Source: Bacteroidota bacterium
GTDB lineage: Bacteria; Bacteroidota; Rhodothermia; Rhodothermales; Bin80
Length of the DNA stretch: 49,244 nucleotides
Direction of reading: 5' to 3'
NCBI GenBank assembly: GCA_026709335.1
Contig: JAPOTE010000090.1
Coordinates: 1-49,244, forward strand
Shown here piece by piece: positions 1 to 49,244 of this stretch (its first letter is position 1; every line of letters starts with the position of its first letter). The position numbers were made by a program, and so were the translations under genes. The notes below the pieces were generated by a model. It did not search any database. It was not told the DNA's origin and saw nothing but the letters and a program-made list of their open reading frames with translations.

Positions 1-1
1 G

Positions 2-110
2 ATCAAAACCATCGGAAGAGGATACAGAAGGTTTGAAAACTTCAGAGTCGCAATTCTCTTCTTCTGCGGAGGTCTAGATCTCAAACCACACAAAGCCCAG
101 TAGAACCAAA
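2..110 (+). mobile_element. 3' end of an ISL3-family transposase gene (partial)
   Basis: In the frame starting at base 2, 33 residues are readable up to a TAG at 101-103. They include IKTIGRGYRRFENFR, the characteristic C-terminal stretch of ISL3-family (DDE_Tnp_ISL3) transposases, and end GGLDLKPHKAQ. The rest of the element lies off the window. The same tail recurs on the minus strand at 48519-48569 with a few mismatches, and shared sequence stops right after AGAACCAAA, so the element end is probably near base 110. A nuclease gene in another frame begins directly after this point. Confidence 0.75.
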
Positions 111-1594
111 AAGATTTCCACATTGAACAAGTTGCAGATGAAAAGACAACAGATGAGGTAGTAGATATTTTCAATCTCTTGAACAGTGCAGGTACCAGGT
201 TATCACAGGGAGATTTGGCACTTGCAAAAATTGCCGCTAAATGGCCCGCTGTGCGTGAAGAGATGACTAAAATAGTTGAAAAATGGAAGGAACATCACTT
301 CAGTTTCACACTGGATTGGCTTCTGAGGTGTGTGAATGCAGTCATTCACGGAGAATCGGTATTTACGCATCTACATGAAACCCCGCGGGATGTATTTGAA
401 AATGGACTCCGAAGGACAGAAAAGCATGTGGATAAGATCTTGAATCAGATCTCAAGCAAGTTGGGGCTTGATCATACTCGGGTTTTATTTGCAAAATATG
501 CAATTCCTGTACTGGTTCGACATATAGAATTGCATAAGCAAGGAAAAATGCACGGTGCTGTTGAATGGAATTTAATGCTATATTGGTTCCTGCAGGCGGG
601 GATCCACGGACGTTTTTCAGGTACCACGGAAAGTAAAATCAGGCATGATTTACGCTTGGTTGATGGAACAAAAAATGGTCTTGAGAAGCTCATTGCTGAA
701 ATCGGAACTACATGGGGGAGACCCCAAATTCTTCCCTCCGATTTTGATTCTTGGTCAATCGGAGCACGTACCTATCCCGTGCTTTACTGGTTGACGCGGA
801 TGGAAGGAGCCAAGGATTTTTGTTATGGTAATGAGCTCAAAGCCAATATGATAGGTTCAGGTTCTGAGTTACAGGTGCATCATATCTTTCCAAAGGCGAA
901 ACTTTACAAGAAAAAATACGCCAGGGCCCAAGTTAATGCCTTGGGAAATTTTTGCTTCCTCACCGCAGAGTGCAATCAAAAGATCGGCGCAGCAGCTCCC
1001 TCTATGGCATCTGAATTTGTCGATGAAAGGAAGAATTCTAAGCACATAGGTTCGGGTGATGGATATTTTCATTGGGTAAAGGAAAAGTATCCAGAAGCGT
1101 TGGAGTCTCAGTGGATTCCAATGGATGAGAAGTTATGGAAGATTGAGAATTATCCTGATTTCCTAGATGCTCGGCGACAACTTTTGGCTGATGCAACGAA
1201 CAAGTATTTGAGTAAGCTAAATCCGAAGCATGCCACAATGGGAAGTGTTTACGAATCACCGATAAAAGAAGAAAGATCGGAAGAATCTCATTCTCATATT
1301 GCCAGTGTTGACGAAGGGAATGAGTTGAAAAATCTGCAGGAATGGATGAGTTCAAACGGGCTCTCGCCTGGAAACTTCGCCTATGAAATGGAATCATCTT
1401 CGGGAGAGAGTAATCAAATCATCATTGACTTGTCTTGGCCGGAAGGATTACCTGCGGGTCAGGGAGAACCTGTAGCACTTCTCCTCAATGAGTCGGCAGA
1501 AACTTATCAAGCGGTGAGTCAATCAGGATACAAGTGTTTTATTGATACTCAATCCTTCAAAGAGTATGTGAATGCAAAAATGCTTGGAGAATAA
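104..1594 (+). pseudogene. 5'-truncated GmrSD-like (DUF262 + DUF1524/HNH) restriction nuclease
   Basis: The open frame runs from base 104, just after the transposase stop codon, to a TAA at 1592-1594. The first residues already match the interior of DUF262 (IFNLLNSAGTRLSQGDL), so the N-terminal part carrying the DGQQR-type nucleotide-binding motif is missing. Counting from a TTG at 179 (471 residues), a C-terminal HNH-type site is visible: HHIFPK at 234-239, then N253, GN at 256-257 and N266, as in DUF1524. Full GmrSD proteins are modification-dependent (type IV) restriction enzymes in which DUF262 hydrolyses nucleotide and the HNH part cuts DNA. Insertion or recombination at an ISL3 end appears to have removed the 5' part. 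The remaining frame is intact, so the loss may be recent, but no normal start signal is visible. Whether a shortened protein is made is unknown. Confidence 0.7.
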
Positions 1595-2156
1595 TCAAAG
1601 GATGGAAAAAATATCGATCACAAAATTCAAGTTCAAACAGAACGTGTTCGCAATTCCCAATAGGCTCATGGGAAAATTCTCGATAAAGTAGGTAGAATTG
1701 TGGGGCTGAAAAATTAGTTGGTTACTCCGGGGAAATGCAAAGGAGTTAGGATTCTCATCGCGTCTAGTTTTACGAGCCAAGCATTTTTCCGCCGATGTAA
1801 GGGATATATCGAGTCAAAATTTCTGGCTTTACATAGCCTCAAAATATTTCCGAAACATTGTTCAGGCATGAGAAGGCAAGATCATGCCGATCTTTCACAC
1901 CAGAGTCGTATCAAGTTGTGGGAGCTATAATTCATTTGTGTGTAATTTTGAATAAGCGCATGGTCTTTTCTTCGCAGAGGTATCCTGTGGCTTTTCTGAT
2001 TTGTTTAGTCGTCCATATGATCAATAAGATCTGATCTATGCTCAGCATCGTTCAACAGGTGATCCGTAACTGCGGAGTCGGTGATATAACTGCGCAAAGA
2101 ATTCGTTTTGTCGTTGGTAGTTTACGGAGCCTTTAAATCCTGAAGCTATCTAAAAA
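1595..2156. other. Intergenic region with no convincing gene
   Basis: About 560 bases between the nuclease remnant and the AAA ATPase gene. A 29-codon frame at 1603-1692 starts with ATG soon after the nuclease stop, but it has no recognisable similarity. A small hairpin with arms GGCATGA and TCATGCC lies at 1865-1888. I see no transposase or tRNA here. Promoter elements for the downstream ATPase presumably lie in the last 200 bases but cannot be assigned. Confidence 0.4.
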
Positions 2157-3314
2157 TTGTCAGAGCCTCCTTACACCGTGATGACAAAATCTCGACGCTA
2201 TTCCAAAAAACGTCTGACGGTAACATTTGATCGCGGACCAGCCAAATATTTTCATGGGCGGAAGCAGGTTCTACACAATTTCCGTGAGCTTGCGAGGCAT
2301 TCTGTTGAGGTAGAGGGAGGAACGATCTTCTTGATTCAAGGCGCCCCTGGGGTAGGGAAAAGTGCTCTACTCTACGAATGTGAAAAGATGGCGCAAGATA
2401 GTGGATGGGAGATTACGGAGATTGATCCGCCCGGTTTATGGGACCCGGACCAGTTGCTGCGTTACCTTGGAAAGAAGGGTGGGCTAATCGTTAAAAACGT
2501 GCTAGGAGAGGTTGGTTTTCAGGCAGGTGTCAAGCTTGATGCTGAGGTTGAGCGCTTTCATCTCACAACGTTGGATATACTTAAGCATGGTAAGAAGCCG
2601 TTGCTTCTCATTTTAGACGAAGCACAAATGTTGGGAACCACCAGCAAACCTCTCGGGGGGCGAGCCGAGATCGCGTCTATCGTACTTAAGGCGATACATA
2701 ATGGCACACTCAATAGGCCTGTTATTCTTCTGGCAGCGGGGTTGAACGAAACTAGGGCAGCCTTTGGGAAGCTGGGGATTTCGAGATTTTCACAGCAATA
2801 TATGATAGAGCTCGGAGCGTTGAACAGGAACTCGGAGCGTGCGATTATTCAGGACTGGATCATAAAAGAGGGTAGAGCCAAAGGAGATATAACGGAATGG
2901 ATAGATGCCATAGCACAGGAAACACATGGCTGGCCCCAGCATATTCAAGCCTATGTGAAACCTGCTTCAGACCAGCTTAAGGCAAATAGCGGGATCATGA
3001 CGTTAGAAAGACTGGATGTCGCGCTGGAAGCAGGGCGAGAAGGTCGCAAAGGATACTATAAGCAACGGACGGATGATTTTCGTGGAGATCAGCTCCATTG
3101 TTTGGCAAGGTGTATTCCAAAATCCCCTCGGGAAAAACCCGCTGGATATAGAGACATTATGTCTTCGCTGAAGAAAGAGTATGACAAAATAGAAGCGCAA
3201 GAACTGTTTAGTGACTTTGAGAAGAAGGGAATCTTGGAGAAGAGTGGAATGGGGTATGCTGTTCCAATCCCTTCCATGCATACCTGGCTGAAGGATACGT
3301 ATGATCCCGAATAA
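2157..3314 (+). CDS. AAA ATPase of unknown role
   Basis: A 385-residue (from TTG at 2157) or 377-residue (from ATG at 2181) P-loop ATPase; no good ribosome binding site decides between the two. Walker A is GAPGVGKS at residues 62-69 and Walker B is LLLILDEAQ ending about 157. The order N-terminal basic tail, P-loop domain, then a C-terminal part likely to be a winged helix resembles ORC1/Cdc6-like or TnsC/TniB-like standalone ATPases, in which ATP binding switches interaction with DNA or a partner protein. No partner gene is adjacent on either side, so the function is not predictable. Its position next to a nuclease remnant and an IS end suggests an accessory or defence setting. It is complete and unbroken. 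Confidence 0.75.
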   Translation: MSEPPYTVMTKSRRYSKKRLTVTFDRGPAKYFHGRKQVLHNFRELARHSVEVEGGTIFLIQGAPGVGKSALLYECEKMAQDSGWEITEIDPPGLWDPDQLLRYLGKKGGLIVKNVLGEVGFQAGVKLDAEVERFHLTTLDILKHGKKPLLLILDEAQMLGTTSKPLGGRAEIASIVLKAIHNGTLNRPVILLAAGLNETRAAFGKLGISRFSQQYMIELGALNRNSERAIIQDWIIKEGRAKGDITEWIDAIAQETHGWPQHIQAYVKPASDQLKANSGIMTLERLDVALEAGREGRKGYYKQRTDDFRGDQLHCLARCIPKSPREKPAGYRDIMSSLKKEYDKIEAQELFSDFEKKGILEKSGMGYAVPIPSMHTWLKDTYDPE

Positions 3315-3502
3315 TCAGTTCTCTCACGAACACGGGTGAGACGAAGTTTAGATCAATGGAATTCTGAGGGTAGCGTTGATATGGAAGTAGTATCCAAGGC
3401 TATGCACTCTCGACTTGAATCGAGAAAAATGCGTCAATATCATGCCCTAACTGGTCTGCTGTTTCCATGAACAGCCCTCCTAAATAAAGGGAGGGCCCTT
3501 GC
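3315..3502. other. Convergent intergenic region with hairpins
   Basis: This gap separates the end of the AAA ATPase gene (plus) from the end of the DUF1501 gene (minus). A hairpin with arms TCTCAC and GTGAGA lies at 3322-3341, just past the ATPase stop, without a T-run. A stronger GC-rich hairpin near 3474-3496 is listed separately. Nothing else is recognisable. Confidence 0.4.
3474..3496 (-). terminator. Putative terminator of the DUF1501 operon
   Basis: Seven-base arms GCCCTCC (3474-3480) and GGAGGGC (3490-3496) enclose an A/T-rich loop. The hairpin starts 6 bases beyond the minus-strand DUF1501 stop codon. No clear T-run follows on either strand, so its strength is uncertain; it could also act on transcripts from the plus-strand ATPase gene. 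Confidence 0.5.
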
Positions 3503-4951
3503 TCACGAGAGAATTCCCTGGATAACCCTCCCTCCTACATCCGTCAGGCGAATATCGCGCCCGCTAAACCGGTAGGTCAGATACTCATGCTCCAGGCCCA
3601 GCAGGTATAGCATCGTCGCATGAAGATCGTGAATAGTGGTTTTCTGGTCGATGACACGGTAGCCATATTCATCTGTGGCTCCATACGTAGTCCCTCCTTT
3701 GATTCCAGCTCCTGCAAGCCAGATACTGAATGCTGACGGATTGTGATCTCGGCCGTTCGTACCCTGTGCAAAGGGAGTTCGTCCAAATTCTCCTGCCCAA
3801 ATAACGAGTGTATCTTCAAAGAGGCCACGGCTTTTCAGGTCTCTGATTAAACCTGCGATGGGCTGATCTACAGCGTGAGCATTCAACTCATGTCCTTCCT
3901 TTAGATTGGAGTGCTGATCCCATCTGTCTGCGGCGACATTGGGGCAGGTAAGTTCAATGAACCGGACACCTCGCTCAACCAAGCGCCTCGCTAACAGGCA
4001 CTGAGTGGCATAAATACGGGTATTCGGATCAGATGAATCCATGCCGTACAGCTTCTTTGTCACCTCTGTTTCACCAGAAAGATCGGTCAATTCAGGAACG
4101 GAAGCCTGCATCCGGTAAGCTAATTCATAATTTGTGATTGCCGACTCCACATCATCCACATGGCCAATTCGGCCAAGCAAATGCTTGTCTGTTCGACTCA
4201 TCAGGTTCAGTTTTCTACGCTGCAGATCAGAGGTTACCTCTCGAGGCTCAATATTTGGCAAGGGCATGTCACCAGCCTGGAAAATAGATCCCTGATATGC
4301 AGCAGGAAGAAATCCGCTGTTGAAATTATCCAATCCCCCAGGAGGAATCAAGCCACCGTCCAGGACGATATATCCCGGAAGATCCTGGTTTTCGCTGCCA
4401 AGGCCATAGTTCACCCAAGCTCCCATAGAGGGGCGTCCCTGAATCCCGATTCCCGTATGAAGGAAATAATTGGCGTTCGTATGTTCTGGAAAATCCGCCA
4501 CCATCGATCGAACCACCGCAAGATCATCCACACATTGACCGACATGGGGAAACAGGTCACTGACCTCAATGCCGCTTTCACCATAACGGTGAAAATCCCA
4601 GGGGCTTTTCAGAATCTTGCCAATACTGTTGAACTGGGTTGCATCTACCGAAAATTTGTCGTGCGGGTTCTCACCATTCTCTTTCGCAAGACGCGGTTTC
4701 GGGTCAAAACTGTCAACTTGGGAGACACCGCCATCCATATACAGGAAAATGATACTTCGTGCCTTCGGAATCAAGCCGCCAGGTCGGGGATGCAACGGAT
4801 TCGTTTCTGGTCGGGAACCCTGTGCAATCATATTGCCAAAGGCAGAGCTTCCCATGAGTCCCAGAAGGGCTACACCACCGAAACCGTTCCTGCACATGGT
4901 CAGCATTTCTCGGCGGGTCATTCGATAATTGAGACGATGTGGAGTACTCAT
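3503..4951 (-). CDS. DUF1501 family protein (sulfatase-like, Tat-type signal)
   Basis: A 482-residue DUF1501 protein, a family related to alkaline phosphatase/sulfatase-fold enzymes and usually encoded beside DUF1549/DUF1553 cytochrome proteins in Planctomycetes, Verrucomicrobia and Rhodothermota. The N terminus carries an arginine pair (TRREML, R13-R14) and a hydrophobic stretch, suggesting Tat export. Family hallmarks are YMDGGVSQVDSFDPKP near residue 71, WAGEFGRTP and GRDHNPSAFSIW, which include probable metal ligands. Its ATG overlaps the TAA of the upstream DUF1553 gene (TAATG at 4949-4953), so the two are translationally coupled and probably work together in the periplasm. The substrate of this pair is not established; sulfated or complex polysaccharide is the usual guess. 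Confidence 0.9.
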   Translation of the reverse strand: MSTPHRLNYRMTRREMLTMCRNGFGGVALLGLMGSSAFGNMIAQGSRPETNPLHPRPGGLIPKARSIIFLYMDGGVSQVDSFDPKPRLAKENGENPHDKFSVDATQFNSIGKILKSPWDFHRYGESGIEVSDLFPHVGQCVDDLAVVRSMVADFPEHTNANYFLHTGIGIQGRPSMGAWVNYGLGSENQDLPGYIVLDGGLIPPGGLDNFNSGFLPAAYQGSIFQAGDMPLPNIEPREVTSDLQRRKLNLMSRTDKHLLGRIGHVDDVESAITNYELAYRMQASVPELTDLSGETEVTKKLYGMDSSDPNTRIYATQCLLARRLVERGVRFIELTCPNVAADRWDQHSNLKEGHELNAHAVDQPIAGLIRDLKSRGLFEDTLVIWAGEFGRTPFAQGTNGRDHNPSAFSIWLAGAGIKGGTTYGATDEYGYRVIDQKTTIHDLHATMLYLLGLEHEYLTYRFSGRDIRLTDVGGRVIQGILS

Positions 4952-7950
4952 TAGATCAGGTAGATAAATTCCTTTTGATTGAAAATGACATGGCAGTAGG
5001 CAGTCCAGATTTCCAAAGCATCCATGACTGATTTTGAGTCCAGGCCAAGTTCTTCAGCTTCAGTATTGATGAAAGACTGTGCTTCCATCAGTTCGTTTGG
5101 ATCAGGCAGCCTGGAAAACGCCGTCAGATAGATTACCTCAATCCGGTTTGTAATATCTTGGTGAGGCTGTTTCACCAGTAGCTCACCCCAACGTGTTGCC
5201 TGTTGGGCGATAAACTCATCATTGAGCATCGTAAGGGACTGTGCGGGGACATTGCTCGTATTACGTGTGCCGAACGTGGAGAACGGGATAGGCATATCAA
5301 AAGAGAGCATCATCGGTGACAGAAAGTTGCGGCGTATCGCAATGTAAATACTACGCCGCCCGTATCCATCCAGCGGTCCATTGACTGCAGGACGTCCTCT
5401 TCCTTTCATAAATTCAGTCAGATGAACGGGCACCGGAGGGCCGTACATCGTGGAATTCAATTGCCCCGATACCGCCAGAACCCCATCCCGAATGGCTTCG
5501 GCTTCCAGTCTACGAACGGGGTAGTGAGACAAAAGCAAATTTGATGGGTCAGCATCAAGGGTTACTTCGGATGCTTTTGAGGAACGCTGAAAAGCCTCTG
5601 AAAGGACAATTTCTCGGAGAATAGATTTGATGGACCATCCAGACTGCACGAAGCGTAGCGCTAAATAGTCTAGTAATTCAGGGTGGGTTGGCAGTCCCCC
5701 CTGCGCCCCGAAATTATCCACAGTTTCAACGATCCCTCTCCCAAATGCATGATGCCATAACCGATTAACCATGACACGAGCAGTGAGTGGGTTTGAGGGA
5801 TCCACGATAGCTTTCGCAAATTCCAGCCGTCCACTGGATGTCTGAGTAAACGGAAAGTTTGTTGAATCTAGGGCGGTTAAAAATCTGTGTGGAATGGGCT
5901 CTCCGACGGGGATTTTATAATTCCCGCGCCCGAAAATTGCGCTGGTGACATTATCTCCCTCAGTCATGCCAATAAAAAATTCTGCAGAAGGGAGAAGATT
6001 TTTCGTTTGATCTCTCTGACGAATTTGATCAGGAACCTGAGGGCGCGGTAGATCCCCGGATTCCAAAGCCCGGTTGATAGTTGCAAGCTGCGATGTGGTG
6101 ACATTTGTTGTTGCCCAGGCATGAATTGAAGATCCCAACGAAGTCTGTTGGTGCTCAAGGCGTGCCAATGATGGTGCTGTATGGTCGTGGGCTACGGCAT
6201 AAGAAATTTCAAAGTAGGATGAATCATCAATCGAAAGCATATGCTGATCCGTCACATAGCGATTCTTGTCATACGTACCGACCAAGAGTTCCAAATAAGC
6301 TTTGTGGCCTTTCCACATACTCACATCAAACTGGTAGGGGATGAGTACATCACTGCTCAATTCCCGGTCAAGTTCTCCATGAATCGGTGCACGAATCAAC
6401 TGGAAGTTGTCAATCACCAATCGCAGTGCAGATTTGTACCCTTGGGCCATGACGGTAATTGAGTCATGGACGAGGGTAAAGGTAGGAGAGCGAAGCGTAC
6501 CGGGAATCCCTTCCGAGATTTGACGGCTGCTGGCTACTTGTTCGGTGAGCCGCTGCAAACGATCTCCCTTGAAGAGAGGAGCGCCGTGAAGAGGAGCACC
6601 TTCAAATGCGACACCGTCGGGAATCCATCCACCTAGAGAGCCATTGCGAAAATCCCCCAGAAATTCCCAATCCTCGCTGCTGGTTTGCACGGTTGGTGTG
6701 CTTGAACTCGTTCGTCTGACGGATACGGTTGCAGGTTTGCTTAGCGATGACTGCCACTTACTGGCTATATCCGAGCGGAGGGTTTGATTGAAGTCGATGA
6801 GGTTTGAAATTCCCATGAAGTAGTCCTCTGAAAGAATCGGGGCAGGAGTAAAGCGAGCACTCTCAACAATACCATACAGTGAATAGTAATCCTCGGTTGG
6901 AATCGGGTCAAACTTGTGATCATGACAGCGTGCACAGGAGACGGTCAATCCCTGGAATGTTTTCGTGGTCACATCAATGATGTTATCAATGCGATCTGCT
7001 TCATCAATACGGGTATCAACAGGACTGTGTTTTCCTTCCCCAAGCGTGAAATACGCCGTTCCAATCATGGATTCATTGAATCCGTGGTCGGGATTGCGCC
7101 TGGGCTGTTGGAGAACATCCCCGGCAAGATGTTCCATCACAATTTGATCGTAAGGTACATCTTCATTGAATGCCCTGATCAGGTAATCTCTGTATTGCCA
7201 TGCACCCTGAATAGTAAAATCAAATTCGTGTCCCTTTGACTCCGCATATCGGACGAGGTCCATCCAATGGCGTGCCCATCGTTCGCCGTATGCAGGAGAG
7301 GCAAGGAGGCTGTCTACAAGCCGCACATATGCATCCGGCGATTCATCCTTCTTGAATGCTTGAACGGTGCTAGGCGAAGGGGGAAGTCCGGTCAGCACGT
7401 AAGAAACGCGCCGAATTAGGCTGGTTCGGGGTGCTGGGGGCGCAGGAGAGATTCTTTCTGCCATCAGCCTCTCCTCGAGTAAATCATCAATAGAGCGCGG
7501 GCCTTCGGGGCTTTGTGGTGGAATCAGTGCCCAATGGGTTTTGTACTCCGCTCCTTGGTCAATCCATTTTGAGAGTAGCGCGATTTCGTGTTCAGTGAGC
7601 ACTTTATTCATCTGCGGAGGAGGCATCCGTTCCGTTGGATCTTCCGCTTGAATGCGTTGAATGAGTAAACTGCGTTTTGCATTTCCGGGGACAATTGCTC
7701 GACCATCGGAACGCTGGGCCGTCGCTCCGGCATAGGTGTCCAGACGCAATTCTGCTTCTCGGGTACTGATGTCTGGACCATGACATACATAACATGAGTT
7801 TGAGAGAATTGGTCGTATATGGTAATTAAAATCCACCTGATTTGGTAATTTGTAAGTAGTATCATGTCTAGAGCATCCAAGCGATGACAAGGAAAACATA
7901 ATGATGATCCAAACAATACGATAATCAATCAGGACTCTGATTGCAACCAT
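4951..7950 (-). CDS. Lipoprotein with planctomycete-type cytochrome C, DUF1549 and DUF1553 domains
   Basis: The frame is open from 8016, but its first 22 codons run into the MITE-like repeat. The ATG at 7950 is preferred, giving 999 residues with a lipoprotein-like signal (LSSLGC, lipidated Cys about residue 26). A PSCyt1 haem motif CYVCH follows at about 53-57. Next come DUF1549, with a second CARCH motif, and a C-terminal DUF1553 (for example NPLTARVMVNRLWHHAFGRG). Family members are outer, periplasmic proteins thought to act in electron transfer linked to polysaccharide or sugar breakdown. The gene is coupled by a TAATG overlap to the downstream DUF1501 gene. The repeat lies directly upstream of the start, so the present promoter is either within or beyond the repeat. 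Confidence 0.88.
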   Translation of the reverse strand: MVAIRVLIDYRIVWIIIMFSLSSLGCSRHDTTYKLPNQVDFNYHIRPILSNSCYVCHGPDISTREAELRLDTYAGATAQRSDGRAIVPGNAKRSLLIQRIQAEDPTERMPPPQMNKVLTEHEIALLSKWIDQGAEYKTHWALIPPQSPEGPRSIDDLLEERLMAERISPAPPAPRTSLIRRVSYVLTGLPPSPSTVQAFKKDESPDAYVRLVDSLLASPAYGERWARHWMDLVRYAESKGHEFDFTIQGAWQYRDYLIRAFNEDVPYDQIVMEHLAGDVLQQPRRNPDHGFNESMIGTAYFTLGEGKHSPVDTRIDEADRIDNIIDVTTKTFQGLTVSCARCHDHKFDPIPTEDYYSLYGIVESARFTPAPILSEDYFMGISNLIDFNQTLRSDIASKWQSSLSKPATVSVRRTSSSTPTVQTSSEDWEFLGDFRNGSLGGWIPDGVAFEGAPLHGAPLFKGDRLQRLTEQVASSRQISEGIPGTLRSPTFTLVHDSITVMAQGYKSALRLVIDNFQLIRAPIHGELDRELSSDVLIPYQFDVSMWKGHKAYLELLVGTYDKNRYVTDQHMLSIDDSSYFEISYAVAHDHTAPSLARLEHQQTSLGSSIHAWATTNVTTSQLATINRALESGDLPRPQVPDQIRQRDQTKNLLPSAEFFIGMTEGDNVTSAIFGRGNYKIPVGEPIPHRFLTALDSTNFPFTQTSSGRLEFAKAIVDPSNPLTARVMVNRLWHHAFGRGIVETVDNFGAQGGLPTHPELLDYLALRFVQSGWSIKSILREIVLSEAFQRSSKASEVTLDADPSNLLLSHYPVRRLEAEAIRDGVLAVSGQLNSTMYGPPVPVHLTEFMKGRGRPAVNGPLDGYGRRSIYIAIRRNFLSPMMLSFDMPIPFSTFGTRNTSNVPAQSLTMLNDEFIAQQATRWGELLVKQPHQDITNRIEVIYLTAFSRLPDPNELMEAQSFINTEAEELGLDSKSVMDALEIWTAYCHVIFNQKEFIYLI

Positions 7951-7976
7951 TGGTCCAAGAGGATTTAATGATTCAA

Positions 7977-8092
7977 GAGAACCTCTTGCAAAACCCCTGA
8001 AATTGAGCGTAAACATTGCCCTGGAAGCACCTGAGGGAATCTTTTCATCTGAAAACAGAGGTTTTGCAAGAACCTCAAGATATAGAAATTTC
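7977..8092. repeat. MITE-like repeat, copy A
   Basis: A ~115-bp unit begins GAGAACCTCTTGCAAAA and ends near TTTTGCAAGAACCTC, so the core TCTTGCAAAA is inverted at its two ends. A second copy in the same orientation is at 9185-9301, about nine-tenths identical by eye, and similarity continues a few bases past the terminal motif. The copy sits between the divergent DUF1553 and xylanase genes, ending about 15 bases before the xylanase ATG. It encodes nothing itself. The size and terminal inversion fit a non-autonomous IS derivative, but the parent element is not in the window. Confidence 0.75.
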
Positions 8093-8107
8093 GTGATTTA
8101 ACAGAGG

Positions 8108-9178
8108 ATGCCGGGAGTTAGAATTTTATGGTTGGCTGGTTTTATGGTCCTGGCGGTTGCATGCAAAGATAGTTCTGTTACAGGGCAAGATCCTGAAACT
8201 ATGGAGGAATACACTGCATTGCGATCCGTGGCTTCCTTCCCCGTTGGAGTTGCGCTTCAGTCAAACCGGCTCAACCTTGCACCTCACTCGGAGATTACCC
8301 GAACTGTTTTTAACAGTGTAACAGCTGAGTATGAGATGAAGATGAGGCATTTGACGGATCCATCAGGAAACTACATTTGGACTCGAGCGGATCAATTAAC
8401 AGCGTTTGCGAAGGAATATGAGATGCAGGTACACGGACATACATTGGTATGGCATCAATCTACACCACTATGGCTGGAAAATTTCAATGGAACAGATGTT
8501 GAGTTTGAAGGGGTGGTGCAGACTTATATCACGGATGTTATTCACCGGTATAAGGATGATATCATAAGCTGGGATGTGATCAACGAAGCATTTGAAGATG
8601 GATCGGGTGCGCTACGAAATTCGATCTTCCGACGTCGCATGGGATCGGATTACATGGCACGATTATTTCAGTATGCCCGATCAGCTGATCCGAATGCACT
8701 TTTGTTTTACAATGACTACGGTACAATTTGGGATGTAAAAAAACGGGATTCAATGCTAGCCATGATAGATGATTTTCAAGCTCGCGGTATCCCGATTGAT
8801 GGGGTTGGACTTCAGATGCATATTACCTACAATACTCCGCCGCTCTCTGACATCATTGCCGTCATGGACGCTATCGTTCAGCGAGGCCTCAAGATTCATA
8901 TTTCTGAAATGGACGTTCGTGTCAACCCTCAGGGAGATCTATCTCAACTGACCAATGCACGGAGCGAGCTTCAAAAAAAGCGGGTCAATGAGATTGTGGC
9001 TGCGTTTATGGACCTGCCTGAAGGTAGCCGGTTCGCTATTACTTGGTGGGGGTTACGAGATCCCGAAAGTTGGTTGATTGATTTTTGGGGAAATCCGGAA
9101 TGGCCTTTGCTCTTTGATAGTGGCTATAGACCAAAGCCAGCGTATGAGGGATTTCTTGAAGCATTGATCACAAACTGA
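8108..9178 (+). CDS. Endo-1,4-beta-xylanase, GH10 family, lipoprotein
   Basis: A 356-residue glycoside hydrolase family 10 enzyme that cleaves internal beta-1,4 bonds in xylan with retention of configuration. A lipoprotein signal ends LAVAC (Cys19), so it is probably anchored to a membrane surface. GH10 hallmarks include HGHTLVWHQSTPLWL at about 109-123, the acid/base Glu160 in WDVINEAF, and the nucleophile Glu267 in IHISEMDV. The length matches a single catalytic domain with no carbohydrate-binding module. The gene is bracketed by two direct copies of a MITE-like repeat, one ending just before the ATG and one starting 6 bases after the TGA. The sole gene of this small cassette may therefore have been acquired or may be lost as a unit. 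Confidence 0.95.
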   Translation: MPGVRILWLAGFMVLAVACKDSSVTGQDPETMEEYTALRSVASFPVGVALQSNRLNLAPHSEITRTVFNSVTAEYEMKMRHLTDPSGNYIWTRADQLTAFAKEYEMQVHGHTLVWHQSTPLWLENFNGTDVEFEGVVQTYITDVIHRYKDDIISWDVINEAFEDGSGALRNSIFRRRMGSDYMARLFQYARSADPNALLFYNDYGTIWDVKKRDSMLAMIDDFQARGIPIDGVGLQMHITYNTPPLSDIIAVMDAIVQRGLKIHISEMDVRVNPQGDLSQLTNARSELQKKRVNEIVAAFMDLPEGSRFAITWWGLRDPESWLIDFWGNPEWPLLFDSGYRPKPAYEGFLEALITN

Positions 9179-9184
9179 ATTTCA

Positions 9185-9301
9185 GAGAACCTCTTGCAAA
9201 ATCCCCGAAATTGAGCATAAACATTGCTCTGGAAGCATCTGAGGGAATTTTTTCTGTCTGAAAACAGAGGTTTTGCAAGAACCTCCAGAGACAAAAATTT
9301 C
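9185..9301. repeat. MITE-like repeat, copy B
   Basis: Second direct copy of the unit at 7977-8092, starting 6 bases after the xylanase stop codon. The terminal TCTTGCAAAA motifs are again inverted, and differences from copy A are scattered substitutions plus a small indel near 9255. A 77-codon open frame at 9224-9457 begins inside it and is not considered a gene. Confidence 0.75.
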
Positions 9302-9556
9302 TTGCGCTTTTTGATTAGTCATTATTTTTCGAGTGAATCTTACGAAATAGCAACTGCGCGTATCCGGAAATATTCACTCTTTCATAAAGTACATGTGTGC
9401 GATCTGAACGTCAGACACACGATTCCAGAAACCCATCTTAAAATTTGCGAATTTTGAACCTCGACTACGCCATTAGAGTCGCTTTCCAGTTGACTTCTGT
9501 AAATCTGTAAGGCGAAGTAACGTCGACTCCCTTGGTGGTGCTGCAATAATCCGATT
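9302..9556. other. Intergenic region, nothing recognised
   Basis: About 255 bases between repeat copy B and the end of the SLC13 permease gene. No conserved frame, tRNA or clear terminator hairpin is visible. Confidence 0.4.
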
Positions 9557-11920
9557 TTATATTGGCCATATTAAGGGCAAGAAAAAGACCACAAGCAGAA
9601 GGAGGAGTAAGAAAAGAGGTGCGCCTGTACGCGTGTAATCTGTTACCTTGTACCCGCCAACACTCATTACCAGGAGGTTCACCGGGTGGCCGAAGGGAGT
9701 CAGGAACGCACAGGAAGAGCCCACGGCCACGACCATGAGCAGTGATTGAGCAGAGAAGCCCAATTCCAAAGCGGTGCTAAGTGCAATTGGTGCAACAAGG
9801 ACGGCTACCGCTGATGTGGGGATAAATTGGGCCGCAAGGGCGCAGAGTAGAAAGAGGCTTGCAATCAGGAATCGAGGGCCAGCATCCGCTGCTCGTCCGA
9901 TGACTTCACGCGCAAGAAGTTCTGCGGCACCGGATTCCTCCATGGCAAGTCCGAGAGCCAACATTCCGCCAAGCAGTACTACGACTCTCCACTCAATGAG
10001 TTTGTAGACTTCGTTTCCCTTGATGCATCCGGAGAACACCATAAGCAGAGCACCGAGAAGGGCGGCAATGTAAACTGGAAGGAGGTTGAGTGAAGCTGAC
10101 AGGATGACGCCGAGCATGATTGCTCCTGCAATCGGAGCCCGGCGGGTTCGGAATACCTCACTGAGCCCGGGTGTGAGCATCAGGAAGCGTGTATCATTGG
10201 CGAGTAGCTGAATCTTTTTCCGCTGGCCGTAAACAAGGAGCGCATCTCCAAACTGGAGGGGCGTTTCACTAAGGTGAATACTGGAGTGAATGGTTTCGCC
10301 ACTTCGCCAAATCGCGGGGATGGTCAAACCGAACGAATCCCGAAAGAAGATCTCACTCAGTGTTTTTCCCACTATGTGTGAGGTGGGGGCAAGTGTAACC
10401 TCCGCGAAGCCAACTTCTTCGGACTCCAGATCCGTGACCATGGAAGGGCCATCTATTTCGTGTGGTTCAAGCGCCTGGAGGGCCTGAAGGAGGGCATACC
10501 GCTCTGGAGATCCCTGAATAATGATTCGATTTCCGGGTCTGAGGATGTCGGAAGCCCCGGGGAGGAGGTTTTTTTTTGAGTCTCCGCTACGATGAATATC
10601 AAGAACCGTGAGGTCAAAGGCATGACCAAGGCGAGTAGAAACCAGGGTTCGTCCATCCATGCCAGATCCTTCAGGGATTTCAAGTTGCATCAGCCAACGA
10701 TCAAAGTCATACTCCCGGGGATCAATTGAATTAATAGAGGCGAAGTCATCGGTGAAAGTAAGTTGCAGAAGCAGTTCTTCTTCACCGAACAGGAGAAGAA
10801 AGTCACCAGCCTGAATTCGGGTTTCCTGAAGAGATGATCGTAGAATGATCCCATTGCGCTCAATAGCCATGATATGAGCGCGAAAGCGGTTTCGAAAATC
10901 TAGTTCTTGCACAGGGATTCCAATGAGGTTGGAATTTTGTGTGATTTTAGCCCGTGCGAAGGTTGCAGAGCTATCCATCAGAGTCGCAAGAATGCTCTCA
11001 CGCTTGGTACGGATTTTCTTCAGTTGCCCCCATGAACGCAGATCATTGATAGCATCCGGCCGACCCTCAAACACGAGGATATCCTCATTCTGGAGCTTAA
11101 ACTTTGGCTCAGGCGCTCTGAGGAAGTGTCCCTTTCGCTGGACAGCGAGCAGATCAACTCCCATGATACGCCCGAGGTGGGCTTCCACAAGAGTTTGTCC
11201 ATGGAGTTTGGAGCGCCGAGGTATTCGTAAGCAGAATACTGTGTCATCCAGAGCGTAGCGATCCCGAAGGCTGGTTTCCCCCATAGATCGCTCCTGGTTA
11301 CTTCGCCGATCAGGGAGAAAGTGGCGACCAGCGAGAATCATATACAGAATTCCCAGAGCAAGCGCCGCGGCTCCCACCGGGGTGAATGAAAAAAGTCCGA
11401 AGGAGCCTTGGCCTGAGCGTACAAGAATGGTTGAGAGCAGGATATTCGGTCCGGTTCCTATGAGTGTAGTCATACCACCCAGAAGTGAGGCAAAGGCGAG
11501 CGGAATCAGAAGCCTGGAAGGGCGGATTCCCAGTCGGCGTGCGATATCAAGCACTACCGGTAACAAAAGTGCGGTAGCAGCAATATTATTCATCACGCCA
11601 GACATCAGCCCCGCTGCAAGCATCATGACCATCGTAAGGCGAAGTGGGGAAGTTCCGGCAAAGCGCATCAACTGGGTTCCCAGCAGATTTGCCACCCCCG
11701 TACGGTACAACCCTCCGCTCAGAACGAGCACCGCTGAAATTGTAACTACGGCCGGATTTGCAAATCCCTCAATAGCACGCGACATGGGGATCACACCGCT
11801 AATTGCCAGCGCGAGTAGAACGATGAGTGCTACGCCGTCATACCGAACCCATTCTGTGACAAAAAGGACAATGGCGCCCGCAACGATCGCAAGGACTATA
11901 AGGATGTCAGGGCTTAGCAT
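9557..11920 (-). CDS. SLC13/DASS-type permease with RCK_C domains
   Basis: A 787-residue inner-membrane transporter of the SLC13 (divalent anion:Na+ symporter, CitT/SLT1-like) family. Residues about 1-205 hold the first block of hydrophobic helices, including the family stretch GVMNNIAATALLLPVVLD. About 215-580 is cytosolic and contains four successive RCK_C (TrkA-C)-like repeats of 70-80 residues. The final ~200 residues return to membrane helices with QFIPTSAVAVLVAPIA. Proteins with this layout transport sulfate, dicarboxylates or similar anions, and the RCK_C modules likely bind a regulatory ligand. The substrate cannot be fixed from sequence. It stands alone, followed by an unrelated gene on the same strand. 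Confidence 0.92.
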   Translation of the reverse strand: MLSPDILIVLAIVAGAIVLFVTEWVRYDGVALIVLLALAISGVIPMSRAIEGFANPAVVTISAVLVLSGGLYRTGVANLLGTQLMRFAGTSPLRLTMVMMLAAGLMSGVMNNIAATALLLPVVLDIARRLGIRPSRLLIPLAFASLLGGMTTLIGTGPNILLSTILVRSGQGSFGLFSFTPVGAAALALGILYMILAGRHFLPDRRSNQERSMGETSLRDRYALDDTVFCLRIPRRSKLHGQTLVEAHLGRIMGVDLLAVQRKGHFLRAPEPKFKLQNEDILVFEGRPDAINDLRSWGQLKKIRTKRESILATLMDSSATFARAKITQNSNLIGIPVQELDFRNRFRAHIMAIERNGIILRSSLQETRIQAGDFLLLFGEEELLLQLTFTDDFASINSIDPREYDFDRWLMQLEIPEGSGMDGRTLVSTRLGHAFDLTVLDIHRSGDSKKNLLPGASDILRPGNRIIIQGSPERYALLQALQALEPHEIDGPSMVTDLESEEVGFAEVTLAPTSHIVGKTLSEIFFRDSFGLTIPAIWRSGETIHSSIHLSETPLQFGDALLVYGQRKKIQLLANDTRFLMLTPGLSEVFRTRRAPIAGAIMLGVILSASLNLLPVYIAALLGALLMVFSGCIKGNEVYKLIEWRVVVLLGGMLALGLAMEESGAAELLAREVIGRAADAGPRFLIASLFLLCALAAQFIPTSAVAVLVAPIALSTALELGFSAQSLLMVVAVGSSCAFLTPFGHPVNLLVMSVGGYKVTDYTRTGAPLFLLLLLLVVFFLPLIWPI

Positions 11921-12076
11921 ATAACACTAACGATGTCGTTCAAAGGATCAATCCCTGAATGGCATAGTCAGAAAGCGTGGCGGTGCGAAGGAGTGCTTTC
12001 ATATTTCACACCCCAAAGAGTATCAAACACATATACGCCCCACGTACACTACACTGGATATGTGGCTCGCGCTCCA
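11921..12076. other. Short intergenic region
   Basis: About 155 bases between the 3' end of the cytochrome fusion gene and the start of the SLC13 gene, both minus strand. It should hold the SLC13 promoter; no motif stands out. Confidence 0.35.
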
Positions 12077-15000
12077 CTAGTTCCCCATTAACTCTTCGGC
12101 GGTATAGAACTCTCGCCGATCTGCAGTATTTGATCGAACCGCTTCAACCTGGTCCGGGCTGATTGCGGATGCGCTATTGCCGAATGCATTCCGTACATAG
12201 GTCAGGACAGCAGCAATCTCTTCATCTGTCAGCAAATCCCGAAAAGGGGTCATGGGAACCTGCCCCGGGTATTCTTGCCCCAAAACGGTAATGGGCCCCA
12301 TCAGGCCATGTAGTGTGAGTTTGATCAATCTGTCAGGGTCTCCCAACACCCAGTCTGTGCCAGCCAGTGGAGGGAACCCAGATGCAGGTAATCCCTTGCC
12401 GTCAGGTCTGTGGCAAGTACTACAATATCCATCTTGAGCATAAACCTCTTTACCGAGCGTATATAAAGGGAGATTTGGAGCAGCCCAGCCAGGAGCATCT
12501 TCCTCTGTATCATTGGATTGGACAGGGTGTCCATTCAAGTGAGCAATCGCAGTCACAGATACATTCACATTCCATTTATCCAGCATATCCTGGCTTGCCT
12601 TTTCAGCAATCGGCAAACCCAGTTCAGGAGTCAGCCAGGACGCTGCTGTCAGGACTTCAGTCCGAACTCGACCATGTGAATCCGAAGCCGCCTCCGTAAA
12701 TAATTCAATCCGCCCTTCAAGTTGCGAGTTATATCGAAGCACACGAACCGCAGCAGCACGAACTCTGAAGTCTTCTGCGTTTAGGAGGCGCTCCAATAGT
12801 TCTTTATCCACCTGATTCAGTCCCCAGGTAACCCATAGAGCTTCCAGAAGATGGTGTTCGTAGTTCTCGCTGTCAGAATCCAGTTCTTCTATCCATATAT
12901 CTAGTCGGTCAAGCACATCGGAGGCATCACGACCTCTCAGTTCACGGCGTGTACGATAACGGGTACGATATTCAGGAAGAGTAAGGTTATCGAGTAATTC
13001 ATCAATGGTTGCCCCATGTACTTTGGCCGGTTCCACCAAGGGTCTGGCGGGATATGTGATTCGGTAAATACGTCCATGCTCATGGTCACGCAAGGGGTCA
13101 CGAGCATTATGCTGCATGTGGCCAATTAATACGTTATGCCAGTCAATGAAATAAAGCGATCCATCTGGAGCAAACTCCATATCTACCGGTCGGAAGTTCC
13201 CATCGGAACCCTGAACCAGGTCTTGACGATGGTTACTCATGTAACCAGTTTCGTCGTCCACCATCGTATGCTGTTTCATGCCCAGAAACCCTATCGTGTT
13301 GTTGATCAGCAGATCTCCCTGAACTTCATCTGGAAAGTGTCGGCTGGAAACAAATTCAAGACCCGAAGTGGGCCGCACCTTGTGCGCATCTTCAATCAGG
13401 TTAAAGGATTTGTGTGTAGCGATGCCATAACGGGGTTTGATAGTCGCTGGCAACATCCAGCGTACATCCGGGCCAGAAGTTTCAGCGAAGAAGGGTTGGC
13501 CCCATTTATCAAATGCAATCCCCCATGGATTCGGGATCGAAACTTGTGCAGTGCGCTCAAGATGACGCCGCTGGGGGTTATAGCGAAAAAATCCACCATT
13601 TGTCCCACGAACCGGTCCGTAGGATGTCTCAACATTGGTGTGTAGGAAGACGCCTTCGGCCATATAGATGGCGCCGGATGGACCGGCTGTGAATGCGCTG
13701 ATCACATGGTGGGTGTCGTGATCGTCAAAGCCACTCAGCAAGATTTGCTTGGTATCCGCGCGATCATCTCCGTTTGTATCTGATAGTAGCGCAAAATCTG
13801 TTCCCTGACTCACATATACTCCCTCCGGAGCAAGTTCAAACCCGACTGGAAGATGTAAGCTGTCTGCCCACACGGTTTGTTTATCCGCTTTACCATCTCC
13901 ATCGGTATCTTCAAAAATCAACAATTTGTCATTAGGCAAAGGATCGCCTGGTTTCCAGTGGGGATAGCTGGGGATCACTGCAATCCATAGACGTCCCTGA
14001 TTATCAAAAGACATCTGAACGGGGTTTGCCAAGTCCGGAAATTCCGCCTCGGAAGCAAACAATTCCAGTACATATCCTGGTGCAGTGGTGAAGGTCGCCA
14101 AAGCATCATCGCCATAGAGATAGGAGAGCTCACCGTTCTTTTCGCTTGGTTGATAGTTAGTTTCCACCTCGGGAAGCGCAAGTGTTTTCGCGTCGGCCGC
14201 CTCCAGGTCCATGGCTGATCCCGATGCAGTCATCCAGATTGCTGAGTCCCGGATCGCCGTCATCTGGCGGATTTTCCGTAGCTCTGCGGGGTAGTTATCC
14301 GGCCCGAAAGGATTATACCGGCGACCAAATACATGCACACCATTTGGAATTTTGAAATCATTCCGCCAGAACCAGTTCTTGTCATTCACGGCAGCCAGCA
14401 GGTGGCTGCGTATTTGATTGTCAAGTATGGGTTCACCCCCAAACACCTGATCTGCGATGCTGGCTGCCAGTAAATGATACCCTTCATCATTAAGTTGGAA
14501 GCCGTCAATTGTAAGCGGTTCCAGAGTACGACGATACCATTTTTTCGAGGAAGAAAAGACATCTGCATATGGGAGTCCGTGGTTCTGCGCTACCCGTTCA
14601 ACGGCCTCTGTGTAGGCCGAAAGATTAATGTTCTCCTGTGTTCCGTCGGGAAGATCCTGCTGAAACGACAAATCTTCAAATGCAATTGGTGAAATTAGAA
14701 TCAAACTCGGAGGTGTCTCTCCGTTGTACAACTGAGATTGCGTATGCTCAACAAAAGCATTCAATTCTGCCTCAAAAGAAGCCAATCCATCCGATCCTTC
14801 AAATGATTTATTGTAACCAAAAAATGCCAGAATGATGTCCGCTTGCAATCGCGTGAGCCATTCATCTGGTGTTTCAAAGTGTCCTTGACTGTTTGAAGGC
14901 TGGGACAAATCCACATAAAAACTGTCCGCTCCCGGAAAGGCCCACGGAGAAACCCGTCCCGGATGGGGGCGAAATCCGGGTGTATTTCCACCGTCACACA

Positions 15001-15241
15001 TATTTCGGATGGTCAGTTTATGCTCCGGAAATCGCTGATGCAACTCCGTCTCAAAGTGACCAAAGTGTATCATACGCGAGCATAGGTTATTGCCGACAAG
15101 CACAATGTGATCGTTCTTGGAGATTATTTGGATTGGTCCCCGGGGTTGGGAGCCACAATGCATAAAGAGTATAGCAAGCAGGAGGGCAACAGCGGTACTT
15201 GTCCAAGAATAAAAAAATGGTAGATTAAAGATTGCACGCAT
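12077..15241 (-). CDS. SGNH hydrolase - beta-propeller - cytochrome c fusion (PVC-type haem-binding protein)
   Basis: A 1054-residue exported protein with three parts. After an N-terminal signal (hydrophobic up to about residue 30), residues ~35-270 form an SGNH/GDSL-like domain (IVLVGNNLCSRMIHFGHFE; later DGFQLNDEGYHLLA). Residues ~375-730 form a DUF7133/PQQ-type six-bladed propeller (FDNQGRLWIAVIPSYPHW; TDTNGDDRADTKQILLSGFDDHDTHH appears in adjoining parts). A HEAT-like stretch follows. The C-terminal ~100 residues are a class I cytochrome c with CSTCH and a probable axial Met in VPMTPF. This architecture is known from PVC and Rhodothermota genomes and is thought to oxidise a sugar or alcohol and pass electrons to haem. 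No obvious operon partner lies beside it. Confidence 0.88.
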   Translation of the reverse strand: MRAIFNLPFFYSWTSTAVALLLAILFMHCGSQPRGPIQIISKNDHIVLVGNNLCSRMIHFGHFETELHQRFPEHKLTIRNMCDGGNTPGFRPHPGRVSPWAFPGADSFYVDLSQPSNSQGHFETPDEWLTRLQADIILAFFGYNKSFEGSDGLASFEAELNAFVEHTQSQLYNGETPPSLILISPIAFEDLSFQQDLPDGTQENINLSAYTEAVERVAQNHGLPYADVFSSSKKWYRRTLEPLTIDGFQLNDEGYHLLAASIADQVFGGEPILDNQIRSHLLAAVNDKNWFWRNDFKIPNGVHVFGRRYNPFGPDNYPAELRKIRQMTAIRDSAIWMTASGSAMDLEAADAKTLALPEVETNYQPSEKNGELSYLYGDDALATFTTAPGYVLELFASEAEFPDLANPVQMSFDNQGRLWIAVIPSYPHWKPGDPLPNDKLLIFEDTDGDGKADKQTVWADSLHLPVGFELAPEGVYVSQGTDFALLSDTNGDDRADTKQILLSGFDDHDTHHVISAFTAGPSGAIYMAEGVFLHTNVETSYGPVRGTNGGFFRYNPQRRHLERTAQVSIPNPWGIAFDKWGQPFFAETSGPDVRWMLPATIKPRYGIATHKSFNLIEDAHKVRPTSGLEFVSSRHFPDEVQGDLLINNTIGFLGMKQHTMVDDETGYMSNHRQDLVQGSDGNFRPVDMEFAPDGSLYFIDWHNVLIGHMQHNARDPLRDHEHGRIYRITYPARPLVEPAKVHGATIDELLDNLTLPEYRTRYRTRRELRGRDASDVLDRLDIWIEELDSDSENYEHHLLEALWVTWGLNQVDKELLERLLNAEDFRVRAAAVRVLRYNSQLEGRIELFTEAASDSHGRVRTEVLTAASWLTPELGLPIAEKASQDMLDKWNVNVSVTAIAHLNGHPVQSNDTEEDAPGWAAPNLPLYTLGKEVYAQDGYCSTCHRPDGKGLPASGFPPLAGTDWVLGDPDRLIKLTLHGLMGPITVLGQEYPGQVPMTPFRDLLTDEEIAAVLTYVRNAFGNSASAISPDQVEAVRSNTADRREFYTAEELMGN

Positions 15242-15892
15242 GAGGAAAATGATTATGTTTGACGTGTGTGCACTGGATAACCCGAAAAGTACGAATTAAT
15301 CATTACAGATGCACACTAAGATAATCTACTTGAAGGGCTTTTCTGCAGGAAATCTCTACTGTCGTCATTCTGTCTGAGTGATTCTTCCACCCAATCAGAC
15401 CGAATATTATACTGGCTATGGTAGATGATTTGGGAACCAGATGATGCTGGTTGCTACGAAAACCCAGTGATTTGAGCTTCTGGACTGGATCTGTTGGCTG
15501 AGCGGGGTATACGGTTTACCCACGGTTTTTTAGTTGTATCTTGGTAGTGTTAGCAGTCCGTCTTCTGACAGGGCTCTATAATCAATCGTGCCAATGGTTA
15601 ATGCGTTATAGAGGCATTTCTTTAATTCAATACAACCGATTGGACCGAATCTTTAATATCTTGACTTCGGCGGTTTGGATTGATCTAAAATTTTAAAACC
15701 TTATTTGAAGAAGCTCTTGCAGGAAACTCTGACTATCAAAGTGTACTAGAAGGTGATCAAGAGTGACTCCGAAATTATCAGGAAAAAACGAGGAATCTTC
15801 AGATTCTCGAGGGAGAACATGAACGGTCGTGAACCCTGTTGGGAAACTGTTAATTAAAGGAAGTTATTCGTCGATAAAATTCTATTACTCTT
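15242..15892. other. 650-bp intergenic region with a short degenerate direct repeat
   Basis: The region lies between two divergent genes and should carry both promoters. Two similar stretches occur in direct orientation at 15330-15360 and 15705-15734, sharing TTGAAG, CTGCAGGAAA or TTGCAGGAAA and an ACT end. They may be remnants of a transposable element. No gene, tRNA or strong hairpin is visible. Confidence 0.45.
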
Positions 15893-16738
15893 ATGTTTCA
15901 GCGTTTTGTATATCTCTTTGTGATTTTCATCCCTGTATATGTGGCAGTTGGTCAGGATGCTCCGCGCCCGACACAGACCGTGAAGCTTCTCGTTCCTCAA
16001 TTGGAAAATTCTCCAGAAATAGATGGAGCATTATCTGAGTGGAAGGATTTTGCTTTCACGGATGGAGTATGGGATATACATCGTCTTCGTCATACATTCT
16101 GGTATGATGATGGGCGCCGTAATCGGCTCACAGATCATGGCAATGAGCCACATCCAGAGGATGACCTACAGGCTCGCTATTACATAGCTTGGGATTCGGA
16201 GTATCTGTATTTTGGAGCTGAGGTAAAGGACAATGTGAATGATGTAGAGGCGCCAGAAGAGCAGCCGCATGCATGGTATATGCGAGATAGTATATGCTTT
16301 TTTATGGAGGCTCCTCACGACGAAGCCCCCGAGCATTGGGGCCAGGGCAACAATGCATTTTGCTTTGTTGCCGATGTAACTCGCCCTGATTATGCGGCTT
16401 GGTGGCGCCATGGAACGGATACAGAGCAGCGACTTGAAGAAGCAATTCCGACGGAGTCCGTAACATATGCTTTTCAATTTGATCCATGGGGGACTGGGGA
16501 AGCCGATTTTATATTAGAGGCGCGAGTCCATATGTCTAGTACATTGGGTAAAAGCGATTCACGCTGGACGCCTCCGCAAGTTGGAGATATCTATGGGCTG
16601 GAAATCGTACATTGTGATCCGGATGGAGGTCCATATGGCGGGCATTTCATGATCTATGGGACCGGGGACGATGATGCGACCTGGGGGCGTATGATTCTAA
16701 CAGGCCCTCAAATGCCCATTGAGCGGCGTGCAGAGTAG
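15893..16738 (+). CDS. Secreted CBM9-like carbohydrate-binding protein
   Basis: A 281-residue protein with an N-terminal signal peptide (hydrophobic up to about residue 19, likely cleavage before QDAPRP). The body resembles carbohydrate-binding family 9-like domains: EIDGALSEWKDF near residue 40, then DDLQARYYIAWDSEYLYFGAEVKD, in which the strand pattern and aromatic residues are typical. It probably binds a sugar polymer at the cell surface or in the periplasm. It is first in a plus-strand run with a DUF1080 protein and a Gfo/Idh/MocA oxidoreductase; the gap to the next gene is 51 bases. No catalytic residues are recognised. The start at 15893 is the only ATG giving a proper signal peptide. 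Confidence 0.8.
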   Translation: MFQRFVYLFVIFIPVYVAVGQDAPRPTQTVKLLVPQLENSPEIDGALSEWKDFAFTDGVWDIHRLRHTFWYDDGRRNRLTDHGNEPHPEDDLQARYYIAWDSEYLYFGAEVKDNVNDVEAPEEQPHAWYMRDSICFFMEAPHDEAPEHWGQGNNAFCFVADVTRPDYAAWWRHGTDTEQRLEEAIPTESVTYAFQFDPWGTGEADFILEARVHMSSTLGKSDSRWTPPQVGDIYGLEIVHCDPDGGPYGGHFMIYGTGDDDATWGRMILTGPQMPIERRAE

Positions 16739-16789
16739 TAATATTGCTCGTTTGTATCTATATTCATTACACACTATACCAAAGAACTC

Positions 16790-17788
16790 ATGCAGGTACG
16801 ACTCTTAATTCTGTTTTGCTTCGCTCTGTGCACAGTCTCGAGTAGTGCTCAGGATACGATAGATTTCTATGAAGGTCATTGGACACTTCATTTACCCGGA
16901 GGGGCTGGTTGGCTTGAAGTGGTTCATAATGAGGGTCTTGTAGATGCTTCACTACTTTGGTATGGGGGTAGCGTTGTTCCGGTTGCCAGCGCGAATATCA
17001 CAGGAAACGTGCTCACACTCACACGAACCCAAACGGTCAATCGAGAAATGCAGGATGGGAGCCAGCGAGATCTAGTCTTCACGAATACTTTTATGCTGAA
17101 GCCTTCTGGAGATCGGTTGATGGGCATGGCTCATTTTCCCAGTCATTCAGGGGTCGGAACCAATACAATTGAATTTGAAGCGGAGCGAATCCCTGAACTG
17201 CCTGCTCCACCGGATCTTTCACGGGCAACCTATGGAAACCCTGTTGAACTCTTTAATGGTCAGGATCTCGGTGGATGGAGCTTGATCAATGATCAGCAAA
17301 TGAATGGGTTCAGGGCCGAAGACGGAATGCTAGTCAATGATCCTGTGCAACCCGAGAACGGTGAGCATATCAGTTACGGAAATCTTCGGACTGATGCAAC
17401 ATTTGAGGATTTTCGTCTGACATTGAATGTAAATATTCCTGAGGGCAGCAACAGTGGTGTATATCTCCGGGGTAGATACGAAATTCAGGTTGCGGATACG
17501 TATGGAAGGGAGCTGGACAGTCACCATATGGGGGCCCTTTATAGTCGAATCAAACCATTGGTCAATGCAGAAAAGCCTGCGGGTGAGTGGCAATCCCTGG
17601 ATATTACTCTCTATCAGCGTCATTTGACCGTCATCCTGAATGGAACTTTGATCATTGATAATCATCCAGTCCTGGGAGTCACGGGCGGCGCGATGTCGGC
17701 GGATGAGGCTTCCCCTGGCCCCATTTATCTTCAGGGAGATCATGGCCGGAGTCTCTACCGAAACCTTGTTTTAACTCCAATTCTGTAA
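16790..17788 (+). CDS. DUF1080 (3-keto-disaccharide hydrolase-like) secreted protein
   Basis: A 332-residue exported protein; the signal peptide is MQVRLLILFCFALC and onward, cleaved near SSAQ. Residues ~25-135 form a small beta-rich domain I do not recognise. Residues ~150-330 match DUF1080: VELFNGQDLGGWSL, then GSNSGVYLRGRYEIQV and GEWQSLDITL. Some DUF1080 proteins cleave 3-keto-disaccharides or 3-keto-glycosides produced by Gfo/Idh/MocA-type dehydrogenases, and such a dehydrogenase gene follows 16 bases downstream, which supports that role here. The lectin-like jellyroll fold leaves a pure binding function possible. Confidence 0.88.
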   Translation: MQVRLLILFCFALCTVSSSAQDTIDFYEGHWTLHLPGGAGWLEVVHNEGLVDASLLWYGGSVVPVASANITGNVLTLTRTQTVNREMQDGSQRDLVFTNTFMLKPSGDRLMGMAHFPSHSGVGTNTIEFEAERIPELPAPPDLSRATYGNPVELFNGQDLGGWSLINDQQMNGFRAEDGMLVNDPVQPENGEHISYGNLRTDATFEDFRLTLNVNIPEGSNSGVYLRGRYEIQVADTYGRELDSHHMGALYSRIKPLVNAEKPAGEWQSLDITLYQRHLTVILNGTLIIDNHPVLGVTGGAMSADEASPGPIYLQGDHGRSLYRNLVLTPIL

Positions 17789-17804
17789 CTCATAACTTAT
17801 CATC

Positions 17805-19136
17805 ATGGCAAAGCATTTTACAGTTTCTCGCAGGGACTTTCTACGTACCAGTGCAATAGGAACGGCCGGGTTAGCAATGGGGGCGCATTCTCCAATGGTG
17901 GCTCCAAGTGATCGGATTACCATTGGAATGATTGGCTCAGGTGCTCGGGCACATCGGTTGGTTGAAGTATTACAGCAGTTTCCTGAGGTAGAGGTCGTAG
18001 CAGCGTGCGATGCGTACAAGGGTCGACTGGAGCGTATGAAAAGTCGTACCGGTGGCAGAGCTGATACGATGGCAGACTATAGGGAGATCATTAATCGGGA
18101 TGAAATTGATGCCGTTGTCATTTCCAGCCCCGATCATTGGCACTATCAACACTCCGTCGATTCGTTAAATGCAGGTAAGCATGCATATATTGAAAAGCCA
18201 TTGACCTATTCCATTGAAGAGGGGAACGGGATCGTCGAGGCGCAGAGGAGGAATAATCTCGTGGTACAGGTGGGTAGTTCCGGGCCAAACAGTGTACTCG
18301 TTCAAAAGGCGCGTCAGATGATCAGGGAAGGAAAGCTGGGACAGGTTACCATGATACGATCAACTACAAACCGAAATACGGCCTCCGGCGCATGGATATA
18401 TCCCATTCCGCCAGATGCTTCACCTAATACCGTAGACTGGGATTTATTCCTCGGCTCGGCTCCTAAGATCCCCTACAGTCCTGAACGGTTTTTCCGTTGG
18501 CGCTGCTATAAAGATTACTCCGGCGGATTATCTACAGATTTATATGTCCATACGTGCACGACCATCAACTATCTGATGGGGGCCGGAATCCCCGAAAGTG
18601 TGATCGCGATGGGGGATCTATATCGGTGGACACGTTCACGGGATGTACCGGATACGATCAATGCTTCGTTGAAATACTCTGGCGGTTTTATGGTGAATCT
18701 TAGTGGGACATTCAATAACCAGGAGGGGAATTCAGGTGGAATGCGAATTCTTGGAACCGAAGGATCTCTGGTATTCGGGGGAGGACTCCGTTTTATTCCT
18801 GAGCGAGTCAATGAAGGGAATCGCTGGATCACAAACAGTTGGCCGGAAGCTTTGGAAGATGCCTACCTTGTCGATCCTGCAGTTCGTCAAGAAGAGATGC
18901 CTTCTACCCGCACGCCGGCGACGGTCGCTGGTGAGGAAGTCTACCATGCCGAAGGGAAAGACTCATTGACTGTACATGTCCAGGAGTGGCTGGATGCGAT
19001 CCGGAAAGGAACGCCAACGAAACAGGATGCAGAAGTTGGACATCGTGCTGCTGCATGTGCACACATGATCAATGCCTCCATGGAAATGGAAACAATGGTG
19101 CACTGGAGGAATGGACAAAGCCTGATCACGAAGTAA
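17805..19136 (+). CDS. Gfo/Idh/MocA family oxidoreductase, Tat-exported
   Basis: A 443-residue NAD(P)-dependent dehydrogenase of the glucose-fructose oxidoreductase/inositol dehydrogenase family. A Tat signal is clear (SRRDFLRTSA at residues 8-17), so the enzyme probably folds with its cofactor and works in the periplasm. The Rossmann motif is ITIGMIGSGARAHRL near residue 38, and the family EKPL motif follows with the catalytic Lys. The C-terminal part has the usual open beta-sheet domain. It probably oxidises C3 or C1 of a sugar or sugar derivative. It closes an operon with the CBM9-like and DUF1080 genes, in line with a periplasmic 3-keto-glycoside route. Confidence 0.92.
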   Translation: MAKHFTVSRRDFLRTSAIGTAGLAMGAHSPMVAPSDRITIGMIGSGARAHRLVEVLQQFPEVEVVAACDAYKGRLERMKSRTGGRADTMADYREIINRDEIDAVVISSPDHWHYQHSVDSLNAGKHAYIEKPLTYSIEEGNGIVEAQRRNNLVVQVGSSGPNSVLVQKARQMIREGKLGQVTMIRSTTNRNTASGAWIYPIPPDASPNTVDWDLFLGSAPKIPYSPERFFRWRCYKDYSGGLSTDLYVHTCTTINYLMGAGIPESVIAMGDLYRWTRSRDVPDTINASLKYSGGFMVNLSGTFNNQEGNSGGMRILGTEGSLVFGGGLRFIPERVNEGNRWITNSWPEALEDAYLVDPAVRQEEMPSTRTPATVAGEEVYHAEGKDSLTVHVQEWLDAIRKGTPTKQDAEVGHRAAACAHMINASMEMETMVHWRNGQSLITK

Positions 19137-19290
19137 TCTGATCTGCAGAAGAGGAAGAAAAATGTCTTTCTCAACGATTCGAGGCAGGCGCTTCCGGGTC
19201 TCCTTTTCCTGTCGTTCATTATGGCTGGACAAAGGACATGAGTTGATTATGTGATTTTAGTAATTCGTCACCTGTAAAACGGTTAGCACA

Positions 19291-20151
19291 TCATCTGAGC
19301 TCTTGGCGAACGATTTTTACATGAGTGGTGAGCTTGGAATTCAGCGAGCCATTGAAAATGCCTCGTACAGGAGGAATATCCCTGTAATCCCTCCCAACTG
19401 CAACCTGGATGTGACGTTCATCGCAGTCACCGTCGTTAACAGGATCTACCCCAAACCAGCCTACGTTTGGAAGCCAGCATTCAACCCATGCATGGCTCTC
19501 ACTGCGGCCGCTGGAACTACTGTCTGCTCCAAGGTATCCTGACACGTAACGAGAGGGAATCCCCCAGCTTCGCAATATCGAAAGCATCACGTGGGCATAG
19601 TCTTGACATACGCCTTGACCGCTTTCAAGTATGTGATCAATTGGAGAATTCGCTGTAGTACTTCCAGGCGCGTAAACGAAGGTTGCGCGCAACGCTGTTT
19701 TCAGTTTCTGGATGCTGTTCCATGGAGTGTTTCCTCTCTCAATTCCGAATTTATTCATGAATTGCTTCAATATGGCGGACGAGGGGCGCGCGAAATGGCT
19801 GGGATGAATCATGATCCACTGTTGCGGGGTATTGATATGTGCTTCAAGTGTAGACCAGCTCAAGTCACGAAGAGATTCAGGGAGTGGAGGTCGCGGAACT
19901 ACGACAACATCAGAGATTGCACGGATATGAAGCTCATGATGCGGGTTAAGTCGATCAAAAAAATGCCCGCGATTTCCATAAGGGCCAGTGAAAGTAGTAA
20001 TCGATCCTCCCGGATCCGTGCTGAGCGAAAAGCTGTGAACCAATTGGTGTAGATTCCGAGAGGGTGCCAGAAAGAGAGTAATTACTGATCCGGTTACGGC
20101 ACTTTCGTACGTAAATTTCAACTCGTGAAGTATGGTGTACCGAGTGGTCAT
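19291..20151 (-). CDS. Transglutaminase-like cysteine protease family protein
   Basis: A 286-residue transglutaminase-fold protein with a bacterial N-terminal domain. The catalytic triad is visible: Cys182 in GQGVCQDYAHVML, His220 in ESHAWVE and Asp236 in WFGVDPVND. No signal peptide is present, so it is probably cytoplasmic. Such proteins are usually encoded with a circularly permuted ATP-grasp and an alpha-E protein, exactly as here. Its ATG overlaps the stop codon of the alpha-E gene (ATGA at 20148-20151). The set has been proposed to make or cleave peptide-like amide bonds, but the product is not known. Confidence 0.9.
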   Translation of the reverse strand: MTTRYTILHELKFTYESAVTGSVITLFLAPSRNLHQLVHSFSLSTDPGGSITTFTGPYGNRGHFFDRLNPHHELHIRAISDVVVVPRPPLPESLRDLSWSTLEAHINTPQQWIMIHPSHFARPSSAILKQFMNKFGIERGNTPWNSIQKLKTALRATFVYAPGSTTANSPIDHILESGQGVCQDYAHVMLSILRSWGIPSRYVSGYLGADSSSSGRSESHAWVECWLPNVGWFGVDPVNDGDCDERHIQVAVGRDYRDIPPVRGIFNGSLNSKLTTHVKIVRQELR

Positions 20152-21113
20152 GAGGGTAATCCTTGCTCGAGGGAGTAATCTATGTATTCTGCAAAGATGA
20201 GGTGGTGCAGCTTGTGGCAGTCTTCACCAAAGGCAGATAGAAAATTTTGTGTATCCTCAGGTGCAGCGGATGCATGCGAATTGGCTTCAATTGCTGCAGC
20301 TAAGCGCATTGAGTAGCGATGGGGTGCTTTTCTAGGATATCGACTGCCTGCCGGATCTATGTCTGAGAGCAGATGCTGAACGCGTTGGATCGCAAAGCTC
20401 AGGGAATGTGGAATCTCAGGATTGGAGGTCAGAAATGCCAGTGCATGCCTTGGTTGAATCGCCATGGAGTACGTTCGACAGTATGCCTCGAGAGCAGCGC
20501 ATGCGCGCAACAATCCTGTCCACATTTGAGAATTTTCATTTGAAGGATTCGACCATGCTTTGAGCAGAGCTGTTTGAAGCTGTAGACGCTCTACATAGCG
20601 ACCCAGCTCCAGAAATCGCCAGGCGTGATTCCTGGACATCATCGATTCAATGATTCCGGATAAAAGCCTGAATCGATCAATGACCCCGGCTGGCAGCCTC
20701 TCAGGCCCTTGGGTCCAATGCTCTGCAAAGTCGCAATCACGCAGCCAAAAAAAGCCATCATTGAGGCAGGTCCATACCCGGACAGGTAGCCAGGGACGAA
20801 GTTGCTTCGCATTATCGCGGGCATGGGTCCAACTCTGGATAATTGCGTTTGGGTTTTCCGTGTCCTCAATCAGGTAAGCAGCAAGTGCAAAGGCATTGGC
20901 AATTATATAGGCCTCCGCATTGTCGGCATCTTGGAGAGGAACAGGAGAAGGATATCCAAGGGCATCATACAAGACTTGCCAGCCATGTGCGAGCACATCG
21001 GCCGGTGTATCCACGAGGCGTCCAAGTTGATAGTTCAATAGGCGCGCTGTGTGCTCACCGCGCTCGAAATATCGGCCCATCCAGTAAAAATCCGCAGCGG
21101 CTCTAGCCAGCAT
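20148..21113 (-). CDS. Alpha-E domain protein (DUF403)
   Basis: The frame is open from 21269, but the ATG at 21113 gives the normal family N terminus (MLARAAADFYWMGRYFERGEH in two parts) and a 321-residue protein, the typical length. The all-helical alpha-E family always occurs with circularly permuted ATP-grasp proteins, and no independent activity has been shown. The chosen start lies inside the end of the ATP-grasp gene (11-base overlap), and its stop overlaps the start of the transglutaminase gene, so all three are translationally coupled. Residues of the conserved helices, such as RNHAWRFLELGRYVERLQ, are intact. Confidence 0.9.
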   Translation of the reverse strand: MLARAAADFYWMGRYFERGEHTARLLNYQLGRLVDTPADVLAHGWQVLYDALGYPSPVPLQDADNAEAYIIANAFALAAYLIEDTENPNAIIQSWTHARDNAKQLRPWLPVRVWTCLNDGFFWLRDCDFAEHWTQGPERLPAGVIDRFRLLSGIIESMMSRNHAWRFLELGRYVERLQLQTALLKAWSNPSNENSQMWTGLLRACAALEAYCRTYSMAIQPRHALAFLTSNPEIPHSLSFAIQRVQHLLSDIDPAGSRYPRKAPHRYSMRLAAAIEANSHASAAPEDTQNFLSAFGEDCHKLHHLIFAEYIDYSLEQGLPS

Positions 21114-22659
21114 TACACTCCTCCTCTTCATTGATGACCCATAAATCCTTGCAACCACCACCCTGACTAGAGTTGACCACCAAACTTCCCTCGCGGAGTG
21201 CAACGCGGCATAATCCCCCGGGCGCGATCCAGGTTTCTGTTCTTCCCTGTAATACAAAAGGACGAACATCTACGTGTCGTGGCACCAGTTTCCCGTCAAT
21301 AAAGCATGCTGCACGAGAAAGCGCGAGCGTTGGCTGGGAAATGAAATTCGTCGGGTCAATTCGGAGCCGTTCAGTAAATCTCTCTTTCTCCTTTTGTGAT
21401 GCATGCGGTCCCACCAACATCCCATATCCCCCTGATCCTCCAACTTCTTTCACCACCAGGTTATCAAGGTTTTCCAATGTGTAAGCTAACCCCTCGGGGG
21501 TTCGGCAGAGATATGTTTCAACATTAGAGAGAATCGGTTCCTCAGCGAGGAAATATCGAATAAGGTCAGGTACATAGGCATACAGTGCCTTATCATCCGC
21601 TACTCCAGTGCCTGGAGCATTGGCGATAACAACGTTGCCTACCCTGTAGGCATGGAAGAGTCCAGGTACTCCTAATAGGGAATCACTTCGAAAAGTAACA
21701 GGGTCGATAAAGTCGTCATCCACCCTTCGGTAAATTACATCAACTCTCTTGAGTCCTGCGACCGTTCTCATGAATACCATGCCATCGTGTACAACCAAGT
21801 CGCGACCTTCAACAAGTTCGGCACCCATCTCTCCTGCGAGAAATGCATGTTCGTAATAAGCTGAATTGTATTGACCGGGAGTCAATATTGCGATGTTTGG
21901 ACTTTGTGTCCAGGTTACCAGAGAAGCCAGCTGGGAATAAAGCTGCTCCGGGTAGGGAAGAACCTCCCGTACATGATGTGCCCGGTATAGTCTGGGCATT
22001 GCACGTTTGATCGCAGCTCGGCAGGAGAGCATATAAGAGACACCGGATGGCACACGTAGATTATCTTCAAGAACAGCAAATCCATCATGCGTACGGACAA
22101 TATCGGTACCACAAATAGATACATAGATATCGTGAGGAACTTTGGTACCCACCATTTCCATACGGTATTGTGGACATCCAAAAACCAAATCTTGGGGCAC
22201 AATACCGTCACGCAACGATCGCCCTTCGTGGTAAATATCCTTCAGGAACAGATTGAGCGTGTGCAAGCGCTGGCGAAGTCCCTGGTCAATATGATCCCAT
22301 TCAGATGCAGTAAGGATTCGTGGCACACAGTCAATCGGAATAATTTGCTCAGTTACATCTTTTTGCCCGATGACTGTGAAGGTAATTCCCTCATGAAGAA
22401 ACCGTCTTCGAACGCCGTCTTGAAGCTGTATCAACTGCTCTATTTTGGCATTGTTGAGTGCCGTTCCCATTTTTTCTGCCACCGAGCGCAATGTTCCATT
22501 ACCGTGAAACATCTCATCACGAAAACGGCTTTCTATCGCATAATCAGAAAAGCTACCCGAGCCGGCAACAGCGGTATCAGCAATGTTGGACCTTATGTGA
22601 TCAAAGGGGAGGTGGAGCATAGTACCCAAATTGCGGGGAGGAGCGTTGCCGTCAGGCAC
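21103..22659 (-). CDS. Circularly permuted type 2 ATP-grasp protein (DUF404/DUF407)
   Basis: A 518-residue ATP-grasp-type ligase with circularly permuted domain order. Motifs include VFGCPQYRMEMVG, VLEDNLRVPSGVSYML, the nucleotide-binding ILTPGQYNSAYYEHAFLA region and VVKEVGGSGGYGML, which carries the glycine-rich loop. The family is expected to form an amide bond at the expense of ATP; the substrate is unknown. It heads the three-gene operon with alpha-E and transglutaminase proteins. The first ATG at 22659 is used; the conserved N terminus starts some 35 residues in, so a slightly later start cannot be excluded. Confidence 0.9.
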   Translation of the reverse strand: MPDGNAPPRNLGTMLHLPFDHIRSNIADTAVAGSGSFSDYAIESRFRDEMFHGNGTLRSVAEKMGTALNNAKIEQLIQLQDGVRRRFLHEGITFTVIGQKDVTEQIIPIDCVPRILTASEWDHIDQGLRQRLHTLNLFLKDIYHEGRSLRDGIVPQDLVFGCPQYRMEMVGTKVPHDIYVSICGTDIVRTHDGFAVLEDNLRVPSGVSYMLSCRAAIKRAMPRLYRAHHVREVLPYPEQLYSQLASLVTWTQSPNIAILTPGQYNSAYYEHAFLAGEMGAELVEGRDLVVHDGMVFMRTVAGLKRVDVIYRRVDDDFIDPVTFRSDSLLGVPGLFHAYRVGNVVIANAPGTGVADDKALYAYVPDLIRYFLAEEPILSNVETYLCRTPEGLAYTLENLDNLVVKEVGGSGGYGMLVGPHASQKEKERFTERLRIDPTNFISQPTLALSRAACFIDGKLVPRHVDVRPFVLQGRTETWIAPGGLCRVALREGSLVVNSSQGGGCKDLWVINEEEECNAG

Positions 22660-23394
22660 TCCAATGATCCGTCAAATGAATATGTGAACTAATCACGTAT
22701 ACAATTCCATAGGTATGGTCACCGTCGCTGGCATATCCGTTTTCGGATCCACCCACTACCTCGCTGAAAATTACAGTGATTCAGAGTTCAATATCATGCA
22801 ATTGAAGATACTGATTCCTGAGCAAAACCAGGTCATTTTAGCCTGTAAGTGACCTTAAATTGAGATTGCGCCCTGATTTTCTACGGATTATCTGAGTTTT
22901 TTCGTGAAAAAATCAGATACAAAATTCTTGTGTTGTGGGCGGGAAAGCTTCGCATATTCCCGTGTTTTATTCAACTTGGTTCAATTCGATATGTATATCT
23001 GAACTCGATTCAAACACCTCAAAAATGTCCTCCATTCCTTAGGGTATACTCTTTGGGAATCCTGTCGTTGACGGAATTTCTCGACAGGGCACCGTTCCTT
23101 AATCTCAGTAAGAGGTCTGTAATTCCTGCTATGAGATCTAAAGAACAATGAACCGCATTCACCAAACGGGTGAGGTCGCCAGAAAGACGAACCGTTCTGC
23201 CTTTTTCAGAGGAAAATGAAGATTTTTAGAACACGGGCCACGAGATTGCAGAGAAGCCTCTGGAGACGAAAGATGAGATCCAGAAAAAAGTCAAAGGGTC
23301 ATCAGAAGTGGCCGGTTTGGGGCATGGTTGAGTACCATTTTCGACCCAAAAAAGGGATCTGCACCATATCATGAGAGGATTCCAAGCCGGGGTA
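22660..23394. other. 735-bp intergenic region with a long A/T-rich hairpin
   Basis: The region separates two minus-strand genes and should hold the promoter of the ATP-grasp operon in its left part. A stem with arms starting TATCTGA and ending TCAGATA, about 14 pairs with one bulge, lies at 22889-22919. It may terminate the TIM-barrel gene transcript, though it is ~475 bases past that stop. Short open frames here show no recognisable similarity. Confidence 0.45.
22889..22919. terminator. Possible bidirectional terminator hairpin
   Basis: TATCTGA and TCAGATA close a stem that continues through a T-run on one arm and an A-run on the other, with a tiny GT-containing loop. The A/T tracts would give a U-rich stretch within the transcript on either strand. 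No gene ends immediately beside it, which lowers confidence. Confidence 0.35.
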
Positions 23395-24315
23395 CTATTC
23401 TTCCATCTCAGCCATGAGCGTTTCGTGGACGGCCTCTAAGGCAGCCTTCACTTCCAGGATCCCCTCCACTTCTCGGTCTTTCGGGCCATGTTCAATACCG
23501 AAGTATCCATTGTAGCCGGCATCCAGAACAATCCGTGTCATCCGCTCATAATCTAGCGGGAGGTTATTGCCATTATCATCAAAGACCGTGGTCTTCACAC
23601 TCACTCCGGTTGCATAGGGCATGAGTTCCTCCACTCCGCGATAGGAATCATAGGTTGTTTCTTGATCAATGCGGAAGTTTCCGAAGTCCGGGAGTGTTCC
23701 GGCCCGTGGGTGATCCGCCATTTTAATCGTATCGGCAAGCCATTTGCCATTGCTTGAATACCCGCCGTGGTTTTCGATGATGATATGCAGCCCGTGCTGC
23801 TCTCCAAATTCACAGAGCTGGTGCATTCCATCTGCGACCAGTTTCATTTGCTCCTCATAGCTACCTTTACTGTAACCATTGACCCGAATGGAGTGACAGC
23901 CTAGGTGTTTGGCTGCAGTTACCCACTTGAAATGTCGCTCGACAGATTCGCGCCGGAGCGCATCATCAGGATCTCCCAAGTTCCCTTCACCGTCACACAT
24001 AATGAGAATACTCGTCGCGTCTAAATCATCAGCACGTTTTTTCATTTCATTCAGGTAATCGGTGTCCTCAGCTTTGTCTTTGAAGAACTGATTCACGTAT
24101 TCCAGACCCAGAATTCCATTTTCTGCGGCAATAGAGGCAAAATCCAGGTTGTCAATTTTACCGTCAAAAATTGAGCGATGAAGAGACCACTGAGCCAGTG
24201 ATATTTTGAATAATTCTTTTCGGGGGGCACGGGTACCCCAAGAAGGAACAACAAAAGGGAGCGTGGCAGCAGCCAAGGCGCCCGTTCTCAAAAAATTTCG
24301 ACGAGATGTACGCAT
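23395..24315 (-). CDS. Sugar phosphate isomerase/epimerase-like TIM barrel, Tat signal
   Basis: A 306-residue AP-endonuclease-2-type TIM barrel (xylose isomerase-like superfamily; hydroxypyruvate isomerase and tagatose epimerase relatives). A Tat signal is present (SRRNFLRTGALAA), which is common for the many exported copies in Bacteroidota and Rhodothermota. Metal-binding Glu residues are likely in IIIENHGGYSS and GIEHGPKD. It probably isomerises or epimerises a keto-sugar. It lies 18 bases downstream of the ThuA-sugar dehydrogenase gene, so the two are likely co-transcribed. Confidence 0.87.
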   Translation of the reverse strand: MRTSRRNFLRTGALAAATLPFVVPSWGTRAPRKELFKISLAQWSLHRSIFDGKIDNLDFASIAAENGILGLEYVNQFFKDKAEDTDYLNEMKKRADDLDATSILIMCDGEGNLGDPDDALRRESVERHFKWVTAAKHLGCHSIRVNGYSKGSYEEQMKLVADGMHQLCEFGEQHGLHIIIENHGGYSSNGKWLADTIKMADHPRAGTLPDFGNFRIDQETTYDSYRGVEELMPYATGVSVKTTVFDDNGNNLPLDYERMTRIVLDAGYNGYFGIEHGPKDREVEGILEVKAALEAVHETLMAEMEE

Positions 24316-24333
24316 GGGTTTACAGTTTTATGG

Positions 24334-27186
24334 TTAATACTTGAGACCAATCCCCTCAAACCGAATCCAGTCGAGTTCCAGGGTTGCATCCTCTTCTACA
24401 GACGTAAAGGTAAGCATCAGCGTAATAGAATTCGCATTCACGGAAATTGGAATGGATATTTCACGCCAGTTATCATAAGCTCCGGCCGCCAGAGATTCCA
24501 TTCCAGGAAAGTCTTCAGGTACATCAGCGACACTAATTGCCTGATATGGAGTTACGGGCTCACCCGTATCGGGAGAGACGTCTATCATAGTCAATACCGA
24601 ATCACTATTATTCGCAGCAAACTCAAGAGTGCCGCTTCCAGTTGCCCGAAAGCGTAGCGTCAGGCCATCAATTCCATGAAAATTCACAGGTTCATACATC
24701 AACTGAGATCCATTTTCAAGTGGCATCAAACTTAGTACGGAGCTTCTCCAGTGTTTGCTTGCCGGGTGGGTGGAATAAGTGACTCGAGTAGAGTTTACCA
24801 CGTGAGAGACATGCTCAGCTTCCTTGAGGCGCGGTTGCATTTTGATTACATGACAGGAAGTATCCAGACACGTTTTGACGAGGGCAAACCGGTCTACATA
24901 ATGTATTTCCGGGGTAGGTGGAAAATTCTGCGTGATGGAAAATTCTCCCTGTGCCCCAGAATAGGTAGCCAAAGGAATGGGAGATGTATCAACTCCACTG
25001 TATAGATGGACAGATGTTTCGTTGGAGCGTGCCTGATCATGTACTGCAACGCGGTAGCTATAGGTTGAATCAAAATCAAAAATTCCGCCATCGGGGGGCC
25101 ACTCCAGGCTGAGCGGCAATGCTGTTGATGGTGATTCAGGGCTGATCGGTTCTGGTGGTCCCGCAGAACCGTAGTAGTCCAGTCGAACCAACTGCGCGTT
25201 TGCATTGCTTCCCCAGAACAAATCTCCCCATTCTACGATGTATAATCTGCCGTCCGGTCCTACTTCAATGTCCATCGGGCGGATGTAGTCATTTCCGGGG
25301 AGAAACGGGTCTATTTCCAGGATGGCTCCATCCTGATCGAGGGTGATGATTTGAACCCAGTTTCGCATCCATTCATAAATCATGACTTTTCCATCGTAAT
25401 AGGGGGGAAACGCAGTGTCGGATATATTCTCATGATCAATGCGGAAGGCAGGTCCTGCCATGGGATTGATTCCGCCAGCTCCAAGTTCAGGGTATTCGTC
25501 ACTGGGACCATAGTAGTAGCGAATCCATGCAGGAAGCGCCGGAGGAAGCTCGCGTGCGCCTGTATTGTAGGCGGATTCATTGACCGGGTTCGCCGCATCC
25601 GGCACTATATAATCCTGTTCTGCAAGATGATAGTGTGTATAGGGATTGTTGTAGCCAGTAAAGTATGGCCATCCATAAAAACCGGGTTTCTTTGCCTGAT
25701 TGAATTCATCCCAGCTGTCTATCAGCCCTGGTCCAATATCTCCCCAATAGATCCAACCGGTGGAATCATCAATAGAAATCCTGAATGGATTTCGATGGCC
25801 CATAGAATAAATTTCTCCGCGGTGCAGAGAGTCCGCCTGAAACAGGTTGCCGTCGGGAATTGAGTAGGTCCCGTCCGGTTCGGGGCGGATTCTGATAATC
25901 TTGCCTCGCAGATCATTTGTATTGGAAGCCGTGCGGCCTTGATCTGACATCCGTCGCAAATCCGGGTCAGGTGAATTACGATCTCCCCCGGAATTATCTC
26001 CGGTAGACAGATACAAAAGTCCATCTTTATCAAACTGGATTGAGCCGGCGGAATGACAGCATTTGACGCGCTGGACCGGGATTTCCAGCAATGGAATTTC
26101 ACTGTCCATGTCCATCATATGACCATCGTATACGAATCGTGACAGACGGTTGACATCCGACTCATCAGAAATCACAGAATAATAGATGTAGACCCAGGAG
26201 TTCTCGTCAAAATTTGGATCCAGAGCTAACCCCAGAAGGCCGTCTTCAATTTTCTTGTCCACTGGTAGCCATCCGATCACGCGCATGGCATGGGTGTCTG
26301 GTTCCCAGATTTTGATTCCCCCTGCCCATTCAACAATAAACACTCGCCCATCTGAGGTGATATCTATCTCCATGGGATCAGTCAGCTCACTTGTGAGGAG
26401 TACTTCATTATAAGCTGATGCAAGGGTCGCGGTTACATCTGCCTCCACTGCTGCGGCTGCCCATTCAATTCCACCCAACAGATGAGAGCGCATATAGGGG
26501 TCTTCGTAACTTTCCACTGTATGTCCAAGTCCGGTGTACCATGCACGCCCTCCGTCATAGTGATGAGCCCATGCGATTGGATGATCGTCCCCCATGACTC
26601 CTCCTTCGTAAGAAGATTCCTTGAGTACAGCGAGCACATGTACATTGGCTCTGGGGTTGATGTTATAATTGTACCATTCGTCCGTGTGATTCCAAAGCAG
26701 GGGAAGATCTTTGGTTGATGGATGGCGGCGATCGGTCACGATAATATCTGCGGGCTGTACATCGGCGTGAGAGGAAGAATATGCGCCTACTAAGCCACCA
26801 TACCATTCCCAGTCGTATTCGGTATCTGTAGCAGCATGAACGCCAACCCATCCTCCACCCGCCTGAATGTAGGACATCATTGCCTCTTCTTGGTCTGCAT
26901 CAAGTATATCCAGTGTTGTATTTAAGAATACGATCGCCTGATAGTGTTCCAAAGAGTCGGAATGAAAGTAATCTGCATTTTCAGTTGCGAAGACTCCAAA
27001 ATTATTTTCTGCTCCAAGCTTTTTGATGGTTTCCGTGCCTGTTTCAATGGAATTACGGCGAAGCCCCTCTGTCTTGGAGAAAACGAGAATTTCATAGCGG
27101 TGCTGACCAACTGCCTCAGTGGCATCAAAGTTAATGATGGTAAAGGCGATCAATCCTGCAAGGCATGCCCGAATCGTGTGTTGCAT
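24334..27186 (-). CDS. ThuA - PQQ-type sugar dehydrogenase - CBM-like fusion
   Basis: The frame is open from 27408, but the ATG at 27186 gives a clear signal peptide (MQHTIRACLAGLIAF and onward) and 950 residues. Residues ~33-245 are a ThuA domain (trehalose-utilisation, glutamine-amidotransferase-like; AGGGWVGVHAATDTEYDW). Residues ~260-690 are a soluble glucose/sorbosone dehydrogenase-type propeller (FDKDGLLYLSTGDNSGGDRN; GHRNPFRISID). The C-terminal ~170 residues are a jellyroll that resembles CBM6 domains (DNWREISIPISV; ATLELDWIRFEG). Related Bacteroidota proteins often carry a cytochrome c domain, which is absent here. It probably oxidises a periplasmic sugar with PQQ as cofactor; the ThuA part may act on the keto-sugar. 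The TIM-barrel gene follows closely. Confidence 0.88.
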   Translation of the reverse strand: MQHTIRACLAGLIAFTIINFDATEAVGQHRYEILVFSKTEGLRRNSIETGTETIKKLGAENNFGVFATENADYFHSDSLEHYQAIVFLNTTLDILDADQEEAMMSYIQAGGGWVGVHAATDTEYDWEWYGGLVGAYSSSHADVQPADIIVTDRRHPSTKDLPLLWNHTDEWYNYNINPRANVHVLAVLKESSYEGGVMGDDHPIAWAHHYDGGRAWYTGLGHTVESYEDPYMRSHLLGGIEWAAAAVEADVTATLASAYNEVLLTSELTDPMEIDITSDGRVFIVEWAGGIKIWEPDTHAMRVIGWLPVDKKIEDGLLGLALDPNFDENSWVYIYYSVISDESDVNRLSRFVYDGHMMDMDSEIPLLEIPVQRVKCCHSAGSIQFDKDGLLYLSTGDNSGGDRNSPDPDLRRMSDQGRTASNTNDLRGKIIRIRPEPDGTYSIPDGNLFQADSLHRGEIYSMGHRNPFRISIDDSTGWIYWGDIGPGLIDSWDEFNQAKKPGFYGWPYFTGYNNPYTHYHLAEQDYIVPDAANPVNESAYNTGARELPPALPAWIRYYYGPSDEYPELGAGGINPMAGPAFRIDHENISDTAFPPYYDGKVMIYEWMRNWVQIITLDQDGAILEIDPFLPGNDYIRPMDIEVGPDGRLYIVEWGDLFWGSNANAQLVRLDYYGSAGPPEPISPESPSTALPLSLEWPPDGGIFDFDSTYSYRVAVHDQARSNETSVHLYSGVDTSPIPLATYSGAQGEFSITQNFPPTPEIHYVDRFALVKTCLDTSCHVIKMQPRLKEAEHVSHVVNSTRVTYSTHPASKHWRSSVLSLMPLENGSQLMYEPVNFHGIDGLTLRFRATGSGTLEFAANNSDSVLTMIDVSPDTGEPVTPYQAISVADVPEDFPGMESLAAGAYDNWREISIPISVNANSITLMLTFTSVEEDATLELDWIRFEGIGLKY

Positions 27187-27597
27187 ACTAGTAAGTTTGG
27201 AAATTATGAAGGGCTTATATATTGATAGATTCAATGAAAAAAAAAGAACGCATGTCTCGTGTCTCTTACTCAATTTACTCATTAGACCGTTATATGCATG
27301 CACAAAACTCTTTATCTGGATCTGGATGCCCACATGCACGCTTGTCATTCGCGGGAATGAATCCATCCTGCCGAGGCTTAGAATTCCGGCTGCTGTGCTA
27401 CAGACCATAACAAAGTAAAGCGCAGAAGCCTGACCTTGTCAAAGCGTATGGATTAGTCTATTGCACAAATTTCACGAGTGCAAAAAGGGGTGCAGGAAGA
27501 TCAAGGATGTTGATGAGAAAAGTTTATCTGAGTCCTTGTGAGAAATTTGCAGAATATTCAGCTGGAGGTGATACACTCAATTGATTCAGAGGAGATT
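27187..27597. other. 411-bp intergenic region
   Basis: This stretch lies upstream of the ThuA fusion and downstream of the lactonase, all minus strand. TATATAA-like sequence near 27210-27220 could be part of a promoter for the ThuA gene. A short inverted repeat TTGCAC/GTGCAA is at 27461-27483. No gene is recognisable; the codons upstream of 27186 are not conserved-looking. Confidence 0.35.
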
Positions 27598-28668
27598 CTA
27601 TTCCAAATCCACGATCTGTATGCAGACGGGGCTGGGTATATTGATAATTTGAGTCGGGTCGCCCAGATGACCTGTTTTCTTGTTGATCGGGAACACGACT
27701 AAAGTATCTGAGTCCTGATTGGCAGCAATTAAGAACTCTCCGCGTGGATCCAGGGCAAAATTTCGTGGGGTTCTCCCATGTGTGGAAAACCACGCAGTGT
27801 CTGTCAATTCCCCGCTGTTTTCAGCAATTTGGAAACAGGCAATTCCGGAAATTTCGCGCAATGATGCATAGAGAAAGCGCCCAGATGGGTGGGCATGGAT
27901 ATCTGCACCGGACCGGGGTCCTGTATATCCCTCGGGGAGAGCGTCAGTTGTACGCAGAACTTCTGAATGCCCATTTTCCCAAGAAAGAAATGAGATGGAA
28001 GAATCCAACTCATTCAGCACATAATATCCCATCCCCGAAGGATGAAACGTTAGATGACGCGGTCCTGCCCCCGCGTGAATTTTTATAGCTTCTCCCGCAA
28101 GTACCAAGCTCCTGTTTTCCCTGTTGAGATGATAGATATACACCTCATCGGTGCCTAAGTCTGGAACGAGGCAGTATTTTCCGGTTGGATCCGGGACAAT
28201 AGCATGAGGGTGGGGGGATTTCTGGCGTACGGAATTTGGTCCTGATCCGGTATGCTGCATATATGAAGCAATTTGCCCTATGTCCCCGTCCTCGGCCAGA
28301 TGAATTGCAGTCACTGATCCACCAACGTAATTCGCAATCAGGAGGAGATGATCCGTAACACTGATATAGCATGGAGCACCACCCCGAGTGCCTAGATGAT
28401 GGAGCGCCTCGAGTGTATTAGAATCTGAATCCCATGCCCAGGGTTGCACGGCTCCCTGGCGGAGCCCTCCATATTCAAGGCTTTCACTCACCGCGTAGAG
28501 TCGGTGCCGGATAGGATCTATGGTCAGGAATGAAGGGTTTGGCAAGCCACGAAATGCCCTTTCCGGTCGAAGCATTCCTTCATTGAGAGAATAGACATAA
28601 ATCCCAGCTCCCCGTCCGTTCACATGCGGAAGTCGCTCTGTATATGTACCAACAAATACGGTTGCCAT
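27598..28668 (-). CDS. 6-phosphogluconolactonase-like lactonase (YbhE/Pgl family beta-propeller)
   Basis: A 356-residue seven-bladed propeller of the lactonase family; E. coli Pgl hydrolyses 6-phosphogluconolactone in the oxidative pentose phosphate and Entner-Doudoroff routes. Typical repeats and motifs include PNPSFLTIDPIRHRLYAVSE near residue 44, SPHPHAIVPDPTGKYCLVPDLG and GAGPRHLTFHPSGMGYYVLNE. There is no signal peptide, which suggests cytoplasmic action. The ATG at 28668 overlaps the TGA of the upstream GarR-like gene (TGATG), so a TTG one codon earlier is less likely. A KDPG aldolase further along the window fits an Entner-Doudoroff role. Confidence 0.88.
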   Translation of the reverse strand: MATVFVGTYTERLPHVNGRGAGIYVYSLNEGMLRPERAFRGLPNPSFLTIDPIRHRLYAVSESLEYGGLRQGAVQPWAWDSDSNTLEALHHLGTRGGAPCYISVTDHLLLIANYVGGSVTAIHLAEDGDIGQIASYMQHTGSGPNSVRQKSPHPHAIVPDPTGKYCLVPDLGTDEVYIYHLNRENRSLVLAGEAIKIHAGAGPRHLTFHPSGMGYYVLNELDSSISFLSWENGHSEVLRTTDALPEGYTGPRSGADIHAHPSGRFLYASLREISGIACFQIAENSGELTDTAWFSTHGRTPRNFALDPRGEFLIAANQDSDTLVVFPINKKTGHLGDPTQIINIPSPVCIQIVDLE

Positions 28669-29564
28669 CAAGATGCGATGTTAATTTCAATACCTGCCAA
28701 GTGTTCAAGTGCTTTCACGAGTGCGTGGTTTCCTTCATCTCCAAATCCTCGCTCTTGCAGGGTGCGATACAACTGAAAAATCTGACATGTCATTGGGAGG
28801 GGAGTACCTAGAGCGTCCGCTGCTTCAAGAACCAGACGTAAATCTTTCTGTTGCAGATCAATAGTAAATCCGGGTTTGAAATCTCTCACAATGGCCTGTT
28901 TTCCTCGGTTGCTGAGCATCCAGCTACCAGCAGCTCCATGCTCAACTGCCTCAAGCGTTTTCGTAAGGTCCAAGCCGCCCTTCTGTGCAAATACGAGTGC
29001 CTCAGAAATAGCTTGCATGGTGCCTACAACCAGAATTTGATTTACCAATTTCACCATCTGCCCAGCTCCCGCTCCTCCGACATGCGTAATTCGACTTGCC
29101 ATCGCTTCAAAAACATCCATGGCATATAGAACGTCAGTTTCATCTCCTCCAACCATAATGCTGAGCGTTCCATTGATCGCGCCCTCACTGCCACCACTGA
29201 TTGGCGCATCCAGCATACGCAGACCGGCTTTTTGGAGTTGGGCTGCCATGTTAAGGGTTGCCTGAGGACTGATTGTGCTAGTGTCAATAATCAGAGATCC
29301 AGGCCTGGCGCCTTTGACTACTCCGTTGTTCCCGAACAGGATTTCCTGAACATCTTGAGTGCCACTAACACAAAGGATAACAATATCCGATCGGGCAGCC
29401 ACATCAGATGCATAAGATGCGCCATGTGCTCCGAGTGCCGTAATCGGTATCATACGAGAGGGTGTTCGATTCCAGATATGTACTTCAAATCCGGCTTTGA
29501 GAAGGTTGTGTACCATCCCAGTACCCATAATCCCGAGACCAATAAATCCAATCGTCTTGTTCAT
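28668..29564 (-). CDS. 2-hydroxy-3-oxopropionate reductase / 3-hydroxyisobutyrate dehydrogenase-like enzyme
   Basis: A 298-residue beta-hydroxyacid dehydrogenase (GarR/GlxR/HIBADH family) that reduces tartronate semialdehyde or oxidises a related beta-hydroxyacid with NAD(P). The Rossmann motif GLGIMG is at residues 9-14, the substrate-binding DAPISGGSEGA at 119-129 and the catalytic Lys172 in GAGQMVKLVNQ. Length and motifs are those of a complete enzyme. It is first in a two-gene operon with the lactonase, coupled by a TGATG overlap. Two near-identical 12-base direct repeats lie 90-131 bases upstream and may be regulatory. Confidence 0.9.
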   Translation of the reverse strand: MNKTIGFIGLGIMGTGMVHNLLKAGFEVHIWNRTPSRMIPITALGAHGASYASDVAARSDIVILCVSGTQDVQEILFGNNGVVKGARPGSLIIDTSTISPQATLNMAAQLQKAGLRMLDAPISGGSEGAINGTLSIMVGGDETDVLYAMDVFEAMASRITHVGGAGAGQMVKLVNQILVVGTMQAISEALVFAQKGGLDLTKTLEAVEHGAAGSWMLSNRGKQAIVRDFKPGFTIDLQQKDLRLVLEAADALGTPLPMTCQIFQLYRTLQERGFGDEGNHALVKALEHLAGIEINIAS

Positions 29565-29653
29565 AATGAGAAAAAAGTTAATAAAGTCGCAATCTATTCA
29601 AATAAACGAGAATTTCATAGAAAACATTACCGTAAGCATTGGTTGTCAAATTC

Positions 29654-29695
29654 ACTGCTGTGATCGGATCGTTGGAAGATTATACTGTTGTGATC
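29654..29695 (-). promoter_or_regulatory. Pair of 12-base direct repeats upstream of the GarR-like operon
   Basis: ACTGCTGTGATC at 29654-29665 and ACTGTTGTGATC at 29684-29695 match in 11 of 12 positions and are spaced 30 bases start to start, about three helical turns. They lie in the 142-base gap upstream of the GarR-like gene. Same-face spacing fits binding of a regulator dimer or tandem monomers. The regulator is not identified and one chance match cannot be excluded. Confidence 0.35.
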
Positions 29696-29706
29696 CATAT
29701 TAATCA

Positions 29707-30981
29707 TTAACTCTCCTGAGGATGAAGCCTGTAGAGGTGCTCTCCGGCTTTGGGGACATAAAGATAATCTGGATCTTTGCGGTTTTTCCACCAAGTGAGA
29801 TCAATCAAATCTGGATCAGAATATCCCAGCCCTACTTTCTCACAGCGTTCTTTGGAGATCTGACTTGCCAGTGTTAAGCGAATTCGGGGGGTTTCAATTC
29901 CGTTGTTATAAGTGGCTGCTCCACGTACATGAGCGGAGTGTGCAAGAATGGTCCAAGGGTAATTACGATATGTTTCCCAATTAGCTTTAAAGTATTCAGT
30001 ACCATGGAAACCGATCACATCAAGGAGTTTCCCATGCGTGTATGAAAGTTCAGAAATATGGGGAGCGAAGAGGATGATTTCCCCACCATCTGCGATCACA
30101 GGTTCCAGCTTATACATTCCCTTAGCTCCCGTCCATAGATCATCATACATAGATGGAATTACCGCAAAAGCCTGGCGAACAGGTTTATGCATCCATGTGA
30201 TATGCAACTCAGCAGAATGCTTGGCTGCTCGAAGCCAAGCATCGTTCTTATCATTTCCTACATACATTCCTGCTAACCCGTCGCCATGTACAACTAGATT
30301 AATAAAATAGCGAGAGCAGGGAATTTCGCTTGAAGCTCGATTTATCAACCGGCGAATTGGAGTATCATAAGTGCCGATAATGGCACTACTGGATACCAGA
30401 GCGCCTGCCCAATGGGTAAAGTCAATCACTTCAGGTCCGCTGATACCTGGAAAAAAATACTTGTTTCCTCCAGAAAATCCTGCAACCTCATGGGGAAAAA
30501 CAGGGCCACATACCAAGGCTGTAGTGTAGTCAAGTACCTTTCGATTGACCGTGACTGGAAGGGGGTGTTGAATGAGCCCGCCAGTAATTTCACCGACTTC
30601 TTCGGCTGAAATTGTCGTTAATGTAACAAGCGTTTCAGGGTCTTTCCATGTGTGATTAAACAGGTTGACACGGGAATAGAGTTTCTGTTTCTCTGTGCGT
30701 GTAATTCCAACATGAGTCAAAATTTCTTCCTCACTCATCGGAGGGTGTGTTCCAAGTGCAATCAGAAAATCAAGTTTAGCAACCTGGTCCAGCAAAAGGT
30801 TGCAGATCTGGCAAAAGAGAGCGGGGACAGGTGCTGTGCGTGTACCATCGGGGATAATGACCAGAACCCGGTCACCATGTACAAACTTGTCACAGAGTCC
30901 TTCTTCAAGAATTTGCGCTATATCTGTGTAAGTGAGCAAGATCCTGTTACGATTTGTCGGTGGAAAATACCACATTACCAT
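29707..30981 (-). CDS. Nickel-dependent lactate racemase-like protein (LarA family)
   Basis: A 424-residue LarA/DUF2088 protein. In LarA a Lys-tethered nickel pincer cofactor racemises 2-hydroxyacids. Family signatures are present: VIIPDGTRTAP near residue 43, ALGTHPPMSEEEI, and GPVFPHEVAGFSGGNKYFFPG in two adjoining pieces, with the His and Lys expected at the active site. Cofactor-synthesis genes larB, larC and larE are not in the window. The start at 30981 leaves only 32 bases to the divergent sulfatase start, and no ribosome binding site is clear; the third codon (ATG at 30975) is an alternative. It may act on a sugar-derived hydroxyacid rather than lactate. Confidence 0.87.
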   Translation of the reverse strand: MVMWYFPPTNRNRILLTYTDIAQILEEGLCDKFVHGDRVLVIIPDGTRTAPVPALFCQICNLLLDQVAKLDFLIALGTHPPMSEEEILTHVGITRTEKQKLYSRVNLFNHTWKDPETLVTLTTISAEEVGEITGGLIQHPLPVTVNRKVLDYTTALVCGPVFPHEVAGFSGGNKYFFPGISGPEVIDFTHWAGALVSSSAIIGTYDTPIRRLINRASSEIPCSRYFINLVVHGDGLAGMYVGNDKNDAWLRAAKHSAELHITWMHKPVRQAFAVIPSMYDDLWTGAKGMYKLEPVIADGGEIILFAPHISELSYTHGKLLDVIGFHGTEYFKANWETYRNYPWTILAHSAHVRGAATYNNGIETPRIRLTLASQISKERCEKVGLGYSDPDLIDLTWWKNRKDPDYLYVPKAGEHLYRLHPQES

Positions 30982-31013
30982 CAGAATTCTACCAGATAGA
31001 GGTAACTAACAGG

Positions 31014-32570
31014 ATGCTATCAAGGGGCATGTTAAGTGTTCGCCTGACGACGTCAGTATGGTTTCTACTGATTCTGATCACAAGCGGCTGCAACACGTCA
31101 TCGGAGCGCCCCAATATCCTGATCATTCTAGCCGATGATTTGGGGTATTCGGATATAGGTGCATATGGAGGTGAAATTCATACACCGGTTCTGGATTCAC
31201 TGGCTGAAAATGGGGTTCGCTTTCGACAGTTCTATAATGCGGGGCGTTGTTGCCCCACTAGAGCCTCACTTTTGACGGGACGCTATCCACATGGAGTTGG
31301 CATGGGAGCCATGGTCTCTCCAGTTGACAAAGAGCTTACGATTGGGCCATACCAGGGCTATTTGAGTGAGTCGGCAGTGACACTCGCAGAGATGCTTCAA
31401 GATGCAGGATACAGTACGTATATGTCTGGTAAATGGCATGTTGGAGAGCGCCCCATACATTGGCCGCGTATGCGGGGGTTTGAGCGTTATTTCGGGCTGA
31501 TCAGTGGTGCGAGCAGTTACTATGAAATCATTGAAAATCAACCGCGCCTCCGTCAAATGGCACTGGATGATGATCCATGGAGTCCACCGGATTCAGGGTT
31601 TTATATGACAGATGCATTCACTGATTATGCGGTGGATTTCCTTCAATCACATACTTCAAACAAGCCATTTTTGCTGTACCTCTCCTATACAGCACCACAT
31701 TGGCCCTTACATGCATTACCAGAGGATATTGCTAAATATGCGCACAGGTATGATAGGGGGTGGGACACCTTGAGGCATGAGCGTTTCACACGAATGCTTG
31801 AATTGGGCGTGATTGGTAGTGCGCATAGTCTTTCTCCCCAGACTTCTGGTTTGTCTTCATGGCAGCAAGCTATAGATAAGGGAGAGTGGGCGTTACGAAT
31901 GTCTGTCTATGCTGCTATGGTAGACCGTATGGATCAGGGGATTGGGCGCGTGGTGGATCAACTCCGTTCCATGAACTCTTTGAGCAATACTATCATCTTT
32001 TTTCTCTCGGATAACGGAGCTTCGGCCGAGAGTGTGGATGGGCGTCAACTCCATCGACTAAACACGCATGTTGGAGAGCCAGGATCCTATTTGGCCTACG
32101 AGGAGCCATGGGCAAACGCTTCCAACACACCCTTCAGGCTGTACAAGCAGTGGATGCACGAAGGCGGCATTGCAACTCCCTTGATTATTCATTGGCCTGC
32201 CCGCATACGGCGGTCAGGTCGTATTATAGATACACCCGCACATGTGATTGACTTGATGGCAACGATAGCAGATGTTGCGCAGGCTTCGCTACCACATACA
32301 GACGGGAAGAGTCTGTTATCGCTATTGGACTCTCCCGGGTATAGCGCGCCGGATCGGACATTTTATTGGGAGCATATGGGGAATCGTGCAATTCGACAGG
32401 GGGATTGGAAACTGTTGTGGGATCGGGAACGATCGGAATGGAAACTCTACAATTTGGCGCTGGATGCAACAGAACTCTATGACCTATCGGGGGAGGAGCC
32501 GCAAATAGCGGTGCATCTTCAGCATCGCTGGGAAGCTTGGGCAGACTCTATTGGAGTTCGACTCCATTGA
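31014..32570 (+). CDS. Sulfatase (arylsulfatase family), lipoprotein
   Basis: The frame is open from 30954, but the ATG at 31014 follows a GAGGT ribosome-binding sequence about 10 bases away and gives 518 residues with a lipoprotein signal ending ITSGC. The metal site starts ADDLGYSDIG, and the sulfatase motif CCPTRASLLTGR has its first Cys (C79 in this numbering) as the residue converted to formylglycine. A second hallmark, GKWHVG, follows. The enzyme removes sulfate esters, probably from algal or animal polysaccharide. It stands divergent from the LarA-like gene and is followed 123 bases later by an SDR gene. No formylglycine-generating enzyme is encoded nearby. Confidence 0.93.
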   Translation: MLSRGMLSVRLTTSVWFLLILITSGCNTSSERPNILIILADDLGYSDIGAYGGEIHTPVLDSLAENGVRFRQFYNAGRCCPTRASLLTGRYPHGVGMGAMVSPVDKELTIGPYQGYLSESAVTLAEMLQDAGYSTYMSGKWHVGERPIHWPRMRGFERYFGLISGASSYYEIIENQPRLRQMALDDDPWSPPDSGFYMTDAFTDYAVDFLQSHTSNKPFLLYLSYTAPHWPLHALPEDIAKYAHRYDRGWDTLRHERFTRMLELGVIGSAHSLSPQTSGLSSWQQAIDKGEWALRMSVYAAMVDRMDQGIGRVVDQLRSMNSLSNTIIFFLSDNGASAESVDGRQLHRLNTHVGEPGSYLAYEEPWANASNTPFRLYKQWMHEGGIATPLIIHWPARIRRSGRIIDTPAHVIDLMATIADVAQASLPHTDGKSLLSLLDSPGYSAPDRTFYWEHMGNRAIRQGDWKLLWDRERSEWKLYNLALDATELYDLSGEEPQIAVHLQHRWEAWADSIGVRLH

Positions 32571-32693
32571 TGTTTTCTGTCTATCAAAACTGATCTTCTG
32601 AGGGAACCATGAAGTTGAAGTTATTCGAAGGTAATCGAAATTCGTTTGATAGGATTGACTTTTCAACTCTATACATCATCTCCAGATTTCAAT

Positions 32694-33419
32694 ATGCGAC
32701 GTACAATTTTGATCACAGGAGCCAGTACAGGTATTGGTGCAGCAACCGCTTGTCATTTGGCGCAAGGCAATACATTAATTCTGCATCACAATCAATCTCC
32801 TATTGAGCCGGTAGCAGAGGAAGTAAGGCGACTGGGTGGGGTTGTTCATACGTCCCAGGTTGACCTCATGGATCAAACCGGCTGCCATTCCCTCATGCAG
32901 GATGTAGCGAGTAAGACGGAACATCTCGATGTATTCGTCAATAATGCAGGTGGTCTTCTGAAGCGCCACGTGGTTGAAGAGGTGACTTGGAACTTAATGG
33001 AGCGCATATTTTCCTTGAACACCTATTCGGCAATATTGCTAACGAAGCTTTGTGTCCCATTTTTGCGGAAGGGAAGTTCTCCAAGCATAGTGAATATGAC
33101 TTCTATCGCAATGCGGCATGGTGCGCCTACGGCTACAGTTTATGGCGCCGCAAAAGGGGCAATGGATTCCTTCACGCGCGGCGCAGCACGTGAACTTGCT
33201 CCAGAGATTCGAGTCAATGCGGTGGCTCCAGGGGTGATCCTGACGCCATTTCATGATCGTTATTCTACCGAAGAAAAATTGACCAATATTGCTGGTGAGA
33301 CACCCGTAGGGTTCAACGGCGAGAGCAATCACATCGCGCAGGCGATACAGCTCTTGATCGAAAACACATTCATCACAGGGGAAACCATTGACGTAAATGG
33401 CGGACTATTCACGCGATAA
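32694..33419 (+). CDS. SDR-family oxidoreductase
   Basis: A 241-residue classical short-chain dehydrogenase. The cofactor motif ITGASTGIG starts at residue 6, NNAG follows near 83, and the active site has the catalytic Ser in VNMTSIAMRHG and YGAAK. The ATG at 32694 is chosen because it places the cofactor strand right at the N terminus, as is usual, whereas the open frame starts 16 codons earlier. It oxidises or reduces a hydroxyl/keto group with NAD(P); the substrate is unknown, though a sugar or sugar acid is plausible beside a sulfatase. It converges on the DUF2911 gene. Confidence 0.9.
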   Translation: MRRTILITGASTGIGAATACHLAQGNTLILHHNQSPIEPVAEEVRRLGGVVHTSQVDLMDQTGCHSLMQDVASKTEHLDVFVNNAGGLLKRHVVEEVTWNLMERIFSLNTYSAILLTKLCVPFLRKGSSPSIVNMTSIAMRHGAPTATVYGAAKGAMDSFTRGAARELAPEIRVNAVAPGVILTPFHDRYSTEEKLTNIAGETPVGFNGESNHIAQAIQLLIENTFITGETIDVNGGLFTR

Positions 33420-33461
33420 CGGATGGCATCGTTGTTGTATCACCTGAAGATCAAATAGATG

Positions 33462-34046
33462 CTACTGAACAACGGTAAAGGATACACTCGCTGTAGTATT
33501 TTCCCACATCATTGAAAGTACTCCACCCTTGTCCGTCACATCAAAAAACCCAATCGTAAACTGATCAGCACTCGCTGCTGTCTCACTGACTGCCATGGAT
33601 GTACGAAGTACGTCTTTGTCTGAAGTATATCCGTAGGCTCCCCAGAGTCCATCTCCGGGGGCTCTCCCAGAGTCTTTGGCTTCATGAGAAGAGAGCACAA
33701 AGGTCCAGTTACCTTGGTCCAGTTCAACGAAAACACTGTATTCGCCTGCCGCAACTTCTACATTTCCGATCATCAGAGGGATCTCGGTGTGTAAACGCGT
33801 TGACTTATTCGCGCCAGCACGCCAAACAGGTGCAGTTCCTGTTACCATCGTGCCATATTCTTCGCCGGAACCAAAAATTTCGGTACGCCCCCGAAGGATC
33901 GGGCGCCCGTAATCCACAATAATCCATGCTTCTCCAATTTGTGTGGAAGCTTCTCCACGTGGAGAAGAAGATCGCTGAGCAAACGCTTCATGAACTCCGG
34001 ATAGAACAAGCGCAAACAGGAAAACAGTAGTAACGAGACGGTACAT
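33462..34046 (-). CDS. DUF2911 domain secreted protein
   Basis: A 194-residue protein from the ATG at 34046, which starts a clear signal peptide (MYRLVTTVFLFALVL, cleavage near AFAQ); the 39 codons upstream look non-coding. DUF2911 is an uncharacterised family of Bacteroidota and Rhodothermota. Its hallmarks here are WIIVDYGRPILRGR, VWRAGANKSTRLHTE and GEYSVFVELDQGNWTFVLSS. The function is unknown. The divergent MFS gene lies across a 420-base gap that holds several operator-like palindromes. Confidence 0.88.
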   Translation of the reverse strand: MYRLVTTVFLFALVLSGVHEAFAQRSSSPRGEASTQIGEAWIIVDYGRPILRGRTEIFGSGEEYGTMVTGTAPVWRAGANKSTRLHTEIPLMIGNVEVAAGEYSVFVELDQGNWTFVLSSHEAKDSGRAPGDGLWGAYGYTSDKDVLRTSMAVSETAASADQFTIGFFDVTDKGGVLSMMWENTTASVSFTVVQ

Positions 34047-34465
34047 GAGTAGAGGTAGTTGTAATGTGAGAATAAACGCAGATACTGTTTCTCGGTTTCT
34101 GCATACTGTCGTCAACAGGAATCTGAATTCCCGCATGCTTGAAATGTGATGATATTCAGGCACGTTTCACAGAATGACTTTGATCAAGAACCAGTATATA
34201 CCTTCAGGGCAAAGCTGGGTACATCTGGAACCGTCGAAGCTGTCCATCTTGATCAAGATTGGAAGGTCAGATATATTGAGCCAGGTTGAACTCTTTTCCA
34301 TCGTAAATCATCTCATATCCGGCGGAATAGCTAGTTTTGGACACAGGTCAGAGCCAGATTCTGGTAGTTTCGAGCATCACGTGCAAGTAGATAGCGATTT
34401 ATGTATATTATTTGAAAACGCTTACACTTGTCGCACACTCACTAGAAATTTATCTAATTAGTCAA
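34047..34465. promoter_or_regulatory. Divergent regulatory region of the DUF2911 and MFS genes
   Basis: About 420 bases. A perfect 14-base palindrome, ATCTTGATCAAGAT, lies at 34246-34259, and a related TTTGATCAAGAA at 34179-34190, 67 bases away. A LacI/cre-type operator is at 34413-34426 (listed separately). These suggest control by one or two DNA-binding regulators, none of which is encoded in the window. Confidence 0.45.
34413..34426 (+). promoter_or_regulatory. LacI/GalR-type (cre-like) operator upstream of the MFS gene
   Basis: TGAAAACGCTTACA matches the catabolite-responsive element consensus TGWAANCGNTNWCA at every defined position, including the central CG. It ends 39 bases before the MFS start codon, within reach of a promoter. 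Bacteroidota-type bacteria lack CcpA, so a local LacI-family repressor responding to a sugar is the likely binder; this is inference. Confidence 0.5.
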
Positions 34466-35908
34466 ATGATAAACCGCAATCGTCTTTTTTATGGTAGTTG
34501 CCTTGCCCTACTTACCACAGCATTTGCATTCACGGTGATTTCCGGGATAGCTTTTTCTGTAAAATCGGAATTTGTTCTAACAAACGCACAACTGGGGGTC
34601 TTTACCGGGGTGTTCTTTATTGGATTTACGATTAGTCAGGCCATTTTTTCTCCGTTGTGTGACATCATAGGCATGCGCTGGATTGTACGCGGAGCATTCG
34701 TGACCCATGTGGTTGGGGCGATATTGATCATGTCAGCCCAAGGTTATGTAGTCGCGGTCGCCGGTTCACTGTGCGCTGGTCTTGGCGCTGGCCTTGTTGA
34801 AGCAGGGTGCAATCCTCTTGTCGCCGCACTCTATCCAGACAACAAGACATCGAAGCTGAACCATTTTCACATGTGGTTTCCCTATGGAAACCTTATCGCG
34901 GCCATTCTTCTAACAGTGGTGTTTGCCAATATTGGAGGGGGATGGCGCTCTCAGTTATTACTTGTGCTGATTCCCGCTATTGGATATGGCTTAATGATGT
35001 TTACTGCTCCATTCCCGCAAACTGAAGGAGTGAAGGCAGGCGTGTCTGTAGGTGAATCGTTCAAGGCACTCTTTGCCCCGATTATGCTTCTCATGTTGCC
35101 TATGATGTTGCTAACCGCCTCCATGGAGCTCCCACCTTCAAGTTGGGTGCCTCCCGTGCTTCAGGCCGGAGGAATTAATGGACTCTTGGTATTTGGATTT
35201 GTCTTCGGTATCATGGGAACGCTTCGTTTACTTGCCGGCCCGGTAGTCAAAGTGCTCACTCCGACAGGAATTCTGTTTGGAGGGTCGATCTTGGCTACGT
35301 TGGGATTATTTCTGTTTAGCATGGCAGAGTCAACACTCATGGCGTTCTTGACCGCAGCGATTTGGGCAGTCGGGATCGCGTATTTTTGGCCGACCATGTT
35401 GGGGTATGTATCGGAACGAAATCCCAAAAGTGGAGCCTTGGGGCTGGGGGTGATGGGAGCTGTGGGAATGCTGGCCGCTTTCTTTGTGACTCCTTGGCTG
35501 GGAAGTGTAGCAGATGACAAGGGGCACGATGTATTGGATGCAGCAGTGGTTGTTGAAATATTTGAGGAGGTCAATTCCGAATTTCCTGGCATTGCCGAAA
35601 ATACAGGGGTGCAGGCTGAGGATATTATGGCTGTAGATGCTTCTGTCACGGCGGTGTTATCAGATTATGCCGACAGCGGAGAATTACCTCGTGGTGCAAC
35701 CATGCAAGCTCTCAGAGCAGTGAGTGGATCTGGAGTAGAACTGAATGCGGTGACCCGGGCGCAAGAGGAATTGAATCCCGCAGATAATGAGGGTGGACGG
35801 CGATCATTTCGTACGCTAGCCCCCTTCGGGTTCATTCTGATCTTGGTATTCGGTCTCTTGCTGGTTAGAGATCTTCGGGCCGGTGGGTACCGTGCTGAGA
35901 AGCTCTGA
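34466..35908 (+). CDS. Major facilitator superfamily transporter, probably sugar
   Basis: A 480-residue membrane protein from the ATG at 34466, which begins at the first helix; the 18 codons before it overlap the cre-like operator. Helices alternate regularly, with MFS features such as GVFFIGFTISQAIFSPLCDIIG and GAGLVEAGCNPLVAALYP, resembling fucose/glucose permease-type members. Unusually, residues ~355-450 between the last two helices are hydrophilic and acidic (VVEIFEEVNSEFPG; QAEDIMAVDASV), a soluble loop of about 100 residues. The LacI-type operator upstream fits sugar transport. Confidence 0.9.
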   Translation: MINRNRLFYGSCLALLTTAFAFTVISGIAFSVKSEFVLTNAQLGVFTGVFFIGFTISQAIFSPLCDIIGMRWIVRGAFVTHVVGAILIMSAQGYVVAVAGSLCAGLGAGLVEAGCNPLVAALYPDNKTSKLNHFHMWFPYGNLIAAILLTVVFANIGGGWRSQLLLVLIPAIGYGLMMFTAPFPQTEGVKAGVSVGESFKALFAPIMLLMLPMMLLTASMELPPSSWVPPVLQAGGINGLLVFGFVFGIMGTLRLLAGPVVKVLTPTGILFGGSILATLGLFLFSMAESTLMAFLTAAIWAVGIAYFWPTMLGYVSERNPKSGALGLGVMGAVGMLAAFFVTPWLGSVADDKGHDVLDAAVVVEIFEEVNSEFPGIAENTGVQAEDIMAVDASVTAVLSDYADSGELPRGATMQALRAVSGSGVELNAVTRAQEELNPADNEGGRRSFRTLAPFGFILILVFGLLLVRDLRAGGYRAEKL

Positions 35909-35938
35909 AATCACGATGCACACTGATCGTAAGGAGCC

Positions 35939-38875
35939 TCAAGTGGCAGGTTGAGTAATTGCATCCCGGAGGACTTCAGCCGGGTGCAGTACTTGCCTGA
36001 GGTCGTAGTGCTCCAGTTGGTGTCGGCAACTGGTACCCGGAGCTACGAGGAGCGTATTGCTATCAGCGCGGCGCATTTCAGGGACAAGGCGCCGTTCTGC
36101 CATCTTCCGTGAGATGTCGTAGTGCTCCTTCTCGTAGCCGAATGCTCCAGCCATACCGCAACAGCTGGAGTCAACTTCCCGCACACGGTAGTTTTCAGGC
36201 AGAGCCATGATTTTTCGTGTTGGCTCAGTTCCCACAAGTGCACGCTGATGACAATGACCGTGTAGCAGAATTTGCTTGGATGCATTGGTAAACGTGAGAT
36301 GTAGCTGTCCTTCTTCGGCCAGAAGAGCGACAAATTCGTCAAACAACAGGGCCTGCTGTGCAACTGTCTGTGCATCCTTATTATCGGGTAGCAGGTACAG
36401 GTATTCGTCACGCAAGGATAACAGGCAACTCGGTTCCAGCCCAATAATAGGCAGACCCTCTTTTGCATAGGGAAGTAGCTGTGTGATAGTATCTCTGGCC
36501 GCAGCACGTGCTTTTTGGACCATTCCTTTCGAGATCAACGGACGCCCACAACAGCGATGCTTTGGCAGGATCACCTCAAACCCGGCCGCCTCCAGAACCT
36601 CAACAGCCGCAATGCAGATGTGAGGATCGTTAAACGTATTGAAGGTGTCATGAAACAGTACGACTTTCTCCTTTCCCTGGCCATTTTTTGAGCGTTTTTT
36701 GAACCAGGTGGTAAATGGGGTTCGTGCAAATTTCGGCATCTTGCGCTGCATGGAAATCCCCAGGGTGCGGTCGAGCATAAAGCGAACAGGTTTGCTTCCC
36801 AGTGCTCCATTCACTGCCGGGGCAAAGACACCACTGGACAAACGGCTGACTTTCGCAATCTCTCCAAACATGCGTGTGCGCAACGGAACTCCATGTTTTT
36901 TGTGATACTGCGCCAAGAATTCAAACTTGATCTTAGCCATGTCCACGGAAGAGGGGCACTCGGATTTGCAAGCCTTACATTCAACACAGAGATCCATTAC
37001 TTCATACATACGCTTGCTGGTGAGTTCTTCGTGTGGCAATATCCCGGAAAGTGCGGCTCTGAGAGCGTTGGCACGGCCACGTGTTGTATGTTCTTCGTCG
37101 CGAGTTACCATGAAGCTAGGGCACATGACCCCCGTCGTTTCTTTACGACAAATTCCCGCCCCGTTACACATCTCCACTGCACGATCGAATCCATGCTCAG
37201 CACTGAAGTCAAGATTCAGATCCAGGGATGCAGCCTTGTAATCGGCTCCGTAACGTAAATTTTCCGTTCCGGCGGGTGCATTCACAACCACACCGGGGTT
37301 GAGTAGCCCGCGGGGGTCCCAAATCTGCTTCACATTCTGATAAAGCCGATATAAATCGGGCCCAAAGAAACGTTCATTCATCCAGCTCCTTGCCCGTCCG
37401 TCTCCATGTTCACTCGATAATGCGCCTCCATAGCCATGCAATAATTCAATAGCAAAATCGAGAATTTCGGGGAGTTTGGCAACCTCTGTTGCTTCTTTTG
37501 TGTTAATGATAGGGCGAATATGCACGCAGCCAGCGCTCGCATGAGCATAATAGGCGACCCGAGTATCTCTTTCCCTGCAGAAGTGATCAATTTTTTGCAC
37601 GTACTCCGCCAAGTGCTCGGTTGGAACTGCTGCATCCTCTATAAAGGGAATTGGCTTATGATCTCCCTTGATGCTCATCAATAGTCCCAGGCCGGCTTTT
37701 CGAACCTTCCAAACATTGCTTTGTCGACTTGGTTCCAGCACTGGCAGTACACAATCCTTGAATCCCTGTCCGGCGAGGATTTTTCGCAGGTATTCAATTT
37801 TCGATTGTAGCTCTGTTTCTCCGCTTCCGTAAAATTCTGTAATCAGGATGCAATCGGGATCGCCCTCAATGAAGGTTTGAAGAAGTCTCGCATATTCGGG
37901 AACATCCTTACATAATCGAAGCCCCAAGTTGTCCATCAGTTCAATCGCACTGGGGGCAGCATCCAGAATCACCGGAATTTGTCGAAGTGCCTCCACGGTG
38001 GATTTAAACTGGACGATTGCCAATCCACGAGCTTCGGGTATGGGGACCAAATTGAGTGTAACATCCTGGATCACGGCCAGTGTACCCTCTGAGCCGCATA
38101 CGATCTTTGCCAGGTTAAATCGTCCATCTTGGGGAACTTTGAAGGACGGGCCTTCTCCAACCAGCCGGTCAAGGTTGTAACCACCACAGCGTCTCCAATG
38201 GCGTGGAGTTTCATCAATAATGGTCTGACGGTGCTCTGGTGACCGGGTAAGCTCAATCATTTTTTGGTAGAGTTCCCCCTCTGCTCCGGTTTGCTGTGCT
38301 TTCAGGTTGACCTTACCAGCATCCAGTGGTTGCAGATGTACCTCAGAGCCGTCGCTCAGCACCACATTCATACTGAGAACATGATCTGCGGTCATTCCAT
38401 AGCAGATGGAATGGCTGCCCGTTGAATTGTTACTGACAATACCTCCCAAAGCTGCACGGTCACTACTGGCAGGATCTGGTCCGAATTGAAGTCCGGTATG
38501 CAGTAAATGATAATTCAGTTGATCCAGAACAAGTCCTGGTTCAGCTCTTACCCAGCCCTCTGCCTCATTCACGTCAATGATTCGGTTCAAATGACGGGTA
38601 AAATCCATCACCAAGGCTTCAGAAACCGCTTGGCCAGCAAGGCTACTGCCTCCGGTACGGGCAAGGATGGGGACGCCAAACTTGGATGATAGTGTTACTG
38701 CTGCGTGTACATCATCTCTTGAAGCAGGAAAAAAGACGCCATGAGGCATCACCCTATAGATACTGGCGTCGGTGCTGTAGAGAACACGGCTGTAATCGTC
38801 CGTCCGGATTTCGCCTTGGCACTCCTTCTCGAGTGCACGCAAAAAATCTGTCAGCGCCACTTCTTTGCTTGGCAT
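35939..38875 (-). CDS. FAD-linked oxidase fused to Fe-S oxidoreductase (YdiJ-like 2-hydroxyacid dehydrogenase)
   Basis: A 978-residue flavo-iron-sulfur enzyme. The N-terminal ~480 residues are FAD-binding type 4 (PASRDDVHAAV near 55; ARTGGSSLAGQA; SSEHGDGRARSW in the FAD-oxidase C-terminal part). Two ferredoxin-like Cys clusters follow: CNGAGICRKETTGVMCPS and CVECKACKSECPSS. The C terminus has two CCG domains (HRCCGRPL; SSCCGMAGAFGYEKEH), as in heterodisulfide reductase-like and GlpC proteins. Relatives oxidise D-2-hydroxyglutarate or D-lactate and pass electrons to the membrane. The start codon overlaps the stop of the sugar dehydrogenase gene (TAATG at 38873-38877), giving a coupled operon. 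Confidence 0.93.
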   Translation of the reverse strand: MPSKEVALTDFLRALEKECQGEIRTDDYSRVLYSTDASIYRVMPHGVFFPASRDDVHAAVTLSSKFGVPILARTGGSSLAGQAVSEALVMDFTRHLNRIIDVNEAEGWVRAEPGLVLDQLNYHLLHTGLQFGPDPASSDRAALGGIVSNNSTGSHSICYGMTADHVLSMNVVLSDGSEVHLQPLDAGKVNLKAQQTGAEGELYQKMIELTRSPEHRQTIIDETPRHWRRCGGYNLDRLVGEGPSFKVPQDGRFNLAKIVCGSEGTLAVIQDVTLNLVPIPEARGLAIVQFKSTVEALRQIPVILDAAPSAIELMDNLGLRLCKDVPEYARLLQTFIEGDPDCILITEFYGSGETELQSKIEYLRKILAGQGFKDCVLPVLEPSRQSNVWKVRKAGLGLLMSIKGDHKPIPFIEDAAVPTEHLAEYVQKIDHFCRERDTRVAYYAHASAGCVHIRPIINTKEATEVAKLPEILDFAIELLHGYGGALSSEHGDGRARSWMNERFFGPDLYRLYQNVKQIWDPRGLLNPGVVVNAPAGTENLRYGADYKAASLDLNLDFSAEHGFDRAVEMCNGAGICRKETTGVMCPSFMVTRDEEHTTRGRANALRAALSGILPHEELTSKRMYEVMDLCVECKACKSECPSSVDMAKIKFEFLAQYHKKHGVPLRTRMFGEIAKVSRLSSGVFAPAVNGALGSKPVRFMLDRTLGISMQRKMPKFARTPFTTWFKKRSKNGQGKEKVVLFHDTFNTFNDPHICIAAVEVLEAAGFEVILPKHRCCGRPLISKGMVQKARAAARDTITQLLPYAKEGLPIIGLEPSCLLSLRDEYLYLLPDNKDAQTVAQQALLFDEFVALLAEEGQLHLTFTNASKQILLHGHCHQRALVGTEPTRKIMALPENYRVREVDSSCCGMAGAFGYEKEHYDISRKMAERRLVPEMRRADSNTLLVAPGTSCRHQLEHYDLRQVLHPAEVLRDAITQPAT

Positions 38876-40134
38876 TAGCCGCTCGAATTAGTGTATAGGA
38901 TTCTCCAGATTCGACCTTTTACGGAGTCCGATATATACACTGAACCATCCGGTCCCATAGCCAGACCGGTCGGCCTTGCTCGAGCAAGGCCAGGAGTAGA
39001 CAGGGAATCAATCGCAGCAAAGCCCCCTGCGAACATCTCTGGTTCTCCCAGTACCTCTCCAGCCGCCATCGGAAGGAATATCACTTGAAAACCATCCTGA
39101 ATTGGGCTTCGATTCCAGCTTCCGTGGAATGCAACGAAAGCACCATTGTGATATTTTTCCGGATACTGGGTACCCGTATAGAAGAGCAGATCGTTTGGGG
39201 CCCAATGCGCCGGAAATCCATGAATAGGTAATGTAGCTTGTTCACATCGTCCAATAATTTCTCCATCACCTCCGTATTCGGGATTCAGCTTTTTTATCCC
39301 TGACTGATGATCATAATAGCAGTATGGCCAACCGAAATCCGCCCCTTCCTGAACGACTAGAAATTCTTCCGCAGGTAGGTTATTGTTTTGGGTTTCGGTG
39401 AAGAGATCTGGCCACAGTCTGTGAAGGTCATCTCTGCCATGTTGCACTACATACAGATTCCCTTCGTGCCATGCATTGGCTACACCATGGCGGATCCCTG
39501 TTGCATACCGAATTCCATCTTCATGGACATGTTGTTCCGGGCGTATACTCACGCGCCAGACTCCGCCAAAATAATTCAACTGTGGGCATGGGTCAAGACC
39601 CTCAGAGCCGGGAGATCGCCGCATTTCTTGGCAGGCATTTGAGGGGGCGCCAATGTTTACATACAAATTCCCGGAATCATCAAATTCAAATGGTTTTGCC
39701 TGGTGGCTGTTCTGTTCCTGGAAGCCGTTCACCATGACTTCGGGAGCAGATGCCGGGGTGAATTCTTGTGCATTCAGAGCATAGCGAACGATCTGATTAT
39801 TTGCTCCGAAATAAATCCAGCCTTCGCGCCAATGAATTCCTGTACCTCTCAGATCTCCGAAGTATTCTATTCTATCTGCTCTGCCATTGCCATTTTCATC
39901 CCGCAGAGCGGCAATCCCTCCGGCATCATCCTGATTTCGGAATGCGACGTAAATATCTCCATTGTCACGAACTGTCAGATGTCGAGCTCGTCCCAGTGAG
40001 TCTGCTACCACAACAGCACAAAAACCGGCAGGAAGATTTAGATCATCATTATTCTCTGCGCAAGCAAATTCGAGGTTTTCTTCAACGGTACATGCTGCGA
40101 TCAGCAGAAGGGAAAAGGTCAAAGCCTGTTTCAT
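38875..40134 (-). CDS. PQQ-dependent sugar (sorbosone) dehydrogenase-like lipoprotein
   Basis: A 419-residue propeller protein of the soluble glucose/L-sorbosone dehydrogenase family. A lipoprotein signal ends LIAAC (Cys15). Motifs include [50 protein letters not shown] split over two strands and [10 protein letters not shown] near the end. It probably oxidises an aldose or lactone precursor in the periplasm. Its ATG overlaps the TGA of ruvB (ATGA at 40131-40134), and its stop overlaps the next start, so this metabolic pair appears to be co-translated with ruvB. PQQ-synthesis genes are not in the window. Confidence 0.9.
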
Positions 40135-41696
40135 TTTGGAGTATCCTCGTTTTGATCGCCAAAGAGATCGGGTATCTCGCCGGTAATTTTTCGATTTAAG
40201 TGTTTGTAAGCCCGCCTTGTGGCAACACGCCCTCGTGCAGTTCGCTGCATATATCCTTCCTGGATCAGGTAAGGCTCATAGACTTCTTCAATCGTTCCGG
40301 GTTCCTCTCCCACAGAGACAGACAATGTCGATAGTCCTGTAGGCCCACCATTGAATTTATCAATAAGGCTCATAAGAATACGTATATCCATTTCATCCAA
40401 CCCTTCTGCGTCTACATCGAGTGCTGTGAGCGCTCGATCGGCGGTTTTCAGGCTTATACAACCATCTCCCTCAACTTGCGCAAAATCTCGTGCGCGGCGG
40501 AGCAGGCGGTTCGCAATTCGAGGTGTTCCCCGGCTTCGCCGCGCAATTTCGAGTGCACCGTTTTTATCAATGGAGACGTTCAGGATGCTGGCGGAGCGAG
40601 TAAGGATAGCCTGGAGTAGCTCAGTACTGTAGTAGTCATACCGAAAATCAATTCCGAATCGGCTACGTAGTGGTGCGGTTAAAAGACCTTTCCTTGTAGT
40701 TGCTCCAACCATTGTGAATTGAGGCAGCGGAATCTTGACACTCCGGGCATTTGGGCCGCTGTCAATGACAATGTCGATGTAATAATCTTCCATGGCAGAA
40801 TAGAGGTATTCTTCAACCAATGGGGACAAGCGATGCATTTCGTCAATGAACAATACATCCCCTGCCTTCAATTTGGTCAGGATTCCTGCGAGATCTGCGG
40901 GCTTGTCAAGAACGGGGCCAGAGGAAGTCGTGATGGATGCTCCCATTTCTTCTGCAATTATATGCCCGAGTGTGGTATTGTGATTGCAGAAGCCATTTCC
41001 GGAGAATGAATGGGATCCGGGAATGACAAAATCGAATGTTTCTGCCTTGGATAACTCCACTCGGGTCACCACACTCCACGCAAATCCTTCGCTTATCTTT
41101 GGTCTCTCAGAGCTGGTATTTTCCAGCGCAGTTACTTCCCGGCCAGTGAATCCGAGTCCACTTCGATTGATAGACGTATCTGTTGGGGGATTGGGGAACA
41201 CCAGAACAGCGTCTCCGGTCTGGATGGAGTTCAGAGTGCGCCAGGCAAGAGAGCCATGAATTTCGCCCAAGATCGGATGCGCCGGTGTTCCTTCAAGGGA
41301 TTTTCCACAGCTTGTATGGATGCGGACCGTAGGACTATTTCCGTTTGCATACACATGAGAAGCCTGCTCCGCTCCGCATGATCCGATGACCGTGACGGGA
41401 TGTTTTCTGTATTCGCCGGGTCGCAGGTTCGCTGGGAGCAGGCGTTCCATGGCAACATGGCCTTCAGAGGTCTGGATTTGTGTATCTGCTGTTACACATT
41501 TTCCGAGCCCGGGGGGGCCAGACAGAAGTACATGGTCGAGTGCTTCCTGACGCTCTAGAGCTGCCTGCATAAAAACCTTCAGATTGCTCTTGATTTTCTC
41601 CTGTCCGATGAAATCCTCGAGTTTTCGCGGACGAAGTCGTCGTTCAAAGTCCTGATCTTGTACCCTGGGGGCAACAATTCCCTGGCGTTCAGTCAT
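40131..41696 (-). CDS. ruvB: Holliday junction branch-migration helicase RuvB containing a mini-intein
   Basis: The frame encodes 521 residues; subtracting the 174-residue insert gives 347, the normal RuvB length. Residues 1-66 and 241-521 match RuvB, the AAA+ motor that drives branch migration with RuvA at Holliday junctions. The first part ends with Walker A GPPGLGK (60-66), and the second resumes [10 protein letters not shown]. The Walker B region [10 protein letters not shown], the sensor region [20 protein letters not shown] with the arginine finger region, and the C-terminal winged helix [17 protein letters not shown] are intact. Without splicing the P-loop would be broken, so activity should depend on intein removal. 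It is divergent from rpoN and first in a coupled operon with a sugar dehydrogenase and a flavo-Fe-S enzyme. Confidence 0.95.
40977..41498 (-). other. Mini-intein inserted in the RuvB Walker A motif
   Basis: Residues 67-240 of the RuvB frame do not belong to RuvB and have intein (Hint) features. Block A begins with Cys67 ([14 protein letters not shown]). Block B GTPAHPIL has its His at 140. Block F/G runs from [20 protein letters not shown] to NHN, with the penultimate His and terminal Asn240, followed by +1 Thr241. No LAGLIDADG or HNH endonuclease domain is present between blocks B and F. At 174 residues it is a mini-intein that can splice but not home by itself. The site between K and T of GPPGLGK/TT is a favoured intein position in P-loop ATPases. 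Confidence 0.93.
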
Positions 41697-41778
41697 GATG
41701 TATGTAAGACAATCGCATATTCAAATATCGTGTTACCCGCTCAATATGCAAACACCGTAGCCACCTGCTACGTTTCAT
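41697..41778. promoter_or_regulatory. Divergent ruvB-rpoN promoter region with inverted repeats
   Basis: Only 82 bases separate the two start codons. An inverted repeat GCATATT (41715-41721) / AATATGC (41743-41749) spans its centre. A small hairpin CGTAG/CTACG at 41756-41772 ends 6 bases before the rpoN ATG and would fall in its leader. Shared control of both genes is possible; no regulator is identified. Confidence 0.35.
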
Positions 41779-43260
41779 ATGGCAAGTGTAACAAAATTAG
41801 GCATTCCCCTTCAAAACATGCTGAATCTAAATCAGGAATTGAGATTGCAGCAAAAGCTGTCTCCTCAGCAGATCCAGTATATCAAATTATTGCAGTTACC
41901 AACTCTTGCCTTGGAGCAACGGATTCAGCAAGAACTTGAAAAAAACCCTCTCCTAGAGGAGGGTGGGTTGGATGATCTGACTTCGCACCCAAATGAGGAG
42001 TCAGATGAAAGCAATAATGAAGAAGAATTTGATCTTGAAGACCTGCTTCCGGATATAGATGACCTTTATGGGTATAAAGCTCGGGTAGAGGATCAGCAGC
42101 AGGATCGAGAGATACCAATTGTAGCTGCGGAATCTATGACGGATCATCTGCGCAACCAGAAGGGGTATTTGAGCCTGGACAGGCGGGATACGCTGATTGC
42201 GGAGCAAATTATCGGATCCATTGACGAAGATGGTTACCTGAGACGAGAGATTGCTTCTATTGTGGATGACATTGCCTTTAACTATCGGGAAGAACTGTCT
42301 GAGAAAGATGTACTGCGGGTATTGCATCATATTCAGCGGCTGGATCCGCTAGGCATCGCAGCCCGCAGTGTACAGGAATGTTTGTTGATCCAGTTGGAAT
42401 CCATACCTGAGCATACTCCGGGGCATGAAATTGCAACGCAGGTGGTCAGCAAGTTGTTTAGCGCTTTTTCCAGGAGACATTATGATCGTATCAAGGATCG
42501 CCTGAATATTGATGATGTTGCCCTCAAATCGGCAATAGATTTGATTCAGTCCTGTAATCCAAAACCGGGCGAAGGGGTAATCACTCTTCAGGAGAATTAT
42601 GTAATTCCTGATTTTTTGATACGAAAGGCGAATGGCTCTTTTGTGATCCAGTTGAATGCCGGAAATTTCCCGACACTCACCATTTCCAAGTCCTATCGGG
42701 AAATGATTGAGAATATGTCTTCGGACAAGAAATTTGAATCTGCCGAGGCAGCGGATTCAAAGACCAGGCAATTTCTGCGGTCTAAAATTGAGTCAGCCAA
42801 ATGGTTTATTGATGCGGTGGAGCAGCGCCGCAAAACCATGCTTTCTGTGATGCGTGAAATCGTCTCGTTTCAAGAGGCCTTCTTCACATACGGTGAAGGA
42901 CATTTACGTCCCCTGATTCTTAAGGATATTGCAACACGGATCGGTATGGATATTTCTACGGTCAGTCGTGTTGTGAACGGGAAATATGTTCACTGTGACT
43001 TTGGTGTTTACGAGCTTAAGTACTTTTTCTCGGAGGGAGTTAAGACAGATGCCGGTATCACTGTATCAAACAAAGAAGTCAAGTCAATCATTACAAGCAT
43101 GATTGAAGAAGAAGATAAAACGGATCCATTAACGGATCAAGTTGTCACGGCCAAATTGAAGGAACAGGGATATCGGATTGCGCGGCGTACAGTTTCCAAG
43201 TATCGAAGGCAACTGGAAATTCCTGTTGCCCGGCTACGAAGAGAGATTGTTCTATCGTGA
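41779..43260 (+). CDS. rpoN: RNA polymerase sigma-54 factor
   Basis: A 493-residue sigma-54. Region I is Gln/Leu-rich at the N terminus (LRLQQKLSPQQIQYIKLLQLP near residue 26 in two parts; then ELEKNPLLEE). An acidic region II follows at about 65-100. The core-binding domain and the DNA-binding helix-turn-helix come next (IATRIGMDISTVSRVVNGKY), and the RpoN box ARRTVSKYR lies at 468-476. It directs transcription from -24/-12 promoters with enhancer-binding ATPases, none of which is encoded here. It is divergent from ruvB and followed by a small uncharacterised gene ahead of a terminator. Confidence 0.96.
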   Translation: MASVTKLGIPLQNMLNLNQELRLQQKLSPQQIQYIKLLQLPTLALEQRIQQELEKNPLLEEGGLDDLTSHPNEESDESNNEEEFDLEDLLPDIDDLYGYKARVEDQQQDREIPIVAAESMTDHLRNQKGYLSLDRRDTLIAEQIIGSIDEDGYLRREIASIVDDIAFNYREELSEKDVLRVLHHIQRLDPLGIAARSVQECLLIQLESIPEHTPGHEIATQVVSKLFSAFSRRHYDRIKDRLNIDDVALKSAIDLIQSCNPKPGEGVITLQENYVIPDFLIRKANGSFVIQLNAGNFPTLTISKSYREMIENMSSDKKFESAEAADSKTRQFLRSKIESAKWFIDAVEQRRKTMLSVMREIVSFQEAFFTYGEGHLRPLILKDIATRIGMDISTVSRVVNGKYVHCDFGVYELKYFFSEGVKTDAGITVSNKEVKSIITSMIEEEDKTDPLTDQVVTAKLKEQGYRIARRTVSKYRRQLEIPVARLRREIVLS

Positions 43261-43509
43261 TCGCCTGTTTGGCAGGGCATCCCCCGAATGCTTCAAGTAG
43301 AAACCTTTCTTCTCAGACGAATTCCAAAAAATTCGATATAGTCCTCTTGTTTTGTACACGAAATCTTTGTAGCTGGATTGCGTATATGCTACTTTTCGTG
43401 TGTAATCCGTTTGAATGCCATGCAGAAATGCAACTTTGGCCCGATTTTTGCCGTAAGGATAATCGAGGCTTCAGTTCACTGCTCTTCAATCAAATTACAT
43501 CCGAAAAAA
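43261..43509. other. Intergenic region downstream of rpoN
   Basis: About 250 bases. Open frames run through it in the plus direction, but only the part after 43510 looks like a gene. No hairpin terminator is seen directly after rpoN, so the small downstream gene may be co-transcribed with it. Confidence 0.35.
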
Positions 43510-43731
43510 ATGAAACATTCAAATCCGCTGGGGCGACTGTTTGCTCGATACTTGGACGGGCAGATTGAGGAATCTGTCTGGAGACGTTTTATGTCCGCAT
43601 TGGAGTCATATGAATCCGATCCACGCGAACGTTCAGCACTCATTACGTTTATTGATGATATCCTCGTAGGAACATGTGAGCGTTCCAAAGCGCAACTCAA
43701 TCGTATTCTTGCAGAAGCAGTCAAGGCGTAG
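43510..43731 (+). CDS. Small uncharacterised protein (73 residues)
   Basis: A 73-residue frame starting ATG at 43510. The protein is charged and likely all-helical, with NPLGRLFARYLDGQ at the start, then VWRRFMSALESYESDPRERSALITF in two helices. It has no signal peptide or Cys cluster and I do not recognise its family. A strong rho-independent terminator lies 49 bases after the stop, which supports a real transcript end here. In many bacteria the slot after rpoN holds hpf/raiA, the ribosome hibernation factor; this protein is too short and lacks its sequence features. No ribosome binding site is visible, so the start is tentative. Confidence 0.5.
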   Translation: MKHSNPLGRLFARYLDGQIEESVWRRFMSALESYESDPRERSALITFIDDILVGTCERSKAQLNRILAEAVKA

Positions 43732-43779
43732 AGCATCTCTGAATATTCAAAATAATTCTCGAGGATCTCGTATCCTGGC

Positions 43780-43812
43780 GGGCCAGCATCTGATGATCTG
43801 GCCCTTTCTTTT
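43780..43812 (+). terminator. Rho-independent terminator after the rpoN unit
   Basis: Seven-base arms GGGCCAG (43780-43786) and CTGGCCC (43798-43804) with an 11-base loop are followed directly by TTTCTTTT. It sits 49 bases beyond the small gene and about 140 before hisE, separating the two transcription units. Confidence 0.8.
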
Positions 43813-43947
43813 ATATTTGGGGAATTATTTATCCAAAAATTTTTTACATGCGTTGCCATCATACTCGCCTCATGGATGGAGTATTTGACAGACTGTGGCA
43901 GTATGGAAGATAAGTTCAATCATAATTCCTAATGATCCCATAATTAT

Positions 43948-44211
43948 ATGAAGCGCTTTGAAGATCTTTTCCGGGAGCTCCAGAATAAAGTAAATCAACA
44001 AGATCCAGCATCAGGCACGGTCAAAGCGGTCCTAGCAGGCCCGCATGAGATTGGCAAAAAGCTTTTGGAGGAAGCAGGAGAAGTATGGATGGCTGCCAAT
44101 CATGAAAGCCCCGAGCGGGCTGCCGAAGAAATTTCCCAACTGATCTATCATACTCAGGTGATGATGCTCGCCTGTAACCTATCTTTAGACGACATATATC
44201 GTCATCTCTGA
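43948..44211 (+). CDS. hisE: Phosphoribosyl-ATP pyrophosphatase
   Basis: An 87-residue HisE, the normal size for a stand-alone enzyme. It removes pyrophosphate from phosphoribosyl-ATP in the second step of histidine synthesis. The MazG-like all-alpha fold is shown by IGKKLLEEAGEVWMAA (near 33-48; metal-binding Glu pair) and AAEEISQLIYHTQVMM with further acidic ligands. HisG follows 17 bases downstream. In most bacteria hisE is fused to hisI or placed late in the his operon; here it comes first and hisG second, with no other his genes in the window. Confidence 0.95.
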   Translation: MKRFEDLFRELQNKVNQQDPASGTVKAVLAGPHEIGKKLLEEAGEVWMAANHESPERAAEEISQLIYHTQVMMLACNLSLDDIYRHL

Positions 44212-44228
44212 GCCACCTGATTTTTCAA

Positions 44229-45077
44229 ATGTTGCAAATTGCTCTTCCCAATAAGGGGGCACTTGCTGTTGATGCTGTCGAGTTGATCCGAGCTGCGGGT
44301 TATCGGTGCCAACGTGCAGGTCGCGAGCTGCGAGTGCTGGATACTGAAAATCAAGTCCTGTTTTATTTTCTGCGTCCTCGTGATATTGCCACCTATGTGA
44401 GTAATGGAGTCCTTGATTTAGGAATCATCGGAAGAGATTTTCTGATTGAACAGCAGGCAGGGCTGGATGAAATCATCTCTTTGGGTTTTGGTAATGCGCG
44501 GCTTTGCTATGCCGGTCCTGAAAACCGCAACCTGGATGTCGATCAGTTTGACGGTTTACGCGTCGCCACTTCATTCACTCATCTGGTTTCTGCAGATCTG
44601 GATCGACGAAATATTAAGGCAGAAATTGTCCCCCTTGATGGGGCAGTTGAGGTTTCAATTCAGCTGGGCGTTGCGGATATTATTGCTGATCTTGTCCAAA
44701 CCGGGCGCACCCTGGAAGATGCAGGGCTCTCTGTGATTGGGGAACCTATTTTGCACACCGAAGCGATACTGGCTGGTCGTCCCGGGATCATGGAATCACT
44801 AACTGACGCAAATCTGTTTGTACGTCGAATTCAGGGCATACTTCATGCAAGAACTTATGTAATGATTGAGTACGGTTGTCTTCGCTCAGTATTAGAGGAA
44901 GTTTGTCAGATCACGCCTGGAATTGAATCCCCTACAATTGCTCCACTCAGCAAGCCAGACTGGGTTGCTGTGAAAGCGCTGGTTCAACGTGCAGAAACCA
45001 ATCAGATCATGGATGATCTCGAAAAAATCGGAGCTACCGGGATTGTCATTACCGATATTCGTACCTGTAGAGTCTAA
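44229..45077 (+). CDS. hisG: ATP phosphoribosyltransferase, long form
   Basis: A 282-residue HisG, the first enzyme of histidine synthesis, joining ATP and PRPP. The N terminus MLQIALPNKGAL and the motifs DLGIIGRDFL and VADIIADLVQTGRTL (PRPP-binding loop) are typical. The C-terminal ~75 residues (IEYGCLRSVLEEVCQI onward; ATGIVITDIRTCRV at the end) are the regulatory ACT-like domain of the long form, so it should act alone as a hexamer with histidine feedback and not need HisZ. It is paired with hisE. A lipoprotein gene begins just 4 bases after its stop. Confidence 0.95.
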   Translation: MLQIALPNKGALAVDAVELIRAAGYRCQRAGRELRVLDTENQVLFYFLRPRDIATYVSNGVLDLGIIGRDFLIEQQAGLDEIISLGFGNARLCYAGPENRNLDVDQFDGLRVATSFTHLVSADLDRRNIKAEIVPLDGAVEVSIQLGVADIIADLVQTGRTLEDAGLSVIGEPILHTEAILAGRPGIMESLTDANLFVRRIQGILHARTYVMIEYGCLRSVLEEVCQITPGIESPTIAPLSKPDWVAVKALVQRAETNQIMDDLEKIGATGIVITDIRTCRV

Positions 45078-45081
45078 GATT

Positions 45082-45963
45082 GTGTCTCGCTTAATTCTTT
45101 TGCTGATGATGCCGGCCCTCATTTGCGGGACTTTGATCTCATGCAGTGATTTAGCCACGCTGCAAGAGAAAGTACAGGAAATTATCAGTCAATACCCCAA
45201 CGCCACAGTTGCGGTTGCCGTTCGGGATGCGAGTTCCCAGACTACTCTTGATATTCTGCCAGATCGATCTTTTCATGCAGCCAGTACGATGAAAGTACCT
45301 GTCCAGATTGAAGCATGGCGGAGAGTTCATGAACAAGGTTTGAAGCTGGACTCAACGCTTGAAGTTCAGAATTCTTTCCGTTCCATCGTAGATGGCACTC
45401 TGTACAGTATTGGAGAGGATTCTGATGATGCGATTTATGAACGATTGGGGCAGCGCATGAAGATCTCGGAACTGGTCTATCAAATGATTACCGTATCGTC
45501 CAATCTTGCGACGAATCTGTTGATTGATTTTCTGGGGGCAGAATCTATCCAGAATACCGTAGATTCCTTAGGAGCTCCCGGCATGCGAGTACTGCGAGGG
45601 GTTGAAGATCTAAAAGCGTTTGAACTCGGACTGAGTAATTCTACGACAGCTCGTGCTTTGGCAACCCTCATGGAAATGATTAGTCAGGGAGCAGCAGTCA
45701 GTCCAGAATCAGACAGTGGTATGATTGATGTGTTACTGGATCAGGAGTTTAATGAAATGATTCCTGCCGGATTGCCGCCGGATGTACAGGTTGCACACAA
45801 GACCGGTCAAATCACCCGAATTCATCATGATACGGCTATCATCTATCCGCCAGATTCTGCGCCGTATGTTCTGGTCATTCTGATTGAGGGGTTGGAGGAG
45901 ATCGACTCTGCTACTTTGGGAGCCGAAATCGCACGTACTGTACATGCTACATTACGAGATTAA
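45082..45963 (+). CDS. Class A beta-lactamase-like serine hydrolase, lipoprotein
   Basis: The open frame begins inside hisG, but the GTG at 45082 directly after the hisG stop gives a good lipoprotein signal (RLILLLMMPALICG; LISC with Cys21) and 293 residues. Penicillin-recognising serine enzyme motifs are present: SxxK as STMK (S68-K71), SSN (in TVSSNLATN), and KTG in VAHKTGQITR. The general fold is class A beta-lactamase (beta-lactamase 2). I do not see a convincing Glu166-type omega-loop, so penicillinase activity is uncertain and a peptidase or esterase role is possible. It lies 4 bases after hisG, likely in the same transcript. Confidence 0.85.
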   Translation: MSRLILLLMMPALICGTLISCSDLATLQEKVQEIISQYPNATVAVAVRDASSQTTLDILPDRSFHAASTMKVPVQIEAWRRVHEQGLKLDSTLEVQNSFRSIVDGTLYSIGEDSDDAIYERLGQRMKISELVYQMITVSSNLATNLLIDFLGAESIQNTVDSLGAPGMRVLRGVEDLKAFELGLSNSTTARALATLMEMISQGAAVSPESDSGMIDVLLDQEFNEMIPAGLPPDVQVAHKTGQITRIHHDTAIIYPPDSAPYVLVILIEGLEEIDSATLGAEIARTVHATLRD

Positions 45964-46142
45964 GTGTTGGCAGGGAGCTTTCCTTTCTACTCAATCAAGA
46001 GTAATGTTTTTTTGTAGTGATTCTGGCCAGCACGGTATGGTGTTCCCGTCAGAGTCTTCGCTGTCAATAATACCGAAAGAACTCGGGATGCTTTAGCCCA
46101 TAATGGTCAATCCCGCTTCGATATCGGATCAGAGCTCTCCTG

Positions 46143-47654
46143 TCAATCTTCCTCCAGCGCTCTGATGTGGTCGCACAGAACCTCCATCGCTTCGTCAATG
46201 TGCTCAACATGTGTTCGGAATGAACCAACGGCCATACGAAGAACGATGGTGTGGCGAATTTGCGTGGATGTCATGAATACTCGTCCGTCTTGATGTAAAT
46301 TTTTCGCCAAAGAGAGATTGAATTCATTTGCATCTCCTTTTTTCGGAACATATCGGTAGGTGACAATAGATAAATCTGGATATGGACCAACCTGGATTCC
46401 GTCAATACTTTGAAGTTGTCCATAAGCATATCGAGCCAGGTGAATTTTTTCTGACAAGGCTGCGCGGAATGGAGCTACACCGAGAAGTTTAAGGGGCAGC
46501 CACATGCGAAGTCCACGGAAATGCTTTGTTAATTCAGGAGACAGATAAGCAGGAGATAACTCGTGTGCATCTGAGTCCATATCAAGCATATAGGCGCCAC
46601 GGCCTCCGTGTGCAGGTCCAAGAAATTCCTGATCCCGAACTAGGAGGGCACCTGTGCCAAATGGCAAGAATAATGTTTTATGTGGGTCAAGAACAAGCGA
46701 GTTTGACTGATTCATATCAGCGAGAACTTCTCGCCCTTCTGGGCAGAGGATAAAAAATGCCCCATACGCCCCATCTACATGGAACCAGAGATTGTTTGAG
46801 CGTGCGATAGAAGCGATGTCTCCCAGCGGATCTACTGTGCCCGTGTTTGTCGTTCCGGCGGATCCAACAATCAACCATGGGTTCAGACCGGATGCTCTAT
46901 CAGCTGTAATCGTTTTTTCGAGTGCCTCGGCAGACATTCGGCAATGACCATCTTCGGGAACTCTGCGGCAGATCGAACTTCCCATCCCTGCAATCCGTAG
47001 TGCCTTGTCTACACAGTGATGAGTGTGATCGGTCATGTAGATCACTGCCCGGTCATAGTCAGCCCCACGAAGCCCATGTGCTTCGCGCGCAGTAATCACT
47101 GCGGATAAATTAGCGATGCTCCCTCCCGAGGCCAGATACCCACCAGCTCGTTTTGGGTAGCCAACAACGTCTGTCATCCAGCGAACCAGCATATTTTCCA
47201 TACGAACGGCACCGGGAGCAGAATGGAATATACCGGCATATCGTCCGCCAATGGCGGCAAGAAAATCCCCAAAAGCGGAATGAACCAGGCCACCGGATGG
47301 AATATAGCCGAGGTAGCGGGGAGATCCTGAATTTATTCCTTCATGATCTACATGATCGTGAAGAAGCTGTAACGTTTCATCCAGAGAAATACCAGTTTCG
47401 CTAATGGGAGAAGACAGTAATCCAACGCTACGCTCCTGTGATTTGACAAAAGCAGGAGTTTCGCGCACATTGGCGAGATGCTGGCGGGCATACTGTTCCA
47501 CTTTTGTAAACAGTTCTTCCAGTTGCCCTTGTGTGGGCTCCAGAGTTCGAGCTTGCTCTTCAAGTTCTTCCAATAATTGATGATTTATTGAATTCTTCCT
47601 GATATTCTGTTGTTCGTTTGTACTGGAAGTAGATACGTGTGCTGAATGATTCAT
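46143..47654 (-). CDS. PLP-dependent group II decarboxylase (aromatic-L-amino-acid decarboxylase type)
   Basis: A 503-residue PLP enzyme of the AADC/DDC/GAD superfamily that decarboxylates an amino acid to an amine. Key features are YIPSGGLVHSAFGDFLAA near 117, ASGGSIANLSAVITAR at 175-190 (phosphate loop), FHVDGAYGAF with Asp294 pairing the pyridine nitrogen, and the Schiff-base Lys326 in LDPHKTLFLPFG. The substrate (tyrosine, tryptophan, phenylalanine or glutamate) cannot be fixed. It is a single gene, divergent from KDPG aldolase across a 177-base gap. Confidence 0.93.
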   Translation of the reverse strand: MNHSAHVSTSSTNEQQNIRKNSINHQLLEELEEQARTLEPTQGQLEELFTKVEQYARQHLANVRETPAFVKSQERSVGLLSSPISETGISLDETLQLLHDHVDHEGINSGSPRYLGYIPSGGLVHSAFGDFLAAIGGRYAGIFHSAPGAVRMENMLVRWMTDVVGYPKRAGGYLASGGSIANLSAVITAREAHGLRGADYDRAVIYMTDHTHHCVDKALRIAGMGSSICRRVPEDGHCRMSAEALEKTITADRASGLNPWLIVGSAGTTNTGTVDPLGDIASIARSNNLWFHVDGAYGAFFILCPEGREVLADMNQSNSLVLDPHKTLFLPFGTGALLVRDQEFLGPAHGGRGAYMLDMDSDAHELSPAYLSPELTKHFRGLRMWLPLKLLGVAPFRAALSEKIHLARYAYGQLQSIDGIQVGPYPDLSIVTYRYVPKKGDANEFNLSLAKNLHQDGRVFMTSTQIRHTIVLRMAVGSFRTHVEHIDEAMEVLCDHIRALEED

Positions 47655-47738
47655 CTTAGCGTTATTTTTGAAGAGTTAACAAACAAAGAAGTTCTATGCA
47701 TCCTGATTGAGCCCTCAGAGAGGCGTTTATAGATATCA

Positions 47739-47776
47739 ATTTGATCGTATTGATCAGGTAAGACATGCGATCAAAT
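47739..47776. promoter_or_regulatory. Inverted repeat between the decarboxylase and KDPG aldolase genes
   Basis: Perfect 9-base arms, ATTTGATCG (47739-47747) and CGATCAAAT (47768-47776), are separated by 20 bases that contain a further TTGATC. It ends 55 bases before the aldolase start, a usual operator position, and could serve either divergent promoter. The TTGATC core recalls the palindromes upstream of the MFS gene at 34.2 kb. Confidence 0.4.
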
Positions 47777-47831
47777 ACCTAAAACTGAATACGTACAAAA
47801 ATCAAAAAGGCTTCATAAATCGTGAACAAAG

Positions 47832-48488
47832 ATGAATCGAAGGGAGAAAGTCAAACAGATTATCACGTCGGGCGCCATAGCCGTCCTGCGCTTTCGTAAG
47901 AAATTGCCACTCGAGCAGACAGTAGATGCGCTTATAAGAGGAGGAGTCAAGGTACTCGAAATCACTCTCACAACTCCGGGCTCCCTATCCTCAATCGAAG
48001 CACTTCAAAAATCCCATGGATCAGAGATATTGATCGGAGCAGGGTCGGTGATTACAGAGCAGCAGGTTCAAGATGTTGCTTCGGCGGGTGCAGATTTTGT
48101 TGTGAGCCCTGTAACAAAGAAGGAAGTGATAGATTCTGGGCATGTTCGAGAATTGCCGGTCATCCCCGGGGCATTTACCCCAACTGAAGCACAAGTTGCC
48201 CATGAGTATGGGGCAGACATGATAAAAATCTTTCCGGCAGGACAATTGGGGTCTGGTTACCTGAAAGCACTTCTGGCCCCATTACCAAATTTGAAGTTGG
48301 TTACTACCGGAGGCGTCACCCCCGAAAATGCAGGGGAATGGATTCGTACAGGGGCGGTGGCTGTGGGCCTAGGCAGCGCTCTGATTGATGTGGAAGTGAT
48401 TCAAAGTGGGCAATTTTCAGTGCTCACTGAGCGAGCTCGCATCTTATGCAATAGTATTACAGAAGCGCGGAAAATTCTCCCGATATAG
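47832..48488 (+). CDS. eda: KDPG/KHG aldolase
   Basis: A 218-residue class I aldolase (2-dehydro-3-deoxy-6-phosphogluconate aldolase / 4-hydroxy-2-oxoglutarate aldolase), which splits KDPG to pyruvate and glyceraldehyde 3-phosphate in the Entner-Doudoroff and uronate pathways. The general-acid Glu43 (VLEITLTTPG) and Schiff-base Lys132 (DMIKIFPAG) are present, along with GAGSV and FVVSPVT. The length is typical for Eda. It stands alone at the right end of the coding region, next to decayed IS ends. No edd gene is in the window. Confidence 0.93.
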   Translation: MNRREKVKQIITSGAIAVLRFRKKLPLEQTVDALIRGGVKVLEITLTTPGSLSSIEALQKSHGSEILIGAGSVITEQQVQDVASAGADFVVSPVTKKEVIDSGHVRELPVIPGAFTPTEAQVAHEYGADMIKIFPAGQLGSGYLKALLAPLPNLKLVTTGGVTPENAGEWIRTGAVAVGLGSALIDVEVIQSGQFSVLTERARILCNSITEARKILPI

Positions 48489-48518
48489 TTGCTCTTAAAA
48501 CTTTCTTTTCTGAACCTT

Positions 48519-48569
48519 CATTTGGTTCTACTGAGCTTTGTGTGGTTTGAGATCTAAACCTCCGCAGAA
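48519..48569 (-). mobile_element. Decayed ISL3-family transposase tail
   Basis: On the minus strand the frame reads FCGGLDLKPHKAQ and then a TAG at 48528-48530, followed by AGAACCAAA; this repeats the element end at window bases 61-110 with about four mismatches in 52. Upstream on the minus strand the similarity stops, so only the last ~50 bp of an element remains. It lies 30 bases beyond the KDPG aldolase stop codon. Confidence 0.7.
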
Positions 48570-49046
48570 AGAACTGTTTTACGGTGTGAAGAGAGTAGCT
48601 CCGTAATGCGTTTTTCTTATCATCACTCGCCGCTCGACTGCTTCCATATTTTCCCCCACTTGCTTTCGATCTTTTTGGCATTCCCTCCACATTTCCACGG
48701 TTGAGAAAACGCCTAAGGTCTTTCGAATCATTGCTCTGCTTCGGAGCATTCCGATAATCAGGCTTTACCTCTGTACTGGGGAGTTGCTTAGTAGGGCTTG
48801 AATCCTTTCGGTATGCTATCCCCTCCTTCATATTCTATCTCATCCTCCGATTCAAATGGCATCTCTCGATCCAATAGAATTAAATCTTGATCTTTTGGCT
48901 CTGGCTGAGATAACGCAAGAGAAAGTGATATAGGTTTTAGCTCCGCATTTTTCATTTCGTCATTTCCCGCTTGAGTTCAGGTTCGAATATAGATACAGGT
49001 ACGGCTGAATTGCTTGCCATGCAATTAATTATTTTGTTTGGTACTA
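48570..49046. other. Intergenic region between two IS remnants
   Basis: About 475 bases with no gene I can recognise. A 124-codon minus-strand frame (48457-48831) is made of charged low-complexity residues and runs through the IS tail in the wrong frame, so it is not called. The region may be decayed IS sequence. Confidence 0.4.
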
Positions 49047-49180
49047 CTACGATTGTTGTGGATAAAGTTCCAGGCCTTCGCAGAAGAAGAGGATGGCGGA
49101 TCTGAAGTTTTCAAATTGACAGCGACAAAAGGAGAAGGAACAGGAGAGTCCTTCAAGCAATTTCCCATTCAGAAGGGCGA
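49047..49180 (-). pseudogene. Second decayed ISL3-family transposase remnant
   Basis: On the minus strand one frame reads NGKLLEGL, then a divergent stretch, then FENFRSAILFFCEGLELYP and a stop at 49047-49049. This matches the NG-x-x-EGL to FENFR block of ISL3 transposases and the tail of the copy at the window start. A stop codon just upstream (about 49182) and a shortened linker show it is broken. It may continue beyond the window. Confidence 0.65.
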
Positions 49181-49244
49181 TTACATTTTAGGGAATTATC
49201 CAACTAACTGTAACCAACTCCTATCTTGATGAGTCATATAAGTG

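What the first reader, a model, noticed from the sequence alone, without database searches (positions are those of the whole stretch)
7977..9301. Xylanase gene framed by two direct copies of a MITE-like repeat
The ~115-bp units at 7977-8092 and 9185-9301 are about 90% identical and lie within ~15 bases of the GH10 gene on both sides. Each has inverted TCTTGCAAAA ends. The arrangement looks like a one-gene cassette that could have been mobilised by a related transposase or could be deleted by recombination between copies. Copy A also sits at the 5' end of the divergent DUF1553 gene, so it may supply or disrupt promoters for both genes.
Basis: seen in the sequence. Interest (0 to 1): 0.6.

Follow-up and report, generated by a model that had tools for sequence, protein, structure and literature searches.

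The report
Two MITE insertions flanking native xylanase
Two short, gene-less jumping elements landed independently on either side of a resident xylanase gene in a Rhodothermales-like bacterium; they belong to a family of at least 40 scattered copies and do not make the gene a mobile cassette, so the arrangement is ordinary.

Summary
The repeat is real. Its true limits are 7979-8076 (98 bp) and 9187-9285 (99 bp). The two copies belong to a MITE family with about 47 full or partial copies detected in this 2.8-Mb genome. 20 of 37 full-length copies have an exact 4-bp target-site duplication (TSD), against 0.7 expected from shuffled flanks. Likely mobilising elements are IS of the IS5/IS1182-like group (DUF772 + DDE_Tnp_1 transposase). 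A complete 1,646-bp copy with matching ends and a 4-bp TSD lies in a congeneric genome, and truncated or assembly-broken copies lie in this one.

The cassette reading fails. Copy A has its own TSD (AAGA/AAGA), copy B has its own (CAGA/CAGA), and each copy's closest relative is elsewhere in the genome. The GH10 gene, divergent from DUF1553, sits at the same place in seven congeners and another genus without the MITE. About one pair this close is expected by chance. Two MITE-bearing congeners lack GH10, but no MITE is left at the locus. Copy A lies inside the short divergent GH10/DUF1553 promoter region (DUF1553 really starts at 7950), so an effect on expression is possible but untested. A new family of a known kind, of low interest.

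The parts
7979..8076 (+). MITE copy A, 98 bp, terminal inverted repeats TTGCAAAAC/GTTTTGCAA inside GAACCTC direct ends
7975..7978 (.). left target-site duplication of copy A (AAGA)
8077..8080 (.). right target-site duplication of copy A (AAGA)
9187..9285 (+). MITE copy B, 99 bp, same orientation as A
9183..9186 (.). left target-site duplication of copy B (CAGA)
9286..9289 (.). right target-site duplication of copy B (CAGA)
8108..9178 (+). GH10 glycoside hydrolase (xylanase-type) with apparent lipoprotein signal; conserved at this place in congeners
4951..7950 (-). PSCyt1/DUF1549/DUF1553 protein, divergent from GH10; start re-assigned from 8016 to 7950
9557..11920 (-). CitMHS/TrkA-C transporter, convergent neighbour, syntenic in G006

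Best explanation
Both repeats are separate insertions of one non-autonomous ~98-bp MITE family. Shown: many dispersed copies, inverted ends, a 4-bp target-site duplication of its own at each of the two copies, all tested sites outside long ORFs, and IS with matching ends in the genus and in this genome. Inferred: the MITE is moved in trans by a DUF772/DDE_Tnp_1 transposase of the IS5/IS1182-like group, which recognises the shared TTGCAAAACC ends, inserts into AT-rich intergenic DNA and duplicates 4 bp. The GH10 gene is resident and was bracketed by coincidence. Copy A split a divergent promoter region of about 55 bp and may alter transcription of GH10 and DUF1553 (inferred, untested).
For: About 47 full or partial copies in the genome. 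20 of 37 full-length copies have an exact 4-bp TSD against a shuffled mean of 0.7 (maximum 5), with no comparable excess at other lengths. A has AAGA/AAGA and B has CAGA/CAGA. Nearest relative of A is on C73 (100%), of B on C78 (98%); A and B are 93% alike. No ORF over 75 aa spans any of the 41 joined sites tested, whereas 88% of random window points lie in an ORF of at least 100 aa. IS with ends GAGCCTCTTGCAAAACC: complete 1,646-bp copy in G006 with TSD ATTA and a DUF772 + DDE_Tnp_1 transposase; a truncated copy on C46 and several contigs broken ~55 bp inside the IS in this genome. GH10 next to divergent DUF1553 without MITE in seven congeners and in G012. Expected number of pairs within 1.2 kb by chance is about 0.9.
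Against: No intact IS copy is in this assembly, so the mobilising transposase is inferred from shared ends and TSD length. Congeners are too diverged in the intergenic DNA for a base-exact empty site. The right flanks of A and B are the most similar of 903 pairs (14/19), which I cannot explain except as chance.
Confidence: 0.93

Rival explanations
1. Composite (TIME-COMP-like) mobile cassette: the two MITEs carried GH10 in as a unit.
For: Direct copies tightly bracket one gene; MITE-bounded composites are known (PMC13367494).
Against: Each copy has its own TSD; A and B come from different sub-lineages; GH10 is at the same DUF1553-linked position in congeners that lack the MITE; GH10 occurs once in this genome.
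Confidence: 0.03
2. Conserved structural RNA, terminator or regulatory repeat rather than a transposable element.
For: The single strand folds well; copies lie outside long ORFs; one weak terminator-like hit lies in copy A.
Against: No Rfam match; 4-bp TSDs at 20 of 37 copies; absent from the GH10 locus of congeners; ends shared with an IS. The hairpin is what terminal inverted repeats give.
Confidence: 0.03
3. MITE-mediated deletion of GH10 is at work: recombination between copies removes the gene, explaining its absence in the MITE-rich relatives G001 and G005.
For: The only two other congeners with a related MITE are the two without GH10; A and B share a 29-bp exact run.
Against: In G001 the space between CitMHS and DUF1553 holds an unrelated AAA ATPase gene and no MITE; in G005 other genes follow DUF1553 with no MITE.
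Confidence: 0.04

Closest known systems
MITEAba12 of Moraxellaceae (PMC6382973)
   Same: About 110-bp non-autonomous element with terminal inverted repeats, matched to an IS by its ends and TSD; in AT-rich DNA; 36 of 90 copies retain TSDs.
   Different: 9-bp TSD and ISAba12 as parent; outward transcripts were seen there, not tested here; no sequence relation was tested.
IS5/IS1182-like insertion sequences (DUF772 + DDE_Tnp_1)
   Same: The IS with matching ends encodes this kind of transposase.
   Different: Scores 85 bits against a cutoff of 270 for IS1182 and 67 against 140 for IS5_4, so it is assigned to neither family; the MITE itself has no coding capacity.
TIME-COMPs and the integron mobilization unit (PMC13367494)
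   Same: A gene between two copies of a miniature element.
   Different: Tn3-derived elements; here each miniature element carries its own TSD and the gene is resident.

Membership tests
MITE (non-autonomous IS derivative) | short, no coding capacity, terminal inverted repeats | tested here: met
   98 bp; TTGCAAAAC/GTTTTGCAA ends
MITE (non-autonomous IS derivative) | many dispersed copies | tested here: met
   about 47 full or partial copies
MITE (non-autonomous IS derivative) | target-site duplication of constant length | tested here: met
   20 of 37 with exact 4 bp against 0.7 shuffled
MITE (non-autonomous IS derivative) | autonomous element with matching ends | tested here: met
   complete IS in G006 and partial copies in this genome; transposition in trans not shown
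MITE (non-autonomous IS derivative) | insertion polymorphism | tested here: met
   between species only: absent at this locus in seven congeners; within-species data not available
Composite transposon / TIME-COMP | TSD at the outer ends of the whole unit only | tested here: not met
   A AAGA/AAGA, B CAGA/CAGA
Composite transposon / TIME-COMP | gene absent from the site in relatives, or unit found at several sites | tested here: not met
   gene at the same place in seven congeners and one copy here
IS1182 or IS5 family (the partner IS) | transposase above the curated family cutoff | tested here: not met
   85 bits against 270; 67 bits against 140
Structured RNA family | match to an Rfam model | tested here: not met
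   no match up to E = 1

The most novel reading that the evidence does not exclude
Copy A replaced the spacing of a ~55-bp divergent promoter region and now acts as a shared regulatory element for GH10 and DUF1553, while copy B acts as the GH10 3' end, so that a MITE pair has rewired a resident xylanase gene.
Probability: 0.1. Interest if true: 0.4.

Novelty: new member of a known kind. Interest (0 to 1): 0.15.

Why it matters
It documents a high-copy MITE family and its likely IS partner in a Rhodothermales lineage for which I found no earlier description in the library searched, and it shows how per-copy TSDs and congener synteny separate a coincidental bracket from a mobile cassette. Beyond genome annotation its importance is small.

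Tried and rejected
Composite cassette: rejected on TSDs, copy relationships and synteny. Structural RNA: no Rfam match. Other occurrences of the MITE core: none by exact pattern in genome contigs or viral contigs (records near this genome may be left out there). MITE scar in relatives lacking GH10: none. Sigma-70 promoter scan: nothing at the element, and overall no more than in shuffles. A and B as a local duplication: rejected, since each has a closer relative elsewhere. Paper searches gave analogues but no description of this family.

Full report
What is there. The two repeats are real and more than chance: a 98-bp element at 7979-8076 and a 99-bp element at 9187-9285, 93% identical, in the same orientation, with TTGCAAAAC/GTTTTGCAA inverted ends framed by GAACCTC at both ends. 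Between them is a single GH10 gene (Pfam E = 1e-94).

It is a MITE family. A whole-genome search finds 40 matches (the number listed is 40 in both searches, so probably capped) and the collected loci give 47 distinct full or partial copies in 2.8 Mb. Of 37 full-length interior copies, 20 are flanked by an exact 4-bp duplication; dealing the right flanks out at random gives a mean of 0.7 and a maximum of 5, and no other length shows a comparable excess. When the flanks are joined, no ORF longer than 75 aa spans any of the 41 sites tested, against 88% of random window points lying in an ORF of at least 100 aa. Flanks are AT-rich, 69% against 52% for the window.

Likely mobilising element. The ends match IS in the same genus: a complete 1,646-bp IS in G006, with ends GAGCCTCTTGCAAAACC, flanked by ATTA on both sides, encodes a transposase with DUF772 and DDE_Tnp_1 domains. 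NCBIfam's best hits are IS1182 and IS5 models, both below cutoff. In this genome a truncated copy with the same ends and a related transposase is on C46, and several contigs stop 55 bp inside such an IS, as expected if a repeated IS broke the assembly. Mobilisation in trans is inferred.

Not a cassette. Copy A is flanked by AAGA on both sides and copy B by CAGA on both sides, the mark of two separate insertions. A's closest relative is on C73 (100%) and B's on C78 (98%), so they are not a recent pair. GH10 lies divergent from the DUF1553 gene in G002, G003, G004, G006, G007, G008, G009 and in G012 of another genus, with no MITE; in G006 the CitMHS neighbour is also conserved. With about 47 copies, about 0.9 pairs within 1.2 kb are expected by chance.

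Deletion. The two other congeners carrying a related MITE family, G001 (41 copies) and G005 (8), are also the two without GH10, which prompted a check. In G001 the interval between CitMHS and DUF1553 holds a gene for an AAA ATPase and no MITE; in G005 DUF1553 is followed by other genes and no MITE. So there is no sign that MITE recombination removed the gene.

Regulation. The long DUF1553 ORF starts at 8016 inside the MITE, but homologues align only from about residue 24, so the start is probably 7950. The GH10/DUF1553 intergenic region is then 157 bp, of which 102 bp are MITE plus one TSD, leaving about 55 bp of original DNA (one search printed 155 and 53 from a start at 7952, which is two bases off). 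An effect on expression is plausible, but no promoter signal stands out and none was tested.

Taxonomy.

Noticed in passing
L186:1002-1338 (G000:C46:6001-6337): Five 37-nt direct repeats (CGCTCAACAAAGGCCGAGGCGTTAACCTCGGCGACAC) with ~36-nt spacers, the last degenerate, look like a CRISPR array joined directly to a truncated IS transposase; the repeat occurs nowhere else in the genome. Could be real or an assembly join.
   Followed up: partly
window 2157-3314 and L213:477-1622: The AAA ATPase encoded at 2157-3314 has a 43% identical relative occupying the GH10 position in G001; it may be a dispersed or mobile gene family.
   Followed up: partly
G001 and G005 (L188-L192): A related ~98-bp MITE family with similar ends and part of the same core, 41 and 8 copies; the G001 copies inspected also show 4-bp TSDs.
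   Followed up: partly
window 8077-8095 and 9286-9304: Host DNA just right of both copies is 14/19 identical, the highest of 903 copy pairs, without similarity on the left.
   Followed up: partly
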